This document shows, piece by piece, positions 1 through 64,000 of a stretch of DNA of 64,000 nucleotides. Made by a program: the position numbers and the translations under genes. Each line of letters begins with the position of its first letter. The first letter of the stretch is position 1. Source of the DNA: Armatimonas rosea. Its GTDB lineage: Bacteria > Armatimonadota > Armatimonadia > Armatimonadales > Armatimonadaceae. A model generated the notes under the pieces. That model was not told the origin of the DNA. It was given only the letters and a program-made list of their open reading frames with translations, and did no database searches. The stretch is taken from contig NZ_JACHGW010000001.1 of assembly GCF_014202505.1 (NCBI RefSeq), positions 744,001 to 808,000 on the forward strand, in the 5' to 3' direction.

Positions 1-906
1 CCCGGCGACATAGAGCGCCGCGCCGGCGTTGGCCAAGACAATCTCGCGGCGGGGGCCGGGCTCGCCGGCGAGGATCGCGCGGACGGTCGCGGCGGGATCG
101 TCGTGCGGGGCCAGTGCCTCAGGAGTCGTCTCGCTCAGGCCGAGGTCTGCGGGAGTGAGGGTGTAGGTGGTCACCGTGCCGTCCCTGCCCTCCGCTACCA
201 GCGTCTCGCCGAAGGTCGAGAGCTCGTCGAGGCCCGCCTTGCCATGGACCACGAGCACATGCTCGGCCCCAAGGCGCAGCAAGACAGTGGCGAGCGGCTC
301 GCAGAGCGCGCCGTCGTAGACCCCGAGGACTTGGCGTGTCGCGCCGGCCGGGTTGGTGAGGGGCCCTAAGGCGTTGAAGATCGTCCGAAAGCCCAGCTCC
401 GCGCGAACAGGGGCGGCGTGCTTCATCGCGGGGTGGTGGCTGCGGGCAAAGAGAAAGCCAATCCCGACCTCGTCGATGCAGCGCCCTACCGACTCGGGCG
501 AGAGATCCAGCCGCGCCCCGAGCGCCTCTAAGACATCGGCGGAGCCAAACTTGCTGGTTGCGGCGCGGTTGCCGTGCTTGGCGATCGCGACTCCCGCGGC
601 GGCGGCGACAAAGGCAGCGGTGGTGGAGACATTGAAGGTCTTGCGGGCCGCGCCCCCAGTGCCGCAGGTATCCACCAGCGGGCGGCGCGTGGTCGTCACC
701 TTGAGCGAGTGCGCCCGCATCCCGCGCGCAAACCCCGTGAGCTCCTCGACACTCTCTCCCTTGAGCCGCAGCGCCGTGAGCAGGGCCCCGAGCTGGGCAG
801 GAGTCGCCTCGCCGGCCATGACCTTGCCCATCGCGGCCTCCGCCTCTGCCTCGGAGAGCATGTGGCCACCGATTACCTTTGCCAGAACTTCTTTCACAGC
901 AGGCAT
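1..906 (-). CDS. trpD: Anthranilate phosphoribosyltransferase, 3' end beyond window
   Basis: Transfers the phosphoribosyl group of PRPP to anthranilate, the second step of tryptophan synthesis, in the cytosol. Translating the minus strand from the ATG at 904-906 gives a helical N-terminal domain (residues 1-70), then the PRPP-binding loop VDTCGTGG at about 78-85, followed by FNVSTTAAF and the KHGNRA motif. Later blocks such as GFLFARSHHPAMK and FNALGPLTNPA are typical of TrpD. About 302 codons are present, so only the last few dozen residues of a usual 330-350 aa enzyme are missing at the left edge. It is divergent from atpG with a short shared promoter region. No other trp gene adjoins it in the window; trpF lies 27 kb away. 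Confidence 0.96.
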   Translation of the reverse strand, partial: MPAVKEVLAKVIGGHMLSEAEAEAAMGKVMAGEATPAQLGALLTALRLKGESVEELTGFARGMRAHSLKVTTTRRPLVDTCGTGGAARKTFNVSTTAAFVAAAAGVAIAKHGNRAATSKFGSADVLEALGARLDLSPESVGRCIDEVGIGFLFARSHHPAMKHAAPVRAELGFRTIFNALGPLTNPAGATRQVLGVYDGALCEPLATVLLRLGAEHVLVVHGKAGLDELSTFGETLVAEGRDGTVTTYTLTPADLGLSETTPEALAPHDDPAATVRAILAGEPGPRREIVLANAGAALYVAG

Positions 907-974
907 TAGACCACTTGGAAAACTCCGTAGCAAGACGGCGTTAGGGAGGGGGGATATGGTAAAATAGGGCCGCT

Positions 975-1862
975 ATGCCCTCCATGCGTCAGATTCGCGG
1001 TCGTATTCGCACCGCCAAGAATATCCAGCAGATTACCAAGGCGATGAAGATGGTCGCCGCTGCCCGTCTCAAGCGTGCTCAGGACCGTGTGGTCGCCGCT
1101 CGCCCCTATGCCAACAAGATGAAGGAAGTCATGGGGTCGCTGAGCAAGGCCGGTGCGGGCAACATCACCCACCCCCTGCTTGAGGTGCGCGCGCCCGAGA
1201 AGGTCGGGATTGTGGTGATCAGCGCGGACCGTGGGCTCTGCGGCTCGTACTCGACCAACCTGCTCAAGAAGGTCCAGGAAGTGCTCCGAACCGGCGGTGT
1301 CGAGGGCGGTGCGGTCACCCCCGAGACCACCAAGCTTCTGCTGGCGGGGCGCAAGGCACAGACCTACTTCCGCCGCCGCCCCTACGCCATCGTGGGGGAG
1401 TTCACGCTCAACATGACCAACCCGAGCTTTGCCGAGGCACAAGAGATCGCCAAGCAAGCGCGGGATCTCTACACCAGCGGTGAGGTCGATGTGATCTACT
1501 TGGTCTACACGAAGTTCCTCTCCGCGCTGGTGCAGAAGCCCATGGCGGTCCAGATGCTCCCGATGGTGGCCGAGGACGATATCGAGGCGAGTGGGACCAA
1601 CGAGGACTATATCTTCGAGCCCGATGCCGAGACGCTCTTTGGCAACATGCTGCCCCGCTCGGTGGACACGCTGGTCTACCAGGCGCTGATCGAGTCCGTG
1701 GCGAGTGAGCACGGTGCCCGAATGACCGCGATGTCGTCCGCAACCGACAACGCCGGCAAGATGATCGCGGGCCTGACCCTCGCGGCCAACCGCGCCCGCC
1801 AGGCCGGTATCACCAAGGAGCTCGCCGAGATCGTGGGCGGCGCCGACGCGCTCAAGGGATAG
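975..1862 (+). CDS. atpG: F1Fo ATP synthase gamma subunit
   Basis: Central rotor-shaft subunit of F1, coupling proton flow to ATP synthesis. The 295 aa product is full length. It opens with the conserved MRQIRGRIRTAKNIQQITKA helix and KMVAAARLKRAQ (residues 4-36) and ends with the matching C-terminal helix, including TAMSSATDNAG and ANRARQAGITKELAEIVGGA. The ATG at 975 is the only start that keeps the family N-terminus. In most bacteria this gene sits in atpIBEFHAGDC. Here it stands alone, with divergent trpD upstream and a terminator then a convergent oxidoreductase gene downstream, so the ATP synthase genes must be split in this genome. Confidence 0.97.
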   Translation: MPSMRQIRGRIRTAKNIQQITKAMKMVAAARLKRAQDRVVAARPYANKMKEVMGSLSKAGAGNITHPLLEVRAPEKVGIVVISADRGLCGSYSTNLLKKVQEVLRTGGVEGGAVTPETTKLLLAGRKAQTYFRRRPYAIVGEFTLNMTNPSFAEAQEIAKQARDLYTSGEVDVIYLVYTKFLSALVQKPMAVQMLPMVAEDDIEASGTNEDYIFEPDAETLFGNMLPRSVDTLVYQALIESVASEHGARMTAMSSATDNAGKMIAGLTLAANRARQAGITKELAEIVGGADALKG

Positions 1863-1897
1863 GCCCCCTGGCCCCCACAAGTGGGGGAGACATAAGG

Positions 1898-1936
1898 AAA
1901 TCCCCCGTGCCGCAGCCTGCGGCACGGGGGATTTTT
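1898..1936. terminator. Bidirectional Rho-independent terminator
   Basis: A long GC-rich stem (aaatcccccgtgccgcag paired with its complement, 2-nt loop) is flanked by an A-run on the left and a T-run on the right, so it can stop both atpG and the convergent gene ending at 1941. A second small hairpin, cccccacaagtggggg at 1871-1887, precedes it and resembles the G/C-run palindromes found elsewhere in the window. Confidence 0.85.
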
Positions 1937-1940
1937 GTTT

Positions 1941-3113
1941 TTAGAGCGTCCCGAGGAACTCTAATAGATCCGCTCTGTCGGTGGCGCTGAGGTTGGCATA
2001 GCGCTGCGCTGCCGCACTCGCCTCGCCGCCGTGGGCACGGATCGCCGCATCGACTGTCGTGGCACGGCCGTCGTGGAGGAAGAACTTGCGCAGCCGCAGG
2101 CCCCAGAGCGGCGCGGTGCGGAAGTGGTCGCCATCGGCGCTGCCTTGGACGACACCATCACCCATCCCTAGGTCGTGGGTCAGCAGGTCGGAGAAGAGGT
2201 TCACGGGGCGGTTGGAGAGCGCCGCCACACTGCTCGTGCCCGTTCGGAGGGTGGGGATGTGGCAGGCCGCACAGCGAATCTTGGTGAAGACCTGGCTCCC
2301 CCGTGCGCTCGTGACCGTTGCCGGTGCGGGGTCGGGCGCGGCCAGGAGGCGCATGAAGGTGGCAAAGACCTGGACATCTCCGCCATCGTCCTCCGGCTCC
2401 GGCACCACATCGTAGAGCGCTTTACCTTGGGGCAGAAGGTCGAGGGAGAACGTCGGGGTGGTGATGCCCATCTCATTGAGGTAGGCATCGGCAGAGAAGT
2501 GCTCCAGTGTGGCCACCTGCGACTTCCAGCCGAAGCGTCCCACCTGCCGCAGACCCGTGAAGGGGCTGGTGGCGTAGTTGGCGACCCCCGTGATTCCATC
2601 GGGGTCGCCGCTCTTGATGTTCTTGAGGATCTCGCTATCCGGGATCGCCTCGATCAGCCCCGCCCCAAAGAGCGGTGTGGTGATGCGCCGGGAGACATGC
2701 TCGGCTCCTGGGGGGACAACCTCGGCGGGGATACTGTGCCCTGGCTCCAGCTCATCGATGGTGCGGCGCTGGAGCACCGGGCCACCGAGCTCGACCAGGT
2801 CCGAGTAGCGGGCTCCCGCGCCCGCCCCGATCCGAGTCACGCGCGAGAGCACCAGGTCCTCACCTGCTCCCCCCACGCCTCCTGCCGAGTGGCACTCGCC
2901 GCAGCTTCGGCCATTGAAGACCGGCCCCAGCCCTTCATCGACATCCTCTGGTGTTGCAAAGACGGTCTTTCCCTCGGTGAAGCTCTCTTGCTCCGCGCGA
3001 GTCAGGCCCGGAAGCTCGGCCCCGATAGGAGTAAAGCTGGGGCTGACGCCTCCGCAAGCCCCCACGCCCAGAAAAAGGGTCGCTGCGGTCGCTACGTGTA
3101 ATCGCTGTTTCAT
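1941..3113 (-). CDS. Di-haem oxidoreductase (DHOR/DUF1111) lipoprotein
   Basis: Predicted periplasmic c-type cytochrome of the putative di-haem peroxidase / thiol oxidoreductase family; its substrate is unknown. The 390 aa product has a lipoprotein signal ending GVGACG (Cys about residue 20). The first haem motif CGECH follows FNGRS near residue 75, and the second, CAACH, lies near 280. Family blocks RRITTPLFGAGLIEAIPD, GRFGWKSQVATLEHFSADAY and LRKFFLHDGRA are all visible. It is a single-gene unit, convergent to atpG. Iron-uptake (ICP/EfeO-type) neighbours that often accompany this family are not seen here. Confidence 0.9.
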   Translation of the reverse strand: MKQRLHVATAATLFLGVGACGGVSPSFTPIGAELPGLTRAEQESFTEGKTVFATPEDVDEGLGPVFNGRSCGECHSAGGVGGAGEDLVLSRVTRIGAGAGARYSDLVELGGPVLQRRTIDELEPGHSIPAEVVPPGAEHVSRRITTPLFGAGLIEAIPDSEILKNIKSGDPDGITGVANYATSPFTGLRQVGRFGWKSQVATLEHFSADAYLNEMGITTPTFSLDLLPQGKALYDVVPEPEDDGGDVQVFATFMRLLAAPDPAPATVTSARGSQVFTKIRCAACHIPTLRTGTSSVAALSNRPVNLFSDLLTHDLGMGDGVVQGSADGDHFRTAPLWGLRLRKFFLHDGRATTVDAAIRAHGGEASAAAQRYANLSATDRADLLEFLGTL

Positions 3114-3216
3114 TGGAGACTTCCCTCTCTTTCCACAGGCAGCTGCGCCTGCTTAGGACGTAGGGTATGGCTGGTGGATGAAGAAGTCATGAAGATTTTC
3201 ATACGGTTTTAATATT

Positions 3217-4023
3217 TCACACTGTGAGCACAGAGTCCTGCCAGCCGAGAGCAAGCGCCTGTGCAGTCTGCTGGAGCAGGGGAAGCAAAGCCGTATGATG
3301 AGCAAGTAATGAGGAAGGGATCGCGTTGACTCCCCAGCGCGCCCCGGCGAGGCTTCCGACGAGGACAGGGCAGTAGTTCGCGGGGCCAGCAAACGCAAGT
3401 GAATGATGCAGAGCCTCTTCCGCAGAATCGGCGGCGCTGACAAAGGCCACGGCGGCGCGGAGCACCTCGGGCGCAAAGCCCCCGGGGGAGAGTGGGGCAA
3501 CCGAAGTGCCCTCTAGTACCTGCCTTGTCTCGGGGAGGCGGCCTCGCGCGGCTTGTTCACAGGCAAGCTCCCAGTCCGCACCCTCTATCAGCGCGCGGCA
3601 GAGCCTCACCACCGCGGCGGCGACATCACCGGCGAGTGGGTGGCAGTGGGTCACGCGTGCCTCACGCCGTGCTAGGTCTGCCAGTGCCTCAGTGGGGATC
3701 GTGGTGCACATCGCCAGCGGGGCGCTTCGGTGGGCGGGGTTGCAGCCCGCAGTCAGGCCACCGGCTTCGGCATCCACCTGGCGAGCCGCCTCTTCCCACG
3801 TGCAGCCCCGCTCCACCCGCAGAAAGACCCGCGCCGCGGTCGGTCCCATGTCGAAGGCATCGGTGCGCCACCAGTCTAAGTAGCGCCCCATAAGGTCGTC
3901 TTGCGAAAATCCCCCACAGTGCACCAGGCTCTGCCCCAGCCGCAGCGCCATTCGCACAGGCCCGCCGATCTGGTCGCCCGCCGCCAGCCCCAGCAAGACC
4001 CCGGCGACCCGTGCCTCTCTCAA
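3217..4023 (-). CDS. ADP-ribosylglycohydrolase-family protein, atypical metal site
   Basis: Member of the DraG/ARH fold, whose enzymes remove ADP-ribose from proteins or small molecules. The N-terminal signature GVLLGLAAGDQIGG is at about residues 8-21, followed by FSQDDL and the GCNPAHRSAPLA block. In the C-terminal helix, where active enzymes carry a metal-binding DTD, this protein has AGPANYCPVLVGSLAGA, so part of the dimetal site is missing and hydrolase activity is uncertain. The start is TTG at 4021-4023. It follows a GAGGA sequence and overlaps the preceding gene's stop as TTGA, which explains the lack of an ATG. The 268 aa length fits the family. It is the last gene of the coupled array and may act on, or protect from, a product of that locus (inference). 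Confidence 0.82.
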   Translation of the reverse strand: MREARVAGVLLGLAAGDQIGGPVRMALRLGQSLVHCGGFSQDDLMGRYLDWWRTDAFDMGPTAARVFLRVERGCTWEEAARQVDAEAGGLTAGCNPAHRSAPLAMCTTIPTEALADLARREARVTHCHPLAGDVAAAVVRLCRALIEGADWELACEQAARGRLPETRQVLEGTSVAPLSPGGFAPEVLRAAVAFVSAADSAEEALHHSLAFAGPANYCPVLVGSLAGARWGVNAIPSSLLAHHTALLPLLQQTAQALALGWQDSVLTV

Positions 4024-4388
4024 TCGCGTCCTCGTGCAGGAATTAGCTCGACCTCGCTGACCTTGAGCTTGCGCGCGCCCGCCATCCACGGCTGCGATGG
4101 CATCTCCTTCAGCCAGTCCGAGAGCGAGGGGATGCAGCCGAGGTCCTCTAAAACGTGCTGCTCGGCGATATCGCGCACGAAGACCTCTTTGCCGTCGGCG
4201 TTGGTCAGGGTCTGCCCGAAGAGCTCCTCGATCAGGAAGATCCCAAACGCCGAGTGGAAGACGCAGCGGTGGGTCACCTCCGCATGCGCCGCCTTGGTCG
4301 AGTCCATCTTCTCGTGGATCGGTAGGTAGTCCTCCGGCGTGCCGCCAAACCGCCGCGCCGACGACCGCGCGTGCATCAGTGGTTTCAT
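4020..4388 (-). CDS. DUF6915-type small protein
   Basis: A 122 aa cytosolic protein of unknown function. Blocks HARSSARRFGGTPEDYLPIH, GIFLIEELFGQTLTNADGK and AEQHVLEDLGCIPSLSDWL match, from memory, the DUF6915 family found in bacteria and phages. It contains several His and Cys residues that could be functional (HAEVTHRCVFH). The ATG at 4386-4388 overlaps the upstream stop as ATGA, and its own TGA overlaps the TTG of the ADP-ribosylglycohydrolase gene. Its expression is therefore tied to both neighbours. Confidence 0.78.
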   Translation of the reverse strand: MKPLMHARSSARRFGGTPEDYLPIHEKMDSTKAAHAEVTHRCVFHSAFGIFLIEELFGQTLTNADGKEVFVRDIAEQHVLEDLGCIPSLSDWLKEMPSQPWMAGARKLKVSEVELIPARGRD

Positions 4389-5047
4389 ACTTTCTCTTTC
4401 TCCAGCTCCACTTCGACAATCTCCCACGGCTGTGGGGCCAGCAAGCGCCAGAGCGCGGCTTTTTGCTCGTCGGTCATGCGCGGCCCGGTTTCGTCCCACC
4501 AGAACTCCCAATTCTTCGTCCCCGAGAGCATGTCGGGTAAGGACAGTCCATGAGAAGTAAGATATTCGATGAGCTTTGATAGAGGGATGCCGTACCAGAG
4601 CCGCACATAGCCGTCCATGGAAATGTAGTAGCTCTCAGGGGCAAATAAGCTCTCCCCCCACGGTGGAAGCTCTAGCCAGGCGCAGAGACGACTTTTGTCC
4701 TGCTCCTTCAGATTCTTGGTTACCTCACACCACCACAGTGTCCAATCCCACTGATATACCTCAGGCGAAGGCAGTTGAATCTCCTGTAACTTCTCTAGGA
4801 ACCAGGTCAGGTCGCGTTCCCATAAGATCTCCATAAAATCAATCCAGTCAGTACCCACGTTTACAGACCAAAGACCATCACGTAGGAAGGGATTGTGCTC
4901 AATGGGAATGTTGGTTTGGACAAAATGCTCGGCAGCGTCTTGTGAAGCAAAGAGTGCCTGAGGCAGAATCCGATCCACCCGCACATCGTATATCTCTCGA
5001 ACACGAAACACACTACGAAGGCGCACCAAATAGAGTGTCTGGCTCAT
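4385..5047 (-). CDS. Long array protein, unit C (Trp-rich, unknown function)
   Basis: A 220 aa protein that I do not recognise. It begins LYLVRLRSV, has a Trp-rich middle (WDWTLWW, WEFWWDE) and ends with DEQKAALWRLL followed by PWEIVEVELE. The last 45 or so residues are nearly identical, also at DNA level, to those of the 5289-5954 gene, pointing to recent duplication or gene conversion. The N-terminal Y-L-V strand and the C-terminal (W/F/Y)-E-(V/I)-V-x-x-E-L-E strand are shared by all six members of the array. An in-frame upstream ATG region exists, but the ATG at 5045-5047 overlaps the previous stop as ATGA and gives the family N-terminus. No signal peptide or TM segment is seen. Confidence 0.75.
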   Translation of the reverse strand: MSQTLYLVRLRSVFRVREIYDVRVDRILPQALFASQDAAEHFVQTNIPIEHNPFLRDGLWSVNVGTDWIDFMEILWERDLTWFLEKLQEIQLPSPEVYQWDWTLWWCEVTKNLKEQDKSRLCAWLELPPWGESLFAPESYYISMDGYVRLWYGIPLSKLIEYLTSHGLSLPDMLSGTKNWEFWWDETGPRMTDEQKAALWRLLAPQPWEIVEVELEKEKV

Positions 5048-5292
5048 GGCTCCAGCTCCATGGCGATCACTTCGTAGAATGTCTCGACTGACTCCCCGCG
5101 CCCTTGCTCCCCAATGTAGGTATTGGTCTCGTGCCAGGTTTTCCACTCGCGGCGCGCCGTTGACTCTAGTTCTTCACAGAGCGTTTCGGCATCGCGGCGG
5201 CTGGCGAAGGCTTTCACGGGGGTGTCGTCGCGGAGGACAAAAGCCTCGTCGTTCCATTTCCAATCCAGCTTTTGGACGATATAGACAGTCAT
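5044..5292 (-). CDS. Short array protein, unit C (unknown function)
   Basis: An 82 aa protein starting MTVYIVQKLDWKWND, with PVKAFASRRDAETL in the middle and FYEVIAMELE at the end. It is a clear paralogue of the 5951-6193 product (same QKLDWK start, same VKAF...DAE core) and a more distant one of 6639-6884. The sequence suggests a small alpha/beta domain whose first and last strands may pair (inference). Stop and start codons overlap the neighbours by 4 nt on both sides. No function can be assigned. Confidence 0.75.
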   Translation of the reverse strand: MTVYIVQKLDWKWNDEAFVLRDDTPVKAFASRRDAETLCEELESTARREWKTWHETNTYIGEQGRGESVETFYEVIAMELEP

Positions 5293-5954
5293 GCCTCTTC
5301 TAACTCCACTTCAACGATCTCCCAAGGTTGTGGGTCCAGTAAGCGCCAGAGCGCGGCTTTCTGCTCGTCGGTCATGCGCGGTGCGTTTTCCTCCCACCAG
5401 AGCTCCCATGCGCTCACTCCCACCTCAGGGGAAGGCATCTCGGGGAGGGCTTCGGCCTTGGTTAGCTCGTAGAGGGTCTGGTAGGGAAGATGGTAATCAA
5501 GATAGATCGTGTCGGGCCAAGAGCCGATCCAAGCGCCGTGAAAGGGGTTCACGCTCCAGTTGGGGAGTCCCAGACGTCTCTGGAGAGACGCAAGCTCTTG
5601 GGGCGTGTGCTCTTGTTGGAGCTGTTCCCACCAGCCTATCCAGGCGTCTTCTTTCCACCACTCAGGAACGGGCAAGCCTTCTGCTTCGATTGCTGAAGTC
5701 AGCTTTGGGATATTAAGCTGTAGCTCCGGGTAGCTGGAGACACGAAAGCCTAGCTCATCGCCCTCTAGACCGTAGTCCAGCCGAAAGGGGTTGACGGAGG
5801 GAATGCCGACAAGAGCAAACTGCTCCGCCGCCGTTTTTGTGGAGAAGACATGCGACTCGGGGTGGCGCTCGACATGGCGCGTCTCAACATACTGGTAGAC
5901 ATGCTCGATGTAGCGACGCTCCCGGCGCAGGCGCACCAGAAAAACAGAGCTCAC
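5289..5954 (-). CDS. Long array protein, unit B (Trp-rich, unknown function)
   Basis: A 221 aa paralogue of the 4385-5047 product. It begins VFLVRLRRE, carries FSTKTAAEQFALVGIP (compare FASQDAAEHFVQTNIP in unit C) and has a Trp-rich centre (GWWEQL, WELWWEE). It ends DEQKAALWRLLDPQPW then EIVEVELE. Unit B diverges from unit C in the middle but is almost the same at the C-terminus. ATG overlaps the upstream stop, and its stop overlaps the next start (ATGA both times). It is probably soluble and cytosolic. Confidence 0.75.
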   Translation of the reverse strand: MSSVFLVRLRRERRYIEHVYQYVETRHVERHPESHVFSTKTAAEQFALVGIPSVNPFRLDYGLEGDELGFRVSSYPELQLNIPKLTSAIEAEGLPVPEWWKEDAWIGWWEQLQQEHTPQELASLQRRLGLPNWSVNPFHGAWIGSWPDTIYLDYHLPYQTLYELTKAEALPEMPSPEVGVSAWELWWEENAPRMTDEQKAALWRLLDPQPWEIVEVELEEA

Positions 5955-6193
5955 GACTCTAGCTCCAGCGCGACGATCTCAAAGAAGGCATCGGGTTCGT
6001 CGCAATCACCGTTCTCCCCGATACAGTAACGGCCTTGCCCCTGCCAGCTCTCGCGTGCTTCTTTCTCTAGTAGGGGCTGGTAGACTTCGGCATCATGTTT
6101 CTTGGCAAACGCTTTTACAGGCTCGTCGTCGTACAGGCAGTAAAAAGCGTCATCGTACTTCCAATCCAGTTTCTGGACGATGTAGACGGTCAT
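5951..6193 (-). CDS. Short array protein, unit B (unknown function)
   Basis: An 80 aa protein: MTVYIVQKLDWKYDD, then EPVKAFAKKHDAEVY and, at the end, FFEIVALELE. It aligns end to end with the 5044-5292 product. The middle segment CIGENGDCDEPDAF replaces the Glu/Gly stretch of its sister. It overlaps both neighbours by 4 nt. Confidence 0.75.
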   Translation of the reverse strand: MTVYIVQKLDWKYDDAFYCLYDDEPVKAFAKKHDAEVYQPLLEKEARESWQGQGRYCIGENGDCDEPDAFFEIVALELES

Positions 6194-6642
6194 GTGTCCT
6201 CCAGCTCCACTTCGACAACCTCAAAGAGTTGGACATAGTCAAGGCGGTCCCAAAACGCATCGCGCTGCTCCGTTGTGGATGCTTGAAGGAAGCTCGCCCA
6301 CCAGTTATCCTCGTAAAACCCATACTCCTCTGGGTGCTTTGCAGGGCAGGGGAGCCCCTGGCTCTGTAGCCAGGCGACGAGCTCTTCTTCGGGGAGGGAG
6401 CTCAGGACGGGCTCCGCATTGGGGGCTTCCTGGGGATCGAAGACCAAAAAAGGATTCGTGCCAGAGTATCCAGGGTCTATCCCCTCCTGCTCGATCCGAC
6501 GGCGCTCCGTATGCTCGCACTGGTCCCGGTAAAATCCAGCATCTTCGGCGCTCTGAAATGCCTTGAGGGGCTCCTTCTGTGTGACCCCGTAGTAGTCATC
6601 GTTGAACTCCCAGTGGCGTCTCTGTACCAGATAGACTCTCAT
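6190..6642 (-). CDS. Long array protein, unit A (unknown function)
   Basis: A 150 aa protein that starts like the short members (MRVYLVQRRHWEFND, then PLKAFQSAEDAGFY) and carries an inserted region (SLPEEELVAWLQSQGLPCPA, WWASFLQ). It ends LFEVVEVELEDT. It thus links the two classes: a short-type N-terminus with the Trp-containing helical insert of the long class. ATGA overlaps exist on both sides. No homologue with a known role comes to mind. Confidence 0.75.
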   Translation of the reverse strand: MRVYLVQRRHWEFNDDYYGVTQKEPLKAFQSAEDAGFYRDQCEHTERRRIEQEGIDPGYSGTNPFLVFDPQEAPNAEPVLSSLPEEELVAWLQSQGLPCPAKHPEEYGFYEDNWWASFLQASTTEQRDAFWDRLDYVQLFEVVEVELEDT

Positions 6643-6884
6643 AGACTTTCCTCTAGCTCCACGGCGACCACGTCGTAGAGCTCCTGATCACGCACTTGTG
6701 TGTCATCGGGCAGGGGAGCATCCCGCTCACGCCAGAGTGCCCGCTCCCGTGCGTCTTCTTGTGCGACGAACTGCTGTGCTGCCTCGGGAGTCGTGAAAGC
6801 TCGAACCGGAGTCTGGTCTTGGAGTACGTAGAACACTTCGTCGTGGAGCTCCCAGCGCCACTGGCGCACGATATAGATCGTCAT
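6639..6884 (-). CDS. Short array protein, unit A (unknown function)
   Basis: An 81 aa protein, the first of the six array genes to be translated. It reads MTIYIVRQWRWELHDE, then TPVRAFTTPEAAQQF and ends LYDVVAVELEESL, matching the shared N- and C-terminal strands of the array. It starts 6 nt after the amylase stop without a strong ribosome-binding site, so coupling to the amylase gene is likely. It is the most divergent short member, which suggests that units B and C arose from a later duplication. Confidence 0.72.
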   Translation of the reverse strand: MTIYIVRQWRWELHDEVFYVLQDQTPVRAFTTPEAAQQFVAQEDARERALWRERDAPLPDDTQVRDQELYDVVAVELEESL

Positions 6885-6890
6885 GGTTCT

Positions 6891-8750
6891 TTATCGCACG
6901 AGCACCTGGGCAGAGCGTGGCGCAAGCGTGAGGATGAGTGTCGGGTTAGCGGCGGTGACAATGGTGCCAGTCAGAGCGTCGGTGAGGCGTGTGCCGACGG
7001 GGAGCTTGAGCTCGGTGAGGTCAAGCGTGAGCGTGGCGGGCTTCTCCGAGTCGTTGTTGAGCGCGACGAGCACGAAGCCCCCCCTGCCCCTGTCCGACGG
7101 GGGGGAATCCACCCGTGCGTAGGCATAGTGCTGGCCTTGGGCATAGAGGACGTGGGTGCTCCCGTGGCGCAGGGCAGGGTGCGTGGCGCGCAGGTGGGTG
7201 AGTTTTTTGATGTGCTGGAAGAGGTCCTCCTCCGCTTGCGTGCGCCCCTCCGGCGTGAACTTATTGGCCTTGTCGCCGGGGAAGCCGCCGGGGAAGTGCC
7301 GCCGGTTATCGGGATCGTCGCCGCCCGAGAGCCCGACCTCATCGCCGTAGTACCAGAGCGGGATGCCACGCGACGTGAACAGAAAGGTCGCACCGAGCTT
7401 CAGGCCCGCCAGAGTCGCGCCCTTGCGGCCCAGAAAGCGCGTCGTGTCGTGGAGGCCCAGAAACGTCACCAGGGAGTCGGGGTTGGGATAGAGGCTATCG
7501 TGGGCCAGCGCGCCGGCGATATCGCTGGAGCCGGCGGTGAACCCAAGCCTCTGGAGCGGCTCGCCGTGGGCAAAGGCCGCGATCATGCCACTCTCCAGCG
7601 GGAAGTCGTAGAGCAGGTCAAAGCCCGCATCGATTCCGTCGAAGCCGCGCTTGCCCCGCTGGTAGAAGGCATTGACCGCGGCATCGGGGAGGTTCACCTC
7701 GCCCAGGGTCGTCAGCTCGGGGAACTCCGCACGCAGGGCGGCGTGCCAGTCCCGCCAGAAGTCCCGGGCTACATAGGGCACCGTGTCTTGGCGGATCGCA
7801 TCGAAGCCATAGACCCCCACCCACCAGAGCGCGTTCTGGATCAGATAGCGGCGGCACTCGGGATCGCTCTGGTTGAGATCGGGGAGGATTCCCGCAAACC
7901 AGCCCTCCAGGGTCGCGCGCTTCGATGCCTGTGTCGCGTGGGGGCTGAGCAGGTTCACGACATTCCAGTCGCAGTCCAGGTGCTTCTCGGGTGTGCCGTG
8001 AAACCAGGTCGGGGTGGGGGGCGTTTTTACCCAGGGATGGAACGGCCCGCAGTGGTTGGCGACCTGGTCGAGCATCAGCTTCAGCCCGAGCCGGTGCGCC
8101 TCGCTCACCAAGGCATGGAGGTCGTCGGGGGTGCCGAAGTGCTCCTCAAGGCCGTAGAAATCCACCGCGCCGTAGCCGTGGTAGTCGATCGCGGGCTCAC
8201 CGGCCCAGGCCAGAGTGGGGTGCTGGAAATCCGCGTTGTCGTAGAGTGGGGTCAGCCAGAGAGTCGTGACACCCAGGTCTTTGAGATAGGGGAGCTTCTT
8301 GCGAATCCCGGCCAGATCGCCACCGTGGTAGTGGCGTGGGCGCTTGGGATTGTAGATGCCCTTGGACTTCTCCGGGTCGTTGTTTTTCGGGTCACCGTCG
8401 CAGAACCGATCCGGCAGGATCAGGTAGAGCACATCGTCGTTGTTGACCCCTCCCAGGCGCGGCGCGGGCCTATCCAGCACGGTGAAGCGGGCGGTCGTGG
8501 TGCCCGCACGGGTCGTGACGGTCAGCGTGTGCGCTCCCAGCGGCGCGTCCTTGGCGAGGGTGGCCTCCACAAAGAGCGCGCTCCCATCGGCGCTCACACG
8601 GGGCTTCCCAAGGCGCAGTCCCGCGCCGCTGACGGTCACGCTCGCACCGGTAAGCCCCGCGCCACGGAGCAGTAAGCGCAGGGATTTTTGCGCGGTCTGT
8701 CGCCACCACGAGGGCGGCTCAATGGCATTTATCTGCGGAGTCGGGTCCAT
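6891..8750 (-). CDS. GH13 alpha-amylase / cyclomaltodextrinase-type glycoside hydrolase
   Basis: Hydrolyses alpha-1,4 (possibly alpha-1,6) glucans or cyclodextrins. The 619 aa product has an N-terminal beta-sandwich (1-95, opening INAIEPPSWWR as in cyclomaltodextrinase N-domains) and a TIM barrel with region I LMLDQVANH (about 225-233). The nucleophile is D322 in FDAIRQD, the acid/base E351 in TLGEVN and the third Asp D435 in GLHDTTR, followed by a C-terminal beta domain. No signal peptide is seen, so a cytosolic maltodextrin enzyme is more likely than a secreted amylase. A short Gly/Pro-rich segment at about 549-558 is encoded by a G/C-run palindrome. The start lies 3 nt after the upstream membrane-protein gene, and the gene leads directly into the small-gene array. 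Confidence 0.93.
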   Translation of the reverse strand: MDPTPQINAIEPPSWWRQTAQKSLRLLLRGAGLTGASVTVSGAGLRLGKPRVSADGSALFVEATLAKDAPLGAHTLTVTTRAGTTTARFTVLDRPAPRLGGVNNDDVLYLILPDRFCDGDPKNNDPEKSKGIYNPKRPRHYHGGDLAGIRKKLPYLKDLGVTTLWLTPLYDNADFQHPTLAWAGEPAIDYHGYGAVDFYGLEEHFGTPDDLHALVSEAHRLGLKLMLDQVANHCGPFHPWVKTPPTPTWFHGTPEKHLDCDWNVVNLLSPHATQASKRATLEGWFAGILPDLNQSDPECRRYLIQNALWWVGVYGFDAIRQDTVPYVARDFWRDWHAALRAEFPELTTLGEVNLPDAAVNAFYQRGKRGFDGIDAGFDLLYDFPLESGMIAAFAHGEPLQRLGFTAGSSDIAGALAHDSLYPNPDSLVTFLGLHDTTRFLGRKGATLAGLKLGATFLFTSRGIPLWYYGDEVGLSGGDDPDNRRHFPGGFPGDKANKFTPEGRTQAEEDLFQHIKKLTHLRATHPALRHGSTHVLYAQGQHYAYARVDSPPSDRGRGGFVLVALNNDSEKPATLTLDLTELKLPVGTRLTDALTGTIVTAANPTLILTLAPRSAQVLVR

Positions 8751-8753
8751 CGG

Positions 8754-9686
8754 TTAGCGCCCGATACGGAAGCTACGCGCGGTGTCGGGGAGGCCGGGAA
8801 CCGTGCTCTGGAGATCGCGCAGAACAAAGTCCACCCGGTTGAGCTGGGGCCTATCGAGCGCGGTTGTCGTGTCGGTGGTTGTGCTGGGCGTATCGGTGGT
8901 TGTGCTGGGGGGCGGGCTCGCGGGGGCAGAGCGCACGAGCTCGATATAGGCCTGGTGGAGCTTGCGGCAGTTCACGGGAGGGATGATGCTATTGAGCTCA
9001 CTCAGAAGGCTCTCCGAGGAGGCCGTGCCTCGCTGGGACTCAATTTTCTCCAGCCGATCCAAGTACTTCGCCGTGGGCCTCGCCTGCTCACGAATGGTCT
9101 CCACCCCACCTGTCGGGCCCAGGGAGACCCTGGCTGTGGGGAGAGAGCTGGTGGTACTCGGTTTTTTTTCCAAAGCATCCAAGAGCGCGCTCTGTTGGGA
9201 TGCCGGCATGGTGTTTAGGTAGCTGGTTCGCACCTTCTGAGGGAGACTGTTGAGGAACTCTTGCTTCTCACTGGTGGGAAGGGCATTGAAGAGCTGCAGG
9301 TTTAGATTGGGGACCATGCCCACCGGTACGGGGCGCTTGCTCGCCGCTGCCGTTTCCTTAGCCCACTTGCGGGCTTGCGCGAGCTCCTCGGCAGTGACCA
9401 TAGGGTTCTCGGCGTTGAAGTCGGTCGGTGCCAGCTCGGAAGGCTCAGGAATCTTCGACTGTCCCAGAGTCGCCTTGGCGGACCTTTTGGAGAAAACAGG
9501 CGGCTTATCAAACTTACGCACCACAAAGATGTTCAGCAGAGTAAAGGCCAGAATCACCCCCGCGGTCGCCCCTAAGAGCTGCGTGATCGGTTGGACTTTC
9601 TTACGGACAAGGCTGCTAGGCATCAGGTAACCAGGCTCGTGGTGACGATATCCCTGTTTCTGTTTGGTCACTCTTGGCTTTCCCAT
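8754..9686 (-). CDS. Single-pass membrane protein of unknown function
   Basis: A 310 aa protein with a basic N-terminus, one TM helix at about residues 36-55 (LLGATAGVILAFTLLNIFVV) and a long soluble region. That region contains helical FNALPTSEKQEFLNSLPQ and TMPASQQSALLDALEKK repeats (Asn/Leu-Pro-x-S-x-Q) and a Thr/Ser/Pro-rich linker with repeated STTTDT near the C-terminus. It is the first gene of the minus-strand unit that continues into the amylase and the array. ATG at 9684-9686; a later in-frame Met (about 22) is possible. I recognise no family. Confidence 0.7.
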   Translation of the reverse strand: MGKPRVTKQKQGYRHHEPGYLMPSSLVRKKVQPITQLLGATAGVILAFTLLNIFVVRKFDKPPVFSKRSAKATLGQSKIPEPSELAPTDFNAENPMVTAEELAQARKWAKETAAASKRPVPVGMVPNLNLQLFNALPTSEKQEFLNSLPQKVRTSYLNTMPASQQSALLDALEKKPSTTSSLPTARVSLGPTGGVETIREQARPTAKYLDRLEKIESQRGTASSESLLSELNSIIPPVNCRKLHQAYIELVRSAPASPPPSTTTDTPSTTTDTTTALDRPQLNRVDFVLRDLQSTVPGLPDTARSFRIGR

Positions 9687-9769
9687 CCCTCTATTTTACC
9701 GCTTCTCCACTACTCTGGCGATAATTTCAAAAGTACGTTAAGATATTGCCAACAGGAGTACTTTGAACG

Positions 9770-10852
9770 ATGGCATTTCGCAAAGACAGCCAGGGCAACT
9801 GGGCCCCGGCAACAACGACGTACACGCTGGGTGAGGCATTCGCGGCTGGTGTCTGGAACATGGGAACGGGTGGGGGACGCTTCGCGCCGGTCATGCGCCC
9901 CGCGCTCTCGCTGGAGGAGACCCTCGTTGGTCTCAAGGATGCAGGCTGCTCCCATGTCGAGTTCCACGATACCGAGGCGGAGCCGGAGGATGCGGTCGAT
10001 ATCAAGAAGGCCGTGGACAACGCGGGGATGAAGGTGGCGATGTGTACCGCCAACCTCTTCAAGCGGGGGCCGGAGTTTGCGATTGGCAACCTGGGCGCGC
10101 CCGTGGCCGCCACCCGCGCCGAGGCGATTCGCCGCACGAAGAACTACATCACGACAGGGATCGAGGTGTTTCAGAGCGAGATCTATGTCTACTGGAACAG
10201 CTCCAATGGCTTTGGTGGCCCGCTGATGGTCAACTACGCTGACTGCTACCGCCAGACCGCCGAGAGCCTGAGCGAGATTGTCCAGTGGATGCTCGATACC
10301 TACGGCCCCGAGAAGGCGCTGCCGATCGCCATCGAGCCCAAGCCCAACGAGCCCGCTAACTGGGCGGTTCCCGCCGATGCAGGGGAGACGCTGGCGATCA
10401 TTGGGATGATGCCCGCCGAGCTCCAGCCCTTTGTCGGAACCAACCTGGAGGTCTGCCACTCGACCATGGCCGGCAAGCGCTACGCCGCCGAGCTCGGGCT
10501 GGTTGCGGCGGCCAAGAAGGCGTTCTATGTCCACCTGAACTCGGGCTCCGGCCTCAAGTTCGACGAAGACCTGGCCTTTGGGGACAACGACTTTGGCATG
10601 GCGGTGGAGACGGTCTACACGATGCAGGAGATCGGCTACAACGCGGTCGTGGGGATCGACTGCCAGCCGCTCAACACCGACACCGCAGACCAGCAGAACG
10701 CATCGGTGGCGCGCTCGGTGCGCAACTTCAACCGCGCGCTGGAGATCTGCAACACCCGTATCAACGCCGACGAGCTCAACGCCCTGCGTGCGATCGGCGA
10801 CCGCGCGGGTCTGTCGGATCTGTTCGCCCGTGCGGTGAGCGGTCTCTCGTAA
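9770..10852 (+). CDS. xylA: Xylose isomerase (short, class I-like)
   Basis: Interconverts D-xylose and D-xylulose (and glucose/fructose) in the cytosol. The 360 aa TIM-barrel protein shows VEFHD (His66), the metal-binding block IEPKPNEP with E189/K191, and EVCHS with E227/H230. It also has KFDEDLAFGDND and the last metal Asp in GIDCQP (297). Length and sequence fit the shorter actinobacterial-type class rather than the 440 aa class. An AGGAG site lies 11 nt before the ATG. It is divergent from the 8754-9686 gene and followed by a strong terminator, so it is probably monocistronic. No xylulokinase gene is nearby. Confidence 0.9.
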   Translation: MAFRKDSQGNWAPATTTYTLGEAFAAGVWNMGTGGGRFAPVMRPALSLEETLVGLKDAGCSHVEFHDTEAEPEDAVDIKKAVDNAGMKVAMCTANLFKRGPEFAIGNLGAPVAATRAEAIRRTKNYITTGIEVFQSEIYVYWNSSNGFGGPLMVNYADCYRQTAESLSEIVQWMLDTYGPEKALPIAIEPKPNEPANWAVPADAGETLAIIGMMPAELQPFVGTNLEVCHSTMAGKRYAAELGLVAAAKKAFYVHLNSGSGLKFDEDLAFGDNDFGMAVETVYTMQEIGYNAVVGIDCQPLNTDTADQQNASVARSVRNFNRALEICNTRINADELNALRAIGDRAGLSDLFARAVSGLS

Positions 10853-10886
10853 TATTTTTCGTCTGAGAGACGCGCGGCTAAAGCAG

Positions 10887-10946
10887 CCCGCCGCAACGGC
10901 AAGACCCATAAATTGGCCTTGTCGTTGCGGCGGGTTGTTCTGTTTT
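10887..10946 (+). terminator. Rho-independent terminator after xylA
   Basis: The stem cccgccgcaacg pairs with cgttgcggcggg across an A/T-rich loop and is followed by a T-rich tract ending gttttt. It separates xylA from the DUF1549 gene. Confidence 0.8.
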
Positions 10947-10970
10947 TAGGAGAAGCGTGTACAATGCGGT

Positions 10971-13493
10971 ATGCGCTGGTGGATGACTCTTGTGGCCCTG
11001 CTGGCCGCCTTGCCCTCGCAGGCACAAAACGCCGTTCTGCAACGCCGCTGTGTGAGCTGTCATAGTGGGACAAAGCCTGCGGGCGGGCTCGATCTCTCCC
11101 GCGTGGAGGCCGTTAAACAAAACGCGAGCCGAATCTTGCGCGCCGCGGAGTCCGGCCAGATGCCGCCGTCGGGGAAGCTGCCGGTGAGCGAGCTGGCGCT
11201 TCTCAAGAAGGCTCTGCCGACAACAACGACACTTTGGTCACTCAAGCCCCTCACCTCTCCCCCTGCCCCCTCACCTAAAGGCAAGGGGGTTTCGATAGAT
11301 GCGCTGGTGCGTGCCGAGCTCGCCAAGAAAGGGCTGAAGCCCTCGCCGGAGGCCGATAAGCGGACGCTGATCCGGCGGGTGACCGTGGACTTGACCGGCT
11401 TGCCGCCCACGGCCGAGGAGATCGCGGCGTTTGTGAAGGACATGCGGCCCGATGCCTATGAAAAACTCGTGGATCGGCTGCTGGCATCCCCGGCCTATGG
11501 CGAGAAGTGGGCGCGGCACTGGCTCGATGTGGTGCGCTTCGGGGAGAGCAATGGCTACGAGCGCAACCTCCTCAGAGAGAACGCTTGGCCCTACCGGGAC
11601 TGGGTGATCGGGGCGCTCAATGCCGACATGCCCTACGAGCGGTTTGTCAAGGCGCAGCTCGCCGGCGATCAGGTAGGGGAGGCGGCGGCGACCGGCTTTC
11701 TGGTGGCGGGGGTCCACGACGATGTCCCGAGCCCGGATGAGGTCCTCACCCGCCAACAGCGCGCCAGCGACCTCGACGACATGGTCGCCACGACCGCGGA
11801 GACTTTTTTAGGGCTGACGGTCGGCTGTGCCCGCTGCCACGACCACAAGTTCGATCCGATCCCCCAGACTGACTACTACCGGCTTAGCGCGGTCTTTGCG
11901 GGGGTCTACCACGGCGAGCGGGAGCTGGAGCCACAAGGTAAAGTAAGCGCCTTGGAGCGGCAGAGGCGGTTCCAGAGTGCGCTCTGGGAGGTGCGCGGGC
12001 TGGCAAAGGCGGAGCAGAAGCTCTCCGCGCTGGGCAATGAGGATGCCTTTCCTCCAACCTACGCCAAGTTCGTGCGCTTTACGATTCTCTCGACCCAGGA
12101 CGGCAGCGAGCCATGCCTCGATGAGCTGGCGGTCTATGGTCCGGAGAGCTCGGAGAACCTCGCGCTCAACGGCAAGCCCACGGCATCGTCGCTCTTGCCC
12201 GGCTATAAAGACCACCAGCTCGCGCACCTCACCGATGGCTGGCTGGGCAATGCGTACTCCTGGATTAGCAACGAACCGGGGAAGGGCTGGGTGCAAGTCG
12301 AGCTACCCCACGAGACCACGATCAACCTGGTGACGTGGGGCCGGGATGCGTCGGGCCAGTTTGCAGATCGCCTCGCGGCCACCTATAAGATCGAGGTCTC
12401 CGAAGACGGCGAGCGCTGGCACACGGTCGCGACCCACGAGAGCCGTGGCGTGGAGCAGCCTGCCGCGAAAGAGCGCGAGGCACTGCTCAAAAAAGTCTAT
12501 GAGCTGCGCGATGGCAAGCGTGCCTACCTTGGGAAGCTGGTCTCCCCCGAGCCGGTCTACCTCCTGCGCCGCGGCGACGTGATGCAGCGTGTCGAAGAAG
12601 TCTCTCCTGGTGCCCCCCTCGGCGACAGCGCCGTTTCCCCCTTTGCGAAGGGGGAGGAGCCGCGGCTGGCCCTTGCAAGCTGGCTGGTGCGCCGGGATAA
12701 CCCCCTGACCTGGCGGGTGATTGTCAACCGTATCTGGCAGCAGCACTTTGGGGTGGGGCTGGTTACCACGCCCTCGGACTTTGGCAACAACGGTGCCAAG
12801 CCCAGCAACCAAGCGCTCCTTGATAGCCTCGCGGTCTGGTTTCGGGAGAGCGGCCAGTCGTTTAAGAAGCTCCATAAGCTGATCGTGACGTCGGCGACCT
12901 ACAAGCAGTCCGCGGTGACCCCGCAGCCCAAGGCCCAGGCTCTCGATGGCAGCAACCGCCTGCTCTGGCGCGGCCCCCTGCGGCGCATGGAGAGCGAGGC
13001 GCTCTGGGACGCGGTGCTGGCGACCAGTGGCACGCTCGACCGCACGCTTGGCGGTCCGCCCTACCGGCTCTTTACCTACAAGCAGGAGAACATCGCCTTC
13101 TACGGCCCCGCCACAAGCTACGGCTCCGAGACCTGGCGACGCAGTGTCTACCGCATGGCGGTCCGTGCCGTGCGCGACAACCTGCTCGCCTGCTTCGACT
13201 GCCCCGAGAGCGCCCAGCGAGCCCCCAAACGCGAGGTCACGACCACTCCGCTCCAGGCACTCTCGCTACTCAACGGCCCCTTCATCCGTGAGCAGGCCAC
13301 GCACCTGGCCCAGCGTGTCCAGAAAGAGGCGGGCCCACAGCCCGAACGACAGATCTCGCGTGCCTTCCAGCTTGCTTTTGGCCGCACCCCCCGCCCGGAT
13401 GAGCTGGCACTTGCCCGTCCCCTGGTCGCCAAGGACGGCCTGCCCGCGCTCTGTCGAGCGCTCTTCAACGCCCATGAATTCTTGTACTACTAG
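10971..13493 (+). CDS. DUF1549/DUF1553 protein with N-terminal cytochrome motif and discoidin-like insert
   Basis: Large secreted protein of a group abundant in Planctomycetes and Armatimonadota, probably involved in extracytoplasmic polymer degradation (role inferred from the family, not proven). The 840 aa product has a signal peptide (1-19), a PSCyt1-like haem motif CVSCH at 27-31, DUF1549 at about 95-310, and an F5/8 type C (discoidin-like) domain at about 390-490 (NLALNGKPTASS, GKGWVQVELP). DUF1553 runs from about 560 to the end (LALASWLVRRDNPLTWRVIV, TTPLQALSLLNGPF). Two short low-complexity stretches (about 95-107 and 545-563) come from G/C-run palindromes inserted in frame. It pairs with the DUF1501 gene 87 nt downstream, the usual arrangement. 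Confidence 0.92.
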   Translation: MRWWMTLVALLAALPSQAQNAVLQRRCVSCHSGTKPAGGLDLSRVEAVKQNASRILRAAESGQMPPSGKLPVSELALLKKALPTTTTLWSLKPLTSPPAPSPKGKGVSIDALVRAELAKKGLKPSPEADKRTLIRRVTVDLTGLPPTAEEIAAFVKDMRPDAYEKLVDRLLASPAYGEKWARHWLDVVRFGESNGYERNLLRENAWPYRDWVIGALNADMPYERFVKAQLAGDQVGEAAATGFLVAGVHDDVPSPDEVLTRQQRASDLDDMVATTAETFLGLTVGCARCHDHKFDPIPQTDYYRLSAVFAGVYHGERELEPQGKVSALERQRRFQSALWEVRGLAKAEQKLSALGNEDAFPPTYAKFVRFTILSTQDGSEPCLDELAVYGPESSENLALNGKPTASSLLPGYKDHQLAHLTDGWLGNAYSWISNEPGKGWVQVELPHETTINLVTWGRDASGQFADRLAATYKIEVSEDGERWHTVATHESRGVEQPAAKEREALLKKVYELRDGKRAYLGKLVSPEPVYLLRRGDVMQRVEEVSPGAPLGDSAVSPFAKGEEPRLALASWLVRRDNPLTWRVIVNRIWQQHFGVGLVTTPSDFGNNGAKPSNQALLDSLAVWFRESGQSFKKLHKLIVTSATYKQSAVTPQPKAQALDGSNRLLWRGPLRRMESEALWDAVLATSGTLDRTLGGPPYRLFTYKQENIAFYGPATSYGSETWRRSVYRMAVRAVRDNLLACFDCPESAQRAPKREVTTTPLQALSLLNGPFIREQATHLAQRVQKEAGPQPERQISRAFQLAFGRTPRPDELALARPLVAKDGLPALCRALFNAHEFLYY

Positions 13494-13498
13494 CCAAC

Positions 13499-13577
13499 CC
13501 CCTAACCCCCGCTCGGCGGGGGGACAAAATGGAATCGTTCCGCACATTCCCCCCGCCGGGCGGGGGTTAGGGGGGAG
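13499..13577. repeat. Inverted pair of G/C-run palindromes between DUF1549 and DUF1501 genes
   Basis: Two copies of an element of about 28 bp (ccccctaacccccg, short loop, cggggggac) face each other in opposite orientation and fill nearly the whole 87-bp gap. Each copy is itself a hairpin, and the two copies can also pair with each other. The right copy ends only 3 nt before the DUF1501 ATG and would cover its ribosome-binding site. Confidence 0.8.
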
Positions 13578-13580
13578 ACC

Positions 13581-15065
13581 ATGAGTGACCGCCGCGCTTT
13601 TCTGGGAAACCTTGCCACCGGGCTAGGCTCCATCGCCCTCGCCAGCCTCCTCGCCGACGAAGCACAAGCCTCTCCCTCTCTTCACCCCCTCTCGTCCGGC
13701 GGAACGCCGAAACAGAGCGAGAGGGGGTCGCGAGGCACGAGCGGGGGGAGTGCGGGGAGTGCGGGGAGTGCCGGGAGTGCCAAGGCCAAACGCGTCATCC
13801 AGATCTTCTGCCCCGGCGCGGCCAGCTCGCTGGACATGTGGGACTACAAGCCCGAGCTGACCAAGCGCGATGGCGAGCCGCTCCCCGGTGCCGATGCGCT
13901 CGTGACCTTTCAGGGGAGCCAGGGCAAGCTGGCCAAGAGCCCCTACGGCTGGAAGCAGTACGGCCAGAGCGGAAAGTGGCTCAGCGATGCCGTCCCGCAG
14001 ATCGCGCAGCACGCCGACGAGCTCTGTTTCCTGCATGCCATGACCGCCAAGAGCAACACCCACGGCCCTGCGACCCTCCAGATGAACACGGGCTTTATCT
14101 TCGAGGGCTTCCCCAGCATGGGCGCGTGGGCGACCTTCGCACTGGGGAGCCTCACGTCGGACCTGCCCGCCTTTGTCGCGATCCCCGATGTGCGCGGCCT
14201 GCCGATCGCGGGGCCTGCCAACTGGAGCAATGGGTTTCTCCCCGCCGCGTTTCAGGGGGTGGCGTTCAATACGGAGAAGCAGATCCCCGATCTGGCACTC
14301 CCTGCGGGCGCATCGCCGGACAGCGAGCGGCGCGTGCGGGGCTTTCTGGACGCGCTCAACAAGGGCTATGGCAAGAAGGCACCGGGCTACACCGAGCTGG
14401 ACGCGCGGCTGGCGAGCTACGCGCTGGCGGCACGCATGCAGCTCTCTGCCCCCGAGGCGACCGACTTATCGAAAGAAACCCAAGCCACCCACAAGCTCTA
14501 CGGGACCGATAGTAGCAATCAATACCTTGCAGCCTATGCCAAGAACTGCATTCTCGCGCGGCGCTTGGTGGAGCGGGGCGTGCGCTTTGTCCAGCTCTTC
14601 TGCGGCGCGTCGTCGTCGGCGGTGGAGGGCTCGATCAACTGGGACGCGCACCAGCGGCTCAAGTCCGATCTTGATCGGCACTGCCCGATCCTGGACCAGC
14701 CCACGGCGGCGCTCCTGACCGACCTGAAGCAGCGGGGGCTCCTGGAGGACACGCTCGTGCTCTGGACCACGGAGTTTGGGCGCATGCCGACCTTCCAGGC
14801 CAAGACCCAGGGCCGCGACCACAACCCACAGGGCTTCACGGTCTGGATGGCAGGAGCGGGCGTAAAAGGCGGTTTCTCCCACGGTGCCACCGATGCGCTG
14901 GGCTGGAAGGCGGAGCAGGACGTGACGACAATCTATGACTTTCATGCCACGGTTCTTCACCTGCTCGGCCTGGATCACAAAAAATTAACCTACTACCACA
15001 ACGGTGCCAATCGGCGCCTCACCGATGTGCACGGGGAGGTAATTCGCACAATTTTGCAGGCGTGA
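13581..15065 (+). CDS. DUF1501 protein (Tat-exported, sulfatase/alkaline-phosphatase-like fold)
   Basis: Predicted exported protein, partner of the DUF1549 gene. The 494 aa product begins with a twin-arginine signal (DRRAFLGNLATGLG). It has DUF1501 blocks IQIFCPGAASSLDMWDYKP, CFLHAMTAKSNTHGPAT and LWTTEFGRMPTFQ, and ends GRDHNPQGFTVWMAGAGVKG and TDVHGEVI. Between signal and domain (about 35-75) lies an unusual Ser/Gly-rich linker. It is encoded by a palindrome at 13685-13731 and a 9-bp tandem repeat at 13746-13781 (GSA repeats). No enzyme activity is established for the family. Confidence 0.93.
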   Translation: MSDRRAFLGNLATGLGSIALASLLADEAQASPSLHPLSSGGTPKQSERGSRGTSGGSAGSAGSAGSAKAKRVIQIFCPGAASSLDMWDYKPELTKRDGEPLPGADALVTFQGSQGKLAKSPYGWKQYGQSGKWLSDAVPQIAQHADELCFLHAMTAKSNTHGPATLQMNTGFIFEGFPSMGAWATFALGSLTSDLPAFVAIPDVRGLPIAGPANWSNGFLPAAFQGVAFNTEKQIPDLALPAGASPDSERRVRGFLDALNKGYGKKAPGYTELDARLASYALAARMQLSAPEATDLSKETQATHKLYGTDSSNQYLAAYAKNCILARRLVERGVRFVQLFCGASSSAVEGSINWDAHQRLKSDLDRHCPILDQPTAALLTDLKQRGLLEDTLVLWTTEFGRMPTFQAKTQGRDHNPQGFTVWMAGAGVKGGFSHGATDALGWKAEQDVTTIYDFHATVLHLLGLDHKKLTYYHNGANRRLTDVHGEVIRTILQA

Positions 15066-15079
15066 TATAATCCTATGCT

Positions 15080-15118
15080 AAACCCGCGCTATGGCTTGGC
15101 CCTGCGCGGGTCTTTTTA
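15080..15118 (+). terminator. Rho-independent terminator after DUF1501 gene
   Basis: Stem acccgcgc / gcgcgggt followed by cttttta. It lies inside the 60 extra nucleotides that an earlier in-frame ATG (15075) would add to typA, which argues for the typA start at 15135. Confidence 0.75.
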
Positions 15119-15134
15119 TGTCAGGTTATCCGCT

Positions 15135-16949
15135 ATGCTTAGAAATATCGCCATTATTGCCCACGTTGACCACGGAAAGACAACCCTTCTTGACGGGATG
15201 CTCAAGCAGGGCGGGGTCTTCCGCGAGAACCAGGAAGTCGCCGAGCGGGTGATGGACCGCATGGACCAGGAGCGGGAGCGCGGCATTACCATTATCTCCA
15301 AGCACACCGCGCTGACCTACAAGGGCCACAAGATCAATGTTGTCGATACCCCCGGCCACGCGGACTTTGGCGGGGAGGTGGAGCGCGTTCTCCTCGTGGT
15401 CGATGGCGTGCTTCTTCTGGTGGATGCCGTGGACGGCCCCATGCCGCAGACCCGCTTCGTGCTGGAGAAGGCACTCTCCGCCGGGCTGCGCGCGATCGTG
15501 GTGATCAATAAGATGGACCGCCCCGAGGCACGCCCGGACTGGGTGGTCAACGAGACCTTCGATCTCTTTGCGGAGCTGGGGGCCAGCGATGAGCAGCTAG
15601 ACTTCCCCGTGGTCTACGCCACCGCGCTCGACGGGCGCTCGTCGCTGCGGGAGGACTACGAAGACGCCGTGGACCTGCAGCCGCTCTTCGACACGATCCT
15701 CACCGCGGTCCCGGAGCCAAAGGTGCTCGCCGATAAAGATGCCCCGACTCAGGCGATGATCTCGACCATCGACGGCGACACGTACCTGGGACGACTGGGG
15801 ATCGGGAAGCTCTTTGCGGGGACCCTCAAGCCCAACCAGAACGTGACGGTCTTCCGCCGCGATGGCTCGCGCTACAACGCCCGCCTCCAGAGTGTCTTTG
15901 TGTATGAGGGGATGAAGCGCATTCCTGTGGAAGAGGCCTATGCCGGTGATATTATCGCCGTGACGGGCCTGCCGGAGATCACGATTGGAGAGACGGTGGC
16001 GACGGGCGACGATCCCCAGCAGATTCCGCCTCCGAACGTGGATGAGCCGACCCTGAAGATGACCTTCGCGGTAAATACCTCGCCGCTGGCAGGCCGGGAG
16101 GGGCAGTTCTCCACCAGCCGCAAGCTGCGTGAGCGCCTCTTCAAGGAGCTGGAGACCAATGTCAGCCTCAAGGTCGAGGAGAGCGAGACGCCCGATAGCT
16201 TCGTGGTCTACGGACGCGGTGAGCTTCACCTGGCCGTGCTGATCGAGACCATGCGGCGCGAGGGCTACGAGCTCCAGGTCTCGATGCCCGAGGCGATCAC
16301 CCGTGTGGGCGAGAACGGGGAGAAGCTAGAGCCGTTCGAGCGGGTCTTTATCTCCCTCCAGGACGAGTACGCGGGCGGCATTGTGCAGGCCCTCGGGGAG
16401 CGCCGTGGGGTGCTGATGAACATGCAGCAGTCCGACCGGGGCGACACGCGCCTGGAGATTGTCATTCCCACCCGCGGTCTGCTGGGCTTCCGCTCCCGCT
16501 TCCTGACCCTCACCCGTGGTACGGGGATCATGTCCGCTCTGCTCGAAGGCTACCTGCCTTGGGCCGGGCCGCTGCCCCACCGCTCGCAGGGAAGCCTGAT
16601 CGCCAATGAATCGGGGATGACCACCAACTTCGGGCTGGCCAACGCCGAGGAGCGCGGGGAGCTCTTTATCGGCCCCGGCACCGAGGTCTATGAAGGCATG
16701 ATTGTCGGCCGCCACCAGCGCGAGGGCGACCTGGTGATGTCGGTGTGTAAGGCCAAGCAGCTGACTAACATGCGGTCGTCGAACGCCGATATCTCGGTGC
16801 GCCTGACCCCCCACACAGAGATGAGCCTCGACCGCTGTATGGAGTACATCGGCCCCGATGAGCTGATGGAAGTGACCCCCAAGAACGTTCGCATGCGCAA
16901 GCGCGAGCTAAACTTCAAGCTCCGCAAGCGCTCCGAAAAGGGCGAGTAA
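15135..16949 (+). CDS. typA: Ribosome-associated GTPase TypA/BipA
   Basis: Translation-factor GTPase that binds the 70S ribosome and affects ribosome assembly and stress responses. From the ATG at 15135 the 604 aa product starts [17 protein letters not shown] (P-loop), followed by RERGITI (switch), DTPGHADF and NKMDRPEA. Domain II and EF-G-like domains III/V follow, and a BipA-specific C-terminus ends [10 protein letters not shown]. All G motifs are intact. It is probably monocistronic, since the preceding hairpin terminates transcription and the following gene is convergent. Confidence 0.97.
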
Positions 16950-16954
16950 GTACG

Positions 16955-17070
16955 CCGGGGATTGAAAATCCCCGGCACAAGCCAAGAGCGTCTCGTGGAC
17001 GCGCAAAGCCATTGTGCTCTGCGCGTCCACGGGACGCTCTTTTTCGGGAGATGAGGCTTTCCATCCCCGG
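16955..17070. repeat. Compound hairpin repeat, copy 1
   Basis: Between the convergent typA and epimerase genes. The order is hairpin ccggggattgaaaatccccgg, then a large stem gagcgtctcgtggacgcgc / gcgcgtccacgggacgctc, then a partial ccatccccgg arm. It shares this order of parts with 24239-24368, 24898-25019, 37890-38008 and 45428-45543. It may also act as a bidirectional terminator (ttttt on the right). Confidence 0.8.
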
Positions 17071-17074
17071 CAAT

Positions 17075-18067
17075 CTACCGACGAAACGCCGCGATCACCG
17101 CATCTTGGCGGGCATTGACCTCCGCATCCACCGTCTGGCGGCTGGGGTCTTCCCGGAACCACGCCAGCGAGCGCTGGACACCCTCGGCCCAGAGCACCTC
17201 GGCCTTGTAGCCCGGCACAAAGCGCTTGATCTTGCTATTGTCCAGCACCACCGAGTTCACCTTGTCGCCGATTAGCGTCCCCTCCCAGTCCGGGTAGAGA
17301 CCCATGCAGAAGTCCGACGGCACGTGGACAAAGTCAGGTTTAACGCCGAGGGCATCTGCGACGGTCTGAAAGAGCTGGTTCCAGCAGAGGACCTCGTCGC
17401 TGGTGATATGAAACGCCTCGCCGTAGGTATCGGGGCGGCCCAGTAGGCTGGAAAACCCCTTGGCAAAGTCCCCATTCCAGGTGTTGGTCCACAGCGACGT
17501 CCCATCGCCGGGGACGATCACCGGCTTGCCGGTCAGCATCCGCTCGACCACGGTCCAGGGATGCAGCCAGCTATTCAGGACCAGCGGTAGGTTCGCGTGC
17601 CCGTAGGTCAGCGACGGCCGCACGGTCGTGTAGGCGAGCTTGCTCTGCCCTGCCAGAATCGCCTCGCACGCAATCTTGTCGCGGGAGTACTGCCAGTGCG
17701 GGTTCTCCAGCGGCGTCTCCTCGGTGATGAGGTAGTGCTTGGGCGGCTTCTGATAACAGCTCGCGGAGCTCACAAAGACAAACTGCTCCGCGATTCCCTC
17801 CACCAGCGCCAGCCGCGACTCTAGGTCCTCAGGCGTAAACGTGATAAAGTCCGCCACCGCATCGAAAGGCCCGTGCGCCGCTAAAACTGCCTTCAGTTCC
17901 GCCTGGTCGCCCTTCACATCCCCCGTGATGACGGTCACGCCCGGCGGCGGGAGATACTTCTTCGACGAGCCCCGGTTGAGCAGAAAGACCTCCTGCCCCT
18001 GCCGCACCGACTCTTCCACACAGGCCGACGAGATAATCCCGGTGCCTCCGATATACAAAACACGCAT
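17075..18067 (-). CDS. NAD-dependent epimerase/dehydratase (extended SDR)
   Basis: A 330 aa Rossmann-fold oxidoreductase, probably on a sugar or isoprenoid-type substrate. The nucleotide-binding motif is GGTGIISS (7-14). The catalytic Tyr/Lys lie in QYSRDKIACE, preceded by VFVSSASCYQ with the active-site Ser. FVPGYKAEVLWAEGVQRSLAWF closes the domain as in mRNA-binding/isomerase-like SDRs (CSP41-type). The substrate cannot be read from the sequence. It is a single gene convergent to typA. Confidence 0.85.
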   Translation of the reverse strand: MRVLYIGGTGIISSACVEESVRQGQEVFLLNRGSSKKYLPPPGVTVITGDVKGDQAELKAVLAAHGPFDAVADFITFTPEDLESRLALVEGIAEQFVFVSSASCYQKPPKHYLITEETPLENPHWQYSRDKIACEAILAGQSKLAYTTVRPSLTYGHANLPLVLNSWLHPWTVVERMLTGKPVIVPGDGTSLWTNTWNGDFAKGFSSLLGRPDTYGEAFHITSDEVLCWNQLFQTVADALGVKPDFVHVPSDFCMGLYPDWEGTLIGDKVNSVVLDNSKIKRFVPGYKAEVLWAEGVQRSLAWFREDPSRQTVDAEVNARQDAVIAAFRR

Positions 18068-18118
18068 CTATTCTTTACTGCCTCTCATCGTGCCCCGCCT
18101 CTCCCTGCGCCTTAGAGC

Positions 18119-18210
18119 GCGACCCTCTCCGGCTTCGCGAAGAGGGTAAAACGGAGCGTGGGTCTCGTTACTGACACGCCCCCCTTCGCGGAGCCGGAGG
18201 GGGTGGCGAG
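18119..18210. repeat. Two G/C-run hairpins upstream region
   Basis: The 168-nt gap between the epimerase start and the DUF4440 stop contains hairpin accctct...agagggt (18122-18147) and hairpin ccccc...gaggggg (18179-18204). Their loops are complementary versions of ggcttcgcg and cgcggagcc. No gene is seen here. Confidence 0.65.
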
Positions 18211-18235
18211 CCTAAGCGAGCCGGGGGAGGTAAAA

Positions 18236-18703
18236 CTACTTCGCCTCGGGGAGCCGTGTGGTCTGCCAGGCGGCGAAGCGCCACTCACCCTTCTGCCGTG
18301 TCCAGACCTCGGTGAAGCGTGCCTTGAAGGCGACCTCGTTTTCGCCCGCCTTGACCTTCACCTCGGTAAGCCCCGTGACGATCACCGTGTTGCCATAGAC
18401 CTGGTGCTTCTTCTCCGAGAGGGTCACGGCGAGGTACTTGGTCGCGCCGGTCTTCATCGCCTCCAGCAGCGACTCCTTCGTGTCGCTCTTACCGCTGGAG
18501 TGTGTGTAGGTCAGGTCCTTGGTGAAGATCGTCTCCAGTGCCGCCAGATCGCCCTTTACCATCGCGTCGATGCGCTTGGTATCGGCCTCGTTGGTGGCGG
18601 CAATCGCCTCGGCGCGGGTGGGAGTCTTCTGGGCGGGAGCTTGCTGGGCGAAGACAGGGGCGGGCGCGACCAGAGCCGCGCAGAAAAGTAGGGTTGTTCT
18701 CAT
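18236..18703 (-). CDS. Secreted DUF4440 / SnoaL-like (NTF2-fold) protein
   Basis: A 155 aa protein with a signal peptide (1-19, ending VFAQQ) and one NTF2-like domain: AALETIFTKDLTYTHSSGK, KESLLEAMKTG, then the beta strands TVIVTGLTEVKVK and RFTEVWTRQKGEWRFAAWQT. DUF4440 domains are common in ketosteroid-isomerase-like proteins of unknown substrate. The conserved Trp-x-hydrophobic ending fits the family. It lies just downstream of gltB in the same direction but 41 nt apart. Confidence 0.85.
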   Translation of the reverse strand: MRTTLLFCAALVAPAPVFAQQAPAQKTPTRAEAIAATNEADTKRIDAMVKGDLAALETIFTKDLTYTHSSGKSDTKESLLEAMKTGATKYLAVTLSEKKHQVYGNTVIVTGLTEVKVKAGENEVAFKARFTEVWTRQKGEWRFAAWQTTRLPEAK

Positions 18704-18744
18704 GCGGAGATTATAGCCGATCCGCCCCGTATTCGGGGCGGTTG

Positions 18745-23337
<4,593 letters not shown>

Positions 23338-23450
23338 TCTCTCGTACCTGTCTCTCTCTCACGTTTATGTTAACAAACAACGACGAACGCGGCGACAGAG
23401 CACGCACTCCCTTCCGCGCTGAGAGGGAACTCAAATTATATCATAACGGC

Positions 23451-24215
23451 CTACGGAGGGATCTGTTCCAGGAGCTTTCGGGCGTTCTGCTGGATGCGCT
23501 CGGGACAGCCGGGAGTCTTGAGCGCGGCGTTGAGCTCTGCCCGCGTCCCCTTGGCATTGCGCTCGCCCATGAAGCAAAACGCGAGCCCAAAGTGCGCGTA
23601 GGCCTTGTCTCGTCCCTCGGTCGCCACCGTGAGGGCTTTCTGGAGCCAGGCACGCGCCTTGGTGGCACTCTGCTTGCGGATGTAGAGCGAGCCGAGCGCG
23701 TTGTAGGCCGCGGCACACTTGCCACTCTGCGGAGCCTTCGCCACAAGCCCTGCCACCCAAAGCGCCTTGGGCTCGTTGCCCTGGTCCGCGAAGCGCTGCG
23801 CCAGGTCGGTCGCCAGAGCGAGATCGCCCGGGGTGCGCTTGAGCTTGGCCTCCAGAGCGGGCTGCTCTTTGTAGGTCTTGAGTGCCTCGCTCCCGACCGT
23901 GATAAAGCCTTGCGCGGGCAGAAAGCCCGGCATGCGGCCCCACTCGCCCCCCTCCGCGTCTAGATAGAGCACGGTGGGGAAGCCCGTGACTCCGTACTTC
24001 TTGGCGAGCGCACGCCCTTCGTACTCGGCGTTTACCTTGACTGCGACCAACTGGCCACAGAACTGGACAACCTTGGGATCAGGATAGACCTCGGCCTCCA
24101 GCTTCTTACAGTACCCTCACCAGTCGGTGTAGAAGTCCACCAACAAGAGCTTCTTGCTGGCACGGGCACTCTTGACCGCGGCCTCGTAGGATCTCATCCA
24201 GGCAATCTTTGGCAT
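23451..24215 (-). CDS. Thioredoxin-like protein with in-frame UGA at the redox Cys (candidate selenoprotein)
   Basis: Read from the ATG at 24213-24215, the frame encodes MPKIAWMRSYEAAVKSARAS, then KKLLLVDFYTDW, then UGA (codon 33, 24117-24119), then GYCKKLEAEVY. It continues without interruption through KKYGVTGFPTVLYLDAEG (cis-Pro) to a TPR-like helical C-terminus (AAYNALGSLYIRKQSATKAR) and a TAG at 23451. Length with UGA read through is 254 aa. The UGA stands exactly where thioredoxins have the nucleophilic Cys of WCxxC, giving U-G-Y-C, which is the classical signature of a selenocysteine protein. All other fold residues are intact. If UGA were a plain stop, the protein would end at 32 aa and the rest would have to start internally at 24050. 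Sequencing error or recent decay are the alternatives. Confidence 0.75.
24081..24119 (-). promoter_or_regulatory. Candidate bacterial SECIS hairpin after the UGA codon
   Basis: Immediately 3' of the UGA the transcript can pair AGGGUA (24112-24117) with UAUCCU (24081-24086). Inside this, GC/GC closes a UGGAG loop about 17-21 nt after UGA. Bacterial SECIS elements lie in this position and carry G in the apical loop. This is a hand-drawn fold with a weak inner stem, and a minimum-energy calculation or SECIS search is needed. Confidence 0.35.
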
Positions 24216-24238
24216 GGGGTTATTCTATCGCATGACAT

Positions 24239-24368
24239 CCGGGCAATAAATTACCCGGCAGGGGGAAAGGAGCGTCCCGGGGACGCAGGAGCTTTAGGGC
24301 TCTGCGCGTCCCCGGGACGCTCCCTCAGCCGCAGGCGGGTATTTCCAATGCCCGCCAACATTGCCCGG
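24239..24368. repeat. Compound hairpin repeat, copy 2
   Basis: Parts in order: ccgggcaataaattacccgg hairpin, purine spacer, large stem ggagcgtcccggggacgcag / gcgtccccgggacgctcc, then ggcgggtatttccaatgcccgcc. It lies between the thioredoxin-like gene start and the macro-domain gene stop, and is inverted with respect to copy 3 on the other side of that gene. Confidence 0.85.
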
Positions 24369-24845
24369 CTAAAAATCATAGACCGTGACCGCGATGTCTT
24401 TTGTGCAGAGCACTTTTTGCAGGAGCGGCTCGACCCGGCTCCAGTCGCCGCCTGCGAGGCCACAGCCAATGCGCGGCAGGTGGATCGAGGCACCGCGCTC
24501 CAGGGCCTTCTCCGCCACTTTTTCTAGTCCCTCGGAGAGCGCGTCGTAGCGGATGGGGACGCCCTTACTGCCGGTCTTGATACCCCTCTGCCCGATCAGA
24601 TTCGCCACCCAGAGCTCGCCGGGCTTTACCTCCACAAACTGTACCGCCCCGAGGCCAAAGTCGTTGTGGGCGCGCTCCGCGTGCCACTTACGGTAGGCCC
24701 GCTCGGGCTCCTGCCAGCGCCGGGAGAGCGCCCGCACAAACCCCTTGCCCCAGGCTCCGAGATCGTTGCAGCAGTGGCAGACAATCTTGGCCCCTGCGGC
24801 TTGCGGGACGGTGGCATCGCCCTTGAGATAGGTTATTTGCGTCAT
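24369..24845 (-). CDS. Macro-domain protein (ADP-ribose binding/hydrolysing)
   Basis: A 158 aa single-domain protein of the Poa1p/TARG1-like macro group, which binds ADP-ribose and may remove it from proteins, DNA or ADP-ribose-1''-phosphate. Visible motifs are GDAT (residues 9-12), HCCNDLGAWGKGF for the adenine and distal-ribose pocket, and PRIGCGLAGGDW for the phosphate loop. The N-terminus MTQITYLKGDA is standard. The gene stands alone between two inverted copies of the compound hairpin repeat. With the ADP-ribosylglycohydrolase at 3217, this is the second ADP-ribose-processing gene in the window. Confidence 0.93.
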   Translation of the reverse strand: MTQITYLKGDATVPQAAGAKIVCHCCNDLGAWGKGFVRALSRRWQEPERAYRKWHAERAHNDFGLGAVQFVEVKPGELWVANLIGQRGIKTGSKGVPIRYDALSEGLEKVAEKALERGASIHLPRIGCGLAGGDWSRVEPLLQKVLCTKDIAVTVYDF

Positions 24846-24897
24846 GGTAACACTTTATCGCAAGAGTGATGCCTTTTGCTAAAATCTTGTGCGATGA

Positions 24898-25019
24898 AGC
24901 CGGGCATTGGAAATACCCGGCTGACGTTTTTGGGAGCGTCCCGAGGACGCACAGAGCACAGCGTTCCTGCGTCCCCGGGACGCTCCTTTCCCCCTGCCGG
25001 GTATTTCCAATGCCCGGCT
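24898..25019. repeat. Compound hairpin repeat, copy 3 (inverted)
   Basis: Hairpin ccgggcattggaaatacccgg, large stem gggagcgtcccgaggacgc / gcgtccccgggacgctcc, spacer tttccccctg, hairpin ccgggtatttccaatgcccgg. Its reverse complement matches copy 2 part by part, including ggcagggggaaaggagcgtc. It abuts the stop codon of the DnaB-like gene. Confidence 0.85.
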
Positions 25020-25727
25020 CTAATGCCCGCACTCCAGCCGTCCCTCGTTGAGGAAGCAGAGTCGATCAAAGAGGCCAAGGTCGAGAGGGTTGGGCAAGCG
25101 GATATTCTCAACCCCCGGCAGGGGCTGCGCCGCCGGGTCGTAGCGGCGCTCGATCTGAGAGAGGCACAGGACGATACAGTGGCACTCTTGGGCGAGGCGC
25201 TTGAGCTGCGGAACCTGGTGCATCAGAGGAGGGTTCTCGCGCTTGAGGTCCAGCACCTGGAGGTAGTCCACGATCACCAGGCTCTGCGGCGGCTCGGAGG
25301 CAAGCCGGGCGACAATATAGTCCGCACAGATCTGGTCGGAGTCGTCCACGAGAAACCGATCCGCGAAGCGGGCCTGCTCCGCACCCAGCGCCGTGAAGCA
25401 GGCCGCGACCTCGGCGGGGGTGAAGTCAAGAGTGAAGAATGCTGCACGGCCGCCGCGCTGCATGAGCAGGAGAGCCAGCTCGATACTGAGGCGCGTCTTG
25501 CCTTGCCCCCGGCGCGACCCCAGCAGGACCAGCTCCCCCGGGCGTAGCTGCTCTAGGAGCGTGAGGGCGTTGCTCTTCGATGCTGTCTTGGCGGAGAGCA
25601 GGCTCCACGCGGCAAACCCTTCGCGCTGGGCGATCTGGTCCAGCGCTTGGTGGAGTGGGATGTTTTGGTCGCGGGCGAGGGCCTTGGCCTGCTGCTTGAG
25701 GACCGGAATCGGGGCAGAGAGTGTCAT
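25020..25727 (-). CDS. DnaB-C-like (RecA-fold) ATPase
   Basis: A 235 aa protein with an N-terminal helical segment (PVLKQQAKALARDQNIPLHQ, then ALDQIAQREGFAAWSLL) that is often found before DnaB-like domains. The ATPase core has Walker A GSRRGQGKT, an FFTLDFTPAEV block and Walker B SLVIVDYLQVL, followed by LKRLAQECHCIVLCLSQ as in replicative helicases. It lacks the DnaB N-terminal primase-interacting domain, so it is not the main replicative helicase. Its role is unknown; an accessory, phage or mobile-element origin is possible. It is followed by repeat copy 3. Confidence 0.8.
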   Translation of the reverse strand: MTLSAPIPVLKQQAKALARDQNIPLHQALDQIAQREGFAAWSLLSAKTASKSNALTLLEQLRPGELVLLGSRRGQGKTRLSIELALLLMQRGGRAAFFTLDFTPAEVAACFTALGAEQARFADRFLVDDSDQICADYIVARLASEPPQSLVIVDYLQVLDLKRENPPLMHQVPQLKRLAQECHCIVLCLSQIERRYDPAAQPLPGVENIRLPNPLDLGLFDRLCFLNEGRLECGH

Positions 25728-25880
25728 ACAAACCTCCAGTGCTGAGCGTCTCTCGCAACCCCTCCTTATGCGACTTGCTCAATCCTTGGGTTTGATGTGA
25801 ACCAGGAGCCCTGCACGGTAGGTACTTTCCCAAAGGAGGGGGGCGGCGCGGGCCGAGCGCCACGCCTAGTATACAGCGAG

Positions 25881-26555
25881 TTATTCTCTGACTGGCTGAA
25901 GCTCAATCGTCTGTTGTGTCTCTTTGCTCGGTAGGATCGTCACCTCGCCGTACTGCCGCTTGTAGAACGTGCCATTGACAAAGCCCACGACGGCATAGCG
26001 GTAGGTTCCTGCCTCGCGCCCGAACCAGGCGCGCCCCAGTGCGTTGGCTCTATCGACCGTGTGCCGCTCGTAGATCTCTTCCTCGCGTAGGCTGTCGTCG
26101 GTCTCAAGAATAACAACGGCACCTTCGAGGGGGCGTTTTGTCACCGCATCCACGACCGTAAAGTGGATCTCTCCCACCGTTTTAGGTGCCCTCTTGCAAC
26201 ACGGCGTGAAAATGATGGGCTTCATGGGAACGAGAAAGATCTCCCGCTCCGTGGTTTCGTCGTCTGCAATGAGAAGCTTCATCCGCTCGGGTCGGTAGGC
26301 GATACCGTCGATAAGTCCCCGCACAGTGCAGTCACGCTCGCCTGTGCGCACCCCAAAGGGACAGTCGATCACGCCCTCGGCATTGGCCGTCCACTGGATA
26401 TCGTCTTCCTCGCCCTTGGCCGCCTTCATGACCAGAATCGCTCCCGGCAGAGGGCGCTGTGTCCAGAGATCGCGCACCGTTACCCGAAAACTGCCCTCGG
26501 CACGGGCACCCAGCGCGAGCAAAAAGACGCACCACAAAGCCAGAATCCAGCGCAT
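25881..26555 (-). CDS. Secreted protein with two carboxypeptidase-regulatory-like beta-sandwich repeats
   Basis: A 224 aa protein with a signal peptide (1-19). Two related modules follow: SFRVTVRDLWTQRPLPGAIL (about 22-41) and IHFTVVDAVTKRPLEGAVV (about 128-146). Each is typical of CarboxypepD_reg-like or CNA-B-like sandwiches, in which x-D-x-x-T-x-R-P-L-x-G-A is the turn. Between them is a CCKR motif. It probably acts outside the inner membrane; the partner is unknown. It is adjacent to the isocitrate dehydrogenase gene (1-nt gap) in the same direction. The 153-nt gap upstream (25728-25880) shows no gene. Confidence 0.72.
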   Translation of the reverse strand: MRWILALWCVFLLALGARAEGSFRVTVRDLWTQRPLPGAILVMKAAKGEEDDIQWTANAEGVIDCPFGVRTGERDCTVRGLIDGIAYRPERMKLLIADDETTEREIFLVPMKPIIFTPCCKRAPKTVGEIHFTVVDAVTKRPLEGAVVILETDDSLREEEIYERHTVDRANALGRAWFGREAGTYRYAVVGFVNGTFYKRQYGEVTILPSKETQQTIELQPVRE

Positions 26556-26556
26556 C

Positions 26557-27567
26557 TTACAACCCTCCGATCACCGCCTTCACAAACTCCGCCGTGCCCG
26601 CGCTCCCGCCCAGGTCCTTGGTGACATGCTTGCCTTCCTCAAAGACCGTAAAGAGCGCCTTCTCAATCCGATCCGCCGCCTCAAGCTCCCCCAGCTGCCG
26701 GAGCATCAGCACCGACGACATCACGACCGCGGTTGGGTTGGCGAGGCCCTTGCCAGCGATATCGGGGGCGGTGCCGTGGACGGCCTCATAGACAATCGCA
26801 TCGACTCCGATATTGGCCGAGCCGGTGACCCCGAGGCCGCCCACTAGCCCGCTGACCAGATCGCTGATGATATCGCCGTAGAGGTTCTCCATCACCATCA
26901 CATCGAACTGCTGGGGGCGCGTGACAAGCTGCATGCAGCAGTTATCGACAATCACCTCCTGGTACTCGATCTCGGAGTAGTCTCTCGCCACGCGGCGGCA
27001 GCAGTCCAGAAAAAGGCCATCGGAGAGCTTCATGATATTGGCCTTGTGCACCGCACTGACTTTCTTACGCCCATGGCTACGGGCGTACTCAAAGGCGAAC
27101 TTGGCGATCCGCGTGCTGGCCTGCTCGGTGATGATCTTGAGGCTCTCGACCACGCCGGGAACCACGACATGCTCGATTCCGGCGTAGAGGTCCTCGCTGT
27201 TCTCCCGGATCACGACAATATCAATGCCAGGAAAGGGGGTCTTCACCCCCGGAATGCTCTTGGCGGGGCGCACATTGGCGTAGAGCCCCAGGCGCTTGCG
27301 GAGCGCGACATTCACCGACGGAAACCCGCCGCCCACGGGGGTGCCGATGGGGCCTTTGAGGGCGATATGGTTCTTGACAATCGAGTTGACGACACTCTCG
27401 GGGAGCGGTGTCCCGAAGCGTGGGATGATATCGGCACCGGCCTCTTGTCGGTCCCAGGAAAACGAGACACCCGCCGCCGCAAGGATTTCCAAGGCGGCAT
27501 CGGTCACCTCCGGCCCGATCCCATCACCGGGTATCAGAGTCGCGGAGTAGGTTTTTGCTTTGCTCAT
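26557..27567 (-). CDS. Isocitrate dehydrogenase, NAD-dependent type (or close isopropylmalate DH relative)
   Basis: Oxidative decarboxylation in the TCA cycle is the most likely role. The 336 aa protein begins YSATLIPGDGIGPEVTDAAL and has the substrate motif NVALRKRLGLYANVRP, IVVIRENSEDLYAGIEH, KANIMKLSDG and MENLYGDIISDL. It ends with YEAVHGTAPDIAGKGLANPT, the NAD-binding motif. The SED-x-Y-x-G-x-E-H block fits NAD-IDH rather than LeuB. The ATG at 27565-27567 gives the family N-terminus; an upstream in-frame ATG at 27607-27609 would add 14 residues and overlap the preceding gene. Confidence 0.88.
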   Translation of the reverse strand: MSKAKTYSATLIPGDGIGPEVTDAALEILAAAGVSFSWDRQEAGADIIPRFGTPLPESVVNSIVKNHIALKGPIGTPVGGGFPSVNVALRKRLGLYANVRPAKSIPGVKTPFPGIDIVVIRENSEDLYAGIEHVVVPGVVESLKIITEQASTRIAKFAFEYARSHGRKKVSAVHKANIMKLSDGLFLDCCRRVARDYSEIEYQEVIVDNCCMQLVTRPQQFDVMVMENLYGDIISDLVSGLVGGLGVTGSANIGVDAIVYEAVHGTAPDIAGKGLANPTAVVMSSVLMLRQLGELEAADRIEKALFTVFEEGKHVTKDLGGSAGTAEFVKAVIGGL

Positions 27568-27598
27568 GCCTTTGATTATGGCAGGAATGCGGGATTTC

Positions 27599-28318
27599 TC
27601 ACACCACAAGCGGCTGGCTCAGGTTCTGTGACTGACCGAGACCGAGGATTTTTATCTTGATATTGCCCGCTAGCAGGGGGGCATTGGGGGGAAGGCGCTG
27701 TGCCTCAATCAGTGCGACCTGGCCCGCTCGCACGACAAGAACGCCCTCAGGGGAGACCTCGCACCACGCGTTCTCGTCCACCCCGATTCCTAGGACGGGG
27801 GAGGGGCTGGAGAGAACCATGTTGATCAGCCGCTGGGTGCGCTGGCGGACAAAGAAGTGGGTATCGACGATGGCACTGGGGAGGGCGCCTAGTCCGGGCT
27901 TGACCGCGACACTGCCCTTGCGCATGGTCTTGCTGTCGCCCTCACCCGTGGGCATGAGGCCGCTCATCAGGGCAGCACCCGCGCTGGTTCCCCCGATGAC
28001 TCTCTTAGTGCTCAGGCGCATGGCTAGACCGGTGCCAGCGAAGGTTGCCAATAAGACATTCTGATCGCCGCCGGGAATCCAGACACCCGTGGCTCTCTCT
28101 AGGGCGGCAAGGGCCTCAGAGACACCGACGGGAGCTTGGACGTCTTGCGCACCGTTTTCCCGGAGCCAGTCCGCTGAGCGCTTGGCCTTTCCCGCGACAT
28201 CCTCGCCGGTGTGCGCCAAGACCACAATGCCTGCTGCCGGGCCGCCCGCGCACGCGATCAGCCGCTTGGTTGTCTCGGGAGCTGTCATCCCGCCACCGTG
28301 GAGAATCACTGTCTGCAT
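27599..28318 (-). CDS. Peptidase S51-family protein (cyanophycinase / dipeptidase E-like)
   Basis: A 239 aa serine peptidase with a class-I glutamine-amidotransferase-like fold. Visible motifs are VILHGGG at the N-terminus, GVWIPGGDQN, the nucleophile elbow GGTSAGAAL, and GIGVDENAW near the C-terminus, as in cyanophycinases. The size suits cyanophycinase or dipeptidase E. No cyanophycin synthetase gene is nearby. The ATG at 28316-28318 is chosen because MQTVILHGGG starts the first strand. It is divergent from trpF, with a 23-nt gap. Confidence 0.85.
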   Translation of the reverse strand: MQTVILHGGGMTAPETTKRLIACAGGPAAGIVVLAHTGEDVAGKAKRSADWLRENGAQDVQAPVGVSEALAALERATGVWIPGGDQNVLLATFAGTGLAMRLSTKRVIGGTSAGAALMSGLMPTGEGDSKTMRKGSVAVKPGLGALPSAIVDTHFFVRQRTQRLINMVLSSPSPVLGIGVDENAWCEVSPEGVLVVRAGQVALIEAQRLPPNAPLLAGNIKIKILGLGQSQNLSQPLVV

Positions 28319-28341
28319 AACCGTACTATACAATACGATCC

Positions 28342-29202
28342 ATGCGTACTCGTTTAAAAGTCTGCTGCATTGCCAGCGTGGACGAAGCGCGGCGAGCGAT
28401 TTCCTACGGTGCAGATGCGCTGGGGCTGGTGGGGCCGATGCCGTCGGGGCCGGGGCCGATTCCGCTGGAGACCATCGCCCAGATCGCAGCAGCGACTCCT
28501 CCGCCCATCGCGACTTTCTTGCTGACCTCCGAGACCCAGCCCGAGGGGATTGTGGCGCAGTGGCAACAGTGCCATACTACGACAATCCAGCTGACAGACC
28601 GGGTGGAGCAGGAGCACTACGCGGCGCTACGGACGGCGCTGCCAGGTGTCAAGCTGGTGCAGGTGATTCATGTGACGGGGCCGGAGTCTCTGGCGGAGGC
28701 CCAGGAGTTTGCCGATGTGGCCGATGCCCTCCTCCTCGACTCAGGGAACCCAGCGCTGACTGTGAAGGTGCTCGGGGGGACGGGGCGCGTCCACGACTGG
28801 GAGGTGAGCGCGGCGATCTGTGCCACTGTGGCGTGTCCAGTCTTCCTGGCGGGCGGCCTGCGCCCCGACAATATCGGCGAGGCCGTGCGGACTGTCCAAC
28901 CGTTCGGGGTCGATCTATGCTCGGGTGTCCGTACCGACGGCCAGCTCGACTCTGAGAAACTGGCGGCGTTCGTACAGGCCCTAGTGGGAGGTTGCGAGGA
29001 GCGAGCGCGTGGTGAGCTCGCCGTCGAGGTAGTAGTGGTCGAAGGGGACACTGCCCAGGCGCATGGGGCTGATGTCCACGAACTCAATGAGGTGAAGCTC
29101 GGCCCGGAACCGGATCGCCGAGTCGCCGTCGGTGAAGGCTGCAAGGTACTCGTCGCCACTTTGACGCAGACAGACAAACTCTCCGGTCTCGATATGCCGT
29201 AG
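28342..29202 (+). CDS. trpF: Phosphoribosylanthranilate isomerase with read-through C-terminal tail
   Basis: Third step of tryptophan synthesis. Residues 1-212 form the TrpF barrel: LKVCCIASVDEA (catalytic Cys in the usual KxCG position, here CC), GADALGLVG, ALLLDSG with the catalytic Asp, VFLAGGLRPDNI and GVDLCSGVR. The family ends near residue 212, but this frame runs on for about 74 more codons. That tail is antisense to the convergent gene 28981-29253 and has no family features. The normal stop therefore seems lost, exactly where the neighbour's stop codon now stands. The tail may be translated or degraded. Confidence 0.87.
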   Translation: MRTRLKVCCIASVDEARRAISYGADALGLVGPMPSGPGPIPLETIAQIAAATPPPIATFLLTSETQPEGIVAQWQQCHTTTIQLTDRVEQEHYAALRTALPGVKLVQVIHVTGPESLAEAQEFADVADALLLDSGNPALTVKVLGGTGRVHDWEVSAAICATVACPVFLAGGLRPDNIGEAVRTVQPFGVDLCSGVRTDGQLDSEKLAAFVQALVGGCEERARGELAVEVVVVEGDTAQAHGADVHELNEVKLGPEPDRRVAVGEGCKVLVATLTQTDKLSGLDMP

Positions 29203-29253
29203 GGTGTAGACAGTCTGCTGAAAATCGGTTCGATGGTGCTCAAAAGGACGCAT
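28981..29253 (-). CDS. Small protein of unknown function overlapping trpF
   Basis: A 90 aa protein, MRPFEHHRTDFQQTVYTLRH then FVCLRQSGDEYLAAFTDGDS and AIRFRAELHLIEFVDISPM. The composition and strand/helix pattern look like a real folded domain, unlike the opposite strand's tail. The fold may resemble small SseB- or DUF3110-like proteins (weak impression only). It overlaps the trpF read-through tail by 222 nt, tail to tail. ATG at 29251-29253; divergent from the 29294 gene. Confidence 0.6.
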   Translation of the reverse strand: MRPFEHHRTDFQQTVYTLRHIETGEFVCLRQSGDEYLAAFTDGDSAIRFRAELHLIEFVDISPMRLGSVPFDHYYLDGELTTRSLLATSH

Positions 29254-29293
29254 GTACTCTATATCGGCAGGTTTTGGCGGTAGCCTTAGAGAA

Positions 29294-30505
29294 ATGCCTT
29301 ACATGAACCTCTTACAAGCGACCGATCCTCTCTTTTTGCTCACACTACCCCGTCGCTGGTTCCGCCCCAGTGCCCAAGCGCGCCTTCCCGAGCGACTTAC
29401 CCTCACAGCCGAGCTGATTCAGGGAGGGAGCGTCCTGCGCCTCCTGGGAACCCCCACGCGCCCCACCGACCCGACTCTGGATTTTACCGGTCGGCTCCAA
29501 AAAGACGGCACGCCCGACCAGGGGAAAGGACGCCTGCGCTGGCCGAGTGGCGAGGCCCCCGAGAGCGTGGAGGCGAGCCAGGCGCTCGATGGCTCCTACC
29601 AGCTCCAGCGGAGCGGGTTTCGTGGGACATTCCCCCTGCCCAAGAGCTGCAAGCTCCTCTACCCCGAGGCAGCGCTCTGGTTCAGCCTGGGGCGACTGCT
29701 CAAGTTGGGTGGGGGGGAGCAGGCGCTTGCCCTGGCGCGTGAGGACGACAAGCCGGGCCTCTTTGTTGGTACTCTCTTCCTCACCGAGGAGCGCAGTGAG
29801 CCGCTCAAGCTCCGCGATACCGAGGTCTTGGCGCGCCGCTTTCGCTACCGCACCGTGGGGCTCGGCTACCCCAAGGAGCGTGAGCGGGGGACCCTCTGGC
29901 TAGGCACGGAGGGGGAGGTCCTCAAGAGCGACCTTCTCCCACGTCTCCTCGCCACCAATACCCTTACCCACGAGAAAGGCCAGCCCGCCTATGTCCTTCC
30001 CACAGTAGAGGGCACTCTCTTGCGTGCCGAGCAGGGGAGCGAGGGCTGGACCCTCACCGAGACCCTTCCGGGCAAGCCGTCCCCGCGCTTCATCGCCGAG
30101 CTGGACTTTGAGTACCGCCTGCGCCGCTTCACTAGCAAGCTCACCCCGGAGACCCTGAGCGCGGAGTGGGAGAGCGGCGAGCTGCGCTATGCCTACCCCA
30201 ACCTGCCGCCCCACTTTGTCCGCCCGCCTGCCGACGGCACGACACTCTTTCTGGCCTCCCTCCTCCTCCCCGAGCCGGTGGCGGGCCTAGCCGTTGGGCA
30301 AAAGCGCCCCGTGCTCCTGCTTCCGCTCTTCACCGGGGAAGAGCTCGCCCTCGATGGCACCCTACAGCGCCTCCCCGATACCCCAAAAAAGACCCGCAGC
30401 TACCAGCTCACGCTCCCCGAGAACCTGACCGCCACCCTGGAGTACGACAGTGTCGGCCTGGTTCGCCTCACCAGCAACGGGGGGCTTGCAATCTTGAGGA
30501 AGTGA
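29294..30505 (+). CDS. Protein of unknown function, 403 aa
   Basis: Starts MPYMNLLQATDPLFLLTLPR. It contains many beta-strand stretches, for example LTLTAELIQGGSVLRLLG, GSYQLQRSGFRGTFPL and GLFVGTLFLTEERSEPL. Two halves both end in patterns such as RYRTVGLGYPKERERGTLWL and LEYDSVGLVRLTSNGGLAIL, typical of a repeated beta-rich domain. No signal peptide or TM helix is evident. An upstream in-frame start at 29252 exists but would overlap the divergent gene, so the ATG at 29294 is preferred. I do not recognise the family. Confidence 0.7.
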   Translation: MPYMNLLQATDPLFLLTLPRRWFRPSAQARLPERLTLTAELIQGGSVLRLLGTPTRPTDPTLDFTGRLQKDGTPDQGKGRLRWPSGEAPESVEASQALDGSYQLQRSGFRGTFPLPKSCKLLYPEAALWFSLGRLLKLGGGEQALALAREDDKPGLFVGTLFLTEERSEPLKLRDTEVLARRFRYRTVGLGYPKERERGTLWLGTEGEVLKSDLLPRLLATNTLTHEKGQPAYVLPTVEGTLLRAEQGSEGWTLTETLPGKPSPRFIAELDFEYRLRRFTSKLTPETLSAEWESGELRYAYPNLPPHFVRPPADGTTLFLASLLLPEPVAGLAVGQKRPVLLLPLFTGEELALDGTLQRLPDTPKKTRSYQLTLPENLTATLEYDSVGLVRLTSNGGLAILRK

Positions 30506-30538
30506 CCCGAAGAACCAGTCTTCGGGCATAATAATCCT

Positions 30539-31636
30539 ATGAGCCGCCACACTGCCTTTCTCTACACCGACGACTTCCTGGCCTACGATCTGGGGGGGAA
30601 GCACCCGCTTCAGCAGCGCCGCCTGCAGCTCGTGGATCAAAAACTGGCGAGCCTGGGTGCTTTTAGCTCCCCCCTGCAGGGGGGCGGGAGGGGCATCACC
30701 CGCCTCGCGCCGACATCGGTTGAGGAAGCGCTCCTGGGACGGGTGCATACTGCGGAGTACCTGAGCCATGTCCAGCGCGCGAGTGTCCCTCACCACGGCC
30801 TGGACCTGCGGCGCTTTGGGCTGGGGCCGGGGGACACGCCCGCCTTCCCCGGGATGTGGGAGGCGTCGAAGCTCTACGCGGGAGGCAGCGTCGATGCCGC
30901 AAAGCTCGTGCTCTCAGGCGAGGTGGAGGTTGCCTTCAATGTCGCCGGCGGCCTGCACCACGCCCATCCGTGGAAGGCCTATGGCTTCTGTGTCTTCAAC
31001 GACCTGGCGCTGGCGATCACGACTTTCTTAGATGCGGGGCTGGAGCGGGTGCTCTATGTGGATATCGATGTGCACCATGGCGACGGCGTTCAGGTGTGCC
31101 ACTGGGACGATCCCCGGGTCTGGACGCTCTCGCTCCACGAGGCGGGACGCTGGCTCTTTCCGGGAACGGGCTGGCCGGAGGAGACCGGCGGGGAGGTGGC
31201 ACACGGCTCGGCGATCAATGTCCCCTACGCGCCCTACACCGGAGACGAGGTCTGGTGGCATGGCTTTGAGCAGGTGGTCCCCGAGGTCTTTGCCCGCTTC
31301 CAGCCACAGGCACTTGTCCTCCAGCTTGGGGCCGATGCCCACTTCGCCGACCCGCTGGCGCACCTGCAAGTGACCTCCCGCACCTGGATGAAAGCAGTGG
31401 AGCGGCTCCTGGAGCTCGGCAAGGAAATCCCGGTTGTGGTCACAGGAGGCGGGGGCTACAATATCGCGACCGTCGAGCGGCTCTGGAGCCTGGTGGCGCT
31501 GGCCTGCGCGGGTCTACCCCAGCCCGACACCCTCCACGATACCGAAACGCCCGTACTCAATGCCGAGCAGCAGCGCACCGCGCGTGCCTACGTAGACGGC
31601 CAGCTCGATGCCCTCCGAGGAGCTCTGGGATGGTAG
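30539..31636 (+). CDS. acuC: Histone deacetylase-family protein (AcuC-like)
   Basis: Zn-dependent deacetylase, probably acting on protein lysines such as acetyl-CoA synthetase (known role of AcuC). The 365 aa product shows GGLHHAHPWKAYGFCVFND with the catalytic His pair, YVDIDVHHGDGVQ with metal ligands Asp/His, LQLGADAHFADPL and VVTGGGGYN. All active-site residues are present. A G/C-run palindrome at 30667-30700 encodes SSPLQGGGRGIT at about residues 43-55, in a surface loop position before VHTAEYL. The gene overlaps the next by 7 nt. Confidence 0.92.
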   Translation: MSRHTAFLYTDDFLAYDLGGKHPLQQRRLQLVDQKLASLGAFSSPLQGGGRGITRLAPTSVEEALLGRVHTAEYLSHVQRASVPHHGLDLRRFGLGPGDTPAFPGMWEASKLYAGGSVDAAKLVLSGEVEVAFNVAGGLHHAHPWKAYGFCVFNDLALAITTFLDAGLERVLYVDIDVHHGDGVQVCHWDDPRVWTLSLHEAGRWLFPGTGWPEETGGEVAHGSAINVPYAPYTGDEVWWHGFEQVVPEVFARFQPQALVLQLGADAHFADPLAHLQVTSRTWMKAVERLLELGKEIPVVVTGGGGYNIATVERLWSLVALACAGLPQPDTLHDTETPVLNAEQQRTARAYVDGQLDALRGALGW

Positions 31637-32745
31637 ACAAGCTGAAAGAAGAAGCACTCGCGGCCGAGGCGGCGGCACAAGATGCCTTTGCGGCGTTCTA
31701 TAGCAGCCTCACGGGCGGAGAGGACCAGAACGCCCTGCCCCCTGAGGTGACCCAGGCACTCACCCGCTGGGTTGAGGCACGCAAGCGCTGGGAGCTGGCG
31801 CAGGAAAAAACACCGACCGCGCCGCGCCTGGGCCTCAAGCCCCCCGATGCCGTGCTCCTGCCCAATGCGCTCCCCGCACGCGATGCCCTGGCCGCGCTCT
31901 TCGCCCCCAACCTCTGGCAGACCGATCCCGCAGGGCGGGCGCTGGTGGCGCAGGTGAGCAGTGCGGCACAGGTGCGGGTGGAGTTTGACGAGGTCCTAGG
32001 CTTTGGCCCCGAGCAGGCGATTCGGCAGATCGCGCGCTCCGGCCCCGCCGCCGCACAGACCTTCATGGCACTGGCGAGCCTCTGGATGGAGCGCCTCGGC
32101 GGGCAGCCCCACGAGACCTACCTGACACTGGCCGCCTCGGACCTGCTGCGCTTTCAGGGGAAGAAGGCGACACCCAAGGGGGGGTACCACCGCGACGATG
32201 TCCTGGCAAAGGGGCGGGATCTCTATCTCCTGAGCCGTATCACGGTGCCACATGTCACGGGCGGAGCGGGGATGGCGCTGGGCCGGCTCCTCTCGCTGGA
32301 GGCACTGGAGGCGGGCCAAGACGGCGGCGAGCAGAGCATTGTGCGCTTCCGCTACCACCTCGGGCAGGAGGCGCATAGCTGGATGCAGGAGAGTGTCGCT
32401 CAGGTCGCACCGCGCCTGCTGGGCTACCACCCGGTGCGCCAAAAGTACCAGATCTTGCTGGGCTTCTGCCTCGCCTGGCACGCGGGCAACCACCCCGATG
32501 AGACCACGCTCTCGCTCCCCCGGCTCCTGGAGCTCGCCGCGATCCCCATGCCCGAGAAGCGGCTCTCGGAGTTCCTGACGAGCCTGGAGGACGCACTGGC
32601 GGACCTGGCACACGATGGGATCGTTCCCGGAGTCAAGCTGGTCAAGCCTAGCGGCTGGCACGAGCTCCTTGCGACACGCCAGACCCGCACGCTACTCCAG
32701 CAGTGCCAGATACAGACAGAAAAACCCCGGCCAGCACTGGGCTGA
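31630..32745 (+). CDS. Protein of unknown function, 371 aa
   Basis: Translationally linked to acuC by a 7-nt overlap. The N-terminal part is helical and Ala/Glu-rich (1-75). The C-terminal part (about 175-350) contains GGYHRDDVLAKGRDLYLLSR, VRFRYHLGQEAHSWM, LLGYHPVRQKYQILLGFCL and PMPEKRLSEFLTSLEDALAD. This reminds me faintly of winged-helix plasmid replication initiators, but I cannot support that assignment. It is soluble, with no signal. Confidence 0.68.
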   Translation: MVDKLKEEALAAEAAAQDAFAAFYSSLTGGEDQNALPPEVTQALTRWVEARKRWELAQEKTPTAPRLGLKPPDAVLLPNALPARDALAALFAPNLWQTDPAGRALVAQVSSAAQVRVEFDEVLGFGPEQAIRQIARSGPAAAQTFMALASLWMERLGGQPHETYLTLAASDLLRFQGKKATPKGGYHRDDVLAKGRDLYLLSRITVPHVTGGAGMALGRLLSLEALEAGQDGGEQSIVRFRYHLGQEAHSWMQESVAQVAPRLLGYHPVRQKYQILLGFCLAWHAGNHPDETTLSLPRLLELAAIPMPEKRLSEFLTSLEDALADLAHDGIVPGVKLVKPSGWHELLATRQTRTLLQQCQIQTEKPRPALG

Positions 32746-32751
32746 CCGGGG
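32720..32751 (-). terminator. Rho-independent terminator for the Spy-like gene
   Basis: On the minus strand, ccccggtcag / ctggccgggg with a short loop is followed by gtttttc. The stem lies partly inside the end of the convergent 31630-32745 gene. Confidence 0.75.
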
Positions 32752-32774
32752 CGTAATCGGGTTCGTGAGGGGGC

Positions 32775-33383
32775 TTAGTTGCCGCCGCCGCGACGACCAC
32801 CACCCTGCATGCGGGCCTGGCGCTCCTTGGCAGCCTTGGTCAGCACGGCAACCTGGGCATCGGTCAGGTTCAGCTCGGAGTAGACCTCCAGAAGCCCGAA
32901 CGAAGCCGCTGCCTTCAGACCGGGGAGGGCAGCCTTCAGCGAGGCGCTCTGGTCGGCGCTGAGCATGGCATCGATCGCCTTGCTGGCCTTGGTCTCGTCG
33001 TTGCGGAGCTGCTCCTGCTTGGCGCGCATCTCTTCCATCATCTGCTGCATGGCCTCACGGTCGAAGCCGCCGCCATTGCCGCCACCGCCGAAGCCGCCCT
33101 GGGGACGCATAGCCTTGCGCTGCTCATCGAGCTTGTCCTGCATCGCCTTGACCTTGCTGGCCTGCTCGGGGGTAAGCTTGGCAACCGTGGTGAGAGTCGC
33201 CAGAGGAATCTGCACGGTCGTGAGCTCGCCATTGGCTCCGGGACGCCCAAACTGTCCGCCGCCGAATCCACCAAAGCCGCCACCCTGGCGACCGCCGCCC
33301 GCACCACCGCCCTGAGCAAAGGCGGATGCACTCAGTACTGTTAGTGCCGCTAACGCGACAACCACTCGCATCGTCTTAACCAT
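32775..33383 (-). CDS. Spy/CpxP-like periplasmic protein, Gly-rich
   Basis: A 202 aa exported protein (signal peptide about 1-23, ending SAFAQ). A Gly-rich stretch (24-50) comes first. LTPEQASKVKAMQDKLDEQR is followed by a second Gly-rich insert, then MQQMMEEMRAKQEQLRND, LSADQSASLKAALPG and LTDAQVAVLTKAAKERQARM. Repeated L-(T/S)-x-x-Q motifs on helices are the mark of the Spy/CpxP/LTXXQ group, periplasmic chaperones or metal/stress sensors. An alternative Met lies 4 codons downstream. Monocistronic with its own terminator. Confidence 0.8.
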   Translation of the reverse strand: MVKTMRVVVALAALTVLSASAFAQGGGAGGGRQGGGFGGFGGGQFGRPGANGELTTVQIPLATLTTVAKLTPEQASKVKAMQDKLDEQRKAMRPQGGFGGGGNGGGFDREAMQQMMEEMRAKQEQLRNDETKASKAIDAMLSADQSASLKAALPGLKAAASFGLLEVYSELNLTDAQVAVLTKAAKERQARMQGGGRRGGGN

Positions 33384-33432
33384 TAGAAAAAACCTCCAGT
33401 ACTTATTTTGACGGTCATTTCTGAAGAAAGGA

Positions 33433-34314
33433 TTAAAGACCTATCCGAGGCACTATATGGAGCTGCTCTCCGTCGCTTTCCAGAGCGATTGCCCCCTGCT
33501 GATCGGTGCGAAAGAGCTGGATTTGCGGGTTCTTAAGCCGTGTAAGTGTCTCAGAGTGCGGGTGCCCGAAGCGATTTTGACGCCCACAGGAGATTATGGC
33601 GGCCTGTGGCGCGACACGCTGCAGAAACGCAGGCGTTGTGGAGGTCCTGGCACCGTGGTGACCCACCTTGAGAATATCTGCCGCGAGCTCGAGGTGGGCT
33701 TGGAGCAGGCTTTCCTCCGCCTCCGTCTCCGCATCGGCCATAAAGAGCACGCGGGCCTTGCCGTAGACCAGCCGCGCGACAATGGCGTTGTTGTTGTCAT
33801 CGCTACGGGTGCCGTGGAGAAAGGGCGGGGCAGGGTGTAGGATCTCTAGGCGTGCGCCGCTCCCGAGGTCGAAGGTCTGGCCGCGCTGAGCTTGGTGAAC
33901 ACGCACCCCACGGGCCTTCCAGGCGGCACGCAGGAGAGCAAGCGAGCTGCCCGGCGCACTGGGAATTCCCGAGTCCAAGACAGCGCGCACGCTCAGTCGC
34001 TCCGTGACCGCCAGCAGCCCCTGCACGTGGTCGTCGTCGGGGTGGGTGGCTATCAGGAGATCAATTGTCGAGATGCCACGGCTCCGCAGAAACGGCACGA
34101 CAACCCGGCTCCCCGGCTCGTTGCCGTCGCGCGGATCGCGCCCCGGTGCCCCGCCACCGTCGATCAGGACTACTTTGCCTGAGGGGGCCTCGATCACGGT
34201 CGAGTCGCCCTGTCCCACGTCCAGAAAGGTCACACGGAGCGTCCCCGGAGCCGAGCGGCACCCCGCCAGCGCCAGCAGTCCCGCTAGCGCTAGTGCTTGA
34301 TCTCGCCGATCCAC
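33433..34314 (-). CDS. ComEC-like metallo-beta-lactamase-fold lipoprotein
   Basis: A 293 aa protein with a lipoprotein signal (LLALAGCRSAPG, Cys about 19) and one MBL domain: VTFLDVGQGDSTVIEAPSGK, VLIDGGG, ATHPDDDHVQGLLAV (the metal motif), VLFMADAETEAEE and KVGHHGARTSTTPAFL. This is the stand-alone form of the ComEC C-terminal nuclease-like domain. The ComEC channel is absent, so a role in DNA uptake is not implied. It could be a periplasmic hydrolase. Last gene of the ECF-sigma operon, overlapping the previous one by 25 nt. Confidence 0.85.
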   Translation of the reverse strand: MDRRDQALALAGLLALAGCRSAPGTLRVTFLDVGQGDSTVIEAPSGKVVLIDGGGAPGRDPRDGNEPGSRVVVPFLRSRGISTIDLLIATHPDDDHVQGLLAVTERLSVRAVLDSGIPSAPGSSLALLRAAWKARGVRVHQAQRGQTFDLGSGARLEILHPAPPFLHGTRSDDNNNAIVARLVYGKARVLFMADAETEAEESLLQAHLELAADILKVGHHGARTSTTPAFLQRVAPQAAIISCGRQNRFGHPHSETLTRLKNPQIQLFRTDQQGAIALESDGEQLHIVPRIGL

Positions 34315-34775
34315 GGGTTGGTGTAGTTGGCAGGCTTGTTGCCCTTGGTGCCCCGGCCTGCGATCTGCACCGCGCCGTTCTGGGCCACCAGGAGCGCCTC
34401 TGCCAGGTTCTCACAGAGGTTTCGGTCGGAGTTGCTGGGGCCGCCGGCGATCACGCGGTAGACCAGCCGAGGGCGGCGGACCGCACGCTTGAGCAGGTAG
34501 TCATCCGGCATCGGGGCCTCGTCGGGCTGGAGCACGGTCACCGTGCAGCCGTTGCCCTTCGACGACGAGAGGCTGATAAAGCTCCAGGCCGCGCCCGAGA
34601 TCACAAAGCGCGCCTCCGCCAGCCCTGTGTCCGCGTGGATCGTCCCCGTCTCATCAGCGACCCCGGGCACGAACCCACGCTCGGTCAGGAAGTAGGCCAG
34701 CTCGGCAGGGGTGAGCGGCTCGGACGCAGGCGTCCAGATATGGGCGATGGCGACGCCACGGGGAAGTTCTGTCAT
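34290..34775 (-). CDS. Protein of unknown function, 161 aa
   Basis: MTELPRGVAIAHIWTPASEP, then LTPAELAYFLTERGFVPG, VISGAAWSFISLSSSKGNGC and YLLKRAVRRPRLVYRVIAGG. It ends GRGTKGNKPANYTNPWIGEI. The mixed alpha/beta pattern suggests a compact domain. It sits between an STN/secretin-like gene (7-nt gap) and the MBL gene (25-nt overlap), so it belongs to the same operon. Family not recognised. Confidence 0.68.
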   Translation of the reverse strand: MTELPRGVAIAHIWTPASEPLTPAELAYFLTERGFVPGVADETGTIHADTGLAEARFVISGAAWSFISLSSSKGNGCTVTVLQPDEAPMPDDYLLKRAVRRPRLVYRVIAGGPSNSDRNLCENLAEALLVAQNGAVQIAGRGTKGNKPANYTNPWIGEIKH

Positions 34776-34782
34776 GCAGCCA

Positions 34783-35373
34783 TTATACCGGCAGCAAGCT
34801 CCCCGACAGCGAGACCGCCTCCGCCCCCCACTTAAAGGCCAGCGCCTCGCCTGCCTTTACCCGTCGGAAGGTCGTGATTCCCGAGCCATCTGCCGCCGTT
34901 GTCGAGCGCTCCTTCGCCGCTCCCCAGTTGATGATAACCAAGTCCTCCACCGCGAAGATTCGCACCGCAAAGGAGATGCTCCCATCGCCGTTGAGGTGCG
35001 GTGTCGCCTCCAGCGTGTAGGGCTTACCGCCGGTCACCACACTCAAACGAACGGGTTCGTTGTTGAGGGTCTGGGCCGTTGCCTGACTCGCGCCGACGGT
35101 CAGGGTCACGGTGAGCTCTTTACTCTTCACATCCAGGAGCCGCTGGAGCGCCTCCAGCTCCGCAAGCGCACCCGGCTCCCCAACCACGGTCAGCTCCTGC
35201 TTCACATTGTCGGGGGAGAGGCTGCTCAGTCCGGGGGGCAGGAGTGTGCGCGCGGGTTTCTGCGGTGCAGGGACGGCCTGGCGCGGCGAGGAGCCCGGGT
35301 CGGTGAGGAGGAGCAGAAACTCGACTGGCGGACGGTACTTGAACTTCAGAACACGGGTCTCTTGTTTGCGCAT
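34783..35373 (-). CDS. Secretin-accessory-like protein of unknown function, 196 aa
   Basis: Basic N-terminus, Pro-rich linker, then ELTVVGEPGALAELEALQRL (about 60-79) as in N1 domains of secretins. A beta-rich part follows: YTLEATPHLNGDGSISFAVR, then FRRVKAGEALAFKW. The same ending, LLPHLNSDKSLSVLI then FRRVSLDQTVELHAP, occurs in the 38019-38612 product, so the two are paralogues on either side of the sigma/STN genes. It lacks the secretin channel. Location is probably cell-envelope, though no clear signal peptide is seen. Confidence 0.65.
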   Translation of the reverse strand: MRKQETRVLKFKYRPPVEFLLLLTDPGSSPRQAVPAPQKPARTLLPPGLSSLSPDNVKQELTVVGEPGALAELEALQRLLDVKSKELTVTLTVGASQATAQTLNNEPVRLSVVTGGKPYTLEATPHLNGDGSISFAVRIFAVEDLVIINWGAAKERSTTAADGSGITTFRRVKAGEALAFKWGAEAVSLSGSLLPV

Positions 35374-35390
35374 TTTCTTTCTTTCTGTGG

Positions 35391-36803
35391 CTATTTTACC
35401 GGTGGGGCCTCGCCGCGCTTGCGGATGGAGAGAAACGCGACTCCCTTGCTGTCGCGCTCCAGGCTCCAGACCGTATTGTAGCTCTCGCAGACCAGGTCCA
35501 GCGCGCTAGAGAGGCTGACACTCTCGAAGCGAAACGAGCGCTTGAGCGTGCTGGCATCCGGCGAGAGCTCGAAGCGGCGCCCCGTGGTCCGCAAGAGCGC
35601 CTCCAGCGCAGCACGGATATTCCCACTCTCTAGCTCCAGCGAGACCATCTCTTTGAGCGCGGCACTGGGGGTGCTGCGCTGGAGCGGGTTGGGCTCTTGG
35701 GGGAGCTGCTCGACAGCGGCATGAATCGTGTCGAGCGAGCTGCGCAGGGTCTTGACGGGGCTGGGCGTGCTACGCAGGCGGACGATCCGCACGAGCACGC
35801 GCTCGCCCTGCACCTCGGCGGTCCAGCCCACCCCCAGCGACTGGGTGAGCATGTCCAGCGCGGTCGGGAGCGCGACCCCATTGGCCTTGATGGTCACTTT
35901 CTGGAGCCGAAGCCCCGGATAGAGCCACTCGGGATCGCGCTGCTGGAGGTACTGAATATCGAACAGGAATAGGTTGAGGTTGGGGCGTCCCTTGCTGATA
36001 TCGAGCTTGAGCGCGGGGTCGAACTGGTGGTCGACGCGCACATCGAGCAGGCTGGTCAGCGCCCCGACCCCATTGCGATCCACGAGGTTCACATTGACCC
36101 GAACTCCCTCCAGGCGCTTGCGAAGCGCCTCAGAGACGGTCACGCTCTCAGGGTAGAGCGCAGGATTGTCGGGGATGTTGTCGAGCCATTGCCAGTCTGT
36201 CCAAAACGATTCTGGCGCAAGCGTCGATTTAAGCCGGACAAACTGCACCACCACCTCCCCATTCTCCTCCCGCGCTGTCCAGCCTACCTTGGCGCTGCGC
36301 GCGATCTGGTCTAGGAAATCAGGAAGGGGCTGAACAGTGGGGCCATACGAGATAACGGCTCGTTGAATGGCGTGGGGCACTTGAAGCTGGGGGTCCGACA
36401 TCATCGTCCCAAGGTCAATCCCAAAGGCAAAGAGCGCTTTGTCGTAGAGAAGCTTGGGGAGCTTGTTCTTGCTAACCACTTGGCCAAAGCTAACTACGCT
36501 GGAGCCTGGGCGGGCCTCAGGGAGGACGATCTTGTAGGCCTCCAGCTTCTCCCGGAGCGCACGGGGCACTGTGACACTCTCTGGGTAGACGGTCTGGACG
36601 CCGTTGGCAAGGGGTGAAGCGAGCTCCGTCGGTTGCTGTGCCCATGCCAGTGCTGGGGTGAGGAGGAGCGCGGCAAGAAGCGTGGACGGTAAACGTCCCG
36701 CATTCCTCGTCGGTACAAGAGAATTCCGAGCGAAGCGAGGCGGCGACTTGCTCGCCCCATAGCCCGACGATCTCCGTCGAGGTTTATCATCGTGGGTTCT
36801 CAT
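35391..36803 (-). CDS. Exported protein with three STN/secretin-N-like modules
   Basis: A 470 aa protein whose signal peptide (LPSTLLAALLLTPALAWAQ) starts only at about residue 38, after a basic leader of inserted-repeat origin. It shows internal duplication. YPESVTVPRALREKLE (about 72) recurs as YPESVTVSEALRKRLE (about 217). PDFLDQIARSAKVGWTA, PTALDMLTQSLGVGWTA and SSALDLVCESYNTVWSL are three STN-like modules. Such modules occur in TonB receptors, secretins and envelope signalling proteins. ATG overlaps the preceding gene's stop (ATGA). Probably part of a periplasmic sensing or secretion-related complex run by the adjacent ECF sigma factor (inference). Confidence 0.72.
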   Translation of the reverse strand: MRTHDDKPRRRSSGYGASKSPPRFARNSLVPTRNAGRLPSTLLAALLLTPALAWAQQPTELASPLANGVQTVYPESVTVPRALREKLEAYKIVLPEARPGSSVVSFGQVVSKNKLPKLLYDKALFAFGIDLGTMMSDPQLQVPHAIQRAVISYGPTVQPLPDFLDQIARSAKVGWTAREENGEVVVQFVRLKSTLAPESFWTDWQWLDNIPDNPALYPESVTVSEALRKRLEGVRVNVNLVDRNGVGALTSLLDVRVDHQFDPALKLDISKGRPNLNLFLFDIQYLQQRDPEWLYPGLRLQKVTIKANGVALPTALDMLTQSLGVGWTAEVQGERVLVRIVRLRSTPSPVKTLRSSLDTIHAAVEQLPQEPNPLQRSTPSAALKEMVSLELESGNIRAALEALLRTTGRRFELSPDASTLKRSFRFESVSLSSALDLVCESYNTVWSLERDSKGVAFLSIRKRGEAPPVK

Positions 36804-37324
36804 GGCGTTTGTAGCTCCTGGCGCAGCTCGTCGGGGGTGATGGGGCGCACCGCGACCACGATCAGCTCCCCGGACTCGGGGCTTTCTTTGAGGGTGTTTT
36901 CTGGTTTTTCCAGGATGCGCTCGCGTTTTTCGGGGGCGCGCCGCGATTTTTCAAGCACGCGCTTTCGTTTTTTTACGGCTCGCTCCGATTTCTTCAGGGT
37001 GCGCCGGGATTTTCCGGTGGTGCTCTCTAATTTTTCAAGGACGTTTTTAGGTTTTTCAAAGACGATCTTTAATTTTCCCGTGGTGCTCTTCGATTGTGCC
37101 GTGGTGATCTCTGATTCTCTCAAGGTGTTTTTCCATTTCTCCGCGGTGGTCTGGGCTTTTTGGCTTGGCATCAGCCCAAAACACACCAACGCTAGGGCCG
37201 CGACAGGCAGGGCGAGCCAGGCGACTTGGGGGCGAGGGCGCGAGGCGGGAGCCTCCGTGCCCCCGAGTGGGTCTGCCGTGCGGATTAAGTGGGAGAGGCG
37301 GCGCTCTCGGCTAAAGAAGTTCAT
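36800..37324 (-). CDS. Membrane protein with 13 heptad repeats, probable anti-sigma partner
   Basis: A 174 aa protein with a cytosolic N-terminus (1-33), one TM helix (34-52, AWLALPVAALALVCFGLM) and then an uninterrupted run of about thirteen 7-residue units (60-150). Typical units are TLKKSER, VLEKSRR, APEKRER and ILEKPEN, with Lys at position 4. The short C-terminal tail is LIVVAVRPITPDELRQEL. It overlaps the sigma-factor gene by 14 nt, the place of an anti-sigma factor, but no ZAS or FecR domain is visible. The repeat could form an extended charged stalk in the periplasm. Confidence 0.68.
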   Translation of the reverse strand: MNFFSRERRLSHLIRTADPLGGTEAPASRPRPQVAWLALPVAALALVCFGLMPSQKAQTTAEKWKNTLRESEITTAQSKSTTGKLKIVFEKPKNVLEKLESTTGKSRRTLKKSERAVKKRKRVLEKSRRAPEKRERILEKPENTLKESPESGELIVVAVRPITPDELRQELQTP

Positions 37325-37841
37325 CGTGTAGCTCTTTTCGGAGGCGCTTGCGGGCGGCGAAGAGGCGCGAGAGGAGGGTGCCCAGGGGCAGCTCCAGGGT
37401 CTCGGCGATCTCGCGGCAGGAGAGGCCCTCCCAGTACTGGAGGATCAAGGGAGTGCGGAGGGTCTCGGGGAGGGTGTCGATGGCGGCGCGGGTGCGGGCG
37501 GCGCTATCGCGCTGGAGAGTCTGCTCCTCGGGGCCGCGCTCGGGGGAGAGAAGTGTGCTGTCTAAGAGCTCCAGCTCACGGCGGCGCTGGCGCCAGCGGA
37601 GCGCGGTATGGACCGTCAGCTTGGTCAGCCACGCCGGCCCCGACTCCAGCCGCCGGAGGCTCGGAAACGCCTGCGCCGCGCGGAGCCCGACTTCTTGCAC
37701 CAGATCGTCGGCGGCATCCACGCTACCCGCGACCCGCACCGCAAGCCGCCAGAGCCGAGGGCGCTCCACCTCCCAGAGCCGCGCAAAGGCCCGCTCGCAC
37801 CTTGCTTGCGACTCACTCTGCTCTACCGGCTGACTCAGCAT
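37311..37841 (-). CDS. ECF-type RNA polymerase sigma factor
   Basis: About 176 aa with sigma region 2 (AFARLWEVERPRLWRLAVRV, DAADDLVQEVGLRAAQAF) and region 4 (IDTLPETLRTPLILQYWEGL, SCREIAETLELPLGTLLSRL, ARKRLRKEL). It directs transcription of an envelope-related regulon, probably including its own operon. The ATG at 37839-37841 follows GGAGG closely; a GTG 12 codons upstream is the alternative. Followed by the heptad-repeat membrane protein, STN proteins and the MBL lipoprotein, all within one closely packed unit. Confidence 0.9.
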   Translation of the reverse strand: MLSQPVEQSESQARCERAFARLWEVERPRLWRLAVRVAGSVDAADDLVQEVGLRAAQAFPSLRRLESGPAWLTKLTVHTALRWRQRRRELELLDSTLLSPERGPEEQTLQRDSAARTRAAIDTLPETLRTPLILQYWEGLSCREIAETLELPLGTLLSRLFAARKRLRKELHDELL

Positions 37842-37889
37842 TGCCTCCACAGCTATAGAAGATACCAAGCGGCGCACTTTTATTTGAGT

Positions 37890-38008
37890 CCGGGCAATAA
37901 ATTACCCGGCATGAGGAAGAAGGAGCGTCCCGGGGACGCAGGAACTTTGGTGCTCTACGCGTCCTCGGGACGCTCTTTCCCTGTGCCGGGGATTTCCAAT
38001 CCCCGGCA
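37890..38008. repeat. Compound hairpin repeat, copy 4
   Basis: ccgggcaataaattacccgg hairpin, spacer, large stem ggagcgtcccggggacgcag / gcgtcctcgggacgctc, hairpin ccggggatttccaatccccgg. It lies upstream of the sigma-factor gene and next to the stop of the 38019 gene. Confidence 0.85.
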
Positions 38009-38018
38009 CAATCCCCGC

Positions 38019-38612
38019 TTATTTTTTCAGGCGCGGCGTGATACGGATCGGGAGATAGGGGGTGGCGGCTCCCTTGCCCACGAACAGGGTTGGGGCGTGT
38101 AGCTCGACCGTCTGGTCAAGAGAGACGCGCCGAAACATCGTCATCCCGATCCCCGAGATGCGCTTCCACTGCTTGCGTCTATCCGAGGGATGTAGCTCAC
38201 GGGTGGTGATGAGAACGGAGAGGCTCTTGTCAGAGTTGAGATGGGGAAGGAGCTCGACCTGGTAGCGGCGGTCTTTATTCGTGACAGTGAGCAAGCCTAG
38301 GGCGTTGTTGCTCACCTGGAGCTGTCTCTCCAGCGAGGTGCTCTTGCTCTCTTGAATCGTCACCTGAAACTCTAGCTCGGGGTTGGGGATATCGAGCCAG
38401 GTAACTACTTGGGCCACACTATCGACAGCGGGGGTGGGGCCACTCACCACCAGGGTATTCTTCTGCTCATCGGGGATGAGCTGCTCCAGAGACTGGGCGA
38501 AGCGCGAGGTATTCAGATGCGTGACGGCCTGCGACGGTGAGAGGTTTTTCAGGTGTAGTGTCCGCACCGAGAACGTCGATGGGAGGGCGAGAAGGAAGAG
38601 GGGTAGCAACAT
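38019..38612 (-). CDS. Secreted secretin N-domain-like protein
   Basis: A 197 aa protein with a short signal-like N-terminus (LLPLFLLALPSTFS). RTLHLKNLSPSQAVTHLNTS and NTLVVSGPTPAVDSVAQVVT follow, a classical secretin N1-type ('LKN...NTLVVxG') domain, then a beta domain shared with the 34783-35373 protein. No secretin pore follows. It is separated from the sigma-factor operon by the repeat element and divergent from the metal-uptake operon. Confidence 0.75.
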   Translation of the reverse strand: MLLPLFLLALPSTFSVRTLHLKNLSPSQAVTHLNTSRFAQSLEQLIPDEQKNTLVVSGPTPAVDSVAQVVTWLDIPNPELEFQVTIQESKSTSLERQLQVSNNALGLLTVTNKDRRYQVELLPHLNSDKSLSVLITTRELHPSDRRKQWKRISGIGMTMFRRVSLDQTVELHAPTLFVGKGAATPYLPIRITPRLKK

Positions 38613-38670
38613 GGACAGTCAGATCCCACTCGCTCTGGCAAACTTCAATGTATGGTATGCTGAAAAGCGT

Positions 38671-39030
38671 ATGCTGGGAACCCTGCGACGACGACAGAGA
38701 GCTCTGGGCCGCTTCTTCGCGGTCGTTCTGTTGGCGCTCCAGGTCTTTACCCAGATCGGTCACTACCGGGAGCACCGTCCTAGCTTTGTCGCAGAGCGCC
38801 ACGCCCGACACCACGCCCCGACACGTCACACAGACTACAACGCGATCCAGACCAAGGATCTCTGTGCGCTCTGTGTGCTCTCGTCGTCATCGGCGACCCT
38901 TGCCTATCCCGTTCTTCAAGCCTCACGCCGCCTGAGCGCATCGTGTGAGGCTCCCTTCCTGCCGTGGCGTACGGTGCTCGCTGCCCGTAGTGTGCGCCAC
39001 GCGCCCCCACGTGCTCCCCCTGTCGCCTGA
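38671..39030 (+). CDS. His-rich membrane/secreted protein, DUF2946-like, first gene of metal-uptake operon
   Basis: A 119 aa product with one hydrophobic segment (LGRFFAVVLLALQVFTQI, about 12-29). A His-rich stretch (GHYREH, RHARHHAPTRH) and a CALC motif follow, then a second hydrophobic part. Such small proteins (DUF2946 group) often precede metal transport genes and may bind the metal. ATG at 38671 is chosen because it directly precedes the basic signal region. It lies 77 nt before the porin gene in the same direction. Upstream are the near direct repeats gtatgctg and gtatgctg, a possible regulator site (weak). Confidence 0.65.
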   Translation: MLGTLRRRQRALGRFFAVVLLALQVFTQIGHYREHRPSFVAERHARHHAPTRHTDYNAIQTKDLCALCVLSSSSATLAYPVLQASRRLSASCEAPFLPWRTVLAARSVRHAPPRAPPVA

Positions 39031-39107
39031 GACCCTCGCTTTCTCTTGTGGCACGCCTCGTTTCTGGGGCACTGTCACCGATAACGCACATCTCAGGAAA
39101 GATACGC

Positions 39108-40229
39108 ATGAAGTGGCTCACAACCCTTGCGGCCGCACTACTGGCCGTCCCTGCCTTGGCGCAGACCCCTCCGCCGCCCCCGCCCGATGCGGTCGCGGCC
39201 CCGACTGCAGCACAGTCTGCGAGTAGCAATAACCGTTATTTACTACTGCCGGATATCTCGTTTATCAGCATGGTGAAGGGCCTCTTCACCAGCGACAAGA
39301 CCAACACCGACCGCAATAAGTTTCTCTTCGACTCCGGCGAGCTGGCGGTCCAGAGCTTTGTCTATCCGGGCATCAAGCAGGACGCGTTTATCGTCTTTGG
39401 CAACGGCGAGGCCGTGGTCGAGGAGGGCTATGTGACGGTGCAAGACCTGCACGTCGGCAAGCTCCCGCTCTCCGCGACCGTCGGGCGGCGCAAGGCACCC
39501 TTTGGCCGGGTAAACCAGCTCCACCCGCACTCCTGGGCCTATATCGAGCCGCCCACCGTGCTCAAGAACCTGGTCGCCGACGAGAGCCTGACGGGCGATG
39601 GGGGGTATCTCTCGTATCTGTTTCCCACCAAGTTCTTCCTCCAGCTCGATGCGGGCTACTGGGGCCAGCCCACGCCCGTGGAGGATACTGCCGCCGATGG
39701 CCCCGGTCCAACAAGCGGCGCAGGCTTTCGGGATACGTTTGGAACTTTACGGCTCTGGATGTCGCATCGTCTCCGTGGCGGCGACCTGGAGCTGGGGGCC
39801 TCGGATGCCCAAGGCAAGGGAATCGGCTATGCGGGAGGAGGCTCTCCACAGACCACGCTTCATGGGCTGGACCTGACCTACCGCACCACCGCGCTCGATA
39901 GCCAGCGGGTGCTGGTGCGCAGTGAGTGGCTCTCCCATGAACAAAAAGGCGGAAGTTTTGTCCCGCGCCGCGCCGAGGGCTACTACATCTCGGTGGACAA
40001 GCGCCAAGGACCCCTGCACTCGATTGGGCTGCGCTACGACGATAGCGGCTCGCCGTGGTCGTTTGGACGGGAGAAGTCTTTTTCGCTGATCCAGACCCAC
40101 CAGCTCACCGAGCAGACCTACCTGCGCCTGCAAGCCACCCACGGCGACCGCCCCGGTCAAAAAGGCTTCAACGAGCTTCGTCTTCAGTGGGTCTGGGGAG
40201 TCGGCCCGCACACGCATGGTTTGGAGTAA
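39108..40229 (+). CDS. Outer-membrane beta-barrel porin of metal-uptake operon
   Basis: A 373 aa protein with signal peptide MKWLTTLAAALLAVPALAQ and a Pro-rich linker (TPPPPPPD). Alternating strands follow, such as FLFDSGELAVQSFVYPG, LSATVGRRKAPFGRVNQLHP, LRLWMSHRLRGGDLELGAS and TYLRLQATHGD, ending FNELRLQWVWGVGPHTH, a typical barrel C-terminus. It resembles zinc-regulated outer-membrane proteins that accompany ZnuABC. AGGAAA lies 8 nt before the ATG at 39108. It overlaps the start of znuA by 14 nt. Confidence 0.78.
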   Translation: MKWLTTLAAALLAVPALAQTPPPPPPDAVAAPTAAQSASSNNRYLLLPDISFISMVKGLFTSDKTNTDRNKFLFDSGELAVQSFVYPGIKQDAFIVFGNGEAVVEEGYVTVQDLHVGKLPLSATVGRRKAPFGRVNQLHPHSWAYIEPPTVLKNLVADESLTGDGGYLSYLFPTKFFLQLDAGYWGQPTPVEDTAADGPGPTSGAGFRDTFGTLRLWMSHRLRGGDLELGASDAQGKGIGYAGGGSPQTTLHGLDLTYRTTALDSQRVLVRSEWLSHEQKGGSFVPRRAEGYYISVDKRQGPLHSIGLRYDDSGSPWSFGREKSFSLIQTHQLTEQTYLRLQATHGDRPGQKGFNELRLQWVWGVGPHTHGLE

Positions 40230-41070
40230 AAACAACATGGAAATCATCACCACCACCCCCGAGCTCGCCGCGATCACCCGCGAGCTGGTCGGAACCCTCG
40301 CCAGTGTGACCTCGCTGGCCAAGCCCGAGACCAACTACCACCAGGTCGATGCCAAGCCCAGCGATGTGGTCAAGGTCGCCCGCGCCGATCTCTTCGTGCG
40401 CTGTGGGATGGACCTGGACATGTGGGCCGACGCGCTCCTGGGCTCGTCGCGCAACGCCAAGGTCCAGCGTGGCGCTCCCGGCTATGTCGATGCCTCGGCG
40501 CGGGTCCGCAAGCTGGAGGTCCCCACTGGCGGCATCAATGGCGCGTCGGGCGATGTCCACGCCGCGGGCAACCCGCACTTCTGGTTCGATCCCAAGGACG
40601 CTGTCGTGGTCGCCTACGAGATCTTGCTGGCGCTCCTTGCGGTGGACAAGGCGCACGGCAACACCTACAACGCCAACTACAAGCGCTTCACCGACGAGAT
40701 CACGGCGCGGCTGGCGGGCTGGGAGAAGACCCTTGCGCCCTTCAAGGGCCAGGGCTTTGTCGCCTACCACGACGAGTGGGTCTACTTTGCGACCCGCTTT
40801 GGGCTCAATCAGTTCGGCTTCTTGGAGCCCAAGCCGGGGATTCCACCATCGGGCGGGCATGTCACCGACCTCATCCAGCGCATGAAGGCCAGCAAGGTGC
40901 GCGCCGTGGTCATGGGCTCGATCTACTCCACCAAGTACGCCGACCTGATCGCTCGCGAGGCCGGCGGGAAAGTGGCGGTCGTGCCCTACTCCGTGGGCGG
41001 CCTGGGAACCCGCACCTACTTCGAGTACCTCGATGCCATTGTCAACGGCTTCGCGAAGGCCCTGCGCTAG
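40216..41070 (+). CDS. znuA: Zinc/manganese ABC transporter substrate-binding protein (no signal peptide visible)
   Basis: Cluster A-I metal-binding protein that delivers Zn2+ (or Mn2+) to the permease. His ligands are recognisable in NYHQVDAKPSD, GNPHFWFDPKD and FVAYHDEWVYFATRFGL, and the central helix KRFTDEITARLAGWEKTLAP is present. Unusually, the protein begins MVWSKNNMEIITTTPELAAI and goes straight into the first beta-strand, with no signal peptide or lipobox. In-frame upstream sequence is porin coding and gives none. Either export differs, or the start region has been lost. The start may be ATG 40216 or 40237. Confidence 0.88.
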   Translation: MVWSKNNMEIITTTPELAAITRELVGTLASVTSLAKPETNYHQVDAKPSDVVKVARADLFVRCGMDLDMWADALLGSSRNAKVQRGAPGYVDASARVRKLEVPTGGINGASGDVHAAGNPHFWFDPKDAVVVAYEILLALLAVDKAHGNTYNANYKRFTDEITARLAGWEKTLAPFKGQGFVAYHDEWVYFATRFGLNQFGFLEPKPGIPPSGGHVTDLIQRMKASKVRAVVMGSIYSTKYADLIAREAGGKVAVVPYSVGGLGTRTYFEYLDAIVNGFAKALR

Positions 41071-41074
41071 GGGT

Positions 41075-41815
41075 ATGGAGAACACGCCGCTGATTACGTT
41101 TGACGATGCCACGCTCGGCTACGGGCGGCGTGTCGTGCTGCCCTCGCTTACCTTTGGGCTGAGTGAGGGCGGCTACCTGGGGATTGTCGGGCCCAATGGC
41201 GCGGGCAAGACCACGCTCCTCAAGGGCATTCTGGGGATTCTCCCCCCGACCGCGGGCAAGGTGACCCACCACCGTCCGCTGACCTTTGGCTATGTCCCGC
41301 AGGCACAGACCACCGACGATCTCTTCCCGATCACGGTTCTGGAGATTGTCCTGATGGGCCGCTACCGCCGCGCGGGGCTGCTCAAGACACCCGGCAGCGA
41401 CGACCGTGCGCGCGCTGAGAGGGCCCTGGAGCAGGTAGGGCTGCCGCACCTGAGCACGCGCCTGTTTCGGGAGCTCTCCGGTGGGCAAAAGCAGCGTGTC
41501 TTGATGGCCCGTGCGCTGGTCTCCGAGCCCGATGTGCTGGTCCTGGATGAGCCCACGAGCGCGATGGATATCGCCGCTGAGTCCGCGACCATGGAGCTGA
41601 TCGAGCGGATTCACCACGAGAGCCGCTTGCTGGTCGTGCTGGTCTCGCACAGCCTCAATATTGTCGCCAACCACGCCCAGACTGTTGCGATCTTGGGAGG
41701 AGCCCACTTCCAGATCGGCCCCGTCGAGGAGATTGTCCAGCCCGACACCCTGCGTGGGCTCTTTCACTACGACTTCAAGATCCTTGAGGTGGAAGGTCGG
41801 AGGCTGGTACTGTGA
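41075..41815 (+). CDS. znuC: Zinc/manganese ABC transporter ATPase
   Basis: A 246 aa ATPase with Walker A GPNGAGKTT, Q-loop in YVPQAQTTDD, signature LSGGQKQRV, Walker B VLVLDEPTSAMD and switch His in VSHSLNIV. It is typical of the ZnuC/MntB group. The ATG at 41075 lies 4 nt after the znuA stop; the preceding in-frame start would be inside znuA. Its stop overlaps the znuB start as GTGA. Confidence 0.94.
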   Translation: MENTPLITFDDATLGYGRRVVLPSLTFGLSEGGYLGIVGPNGAGKTTLLKGILGILPPTAGKVTHHRPLTFGYVPQAQTTDDLFPITVLEIVLMGRYRRAGLLKTPGSDDRARAERALEQVGLPHLSTRLFRELSGGQKQRVLMARALVSEPDVLVLDEPTSAMDIAAESATMELIERIHHESRLLVVLVSHSLNIVANHAQTVAILGGAHFQIGPVEEIVQPDTLRGLFHYDFKILEVEGRRLVL

Positions 41816-42876
41816 AAATGTATAGTTCCAGGACGGAGATAGTCCGGCTATGGGGCGCTTCGCGCCGCGCCTTCGGCGGAGTCTTTTTTCTTGCGAGTCT
41901 TGCGCTGATGCCGGTGTGTGTCCGTGCGCAGGCCCCCCCGCCCCCGCCGCCCGAGGCAACCGCTCCCGAGACCACAAGCGCCACACCGGCCCCCATGGCT
42001 GCCACTATGACCACGGACACCCCGGCAGCGGAGCACGACGAAGCCCTCCCCGAGGAGCTCAAGCACGCGTCGGTCGCAAAAGTGTTCGGGCTGGACTTCA
42101 TGCAGCGCGCCCTGGTCGCCGGGGTCGCGGTGGGGCTAATTGGGGCCTACCTGGGGGTCTTTGTGGTCCTGCGGCGCGTGGTCTTTGTGGGGATGGCGCT
42201 GGCGCAGTTCTCGTCGGCGGGGGTCGCACTGGGGCTCTTGCTCGGGCTGGCACCGCTCTTGGGCTCGATTGGGATGATGCTGGTGGGGGTGTTCCTGCTC
42301 TCGCTGCGCTGGTCGCCTCGAAAGGTGCGCCAGGACACCGTGATCGGGCTGGGCTACGTCCTGGCATCGGCGGTGACGATTCTCTTGCTGGCGAAAAACC
42401 CACGGGGCGAGACCCAGCTTCTGGACCTGCTCTCGGGCAATATCATCACGGTCACCCAGGCGGACACGCTCCTGACGATCGGGGCGCTGGCGGTGGTCTT
42501 TGTCCTGCACCGGCTCTTTGCCAAGGAGCTCCTCTTTGTCTCCTTCGACCCAGACACGGCGCAGGCGGCGGGCTACAACACGCGGCTCTGGGAGACCCTG
42601 CTTACCCTCAGTATCGGGATCGCGATCGCCTTCTCGATCCACGCGGTGGGGATTCTGCTGACCTTTGGCACCCTGGTGATCCCCGCCGTGAGCGCCTTGC
42701 TCCTGACCAAGCGCATCAGCCATACCTTCACGCTGGCGGCGGTGCTCGGGGCGATCCCTATCCCGCTGGGGCTCTATCTCTCGTTTATCTGGGACTTCTC
42801 GCCGGGCGCGATGATCGTGGCACTGAGCGCGGTGCTGCTTGTGGTCTGTGGGCTGCTCTCCAAGGTGCGGAGCTAG
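41812..42876 (+). CDS. znuB: Zinc/manganese ABC transporter permease with extra N-terminal leader
   Basis: Residues from about 92 onward form the ABC-3 permease (ALVAGVAVGLIGAYLGVFVV, GYVLASAVTILLLAKNPRG, VGILLTFGTLVIPA) with about 8-9 TM helices. Before it lies an unusual 90-residue leader: a basic start, a signal-like hydrophobic stretch (FGGVFFLASLALMPVCV, then RAQ) and a Pro/Thr-rich linker much like that of the porin (PPPPPPEAT). The first part (41830-41885) is encoded by a repeat also seen in the leader of 35391-36803. GTG start within GTGA overlap; the ATG two codons later is the alternative. Its stop overlaps the convergent GH18 gene's stop. Confidence 0.9.
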   Translation: MKMYSSRTEIVRLWGASRRAFGGVFFLASLALMPVCVRAQAPPPPPPEATAPETTSATPAPMAATMTTDTPAAEHDEALPEELKHASVAKVFGLDFMQRALVAGVAVGLIGAYLGVFVVLRRVVFVGMALAQFSSAGVALGLLLGLAPLLGSIGMMLVGVFLLSLRWSPRKVRQDTVIGLGYVLASAVTILLLAKNPRGETQLLDLLSGNIITVTQADTLLTIGALAVVFVLHRLFAKELLFVSFDPDTAQAAGYNTRLWETLLTLSIGIAIAFSIHAVGILLTFGTLVIPAVSALLLTKRISHTFTLAAVLGAIPIPLGLYLSFIWDFSPGAMIVALSAVLLVVCGLLSKVRS

Positions 42877-43787
42877 GCGTTCGCCCGCGCCGCCGCCGCC
42901 AGCGTGCCATCGTCCTGGGTGATCTCCCAGAAGAAGCACCCCGCGAGGCCGGATCTCTTCGCCAGTGCCGCCTTGCGCCCAATCGACTCGGGGTCGTCGT
43001 AGGAGATCAGCTCATCGCCTTGGGGGGAGACCAGATAGGGAACCTGCTCTTTGGGGTCGCGGAGCTTCTTCCAGCCCTTGGCGGTCAGTTTTGCAATCTC
43101 GGTGTAGCCCGTGTACTCATGCGGCGACTTTCCGGTCGGCTTCTGGCCAAACGTGCGGGTCTTGAAGCCGCGCCCGTAGCTGGGTAGCCCCAGAAGGAGC
43201 TTCTCGGCGGGCCAGCCGCGCCCGCGCCAGTAGGCAATGGCGGATTCGCAGAAGCTGTAAGGGGCGTTGTGCCCGGACTCGGCGCTCCAGGGGCCGGCGA
43301 AGTCGTAGGCCATGATAGTAACAAAGTCCAGCACGGGCAGGAGCGCGGCGGCATCGTAGTGCTTCCCATTCCACGCGGAGCCGGGCACCGCGGCGGTAAG
43401 CAGGGCCTGGGGGAGGTGCTTGCGTAGGCTCTGGGCCAGTGCGACCAGCTTCTGTGGCGCACCGGGCGCATCGGGGAACTCCCAGTCGATATCCACGCCG
43501 GCGTAGCCGTTTTTCTGCACGATCGCGACAATCTGCGCCACGAGCGTGTCTGTCGGAGCCTTCAGGTACGCCGGCCCGCTCTCCGCGCCGCCGACCGCCA
43601 GGAGGGGGACTACCTTCGCCGCCCGTGCCCGGCGGCAGAGCTCCGCGGCGGCTTCGGGCGTCTTGAGCGTGCCGTTCTTGCCAAAGAGCGCAAAGGCATG
43701 GGTGAGGTGGGTGTAGCGCTCGTACGGCACTTTCGCCGGCGGCAGCGCCTCGACCCAGTCTGGGTAGTAGCCTAGGAGTATGCTCAT
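42873..43787 (-). CDS. GH18 chitinase-like glycosidase
   Basis: A 304 aa TIM-barrel of family GH18, acting on N-acetylglucosamine-containing polymers. It starts MSILLGYYPDW. The catalytic motif DxxDxDxE is present as AGVDIDWEFP (Glu acid/base). Further barrel motifs are FVTIMAYDFAGPW, LLLGLPSYGRGF and GLAGCFFWEITQDDG. No signal peptide, so it is intracellular or exported by an unknown route. The ATG at 43785-43787 is chosen because upstream in-frame sequence lies in the MITE-like repeat. Confidence 0.9.
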   Translation of the reverse strand: MSILLGYYPDWVEALPPAKVPYERYTHLTHAFALFGKNGTLKTPEAAAELCRRARAAKVVPLLAVGGAESGPAYLKAPTDTLVAQIVAIVQKNGYAGVDIDWEFPDAPGAPQKLVALAQSLRKHLPQALLTAAVPGSAWNGKHYDAAALLPVLDFVTIMAYDFAGPWSAESGHNAPYSFCESAIAYWRGRGWPAEKLLLGLPSYGRGFKTRTFGQKPTGKSPHEYTGYTEIAKLTAKGWKKLRDPKEQVPYLVSPQGDELISYDDPESIGRKAALAKRSGLAGCFFWEITQDDGTLAAAARANA

Positions 43788-43790
43788 TAT

Positions 43791-43925
43791 GATCGCCCCC
43801 ATGAACGGGGGCGTCTCGCTATCGCTACGCGACACGAAGGCCTTCGGCCATACCGAATTATGGGCGAAGCCCTTTGTGTCCGAGGCACGAGGACAGTAAG
43901 ACGCCCCCCTCCAACGGGGGCGATA
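43791..43925. repeat. MITE-like element with inverted ends and central cloverleaf
   Basis: Ends are atcgcccccatgaacggggg and its imperfect inverse (ccccctccaacgggggcgat), each a hairpin and complementary to one another. The centre (43831-43880) folds as a closed four-way junction with stem gacacgaa / tttgtgtc. Its three arms are ggcc-ttc-ggcc, ata-ccgaat-tat and gggc-gaa-gccc, with no unpaired junction base. No coding capacity. Confidence 0.75.
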
Positions 43926-43955
43926 CAAAACGGGGGTGACTCATATCGTAGCAAC

Positions 43956-45401
43956 CTAAATCCCCGCCGCCTTGGCGGCGATTCCCTTGAGGTGCGCCTC
44001 ATCGGCGCGGGGTAGGTGCGGGCAGCAGTTGCCTCCCACCGGAAAGAGCTTACCAGGGTTGAGTAGCTCATCGGGGTTGAAGACCGAGCGCAGGCGCAGC
44101 ATCGTGTCGATGTCGTCGTCGCTGAACATCATTCCGAGGAACTCTTGCTTCTCCAGGCCGATCCCATGCTCGCCGGTCAGTGCGCCTCCGACATTGATAC
44201 AGGCACGCAGGATATCGCCGCCCGCTGCGAGGACATGCTTGACCTCCTCCGGGTCGCGCTCATCGAAGAGCACCACGGGGTGGAGGTTGCCATCACCGGC
44301 GTGGAAGACATTGGCGATCCGTAGGTGGTGCTTGGTGGCGATCTCCTCGATTGCCTTGAGGATCTCGGGGAGCTTGGTGCGCGGCACGACTCCGTCTTGT
44401 GTGGCGTGCGATGGTGCCAGGCGCCCCAGGCAGCCCACGGCCTTCTTGCGCGCGGTCCAGAGCTTCGCCCGCTCGGCCGGGTCTTTGGCGGTCTCCACAC
44501 GGAGCGCGCCCCCCGCCTTGCAGAGCGCCTCGACCCGCGTCGCCTGCGCCTCGATCCCGATCTCCGGGCCATCGACCTCAACTAGCAAGACCGCGCCCGC
44601 ATCAATCGGCAGGCCGAGCTTGTAGGTCTCCTCCACGACACGCAAGATGGTCTGGTCGATCATCTCCAGCGCCGCTGGGACAATCCCCTCGGCGATAATG
44701 GCGGAGATCAGGTTGGTGGCGGTCAGCACGGAGTCACAGACCACCAGAAGCGTCCGCACGGCCTCGGGGTTGGGGACGAGCTTCACGGTGGCCTCGGTGA
44801 TGATTCCCAAGGTCCCCTCCGAGCCTACCAGAACTCCCAGGAGGTCGTAGCCGTGCTCGTCGCTGTCGATCTCCATTACCTGACCATCGGGGAGAACCAC
44901 TTGCACAGCGAGGATATGGTTGACCGTCACGCCGTACTTGAGCGTGTGCGGCCCGCCTGCGTTGTTGGCGATATTTCCCCCGATCGTGCTCGCCCCCTGC
45001 GACGACGGATCTGGGGCGTACTGGTAGCCGTCGGCGGCGACCGCCTTGCTCAGGTAGGCATTGACCGCGCCCGCCTGCGCCCGGATGCGGCGGTTGGGCA
45101 GGTCGACGGAGAGGATCGCATTCATCCGCGAGAGGCACAGCAAGACGGCATCTTCCCGCGCCATCGCGCCGCCCGCCAGCCCGGTGCCAGCACCACGCGG
45201 CACCATGGGGACACCGAAGTCCTTGCAGAGTCGGGCAATCGCGGCCACTTGGTCGGTGAGGCGCGGGAGTACAATCACGCCGGGCCGGGCTTTGGCAAGC
45301 GTGTAGGCATCGGAGGCATAGGCCTCGCGCTGCGCATCGGCGAGCCGGATACCGTCCTCCCCGACAATGTCCTTGAGGCGGTTGATAAATCGCGGGTCCA
45401 T
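43956..45401 (-). CDS. glcD: FAD-linked glycolate/lactate oxidase subunit
   Basis: A 481 aa flavoprotein that oxidises 2-hydroxy acids (glycolate, D-lactate). The FAD-binding PCMH domain has VVLPRLTDQVAAIARLC-like start, PMVPRGAGTGLAGGA, PDPSSQGASTIGGNIANNAG and LVGSEGTLGIITEATVKLVP. The C-terminal domain has FHAGDGNLHPVVLFD and GGALTGEHGIGLEK with metal-binding His. ATG at 45399-45401 (MDPRFINRLKDIVGED). The usual glcE/glcF partners are absent here. Bounded on both sides by palindromic repeats. Confidence 0.94.
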   Translation of the reverse strand: MDPRFINRLKDIVGEDGIRLADAQREAYASDAYTLAKARPGVIVLPRLTDQVAAIARLCKDFGVPMVPRGAGTGLAGGAMAREDAVLLCLSRMNAILSVDLPNRRIRAQAGAVNAYLSKAVAADGYQYAPDPSSQGASTIGGNIANNAGGPHTLKYGVTVNHILAVQVVLPDGQVMEIDSDEHGYDLLGVLVGSEGTLGIITEATVKLVPNPEAVRTLLVVCDSVLTATNLISAIIAEGIVPAALEMIDQTILRVVEETYKLGLPIDAGAVLLVEVDGPEIGIEAQATRVEALCKAGGALRVETAKDPAERAKLWTARKKAVGCLGRLAPSHATQDGVVPRTKLPEILKAIEEIATKHHLRIANVFHAGDGNLHPVVLFDERDPEEVKHVLAAGGDILRACINVGGALTGEHGIGLEKQEFLGMMFSDDDIDTMLRLRSVFNPDELLNPGKLFPVGGNCCPHLPRADEAHLKGIAAKAAGI

Positions 45402-45427
45402 GGGGGTATTGTACCCGGGCATTCCCT

Positions 45428-45543
45428 CCGGGCAATAAATTACCCGGCATGAGGGAGAAGGAGCGTCCCGGGGACGCAGGAACCAGGGGCTCGGCGCGTC
45501 CTCGGGACGCTCTTTCCCTGTGCCGGGGATTTCCAATCCCCGG
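45428..45543. repeat. Compound hairpin repeat, copy 5
   Basis: ccgggcaataaattacccgg, spacer, large stem ggagcgtcccggggacgcag / gcgtcctcgggacgctc, then ccggggatttccaatccccgg. It lies between the divergent glcD and DUF3748 genes and ends 13 nt before the ATG at 45556. Almost identical to copy 4. Confidence 0.85.
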
Positions 45544-45555
45544 TACAATCCTGCC

Positions 45556-46680
45556 ATGCCAGAGCAACAGGTTACCCACGGGCCCGGAGGGCGGATTCTC
45601 ACCAATATCAATGTCTGGTCGCCCGACTCGGAGTGGCTGGTCTACGATGTGCGCTCGGACCGCGATGGCTCGGTGTTTGATGGGGGCGTGATCGAGCGCG
45701 TCCGGGTCAAGACCGGTGAGGTGCAGCGGCTCTTTGAGGCGAAGAACGGGGCGCAGGTCGGGGTGGTGACACACCATCCCAGCGAGAATAAGATCGTCTT
45801 TATCCATGGCCCGGAGAACCCCACCCCCGACTGGAGCTACGGCGTCTCGCACCGGCAGGGAGTGGTGGTCAACACCGACACGCTCGCCGCACTGCCGCTG
45901 GATGCACGCGACCTGACACCGCCCGGAACACCTGGTGCGCTCCGCGGCGGCTCGCACGTCCATGTCTGGCACCCGAGGGGCGACTGGCTGAGCTATACCT
46001 ACAACGATGCGCTGGAGAATAGCGGTGTGCGCGAGGTGGGCGTGTGCTTTCCCAAGGCAGTGAGCGTCCCCAAGACCCACCTACGCAACCACGACGGCAC
46101 CCACTTCTCGTTTCTGGCGACCAAGAGCACCCCTAGTCCCAAGCCCGGCACCGACGAGCTCCGCCGCGCTTTTGAAGAGGGCTGGGTAGGAAGCTCGCGT
46201 ACCCTGGCGTTTCTAGGAGAGCTCGCCGACGGAAAAGTTGAGGTCTTTCTGGCCGAGGGCTTGGAGACGCAGCGCCCGACCCAGCGACGGCTGACCCACA
46301 CGAAAACCGGGGTCACGCTGGCACCGCGCCACTGGGTGCGCTCGTCACCCGATGGCTCCCAGCTCGCCTTTCTCATGGCCGATGACGCAGGCATTGTCCA
46401 GCTCTGGCTCGTCTCCCCGAGCACCGGCGCGCTCCGGCAGCTCACCCGCAACCCGTTCCCCGTCGTCTCCGCCTTCACCTGGCACCCCGACGGCTCCCGC
46501 ATCGCCGCCACCGCCGATGGGAGCGTGGTGACGATTGATACTGAGACAGGAAAGCTACGCCGCCTGACCAAGCGCACTAGCGACGCGCCCCTAGCGCTTG
46601 CCTGTGTCTTCTCCCCCGATGGCAAGCAAATCGCCTTCCTGAGGCACAGCGGCGGTAGCAACCAGATTTGTGTGGTGTAG
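45556..46680 (+). CDS. DUF3748 (YidR-like) beta-propeller protein
   Basis: A 374 aa protein with PD40/WD40-like propeller repeats: LTNINVWSPDSEWLVYDVRS, GGSHVHVWHPRGDWLSYTYN, RHWVRSSPDGSQLAFLMADD, FTWHPDGSRIAATADGSVV and ACVFSPDGKQIAFLRHSGG. The order of blocks agrees with DUF3748 proteins such as E. coli YidR (function unknown; fold like TolB and oligogalacturonate lyase). No signal peptide. ATG at 45556 is the first start after the repeat element. Confidence 0.82.
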   Translation: MPEQQVTHGPGGRILTNINVWSPDSEWLVYDVRSDRDGSVFDGGVIERVRVKTGEVQRLFEAKNGAQVGVVTHHPSENKIVFIHGPENPTPDWSYGVSHRQGVVVNTDTLAALPLDARDLTPPGTPGALRGGSHVHVWHPRGDWLSYTYNDALENSGVREVGVCFPKAVSVPKTHLRNHDGTHFSFLATKSTPSPKPGTDELRRAFEEGWVGSSRTLAFLGELADGKVEVFLAEGLETQRPTQRRLTHTKTGVTLAPRHWVRSSPDGSQLAFLMADDAGIVQLWLVSPSTGALRQLTRNPFPVVSAFTWHPDGSRIAATADGSVVTIDTETGKLRRLTKRTSDAPLALACVFSPDGKQIAFLRHSGGSNQICVV

Positions 46681-46967
46681 AGATTCCTCCGGCATCCCTC
46701 CCCAGGTTTACATCCCTCCCGGCATCCCTCCCCCCGGCCCCCTCCCTTCGCTCTGTTTCCCGCTTCGCGGGGACGAAGGGAGGGGGAGTCCGAGGGGGCA
46801 CTCCCCCGCCTCGTCCCTCGGCACCCCCTCTCCTCCCGACGAAGGAGGAAAAGAGGGAGAGGGGGTCGGCCAGAGCGAGGAACGAGCGGAGGCCGGGGGG
46901 AGTGTATGTGTCCTGGGTGAGTGCCACCCGAGACCGTGCCGGCGGCGTGTAGGAATCCCGCGCCCTC
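46681..46967. repeat. 287-nt intergenic region filled with nested G/C-run hairpins
   Basis: No gene. It contains catccctcc tandem motifs at the left, then a hairpin ccccctcccttcg...cgaagggaggggg (about 46737-46796). A large nested hairpin follows (about 46799-46905), in which actccccc, ctcgtccctcg and accccctctc each pair with a later complement (gagagggggt, cgagg-acgag, ggggggagt). Strong strand asymmetry of C and G runs. Confidence 0.75.
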
Positions 46968-46985
46968 GTGCCGAACAAGCACAGT

Positions 46986-48224
46986 ATGAGCCGAAATTAC
47001 AAGTGGCACGTCGTGGTGATGCTGTGGTTCATCTGCTTCTTCAACTACGCCGACCGTCAAGCCATCTCCGCCGTCTTCCCGGTGCTCCAGAAAGAGTTTG
47101 GCTTTGACAAGCTCCAGCTTGGGCTGATCGGGTCGGCGTTTATGTGGGTCTACGCGGCGGGGGCACCCCTGGCGGGCTTTATTGGGGATCGGGTGCGGCG
47201 GAAAGATCTCATTCTGGGCGGCTGCGTCTTCTGGAGCTTTGTGACCGTCACGACCGGCTGGTGCGGCAAGCTCTGGCACTTTGTGACCGTCCGCGCGCTG
47301 GAGGGCTTTGGGGAGACGTTTTACTTCCCCGCGTCGATGTCCCTGGTTAGTGACTACCACGACAAGACCACCCGCTCCCGCGCGATGGCGGCGCACCAGT
47401 CGAGTGTCTACGCGGGAACCGTGCTGGGAAGCTGGATCGGGGCCGCGCTGGCCGAGCGCTTCGGCTGGCGCTCAGGGTTCTATCTCTTTGGCGGCCTCGG
47501 TCTCGTGCTGGCGCTCGTGCTCTACAAGCTCCTGCGTGAGCCAAAACGAGGTGAGAGCGAGCGCAATCCGAACGAAGTGGCTCCCGAGGTCGCGCTCCCG
47601 CTGGGGGAGACACTACGTGCGATCTTTCGAACGCCCGTGGTTCCCTTGCTCATGCTGGCGTTTCTGGGCGCGAACTTTGTGGCGACTATCTTCCTGACCT
47701 GGACCCCGACCTTTCTCGTGGAGAAGTTTGGCTTCAAGCTCGCCGCCGCCGGGCTCTCGGGCGCGGCGTTTATCCATCTCGCCAGCGCCGTGAGTGTCCC
47801 GCTGGCTGGGTTGATGGCCGACCGGCTCTCGCAGAAGCGGCGTGGGGGCCGGATTCTTGTGCAGGCAGCAGGCTTGCTGCTGGGGGCGGGGTTTGTCTGG
47901 GGGATCGGCCACGCCACCACCACGCCGCTGGTCATCGGGGCCATGACCGCCTTCGGGCTCTGCAAGGGCCTCTACGACTCGGGGATCTTTGCGTCGCTGT
48001 ATGACAGTATCGAGCCGCGGGCACGAGGGACGGCGGCGGGGATCATGAACACGGTCGGCTGGGGCGGAGGGGCGCTTGGGCCGCTGTTTATCGGCTGGGC
48101 GTCGAAGAATGGGGCAGGTACGGAGATCGAGAACATGAGCAACGCCATTGGCCTGGGGGCGCTCGCCTATGTCGTGGCCGCAGTGCTCCTCGTGATTGCG
48201 GCAAAGAAAGCGAGCCAGAGATGA
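46986..48224 (+). CDS. MFS transporter (anion:cation symporter-like)
   Basis: A 412 aa inner-membrane transporter with 12 predicted TM helices. It starts YKWHVVVMLWFICFFNYADR, has the MFS loop motif GDRVRRKDLI between helices 2 and 3, and ends with GLGALAYVVAAVLLVIAAKK. The opening 'NYADRQ' pattern is that of the ACS family (hexuronate, sialate and similar anions). ATG at 46986; a GTG at 46968 is possible. The stop overlaps the BNR gene's start (ATGA), suggesting uptake of the product of that enzyme. Confidence 0.88.
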   Translation: MSRNYKWHVVVMLWFICFFNYADRQAISAVFPVLQKEFGFDKLQLGLIGSAFMWVYAAGAPLAGFIGDRVRRKDLILGGCVFWSFVTVTTGWCGKLWHFVTVRALEGFGETFYFPASMSLVSDYHDKTTRSRAMAAHQSSVYAGTVLGSWIGAALAERFGWRSGFYLFGGLGLVLALVLYKLLREPKRGESERNPNEVAPEVALPLGETLRAIFRTPVVPLLMLAFLGANFVATIFLTWTPTFLVEKFGFKLAAAGLSGAAFIHLASAVSVPLAGLMADRLSQKRRGGRILVQAAGLLLGAGFVWGIGHATTTPLVIGAMTAFGLCKGLYDSGIFASLYDSIEPRARGTAAGIMNTVGWGGGALGPLFIGWASKNGAGTEIENMSNAIGLGALAYVVAAVLLVIAAKKASQR

Positions 48225-49303
48225 GCACGGTTCCCGGGGTTGTTATCGACCATGTTCCCGCGAGCACGGGAGTCTACATCGGCTCGCCCGGCCTCGCCGT
48301 CCTCCCCGATGGCACCTATGTCGCCAGTCACGATGAGTTCGGCCCCAAGAGCACCGAGCACACACGGGCAGTGAGCCATGTCTTCCACTCACGTGACAAG
48401 GGCAAGAGCTGGGAGAAGGTCGCACGTATCGACGGCGCGTTCTGGTCGAACCTCTTTGTCCATAAAAAAGCACTGTATCTCCTGGGCACGGACCGGCATC
48501 ATGGAAATATCGTGCTCCATAAGTCCACCGACAGCGGCGTGAGCTGGAGCAGTGTGGTCTTACGCAGCGAGGGCGAGTACCACTGCGCTCCCGTACCGAT
48601 TGTCGAGCACAAGGGGCGGCTCTGGCGGGCGTTTGAGTGGCGCAACCCGCCGCAGGCTTGGGGCATCAACTACCGCGCCGGGGTCCTCTCTGTGCCGGTG
48701 AATGCCGACCTGATGGATCCCAAAAACTGGAGCGCGACCAACTTCCTCCCGAGCGAGCGCACCTGGAACGGCGGCGACATGGGCGCGTGGCTGGAGGGCA
48801 ATGTGGTGGTCGCGCCCGACGGCTCGCTGGTGGACATTCTGCGGGTTCAGACCAAGTCCCCCGATGAAAAAGCAGCTTGGGTGCGTATCTCCCCCGATGG
48901 CAAGACCGCCAGCTTCGACCCTACGACGGGCTTTTTTCCCTTTCCCGGCGGCGCGAAGAAGTTCGCCATTCGCTGGGATGCGAAGAGCAAGCGCTACTGG
49001 AGCCTGGCAAGCATCGTGGACGAGAAGTACCGCGCGCCCGACCCCGGCAAGATTCGCAACACCCTCGCCCTCACCTGCTCCGCCAACCTGCGCGACTGGG
49101 AGGTGCGCTCGGTCATACTTTCCCACCCGGACACGGTCCACCACGGCTTTCAGTATGTCGAGTGTCTCTTCGACGGCGACGACATCATCGCCGCCTGCCG
49201 CACGGCCTACGACGATGAGCACGGCGGGGCACACAACAACCACGACGCCAACTATCTCACCTTCCACCGCATCGCAGGGTTTCGGCAGAAGCTCGATCTT
49301 TGA
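48221..49303 (+). CDS. BNR-repeat / sialidase-like six-bladed propeller protein
   Basis: A 360 aa protein with Asp-box-type motifs: HSRDKGKSWEKVAR, HKSTDSGVSWSSVVLRS and a GDGTY-like start LPDGTYVASHDEFGP. Further blade segments are SLVDILRVQTKSPDEKAAWV and GFQYVECLFDGDDIIAACRT, followed by HNNHDANYLTFHRI. The fold matches exo-alpha-sialidase-like and related glycosidases. No signal peptide, so substrates probably enter through the coupled MFS protein (inference). Confidence 0.82.
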   Translation: MSTVPGVVIDHVPASTGVYIGSPGLAVLPDGTYVASHDEFGPKSTEHTRAVSHVFHSRDKGKSWEKVARIDGAFWSNLFVHKKALYLLGTDRHHGNIVLHKSTDSGVSWSSVVLRSEGEYHCAPVPIVEHKGRLWRAFEWRNPPQAWGINYRAGVLSVPVNADLMDPKNWSATNFLPSERTWNGGDMGAWLEGNVVVAPDGSLVDILRVQTKSPDEKAAWVRISPDGKTASFDPTTGFFPFPGGAKKFAIRWDAKSKRYWSLASIVDEKYRAPDPGKIRNTLALTCSANLRDWEVRSVILSHPDTVHHGFQYVECLFDGDDIIAACRTAYDDEHGGAHNNHDANYLTFHRIAGFRQKLDL

Positions 49304-49330
49304 AAATTCATACTGGAGGTGACTGCCGAC

Positions 49331-49915
49331 GTGCCCTATCCTCGTCGTATGGGATACGGCTTAATGGTTCACTCCGTGGACTTAGACAAGATTTTGGCGC
49401 TGTGTGGCTCTGGCAACGACACGGTGCGGCGGAGCATCAGTGGGCGGTTCCGACAGCAGATAATCCAGCGCAACAACGATCTCGATCTCTCCAACGAGCG
49501 GGGGGAGCCTTCGATCTTTGAGGGTATTCGGCACCTGATTATGGGAGGTGAGAAGACACTTCCCGGCTTTGTCTATAGCTATGCCTTTGAGTATCTTGTC
49601 GAGTTTTACGCAAAAACGCTGGACAACAGTCTCTTCTACACCTGCAAGTTTGATTGGCTCCGTGAGGAGATCGGGGAGCAGCTGAGAGCTGCGGGGGCGG
49701 TGGTGGAGATGGACTCCCTCCTTTTTGAGCGGCCGATCGATGCCCCTGCTCCCGATGACTTTCCGGTCTATGGGCACTGGAAAGCCGCTGCCGCGGCGGC
49801 GAGCATCGCCCCTCTCCGCGCTGTGGAGAACAAGTCCGAAGAGCTGGCCGCGATCCTAGCCTGGTGCGAGTTTGCCGCGTCGCGTGGAGAGGGAATCGTC
49901 GGCTACTACTACTAG
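49331..49915 (+). CDS. DUF7691-like protein of unknown function
   Basis: About 194 aa, MGYGLMVHSVDLDKILALCG, RRSISGRFRQQIIQRNNDLD, IRHLIMGGEKTLPGFVYSYA and FEYLVEFYAKTLDNSLFYTC, ending in three Tyr. The YGLM-x-x-x-VDLDK opening is that of a family I associate with DUF7691. A GGAGGT site at 49315-49320 fits a GTG start at 49331 better than the ATG at 49349. Soluble. It is typical of the small single DUF genes of this window, which resemble immunity-type proteins but have no toxin gene beside them. Confidence 0.7.
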   Translation: MPYPRRMGYGLMVHSVDLDKILALCGSGNDTVRRSISGRFRQQIIQRNNDLDLSNERGEPSIFEGIRHLIMGGEKTLPGFVYSYAFEYLVEFYAKTLDNSLFYTCKFDWLREEIGEQLRAAGAVVEMDSLLFERPIDAPAPDDFPVYGHWKAAAAAASIAPLRAVENKSEELAAILAWCEFAASRGEGIVGYYY

Positions 49916-49951
49916 CGCTGGAGGCGGGCCTGTCCACCCCGCTCATCCTGG

Positions 49952-50761
49952 TTAGGTGCTCTGGAAAACCATCTCTCCGGTACGCACAGAGTAGTCTGAG
50001 GGTGAGGCAAAGAGATAGAAGCTGTGGTTTGCCATCACCCAATCTAGCTGTGCCACAAAGAGGAGTGGTTCACCTGTGGCATTGATGGGGAACTTGGCAC
50101 TCTGCATCCAGTTGGGCGGCCCACCGAGCCGTGAGCGGTTGCCCGAGCCTGGTGTGAACTCTGACCAATCTGCGCGATAGACCCCTTCGTCTCTGGTGTC
50201 AGGAAGGAGGCCTGGTGAAGGAAGCTCCCCTGAATGCACAAGGCCGTAGTGCTCTCGCAGGGCAAAGTTCTGTATTTCCTCTTCGGCACGCTCCCGTGCT
50301 GCCTCTGCATCTTCCGGGTCGTCCTCTGCCAGCGTCGCGTACCAGACTTCGTCGTGTTCTCGTCGTAGAACGGGAAGGGAGTAGTCGTAGAAAGCCACGG
50401 CATAGGGCTTGTGGTCGGTGGCACCGATGCTACCGAGGTCGTCGATTCCGTCTTGCTCTGTGGGATAGAGGATCGTGACCGCGTAGCTCTTACTCTCTGT
50501 GTCGCCCCAGCCAAAGGCCATGTCCCCGTACCACATGCACTCGTAGCAGTAGTGAAAAGAGAGCAGGCCAGGATCGGACTCCCAGCCAGGAACATCGGCG
50601 AGGCGAACTTGCGCGACAAAGCCCATCGTGTGGCCTTCTGGGCAGACGGGGCGCGGGGTTCCCTTGGGCCACCAGGGTACACCGGCGAACTTGGTGACGG
50701 GAAGCGGGCCGGGATCACCGGGTGTCAGGAGCCAGTCGCGGACATTTTCATAGAGTGCCAT
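49952..50761 (-). CDS. DUF1963 (YwqG-like) protein
   Basis: A 269 aa cytosolic protein with the DUF1963 opening TKFAGVPWWPKGTPRPVCPE, then MGFVAQVRLADVPGWE. A Cys-containing centre, HYCYECMWYGD, is followed by RLGGPPNWMQSAKFPINATG and PLLFVAQLDW as the C-terminal repeat of the same fold. The two GGxPxWxQ/FAGxPW-type motifs are diagnostic. Function unknown; some relatives lie beside polymorphic toxins. It is upstream of a small membrane protein gene on the opposite side (no overlap). Confidence 0.82.
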   Translation of the reverse strand: MALYENVRDWLLTPGDPGPLPVTKFAGVPWWPKGTPRPVCPEGHTMGFVAQVRLADVPGWESDPGLLSFHYCYECMWYGDMAFGWGDTESKSYAVTILYPTEQDGIDDLGSIGATDHKPYAVAFYDYSLPVLRREHDEVWYATLAEDDPEDAEAARERAEEEIQNFALREHYGLVHSGELPSPGLLPDTRDEGVYRADWSEFTPGSGNRSRLGGPPNWMQSAKFPINATGEPLLFVAQLDWVMANHSFYLFASPSDYSVRTGEMVFQST

Positions 50762-50782
50762 GAGGATGCCGCTATTGTAGCG

Positions 50783-51109
50783 TCAGAGACCGCCGGTTAG
50801 GTAGAAAAAGTAGCCGACCGTGAGGACGATCCCCATCACGGTGACGACACGCCAGCGGGGTGTGAGGAGTGCCCAGCCTTCGAGGCCGACGAGTGACTCG
50901 CCGCGCTCGCGCCGCTCGGTGCGGGAGTCGGGGAAGGCGATGAGGGCGAGGCCCATGACGACAAACGCGGGGCCGGTGGTTCCGACCGACAGAAAGTACT
51001 TCCCCGTGTGCGCCACTTGCCAGACCTGCCAGGTGAGAAACGCACCCACTGCGGCGATAAAGAGCCCGCCCAGCTGTTGCACCGGGCGAGAGACTTGTCT
51101 TGGTTCCAT
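50783..51109 (-). CDS. Small membrane protein, three TM helices
   Basis: A 108 aa protein with hydrophobic stretches QLGGLFIAAVGAFLTWQVWQ, GPAFVVMGLALIAF and VVTVMGIVLTVGYFFYLTGG. A charged cytosolic loop (PDSRTERRERGES) lies between helices 2 and 3. ATG at 51107-51109. It lies just upstream of the DUF1963 gene in the same orientation, 21 nt apart, so the two may be co-transcribed. Family unknown. Confidence 0.7.
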   Translation of the reverse strand: MEPRQVSRPVQQLGGLFIAAVGAFLTWQVWQVAHTGKYFLSVGTTGPAFVVMGLALIAFPDSRTERRERGESLVGLEGWALLTPRWRVVTVMGIVLTVGYFFYLTGGL

Positions 51110-51199
51110 GGCCTGCACTCTACCGCGCTGTCGTTACGTCGTCGTTACACGAGTGTGCGGGATGCGCTACAATGACACCAGAAACCTAGGAGAGAACCC

Positions 51200-51766
51200 A
51201 TGCCGCTACCGTTTATCCCGCTGATCCTGACCCCGCTGGTCTTTGCTGTCGCCAAGAAGGTCTCCGACAAGGCCCAGGCAGAGGCCGATGCCGCGAAGGC
51301 GTCGGACGCCGCCGCCGATATCCCCGAGGTCTCCCCCGAGCCTCAGGCCGCGGTGGAGGAGGAGACAGCCCCCTCGCCCGCGCCGATCGTGCTGGAGGCG
51401 GCCCTGCCCCTCTTCCCGCTGACCGCCTCCACCGCCGCGCCGGGCCACGACCCCAGCCTGGCGGGCGATAGCGACCTGGAGACCTTCTGGCAGAGCGCCG
51501 AGCCGCGCGGCTGGCTCCAGCTCACTCTCCCGAGCATGCAGGAGGTGCAGCGCATCACCCTCTCCGAGGCCAAGGGCGAGCAGATTCAGCTCTTTGCGGT
51601 CGAGTACCGCCTCACCGACGATGGCCAATGGCGGACGCTCTTTGCGGGGGAAAAGATCGGCGCTCTGCTTGTGGAAGAAGTTCCCCCGACACTCGCCCAA
51701 GCCATCCGTATCCACATCCTCGCCAGCGACGCCCCCCCCGCCATCGCCGAGTTCTCGGTGGCGTAG
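51200..51766 (+). CDS. Membrane-anchored F5/8 type C (discoidin)-like domain protein
   Basis: A 188 aa protein with a short hydrophobic N-terminus (LPFIPLILTPLVFAVAKK), an Ala/Glu/Pro-rich linker (20-65) and a discoidin-type domain. The domain shows PGHDPSLAGDSDLETFWQSA, GWLQLTLPSMQEVQRITLSE and FAVEYRLTDDGQWRTLFAGE. The SLAGDSDxxTFW...W-x-Q-L-x-L-P signature is the ligand-binding domain type often attached to glycosidases, here without an enzyme. Possible surface carbohydrate binding. ATG follows AGGAGAG. Confidence 0.75.
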   Translation: MPLPFIPLILTPLVFAVAKKVSDKAQAEADAAKASDAAADIPEVSPEPQAAVEEETAPSPAPIVLEAALPLFPLTASTAAPGHDPSLAGDSDLETFWQSAEPRGWLQLTLPSMQEVQRITLSEAKGEQIQLFAVEYRLTDDGQWRTLFAGEKIGALLVEEVPPTLAQAIRIHILASDAPPAIAEFSVA

Positions 51767-51793
51767 GCATCCCGGCCTCGCACCACTCGGCCA

Positions 51794-51921
51794 CCCTTCG
51801 CCTGAAACCCTCGTTCCGAGGGGCGAAGGGTTAATAACACGTGCCTTAAAACCTTCGCCGCGCCCTCGGGGCGCTTCGCCGAAGGCGGCCTAGGCGGGGG
51901 CTTTCAACCCCCGACCAACCG
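51794..51921. repeat. Two adjoining palindromic repeats
   Basis: Left element (51794-51830): cccttcgcctgaaaccctcg and its complementary arm. Thirty-five of its bases recur as the reverse complement in the terminator at 61069-61103. Right element (51848-51921): gcgccctcggggcgcttcgc, gaaggcggcctaggcggggg; nearly the same run of bases recurs at 54086-54146. No gene. Confidence 0.8.
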
Positions 51922-52767
51922 AAGCGCCCGGTAGAACGCATCGGGCGGGATGCTGCCGGGGAGCCCCGCCACCTGCCCGTCGCCGGTCTCCACCACCCAC
52001 CAGTCGCCGGCAAGATCGCGGGCTACATCGAGGGAGAGAAAGCGGGTGCCAAAGCGCTGCGCGAGCGCCGTCCAGCGTGGGAGCTGCTCCTCCGGGCCGG
52101 GGAGGAGCGTGAGCTGTGGGAGCAAGAGCAGCGCACCGTCCCAGAAGAACAGCCGGTACTCCTCGTGGAGCGGCATCCCGCGCAGGTCTTTGTGGAGCAC
52201 GCGGAACGGGTGGAACTCTCGCAAGACGACGCCTTTCTCAAAGAGCGTGCTCCGCTCCGTCAGAAAGTTCGCGAAGATCTCCGCAAAGCGCTCCCGCTCC
52301 GTCCCGGCGGGCAGGAAACACGCCTCGCGCCACCGGTACTTCGCCGACTTCACCCAGTCCTTGAGGATGGCGTCTTTGGTGCGGAACTCCGCCGCGTAGA
52401 GCGCCCACGCCTCGGCCTCGTCGCGCCCCAAAATCCACTTCGTGCGCGGTGTCTCCCCGATCAGGTTGGGGTAGGCCAGCGGCAAGTAGTGGGCTTCGTC
52501 GTAGGCGGCGGGCGGCGTGATCGGCTCCCAGCCTCGCGCCACGAGTCGGGTGTAGAACCCCACGTACTCCGTGTCTGAGAGCATCCAGCCCCGGTAGAGA
52601 AGCGGCCCCTCGCCTTGGGGCAGTCGGTATGGCTCCCCGGCACGGAGCGCATTGAAGTCAAAGAAGTGGCAGACAAACCCCGCCGCCCGCGCCGCCCTCA
52701 CCTCAACCGCAAAGTCCGGGTCGGGTGTCGTGAGATCGTCGTAGTCGCAGGGAAAGAGAAGGTCCAT
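51904..52767 (-). CDS. ATP-grasp domain protein (DUF4343-like)
   Basis: A 287 aa protein. It begins MDLLFPCDYDDLTTPDPDFA, has TKDAILKDWVKSAKYRWREA (the nucleotide-binding Lys region), LREFHPFRVLHKDLRGMPLH, then EEYRLFFWDG and a C-terminal Asp/Glu-rich metal site (SLDVARDLAGDWWVVETGDG). This last pattern, D-x-A-x-x...W-x-V-V-E-x-G-D-G, is typical of stand-alone ATP-grasp ligases of DUF4343 type. The substrate is unknown. ATG at 52765-52767; an earlier in-frame start would overlap the divergent gene's promoter. Confidence 0.78.
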   Translation of the reverse strand: MDLLFPCDYDDLTTPDPDFAVEVRAARAAGFVCHFFDFNALRAGEPYRLPQGEGPLLYRGWMLSDTEYVGFYTRLVARGWEPITPPAAYDEAHYLPLAYPNLIGETPRTKWILGRDEAEAWALYAAEFRTKDAILKDWVKSAKYRWREACFLPAGTERERFAEIFANFLTERSTLFEKGVVLREFHPFRVLHKDLRGMPLHEEYRLFFWDGALLLLPQLTLLPGPEEQLPRWTALAQRFGTRFLSLDVARDLAGDWWVVETGDGQVAGLPGSIPPDAFYRALRLVGG

Positions 52768-52820
52768 GCTGGCTCTATCGCCGTGCGGGTCCGAAAAAGA
52801 AAGTGCTACACTGAGCCACG

Positions 52821-53294
52821 ATGGACGAGACACCAAAACGGGCGCTGGCTCGGCTGCAGGGAATGCTGGAGCTGATGGCGCTTCTGAGCAGCGGGCCGGA
52901 TTGCCAGCCTACCTATGAGCTCACTCTGCTTCCTCCTGCGGCCAATCTTGCCGAAGCTCTGGAGCAGTATTTCTCGTCGCTTTCCACCTCGCTCAGCCCC
53001 AAACAACCCGCGTCTGCCTGGAATATCCGAACCGAGCCCTGCACTCCAAGTCAGCTTCGGGAGAGCTGGGCCAAGTGGTTCTGGCAGGAGTACCACTCCC
53101 CACCCATCACAGATGCCCACAAACGGGAGTTTATCCTGGATCGCTTGTGGGAAACCATCGAAGTTGCTCTGGGCGATGTAGCCCTACACCAAGTCCTCAC
53201 CGACCCACCAATATTTTATGAGTGCCACTGGGAAGATTTTGCGTTGGTGAGCTCGTCAGGGGTTTGGTTGCTCCATCTGGGCAGCTCGGACTAA
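52821..53294 (+). CDS. Protein of unknown function, 157 aa
   Basis: MDETPKRALARLQGMLELMA, a helical start, then LAEALEQYFSSLSTSL, LRESWAKWFWQEYHS and FILDRLWETIEVALGDVAL, ending FYECHWEDFALVSSSGVWLL. Looks like a compact single domain with a C-terminal beta-hairpin. No family recognised. The following 164 nt (53295-53458) hold no gene that I can support. Confidence 0.62.
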   Translation: MDETPKRALARLQGMLELMALLSSGPDCQPTYELTLLPPAANLAEALEQYFSSLSTSLSPKQPASAWNIRTEPCTPSQLRESWAKWFWQEYHSPPITDAHKREFILDRLWETIEVALGDVALHQVLTDPPIFYECHWEDFALVSSSGVWLLHLGSSD

Positions 53295-53458
53295 CGCCTG
53301 AAGCGTTGCGCCGCCCCAAGGAGCGCCGTATTCGACGACATGGCGCGCAGGCTCCCAGAGATCGCGAGGAATTTTATTGTCATTGCTGCTGTTACGCAGC
53401 GTAACCGGTGCCCGTCCCTGGACGTCTACTCGCTATTACGTTGTGGAGTCGTGTCCAG

Positions 53459-54061
53459 ATGAAAACCTTTTTGCCCGTTCTTCTCCTGTCTTTTCTCTCC
53501 CTCCCCTGCCAGGCGCAGTACGGTGGATTTGCGGGAGGCGGTGCTGGTGCCAGCGCGGGAGCAAGTGCTGCAGGAATGGGGGCTGCCAGCACGGTGGCAA
53601 TCGGCGGCGACACAGGAGAGATCTCGGGACAGGGGAGGGGAGGAGAGCTACCCATAAATGGTACCGCTGTTTTCTTCACGGTCCTAGCTCTTGCGGGAGT
53701 TACCCTGGGGGGGATCCTCATTGCGCAAGCGAAAGCCTTAGAGCAGGTTGGGGTACTGAAGATCGTCTCCACCCCGCCGGGTGAGGCTCCTGCGAAGATG
53801 CGGGAAGCCTGGGTTGGAGTCAAGATTCCTTTGCGGCGTACCAATGCCAAGCCGATAGCAGTGTCCGCTTTCGGCGTTCTCTCACGAAAGGCGGAGAACC
53901 TCACAGAGCAAGCCTACGCCGTCCCCGGTGCCGAGGCGATTGAGGCCTTGGTGAAACAGAGCCCGGCAGCGGCCGTTTGGTGGTGCCACAATGTTCCCGA
54001 GGTGCGCAATACGGGCTATCTCCTGATTTTCCCGCAGGAGAGCTGTCAGGTCGAGAAATAA
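53459..54061 (+). CDS. Exported Gly-rich membrane protein of unknown function
   Basis: A 200 aa protein with signal peptide MKTFLPVLLLSFLSLPCQA. A Gly/Ala-rich segment (YGGFAGGGAGASAGASAAGM) is followed by one TM helix (GTAVFFTVLALAGVTLGGIL) and a C-terminal domain. That domain shows VGVLKIVSTPPGEAPAKMRE, AWVGVKIPLRR, YAVPGAEAIEALVKQSPAAA and NTGYLLIFPQESCQ. ATG at 53459 begins the signal peptide; an upstream in-frame start is not supported by a ribosome-binding site. Function unknown. Confidence 0.72.
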   Translation: MKTFLPVLLLSFLSLPCQAQYGGFAGGGAGASAGASAAGMGAASTVAIGGDTGEISGQGRGGELPINGTAVFFTVLALAGVTLGGILIAQAKALEQVGVLKIVSTPPGEAPAKMREAWVGVKIPLRRTNAKPIAVSAFGVLSRKAENLTEQAYAVPGAEAIEALVKQSPAAAVWWCHNVPEVRNTGYLLIFPQESCQVEK

Positions 54062-54079
54062 GTCCCCACGCTCGCGGGA

Positions 54080-54146
54080 GAACCCACGCGCCCTCGGGGC
54101 GCTTCGCCGAAGGCGGCCTAGGCGGGGATTTTCAATCCCCGCCGAT
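54080..54146. repeat. Palindromic repeat, second copy of the 51848 element
   Basis: gcgccctcggggcgcttcgc, then gaaggcggcctaggcgggg and attttcaatccccgcc. It matches 51852-51921 in sequence and order, with the terminal hairpin ggcggggattttcaatccccgcc. It lies between the convergent 53459 and leuS genes. Confidence 0.8.
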
Positions 54147-54157
54147 CATCGACCAAC

Positions 54158-56893
54158 CTAATTCGCGACGATATTGACGAGCTTGCCGGGGACGACAATC
54201 ACCTTGCGGATGGTCTTGCCCTCCAGGTCCGCGCGGACTTTCTCGCAGTCGAGCGCGGTGGCTTGGAGCGTGTCGTTGTCCAGCCCGGCGGGGAGCAGGA
54301 GCTTCTCGCGGACCTTGCCATTGACCTGCACCACGACCGTCACTTCGTCGTCGGCGGCCAGCGACGGGTCACTGACGGGCCATTGGGTCTGGTAGAGGTA
54401 GCCTTGGCCACCGAGCTTCTCCCAGAGCTCATCGGCGAGGTGCGGGGCGAGCGGGGCGAGCAGGAGGGTCAGCCCCTCCGCCGCTTCCCGTGCCGCCGGG
54501 TGCGCGACCCCACCCGCGTTGCAGAACTTGCGCAGGGCATCGTGGAGGATCATCAGGGCCGAGACCACCGTGTTGAAGCGGAAGCTCTCGATATCGACCG
54601 TCACCTTCGCGATAGTCTGATGCAGCTTGCGGCGCAGCGCCTTTACCTCGGTGTCGGGCATGGGGGCCCAGGTGTCGGGGAGATCGCCGCTCAGCACGGT
54701 CGAGATCGCCTCGGGCGTCCCCGGTGCAGGCGGCGCGGAGACAATCCCGCTCACCGTGTCCCAGACTCGCGACAAGAAGCGGTACGGGCCGTTCATGCGC
54801 TCCTCGGACCACTGGATCGTATCCTCGAAGGGCGCTTCAAAGAGAATCAGCGTGCGGAGCGAGTCCGCGCCGTATTTGTCTGCCATCTCATCGGGCGTCA
54901 CGGCGGTCTGCTTGGACTTGCTCATCTTCAGCCAGGCGAACTCGACCTCGATAGGCTCGATCTTCTGCTGGCCGTCCACCTCGATAATGCGCTCCGCCGG
55001 GATGGGGGCCTTGTTGGCATTGTACTGCGCGATCCACTCGTCGCGTGGGTAGCTCACAAACTCGCCGGGCTTGATGGACTTATCGGTCCCCGAGAGCACG
55101 GGCGTGAAGGCGTTGAGCATTCCCTGGTTGCGCAGCGCGGCCGCAGGCTCATCGACCGAGATCAGCCCCAGGTCCTGGAAGAACTTGGTGAAGAAGCGGC
55201 AGTAGAGCAGGTGCCCGACCGCGTGCTCACGCCCGCCGATATACATGTCGATCGGCATCCAGTAGTCGGCGATTGCCTTGTCCCACGCGGCGGCCGCGTT
55301 GTGCGGGTCGGCGAAGCGCAGGAAGTACCACGACGAGTCCACGGAGCCGGCCATGGTATCGGTCTCGCGCTCGGCGGGGCCGCCACAGCTCGGGCAGGTG
55401 GTCTGGACAAACTCCGGGATGGTCGAGAGCGGCGAGCGGCCGTCGGGGCCGGGCTTGTAGTTCTCGCAGTCGGGCAGGACCACCGGGAGCTGGTCTTCGG
55501 GAACGGGGACAATCCCACAGCTCGGGCAGTGCACCATCGGAATCGGAGTGCCCCAGTAGCGCTGGCGGGAGAGCAGCCAGTCGCGCAGCCGGTACTGAAT
55601 CTTGCCGCGCCCGTAGCCGTTTTCCTCGATCCACTTGACGACCTTGGGGACGATCACACTCTTGTCTTGTGCCTCGCCTGAGAACGGCGAGCCTAGAGAC
55701 TCTCGAAAAACGCCGCCGCTGGCAAAGGCCTCGGTCAGCTCGCTCTCGGTGGGCGTGTCGGCCTCGGCGTAGACCAGAACAATCGGCAGGTCGAACTTGC
55801 GGGCGAACTCGAAGTCGCGCTGGTCGTGGGCAGGGACCGCCATGATCGCGCCGGTGCCGTAGCCGGTTAGGACATAGTCGGCGATCCAGATAGGAATCTG
55901 CGCGCCATTGACGGGGTTGACTGCGTAGGCTCCAGTGAAGACCCCGGTCTTCTCCTTGCCCTCTGCCGTTCGGTCTTCATCGGACTTCTTGGCAGCGTCG
56001 GCGGCGTAGGCCTCGACCGCGGCTTTTTGGGCATCCGTCGTAATCTCCGCGACCAGCGGATGCTCGGGGGAGAGCACCATAAAAGTCGCGCCCCAGAGCG
56101 TGTCGGGGCGGGTCGTGAAGACGGTTATGCCCCCCCCGCCCCCGTCCGACGGGGGAGCCAGCTTGAAGTCCACCTCGGCGCCCTCGCTACGGCCGATCCA
56201 GTCGCGTTGCTGGGTTTTTAAGCCCTCGGCCCAGTCGATGCTATCGAGACCCGCTAGCAGGCGATCGGCGTAGCTGGTGATCCGCAGCTTCCACTGCGGC
56301 AGAGGCTTCTTGACCACGGGGCCGTCACAGCGCCAGCACTTGCCATCGACCACTTCCTCGTTGGCCAGGACCGTGCTCTCATTGACACACCAGTTCACGG
56401 GGGCGGCATCGCGGTACGCCAGGCCCTTCTCGTAGAGTTTTAGGAAGATCCACTGGTTCCAGCGGTAGTAGCTCGGGTCGGTGGAGTTGATCTCGCGGTC
56501 CCAGTCGTAGCTGACCCCGAGGATATTGAGCTGCTTCTTGTAAACTTCGGCTAGGGTCGGCACCACGGTGCGCGGGTTGACGCCCCGCTTGATGGCGTCT
56601 TGTTCGGCGGGCTGCCCGAAGGCGTCCCAGCCCATCGGGTTGAGGACATTGAAGCCCTGCATCGCCTTGAAGCGGGCCACGACATCGCCGGGGACGTAGT
56701 TCTTGCAGTGCCCGACATGTAGGCCGGAGCCCGACGGGTAGGGGAACATGACAAGCACGTAGTACTTCTGCTTGCTCGTGTCTTGTGTGGCCTTGTGCAC
56801 CTTCGCCTCAGCCCAGCGGGCCTGCCACTTCTTCTCAATCTCGCGGAAGGGGTAGCGCCCCCCGCTATTTTCGTCAATTACAGCGTCGCTCAT
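54158..56893 (-). CDS. leuS: Leucyl-tRNA synthetase
   Basis: Charges tRNA-Leu. The 911 aa class Ia synthetase has the HIGH-type motif LHVGH at about 58-62 (PYPSGSGLHVGHCKNY) and the CP1 editing domain (TTRPDTLWGATFMVLSPEHP, YGTGAIMAVPAHDQRDFEFA). Zn-binding CPSCG motifs lie in CP regions, and KMSKS in WLKMSKSKQT. A C-terminal domain ends VIVVPGKLVNIVAN. In the editing domain, between DFKL and ITVFTTRPDT, the segment APPSDGGGGG (about 245-255) replaces the usual short loop and is encoded by the palindrome at 56128-56158. The enzyme is essential, so this insert must be tolerated. Confidence 0.97.
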   Translation of the reverse strand: MSDAVIDENSGGRYPFREIEKKWQARWAEAKVHKATQDTSKQKYYVLVMFPYPSGSGLHVGHCKNYVPGDVVARFKAMQGFNVLNPMGWDAFGQPAEQDAIKRGVNPRTVVPTLAEVYKKQLNILGVSYDWDREINSTDPSYYRWNQWIFLKLYEKGLAYRDAAPVNWCVNESTVLANEEVVDGKCWRCDGPVVKKPLPQWKLRITSYADRLLAGLDSIDWAEGLKTQQRDWIGRSEGAEVDFKLAPPSDGGGGGITVFTTRPDTLWGATFMVLSPEHPLVAEITTDAQKAAVEAYAADAAKKSDEDRTAEGKEKTGVFTGAYAVNPVNGAQIPIWIADYVLTGYGTGAIMAVPAHDQRDFEFARKFDLPIVLVYAEADTPTESELTEAFASGGVFRESLGSPFSGEAQDKSVIVPKVVKWIEENGYGRGKIQYRLRDWLLSRQRYWGTPIPMVHCPSCGIVPVPEDQLPVVLPDCENYKPGPDGRSPLSTIPEFVQTTCPSCGGPAERETDTMAGSVDSSWYFLRFADPHNAAAAWDKAIADYWMPIDMYIGGREHAVGHLLYCRFFTKFFQDLGLISVDEPAAALRNQGMLNAFTPVLSGTDKSIKPGEFVSYPRDEWIAQYNANKAPIPAERIIEVDGQQKIEPIEVEFAWLKMSKSKQTAVTPDEMADKYGADSLRTLILFEAPFEDTIQWSEERMNGPYRFLSRVWDTVSGIVSAPPAPGTPEAISTVLSGDLPDTWAPMPDTEVKALRRKLHQTIAKVTVDIESFRFNTVVSALMILHDALRKFCNAGGVAHPAAREAAEGLTLLLAPLAPHLADELWEKLGGQGYLYQTQWPVSDPSLAADDEVTVVVQVNGKVREKLLLPAGLDNDTLQATALDCEKVRADLEGKTIRKVIVVPGKLVNIVAN

Positions 56894-56926
56894 AGTTGTA
56901 TCCCCAAAGTATACCGCCTCTGTCGC

Positions 56927-58258
56927 TCAGGAGGGACCCCGTGCTAAAATGCGGGGCTGAAGCACGTCGAGCCAGAGAACCTGCAGGAGCACGGCGGCGT
57001 AGGGGAGCTGAAACTGCCAGCCGGTGATGTCGTAGTGCCAGCCAAACGAGGCACCGACGGGGTAGTTGCTCAGCACCAAGAGGAGCCAAGGGCAGAGAGT
57101 CCCGTGCTTGCGGCTGTAGCGAACGGTCAGGTAGAGCTGGCTGTAGTGGAAGAGCAGCCCGAGGAGCTTGAGCTGGACGCCCACCGACTGGTTCGGGTCC
57201 AGCAGCGCCACGCCGCACGAGCCAGGGAGCAGGCAGAGCCCCACGCCAACAACCAGCGCGAGAACCAAGCCAATCCGGCCTAGCGTCTGAGTCTGCCACG
57301 CCTGCACAAATGTCTGTTGTCGGAGCCAGCGTACGACGAAAAAGAGCCCGAAAAGGCACAGGGCGCACAAGGGAATGTCGTAGATCTCGTTCTGGAGAGG
57401 GAGGCGCAGCTCCCAGTGCGAGTGGGAGAGCGCCCCGCGCAGGAGCCGCCAGGGACGAAGATGCGGCTCATCGGCATCGGGGAGAACCCTGCTGCGGTAG
57501 GTGTAGAGGAGCCCAATGAGCCCAAAGAACAGCCCTACAGTGCCCGCCCGCGCTCGCCACGATGCGGAGCCGGGGCGCAGTAGGGCCAGCACGGCGAGCT
57601 GTGCGGGCAGGATGTAGCCGTGCTCCTTGGTCAGGCATGCCAGGCACAGAAAGAGCACCGTGCTCAGGAGAGAGCGCGTCTTGCCCCGCTCCAGCCAGAG
57701 GTCGAAGCTCAGCAGGCTCGCCGCCATAAAGGCCACGAGCACGAACTGGGGCTGGCCGGGAAACCACGCGAGCCAGTAGGTCCGCCAGCCGCTCAGGTCC
57801 GCGCCGAACACGAGAATTGGGGCCGCGAGGGCGACGTAGACAGGGCTCTGGACAAAGCGCCGGGCGAGGAGGGCCATGAGCACCGCCGCCGGGACATAGA
57901 GCACGACCCCCAGCCAGAGGAACCCGCCGCTGCCCCCGTGCTCCCAGCTCCAGCAGTGGAACCAGTGCAGGTACGAGCTCAGCGGGCGAAAGTAGCGCGT
58001 CCCCTGGTGGATCCAGGTCCCGTGCCACCAGGCGGCCCCGTCGCGCCAGAGCTCGGGAGCCTTGTGGTAGCCACGCCGAAGCTGGTGCTCGTCGAAGGCC
58101 GCGCGGTAGTCCTGCGCTGAGGTCGTGGTGAGCGCGAGGGCGTAGATTCCCCGGAGCTCCTTCTGGTAGGTGTGGTCGTCGGTGTTGTGCCAGAGAAAGA
58201 GCCCCAGCAGCAAGACAAGCACCCCAACCCAGAGGCGCGCTGGGGACAGCCTACTCAT
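56927..58258 (-). CDS. Polytopic membrane protein, glycosyltransferase-like (GT-C type)
   Basis: A 443 aa protein with about 10 hydrophobic helices (LWVGVLVLLLGLFLWHNTDD, FLWLGVVLYVPAAVLMALLA, YWLAWFPGQPQFVLVAFMAA). An early extracytoplasmic loop with Asp/His (NTDDHTYQKEL) is in the position used by GT-C family lipid-linked sugar transferases. No certain family. ATG at 58256-58258 follows the stop of the preceding gene by 10 nt, so the two form an operon. Confidence 0.68.
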   Translation of the reverse strand: MSRLSPARLWVGVLVLLLGLFLWHNTDDHTYQKELRGIYALALTTTSAQDYRAAFDEHQLRRGYHKAPELWRDGAAWWHGTWIHQGTRYFRPLSSYLHWFHCWSWEHGGSGGFLWLGVVLYVPAAVLMALLARRFVQSPVYVALAAPILVFGADLSGWRTYWLAWFPGQPQFVLVAFMAASLLSFDLWLERGKTRSLLSTVLFLCLACLTKEHGYILPAQLAVLALLRPGSASWRARAGTVGLFFGLIGLLYTYRSRVLPDADEPHLRPWRLLRGALSHSHWELRLPLQNEIYDIPLCALCLFGLFFVVRWLRQQTFVQAWQTQTLGRIGLVLALVVGVGLCLLPGSCGVALLDPNQSVGVQLKLLGLLFHYSQLYLTVRYSRKHGTLCPWLLLVLSNYPVGASFGWHYDITGWQFQLPYAAVLLQVLWLDVLQPRILARGPS

Positions 58259-58268
58259 CCGAGGCGGC

Positions 58269-58988
58269 TCACTGCCACTTGTCCCAGGGAACTTCCTTGT
58301 AGTCAGGGGGGACCGCAAAGAGGGAGTCGGGGAGGGACTTGTGCTCCAGACGAAGCGTCCGTGTTGTCACGACCACGGTCCCGTTGAGCGCGTTTTTCTG
58401 CGGGGGAGTCGTGGCGAAGGTGACACGGAGGGTCGTGGTCAGGGGGATGCCGTGTTGCTTGGAGGCGGCACTGAGCAAGGGCTGCATCATCTGCCCCATG
58501 GGGTTCTGGGAGCCCGCCAGTGCCGCGGTGGCGTACTGGACACTCGGGGCGAGCGTGTCTCTTTCCGAGAGCCAGTTCTCCACCGACATCTTCACGGTGA
58601 GGAACTTGGGGAACTGACGCCGCTCTGCCTCCGTGGGTGCCTTCTGCGCGAGGGCCTTCATGTCGAGAAGCGCCGTGCTCTGGATTAGCCAGCTCTGCGC
58701 TTTCTCTCCCGCGATGGTCTTGCGCTGGCCGCCCTTGCGCGACGAGGCCTGGACCTTGGCGTTGCTGTACTCGGGCGCTTGGCCAGGCCGAAGCTGCGCC
58801 ACAGCGATAGAGCGGTAGATCTTCTCCGTGGGGCGGAGCTGGTAGATCTTGTCTTGGAGAAAGAGCGTGATCAGTGCCCCCTGCTGGGTGCGCCCCCGCG
58901 TCCCTTGGTAGTAGAGGATCGTGCGAACCGGCGGCTTTCCCTGCTGGAGGGTCTCGGTGACTTGGTAGATTCCAGGATGCGACTGCAT
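58269..58988 (-). CDS. Protein of unknown function, 239 aa
   Basis: MQSHPGIYQVTETLQQGKPP, then VRTILYYQGTRGRTQQGALI, KIYQLRPTEKIYRSIAVAQL, KTIAGEKAQSWLIQSTALLD and LKVMPQ-like helical segments. It ends LEHKSLPDSLFAVPPDYKEV. The last pattern (L-P-x-S-L-F-x-V-P-P-x-Y-K) is usual in DUF4412-type outer-membrane/periplasmic proteins, but no signal peptide is seen. Co-transcribed with the membrane protein gene downstream. Confidence 0.62.
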   Translation of the reverse strand: MQSHPGIYQVTETLQQGKPPVRTILYYQGTRGRTQQGALITLFLQDKIYQLRPTEKIYRSIAVAQLRPGQAPEYSNAKVQASSRKGGQRKTIAGEKAQSWLIQSTALLDMKALAQKAPTEAERRQFPKFLTVKMSVENWLSERDTLAPSVQYATAALAGSQNPMGQMMQPLLSAASKQHGIPLTTTLRVTFATTPPQKNALNGTVVVTTRTLRLEHKSLPDSLFAVPPDYKEVPWDKWQ

Positions 58989-59070
58989 GACCTCCAGTAT
59001 AGCCCGAGTCCCTCACAATCGGCTCTGGCGGCGGGCGCGTCCTGATAAAATGCCGTAGGAGGAGCCGCCG

Positions 59071-59343
59071 ATGCCGCTCTACGGTTGGATTGTGCTGGGG
59101 GTTGTGGTCCTCATTGGCCTGTCCCGTCTTGCGTTTCTGATCGAGGCTATCTCGGTTACCTACCAGATGCTCAAAGGTCGCCGCCTCGACATTCGCAAAG
59201 GCGCACTCTGGGGCACCGCCAGCATCCTCAGCGAGGCCACGATTCAGACCATCCACTACCAGAGTGCTCTGGATCACGAGCACACCCTGCACGAAATCAA
59301 CAGTGGACACCACGATGGCATCAGCCATGAAGTGATGCCCTAG
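59071..59343 (+). CDS. Small membrane protein
   Basis: A 90 aa protein with one TM helix (YGWIVLGVVVLIGLSRLAFL, about 4-23) and a soluble tail that is rich in His toward the end (ALDHEHTLHEINSGHHDGIS). A strong AGGAGGAG site precedes the ATG at 59071. No family recognised. Divergent from the 58269-58988 gene. Confidence 0.68.
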   Translation: MPLYGWIVLGVVVLIGLSRLAFLIEAISVTYQMLKGRRLDIRKGALWGTASILSEATIQTIHYQSALDHEHTLHEINSGHHDGISHEVMP

Positions 59344-59365
59344 GAACAAGTCCTTGGGCTTGAAA

Positions 59366-59424
59366 GGGCGACGGCTCCCTGCGGAGCCAACCGAATCTGT
59401 TGGGCACGAAGGTGCCCGTCGCCC
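59366..59424. repeat. Closed cloverleaf element
   Basis: Stem gggcgacgg / ccgtcgccc (9 bp) encloses three arms without an unpaired base: ctcc-ctgc-ggag, ccaac-cgaatct-gttgg and gcac-gaag-gtgc. The middle arm has a 7-nt loop and contains accgaat, also present in the middle arm of the element at 43831-43880. It is not a tRNA (see rejected list). No coding capacity. Confidence 0.75.
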
Positions 59425-59431
59425 TCTTAAG

Positions 59432-59488
59432 CCCGGACACTCGTTGTCCGGGTGTTCTCGGTTGTCCGGGTGTTCTCGTTGTCTGGGA
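59432..59488. repeat. Hairpin and tandem 17-bp repeats
   Basis: cccggaca...tgtccggg hairpin followed by tandem copies of ttgtccgggtgttctcg and a partial ttgtctggg. The region lies upstream of the dehydrogenase gene start at 59516. Confidence 0.65.
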
Positions 59489-59515
59489 AGACTTTCGTGA
59501 GGGGTACAATAGCCT

Positions 59516-61054
59516 GTGAACCTACCGACTTCCTACAAGCGCTGGCATCTCTATGGCGCGGGGCTGGAGAGTGTCCGGCTCGAAACGGTGCCGCTGGTGC
59601 CGCCCGGCCCCGATGAGATTCTCATGCGCCACGATGCGTGTGGCATCTGCTTCTCCGATATCAAGATCATCAACCTCGGCGGCGAGCACCCACGCCTCAC
59701 GGGCCGCGATCTGGCGAACAACCCCGTGGTGATGGGCCACGAGGTGACTCTGACCGTGGTGGCCGTGGGTGAGAGGCGCACGGATCGCTTCGCTGTGGGG
59801 CAGCGCTTTATTGTCCAGGCCGATGTCTACTACAAGGGCACCAACCTGGCCTACGGCTACGCGATCACCGGCGGGATGAGCCAGTACGGGCTGATCGGCA
59901 AGGAGCTGCTCGACGGCGACGAGGGCTGCTATTTACTGCCCCTCGACGAGAGCTCCAACGATGCCGAGGGCGCGCTGGTGGAGCCCTGGGCTTGCGTGGA
60001 GGCCTCGTACCGCTGGAAGCACCGGACGGCACCCACCGCGGATGGCGACTATCTCCTGATCCCAACCAATCTCAAGGTGCGCCTCGCCGACGATCCCGCG
60101 GGGCGGCGGAGCATTGTCCAGAACGGGGTGGTGCCCGACCCACCGCACGGCAAGGGCTACGATGACATCTACATCAACGGCGATGCACCCGCCCCCGAGG
60201 TCTTCGAGGCGGCGTGCAAGAAGCTGGCGAAGAACGGGACGGTCTATGTGCGGGTGGAGACACCGCTGGCGCGCCCCGTGGCGGTCGATGTGGGACGCAT
60301 CCACTACGATGGCCACGCCTATATCGGCCCCAAGGAGAACCAGCGCAATGAGATTTTAGGCGGCGGCGTCTCCTGGTTTATCGGGGCCGCCGGGCCGATG
60401 GGGATGATGCACGCACAGCGCGCCCTCTCCCTCCCCGAGCCGCCGCGCCTCCTGCTCATCACCGACCGTCACGATGCCCGCCTCCAAGCGGTCGCAGATC
60501 GGTTTGGGGCGCTCGCCAAGGAGCGCGGCGTGGAGCTGATCCTCTGCAATGTCCGCACCGGCCCCGAGCCCGACCTGAAGGCAATCGCGCCCGACGGCTT
60601 CGACGATATTGTGGTGATGGTGCCTAGTATCGAGGCCATCGAGCAGAGCTTCCCGCATCTGGCGGAGAACGGTGTGCTCAATGTCTTTGCCGGGGTCGCA
60701 CGCGGCACCACCGCCACAATCGACGTCTCCGATATCTGCTTTAAGAACGTACGGATTGTCGGCACCTCGGGCTCGAGTATCGCGGATATGTACGCCGTGA
60801 AAGAAAAACTCGAAGCGGGGACGCTGGCAACCGGCGACTCCCTCGCGGCGATTGGCGGCCTCGAAACCTTCGCGGAGGGCCTCGCCGCCGTGAAGAACAG
60901 CCGCTTCTCGGGCAAGACCGTGATCTACCCGCATGTGGAGAACCTCCCGCTCACCGCACTCCCTGATCTGAAAACCGTCCGCCCCGCTGTCTACGAAAAG
61001 CTCCGCGACGGCCAGTTCTGGACCGACGAAGCCGAAGCAGCCCTCAGCGCATAA
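59516..61054 (+). CDS. Zinc-type alcohol dehydrogenase (MDR), sorbitol/sorbose-type
   Basis: A 512 aa MDR-superfamily protein, longer than the usual 350 aa. The catalytic zinc site is in DACGICFSDIKIINLGGEHP (Cys, Asp/His) with GHEVTLTVVAVGERRTDRFA, and the structural core has VEPWACVEASYRW. The NAD-binding part is IGAAGPMGMMHAQRALSLP. A large insertion (about 175-270, LLIPTNLKVRLADDPAGRRS and so on) is typical of sorbitol-6-phosphate/L-sorbose-1-phosphate reductase-like members. GTG start at 59516. Role: probably oxidation of a sugar alcohol or related polyol. Confidence 0.8.
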   Translation: MNLPTSYKRWHLYGAGLESVRLETVPLVPPGPDEILMRHDACGICFSDIKIINLGGEHPRLTGRDLANNPVVMGHEVTLTVVAVGERRTDRFAVGQRFIVQADVYYKGTNLAYGYAITGGMSQYGLIGKELLDGDEGCYLLPLDESSNDAEGALVEPWACVEASYRWKHRTAPTADGDYLLIPTNLKVRLADDPAGRRSIVQNGVVPDPPHGKGYDDIYINGDAPAPEVFEAACKKLAKNGTVYVRVETPLARPVAVDVGRIHYDGHAYIGPKENQRNEILGGGVSWFIGAAGPMGMMHAQRALSLPEPPRLLLITDRHDARLQAVADRFGALAKERGVELILCNVRTGPEPDLKAIAPDGFDDIVVMVPSIEAIEQSFPHLAENGVLNVFAGVARGTTATIDVSDICFKNVRIVGTSGSSIADMYAVKEKLEAGTLATGDSLAAIGGLETFAEGLAAVKNSRFSGKTVIYPHVENLPLTALPDLKTVRPAVYEKLRDGQFWTDEAEAALSA

Positions 61055-61061
61055 AAAAGAA

Positions 61062-61110
61062 CCCCCTTCCTTCGCCCCTCGGAACGAGGGTTTCAGGCGA
61101 AGGAAGGGGG
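61062..61110 (-). terminator. Rho-independent terminator for purH, repeat-derived
   Basis: Stem cccccttccttcgcc / ggcgaaggaaggggg with an inner cctcg/cgagg hairpin. Read on the minus strand it is followed by gttctttttt. It contains the 35-bp sequence also found at 51795-51829. Confidence 0.8.
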
Positions 61111-61143
61111 CAGGGGGATGGATGTAAACCGGGGATGGATGCC

Positions 61144-62754
61144 CTAGTGCCGGAAGTGCCGGACGCCGGTGAAGACAAGGGCGATGTTGTACTGGTTGCA
61201 CAGCGCGATCGTCTCATCGTCCTTCACCGAGCCACCGGGCTGGATGATCGCCGTCACTCCTGCCTTCGCTGCGACCTCGGGGCCGTCGGGGAAGGGGAAG
61301 AAGGCATCGCTGGCCAGCACGGAGCCGGGGCCATGCTCGCCGGCCTGCTCGACCGCGAGGCGCACGGAGCGGACACGGTTCATCTGCCCCGCCCCAACTC
61401 CACGGATCGCGCGGCCCTTGGTCATCACAATCGCGTTGCTCTTGATGTGCTTGACACAGCGCCAAGCAAAGAGCAGCTCGGAGAGCTCATCGGCGGTGGG
61501 CTGGCGCTCGGACTTGACCGTCAGCTCGCTCTCGCTGAGGGGGCGGTAGTCGCGGGTGGAGACCAGCATACCTCCGACCACTTGCTTCAGCAGGTAGCCG
61601 TCCTTGCCCGGCCCCGCGATCCCCTCCACTTGCAGCAGTCGCAGGTTCGCGCCCCACTTCTTGCCCCCGACCACTTTCTTGATCGCCGCCTCGTCGTAGT
61701 CCGGCGCCACAATGCACTCCAGGAAGTTGTTCAGCCCGACAATCTGCTCCGCCAGCGCGAGGTCAAATTTCTGGTTGATGGCGAGAATCCCACCAAAGGC
61801 GCTGATCGTGTCGGCCTCACGGGCACGCACAAACGCCTCGGCGATGGTCTCGCCTTGAGCGCAGCCACAGGGGTTGGCGTGCTTGATGATCGCCGCAGTC
61901 GGGGCATCGGGGAACTCTTTGACCAGCTCCAGCGCGCCGTCGAGGTCGTAGAGGTTGTTGAAGCTGACTTCTTTCCCCGAATCGTCGCGGCGGGTGGCGT
62001 TGCCGATGCAGGCTTCCGTGCCCCCCCCGCCCCCATGAATGGGGGAGCTTTTGTAGAATCCGGCTACTTGGTGCGGGTTCTCGCCGTAGCGTAGATCCTG
62101 GACTTTCTCAAAGCTCAGGCGCAGTGTGGTGGGCAGAATCGCCTCCGGCTCGACAAACTGCTTCTCGAAGTAGCTGGCGATCAGGGAGTCGTAGGCCGCG
62201 GTGTGGGCGTAGGCCTTGGCCATCAGCTTGCGCCGCAGGGTCAGGCTCACGCCGTCGCCGTCGTTCTCGGACAGGAGCTGGGCGTAGTCGGTGGGATCGA
62301 CCACAATCGCGACGCCCTGGTGGTTCTTGGCGGCGGAGCGCACCATCGCGGGGCCACCGATATCGATGTTCTCAATCGCGTCTTCCAGGGTCACATCGGG
62401 CTTGGCGATGGTCTTGGCAAAGGGGTAGAGGTTCACGACCACGAGGTCAATCGGCCCAATCCCATGCTCCGCGATAGTCGCCAGGTGCTCCGGCTTGTCC
62501 CGGTCCGCGAGAATCCCGCCATGGACATTGGGGTGCAGGGTCTTGACCCGCCCCTCCAGCATCTCGGGAAAGCCCGTCAGCTCGTCGATGGCGCGTACCG
62601 CCAGTCCTGCGTCCTTGAGCGCCTTTGCCGTCCCGCCGGTAGAGACCAGCTCCACCCCACGTGCCGCCAGCGCCTGCGCCAGCTCGACGATTCCGGTCTT
62701 GTCGGAGACGGAGAGCAGCGCCCGTTTAATCTTGATGTATTCCACGGAGATCAT
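61144..62754 (-). CDS. purH: Bifunctional AICAR transformylase / IMP cyclohydrolase
   Basis: Last two steps of IMP synthesis. The 536 aa protein starts with an MGS-type cyclohydrolase domain (RALLSVSDKTGIVELAQALA, ELVSTGGTAKALKDAGL, GRVKTLHPNVHGGIL, VNLYPFAKTI, ENIDIGGPAMVRSAAKNH). The transformylase domain follows (LRYGENPHQVAGFY, IKHANPCGCAQG, ISAFGGILAINQKFD, GAGQMNRVRSVRLA). A segment SSPIHGGGGGTEACIGN follows FYK and is encoded partly by the palindrome at 62017-62049. It occurs at the junction between substrate-loop strands and may lengthen a surface loop. ATG at 62752-62754. Confidence 0.96.
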   Translation of the reverse strand: MISVEYIKIKRALLSVSDKTGIVELAQALAARGVELVSTGGTAKALKDAGLAVRAIDELTGFPEMLEGRVKTLHPNVHGGILADRDKPEHLATIAEHGIGPIDLVVVNLYPFAKTIAKPDVTLEDAIENIDIGGPAMVRSAAKNHQGVAIVVDPTDYAQLLSENDGDGVSLTLRRKLMAKAYAHTAAYDSLIASYFEKQFVEPEAILPTTLRLSFEKVQDLRYGENPHQVAGFYKSSPIHGGGGGTEACIGNATRRDDSGKEVSFNNLYDLDGALELVKEFPDAPTAAIIKHANPCGCAQGETIAEAFVRAREADTISAFGGILAINQKFDLALAEQIVGLNNFLECIVAPDYDEAAIKKVVGGKKWGANLRLLQVEGIAGPGKDGYLLKQVVGGMLVSTRDYRPLSESELTVKSERQPTADELSELLFAWRCVKHIKSNAIVMTKGRAIRGVGAGQMNRVRSVRLAVEQAGEHGPGSVLASDAFFPFPDGPEVAAKAGVTAIIQPGGSVKDDETIALCNQYNIALVFTGVRHFRH

Positions 62755-62770
62755 TGTACCGCGATCTTGT

Positions 62771-62789
62771 TTTGGCAAATTTTGCCAAA
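62771..62789. promoter_or_regulatory. Operator palindrome upstream of parDE
   Basis: Perfect 9+1+9 palindrome tttggcaaattttgccaaa, overlapping a possible -10 region (gataaaat at 62792-62799). It is the likely binding site of the ParD antitoxin for autoregulation. Confidence 0.65.
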
Positions 62790-62819
62790 GGCGATAAAAT
62801 CTACTCAGGAGCAAGAGCA

Positions 62820-63077
62820 ATGGCAACCATGAATATCTCCCTTCCCGACACGATGCGGACGTTTGTTGAGGAAGAGCTTGTGGAGGGGGGGTATCAGACC
62901 GCGAGCGAGTACTTTCGTGATCTCGTTCGGGAGCGACAGCAATACAAAGCCCAACAGAAGTTCGAGGCACTGATCGCTGAAGGGCTGGCTTCCGAAGCCG
63001 TTGTCACCACGCCTGAGTTTTGGGCGGAGCTAGAAACGAAGCTCTTTGGCAAAGAATCAGGCGAGATGGAGCGGTGA
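62820..63077 (+). CDS. parD: ParD-family antitoxin
   Basis: An 85 aa protein with an N-terminal ribbon-helix-helix domain (MNISLPDTMRTFVEEELVEG, GYQTASEYFRDLVRERQQ) and an acidic toxin-binding C-terminus (FWAELETKLFGKESGEMER). AGGAG lies 9 nt before the ATG. It overlaps parE as GTGA, so the two are co-translated. Confidence 0.92.
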   Translation: MATMNISLPDTMRTFVEEELVEGGYQTASEYFRDLVRERQQYKAQQKFEALIAEGLASEAVVTTPEFWAELETKLFGKESGEMER

Positions 63078-63403
63078 GCCTGACTGTCGTTGCGCGTCAG
63101 CGTGCCATCGAAGATTTATCCCAGCAAGTAGCGTTTTACAAACGCGAAGTCTCCGATACTGCAGGACAAAAGCTCTATAAGGCCGCCGTGCAGACCTTTG
63201 CTTTTCTCGCGGATCAGCCGGGAGTAGGTGCTCCTGCCGGGAGCCTTGCGGTTCCTGACCTGCGGCGCTGGCGCATCAAGGGCTACGAGAAAATCCTGAT
63301 CTTCTACCACTACGACGACCACAATCTCTATCTCATCCGCATCCTCCACGGCGCACGGGACTTAGACAGCCTGCTCGACGATGAGCACGAGTTTTCGGAG
63401 TAG
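63074..63403 (+). CDS. parE: ParE-family toxin
   Basis: A 109 aa RelE/ParE-fold protein. From GTG at 63074 it reads VVARQRAIEDLSQQVAFYKR, PDLRRWRIKGYEKILIFYHY and LIRILHGARDLDSLLDDE, matching the ParE helical hairpin and C-terminal strands (R-x-x-x-I-F-Y, I-L-H-x-A-R-D). ParE toxins act on DNA gyrase. The GTG start lies in the antitoxin's last codon (GTGA). Antisense sequence carries no gene. Confidence 0.92.
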   Translation: MSLTVVARQRAIEDLSQQVAFYKREVSDTAGQKLYKAAVQTFAFLADQPGVGAPAGSLAVPDLRRWRIKGYEKILIFYHYDDHNLYLIRILHGARDLDSLLDDEHEFSE

Positions 63404-63407
63404 CTCC

Positions 63408-63735
63408 ATGCCCAAACCCTCGAACAGCGACCTATGTTTTGATGGGGCTTCGCTACCCCAAGGAGTTTATCGAAATGATCTTGAGTCAAAATATTCTGGA
63501 GCAGTCCACGACCTACCAGGACATTATTGCACGGGGGGCTCGGGAAAACAGCCGCAGCCTCGTTCTTGATCTGGGTAAGCAGAACTTGGGCGTCCCGACT
63601 TCTGAACAAGTGAAGCAGGTGGAGGCGATAGAGGATACAGAAGTGCTGAAGGGGCTCATCGGGCAGATTTTCAAGGTCAAGACCTGGAACGACCTCCTCG
63701 CCGCCCTTCCGGCCACAGTCGCTCCACAAAACTGA
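63408..63735 (+). pseudogene. Remnant of Rpn/DUF4351-type PD-(D/E)XK gene
   Basis: An N-terminal fragment MPKPSNSDL (from the ATG at 63408) is followed, in another frame, by GLRYPKEFIEMI, ESTTYQD-like STTYQDIIARG, and the C-terminal block VPTSEQVKQVEAIEDTEVLK, then WNDLLAALP. Full-length relatives have about 250 residues between these parts, so an internal deletion plus frameshift is likely. The 63442 ATG could still make a 97 aa C-terminal fragment. Such genes are repetitive and decay often. Confidence 0.62.
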
Positions 63736-63766
63736 GCGGAATTTCTCCCCTGGCTTCGCCGCCCCG

Positions 63767-64000
63767 TTATCGAAAGCGGTGAGGATCACTTTCAAGGATT
63801 GCTTTTCGCAACTCTTCCTCTGTCATTCCACTAGCTTCAGATTCTTCACCCGTATTTGGAAATATAGCATCTAATTCATCTTCGCTAAGAATCGTTTCTG
63901 GGTCTAATTGATTAAGTATTTTAAAAATAAATTCGTCAAATTTACCAAATTTAAAAACTCCGATATTTGAAAAAGAAGAAACTATACCGTCAGCATTAAT
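63767..64000 (-). CDS. C-terminal end of an AT-rich gene, product unknown
   Basis: The minus strand is open from the window edge to TAA at 63767-63769 (77 codons). It reads VSSFSNIGVFKFGKFDEFIF, then KILNQLDPETILSEDELDAI and GMTEEELRKAILESDPHRFR. Codons are strongly AT-rich, in contrast to everything to the left. Acidic, possibly a modular C-terminus. The reading continues beyond the window. Identity unknown; recent transfer is likely. Confidence 0.7.
   Translation of the reverse strand: MNADGIVSSFSNIGVFKFGKFDEFIFKILNQLDPETILSEDELDAIFPNTGEESEASGMTEEELRKAILESDPHRFR

Follow-up and report, generated by a model that had tools for sequence, protein, structure and literature searches.

A thioredoxin–TPR gene of Armatimonadota with a conserved in-frame UGA that almost certainly encodes selenocysteine

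Selenoprotein catalogs of 2022 and 2026 list a predicted PF13098 UxxC family, in which a thioredoxin-like domain carries selenocysteine (Sec) (PMC9312934, PMC13188914). A second known Sec site is the UxxK motif of SelD selenoproteins (PMC9312934). The canonical bacterial SECIS element (bSECIS) has a loop of 3 to 9 nt with a G in the first 2 positions, a distance of 16 to 37 nt from the UGA, an upper stem of 4 to 16 bp, and an energy of −7.5 or lower (PMC13188914, Fig. 2); some bSECIS elements fall outside this model (PMC13188914). Here, we describe a gene in a stretch of 64,000 nucleotides from Armatimonas rosea (the window; positions 744,001 to 808,000 of contig NZ_JACHGW010000001.1), which joins a thioredoxin (Trx) domain to a tetratricopeptide repeat (TPR)-like tail and is interrupted by a single UGA. 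Judged from the sequence, this UGA is almost certainly a Sec codon and not a stop. We consider the whole explanation highly probable: a Trx–TPR selenoprotein with an oxidoreductase role, its Sec inserted through SelD, SelA, SelB, and an RNA hairpin.

The gene lies on the minus strand (Table 1). Its frame begins with an ATG at 24215 and holds one in-frame TGA at 24119-24117 (codon 33), from which 221 sense codons lead to the terminal TAG at 23453-23451. A first-pass annotation of the window had described the frame as open from 24215 to 23451 except for this one stop, and had placed the UGA at the first Cys of W-C-x-x-C, giving W-U-G-Y-C. Both descriptions are borne out by the translation, where the UGA stands for the first Cys of WCxxC in the context DFYTDW-U-GYCKKL.

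Table 1. Features of the Trx–TPR gene, in window coordinates
Feature	Position	Strand	Remarks
Selenoprotein gene (predicted)	23451..24215	-	254 residues with U33 read through, then the stop
In-frame UGA (putative Sec codon) in place of the nucleophilic Cys, the first of W-C-x-x-C	24117..24119	-	17 genes from 16 genomes have TGA; the other homologs have Cys
Putative resolving Cys, C36 of UGYC	24108..24110	-	Invariant across the 12-sequence alignment
Thioredoxin-fold domain (Thioredoxin_2)	23886..24215	-	Nearest folds: DsbD C-terminal domain, DsbH
Helical TPR-like tail	23454..23882	-	Weak Pfam TPR match, AlphaFold model, structural alignment
Candidate SECIS hairpin	24061..24103	-	Outer helix AGCUGGAG/UGUCCAGUU, 24103-24096 with 24068-24061
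Candidate SECIS inner helix	24090-24087 with 24072-24069	-	Same hairpin

With the UGA read as a residue, Pfam Thioredoxin_2 (PF13098) matches at 57.7 bits (cutoff 27), so the protein combines PF13098 with UxxC; the Pfam TPR match is weak (21.6 bits, below the cutoff of 30.1). In the AlphaFold model, built from 12 homologs with a mean pLDDT of 94, a thioredoxin fold takes up the first 110 or so residues and is followed by 8 helices that pair in the manner of TPRs. In structural alignments, thioredoxins, DsbH, and the C-terminal domain of DsbD match its N-terminal part (Z 14 to 17), and TPR domains match its tail; for HOP TPR2A, the alignment covers 119 residues (Z 15.3, rmsd 2.5). On the strength of this model, a role as thiol-disulfide oxidoreductase, either reductase or isomerase, is the most likely one, and the TPR tail suggests that a partner or client is bound.

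The N-terminus varies across the family. Most relatives carry a hydrophobic, signal-peptide-like leader. In the window gene and its same-genus ortholog (L002 and L003), an in-frame stop stands just upstream of the ATG (in the window gene, a TAG 4 codons 5′ of it), and neither has a leader; no signal peptide is found in the species of the window gene. Since the leader is absent in this genus and present in most relatives, the site of action of the Trx–TPR protein has probably changed in this genus.

Domain order and location bear on a more specific reading, in which the protein would work as a CnoX/YbbN-like chaperedoxin: the TPR tail would hold clients, Sec33 would reduce them, and clients would be passed to GroEL. 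We regard this analogy as doubtful. YbbN of Salmonella and of E. coli (3qdn, 3qou) are among the best Foldseek matches and share with the model the order of a Trx domain at the N-terminus and a TPR domain at the C-terminus, Caulobacter CnoX is a Trx–TPR reductase and holdase (PMC6282202), and the lack of a signal peptide in this genus fits a CnoX-like protein. However, the YbbN match has a TM of about 0.3 and an rmsd of about 21, indicating that the domains are placed differently; the YbbN-type TPR_20 domain (PF14561) has no match in the window protein and a weak one in 2 of 12 relatives; most relatives, with their leader, would be exported, unlike CnoX; and the thioredoxin domain is nearer to DsbD and DsbH. 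The fullest form of the idea is likewise improbable in our estimate: a Sec-dependent chaperedoxin, coupling selenol redox chemistry to client binding in a Trx–TPR protein, with a SECIS outside the published bacterial model (a long bipartite stem, its apical loop past the usual distance), in a phylum without a described selenoproteome.

The case for Sec, in whichever functional setting, begins with the homologs. In a first set of 60 relatives, full-length homologs with TGA at the exact codon occur in 3 other genomes (L005, L006, L007), and the remaining homologs have Cys, among them the same-genus ortholog (74% identity), where the codon is TGC. A profile search over 291 Armatimonadota genomes, with inspection of every match that held an internal TGA, gave 9 full-length Trx–TPR UGA genes (L002, which is the window gene, L005, L006, L007, L050, L059, L061, L063, and L148) and 6 shorter UGA thioredoxin-like genes. 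An independent DNA pattern that allowed TAA, TAG, TGA, or TGG at the codon matched 17 times, in 16 of the 291 genomes. All 17 matches are TGA and none is TAA or TAG; the reversed pattern, run as a control, had no match in the 291 genomes. UGA thus stands where homologs carry Cys or Sec, and the comparison of Cys with UGA at codon 33 that the first-pass annotation had proposed finds one or the other. UGA forms of the gene are used by several lineages of Armatimonadota. SelB occurs in every one of the 16 genomes with a UGA gene and in 197 of the 291 as a whole; the hypergeometric p of 0.0016 is made optimistic by relatedness among the genomes.

The shorter UGA thioredoxin-like proteins (L151, L152, L157, L158, L160, L161, L198, and L199) are without the TPR tail. 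In the source genome, the short motif matches a second time at C1:980537; this was discarded as a chance hit, its frame being full of stops. In plasmid records, a protein search returned only distant thioredoxins and DsbD.

Could the UGA be a true stop, the downstream frame being the relic of a gene lost to a nonsense mutation? The broken frame is what such a pseudogene would look like. Against this stand the restriction of 16 genomes to TGA at this codon, never TAA or TAG, the conserved hairpin described below, and the substitution pattern. Relative to the same-genus Cys ortholog, Nei–Gojobori dN/dS amounts to 0.128 for the codons that precede the UGA and to 0.075 for those that follow, a rough ratio given that dS, at 2.5, is near saturation (pN 0.167 versus pS 0.724). 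Purifying selection on the codons past the UGA is strong. We therefore hold a relic to be extremely unlikely and a pseudogene to be excluded in practice; the earlier argument that chance would rarely hit precisely this codon is sustained by the 17 homologous genes, all with TGA there, and by the low downstream ratio.

The hairpin provides a second line of evidence. RNAalifold, applied to the 9 full-length UGA genes, predicts a helix of +16 to +24 with +50 to +58 (UGA being 0 to 2), offset by one codon in L059. Of its 9 pairs, a mean of 8.0 form in the full-length UGA genes versus 4.4 in 34 Cys homologs (Mann–Whitney p 4e-5). The eight-pair outer helix was assessed on 9 UGA sequences, 8 full-length ones and L152, which was added after inspection. 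It is 97.2% paired over this set, and at 3 pairs both bases have changed (at one of them, G-C to C-G and U-A). The whole structure is 92.6% paired, and sliding it by 1 to 3 columns lowers pairing to 40% or less. In shuffles of synonymous codons within each gene, the outer pairs number 55.7 ± 2.7 versus 70 of 72 observed, and 0 of 2,000 shuffles reach that count. Folding energy falls within the lowest 5% of the shuffled values for 9 of 9 sequences, the window gene being at the weak end and only modestly better than its shuffles (about 5%). An RNA hairpin just 3′ of the UGA is thus conserved, with the caveat that the sequences used to fix its register were also those on which it was later tested. 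The Cys homologs have a slight excess of the same pairs (89 of 128 versus 82 ± 3.4 in shuffles).

This hairpin is not the one first proposed. The stem AGGGUA/UAUCCU, drawn in the first-pass annotation, takes in the final A of the UGA, is absent from every predicted fold of the window sequence, and is not conserved; we rejected it, and the longer hairpin of Table 1 is conserved instead. Nor does the window gene fit the canonical bSECIS model, with a best value of −2.1 kcal/mol. The canonical scan passes 0 of 9 full-length UGA genes, 1 of 15 UGA genes of all kinds, and 5 of 34 Cys genes; since it passes UGA and Cys genes alike, it does not discriminate between them. Among the shorter UGA thioredoxins, the long helix is present in L152, partly present in L160 and L161, and reduced to 4 and 3 of 8 outer pairs in L198 and L199, an unevenness that marks it as belonging mainly to the Trx–TPR branch. 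L151, L157, and L158 have short hairpins instead, found by eye, with loops AGGA or CGUGAA; these seem closer to the canonical bSECIS.

A sequencing or assembly error that turned TGC or TGT into TGA, a suspicion to which the TGC of the same-genus ortholog lends some substance, is barely credible: the TGA recurs at the same codon in independent assemblies of 16 genomes, and the helix is intact in the window gene, whereas the same-genus Cys gene has lost 2 inner pairs (CUCGAU/UGCAG versus CUGGA/UCCAG).

Sec insertion depends on machinery that lies outside the window. The source genome (6.3 Mb, 19 contigs, 98% complete) encodes SelA (437.8 bits), SelB (a frame open over 735 codons, its SelB wing domain scoring 58.7 bits), SelD (372 bits), and a tRNA-Sec (61.6 bits versus a gathering score of 47), which ARAGORN reports as tRNA-SeC with anticodon tca. 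The search for selA, selB, selD, and tRNA-Sec(UCA) elsewhere in the genome, suggested at first pass, thus yields the complete set. In the selD gene (L041, C4:581092-582057, minus strand), too, a single TGA interrupts the frame; it falls in the N-terminal active-site loop (RCAG-U-ASK), at the UxxK site known from SelD selenoproteins (PMC9312934), and is followed by a compact hairpin with the loop GUC. In the formate dehydrogenase alpha-like genes of the same genome (including L190, C9:24274-26316), no in-frame UGA is found; Sec use here therefore does not hinge on a formate dehydrogenase with UGA.

The same observations weigh on the idea that UGA is generally reassigned in this organism, or read through as Trp or Cys, with no selenium involved. 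The frame would be open whatever residue is placed at the UGA, as this idea predicts. Among the genes examined, however, UGA is restricted to the motif Cys and the SelD active-site loop, a complete Sec pathway is present, and neighboring frames end normally under table 11, leaving reassignment or readthrough with a minute chance of being right.

We infer that Sec is inserted at the UGA, by the following route. SelD would supply selenophosphate, SelA would convert Ser-tRNA-Sec into Sec-tRNA-Sec, and SelB would carry Sec-tRNA-Sec to the UGA, aided by the RNA hairpin just 3′ of it. The predicted product of 254 residues would comprise a DsbD/DsbH-like thioredoxin domain with the W-U-G-Y-C site and a TPR-like tail. 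Sec33 would attack substrate disulfides, and Cys36 would resolve the intermediate. A Sec nucleophile and a resolving Cys in these positions follow established thioredoxin-fold chemistry. The TPR tail may hold partners or client proteins. The protein would act in the cytosol in this genus and, by virtue of the signal-like leader, would be exported in most relatives.

Sec and Cys appear to have been exchanged repeatedly at this position. In a tree of 49 full-length homologs, the 9 Sec forms are scattered; 6 or more changes are needed to explain them, and well-supported branches force 2 of these. The window gene and the same-genus Cys ortholog are sisters (100/91), and gltB lies downstream of both (92% identity).

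The surroundings of the gene contain repeats. The minus-strand gene at 24369-24845, which we take to be macro-domain-like, is flanked by intergenic stretches with inverted repeats (window 24249-25029). A 42-nt arm pairs 24249-24290 with 24965-25006 (98%), a 24-nt arm pairs 24898-24921 with 24996-25019 (100%), and copies of GGGTATTTCCAATGCCCG occur in the same stretches. These repeats may be dispersed palindromic elements.

The findings matter in several ways. Standard annotation would truncate or break the gene at the UGA, and a conserved redox protein has therefore probably been missed, or called a pseudogene, in many Armatimonadota. The Trx–TPR architecture would be an addition to the prokaryotic selenoproteome. 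The repeated exchange of Sec and Cys at one catalytic position is a natural experiment, and the noncanonical, conserved hairpin offers a test case for the breadth of SelB recognition.

How, then, does the protein relate to known systems? In the part of the open-access literature accessible to us, no paper appears to treat Armatimonadota selenoproteins; an earlier description may exist elsewhere. Among NCBIfam selenoprotein models, none reaches its own cutoff for the window protein. The top match, the rhodanese/DsbD fusion-like TsoB (NF045694), scores 61.2 bits through a common DsbD-like thioredoxin domain, far short of its cutoff of 805 bits; about 110 of 572 positions match, and its listed motif is UxxxxU. 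The DsbD C-terminal domain and DsbH share the thioredoxin fold at 26% to 30% identity over about 115 residues, but the window protein is without a membrane or N-terminal domain, has Sec in place of Cys, and adds the TPR tail. CnoX/YbbN has the same order of thioredoxin domain and TPR repeats and differs in domain placement, in a TPR_20 domain for which the window protein gives no match, and, for CnoX, in a CxxC or SxxC active site where the window protein would have Sec. A further close system is the PF13098 UxxC thiol:disulfide interchange selenoprotein (Table 1 in both PMC13188914 and PMC9312934), with the same Thioredoxin_2 domain and Sec first in UxxC; its description, with no mention of a TPR tail or of Armatimonadota, sets it apart. 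The first-pass remarks that Sec at the nucleophilic position is known in thioredoxin-like proteins, and that its fusion to a TPR-like tail would be unusual, agree with these catalogs, which list the UxxC family and in neither case the fusion (PMC13188914, PMC9312934). The UxxC thioredoxin-like kind is thus already known, and what lies outside the catalogs is the fusion to TPRs, the atypical form of the hairpin, and the presence of such a protein in Armatimonadota (PMC9312934, PMC13188914).
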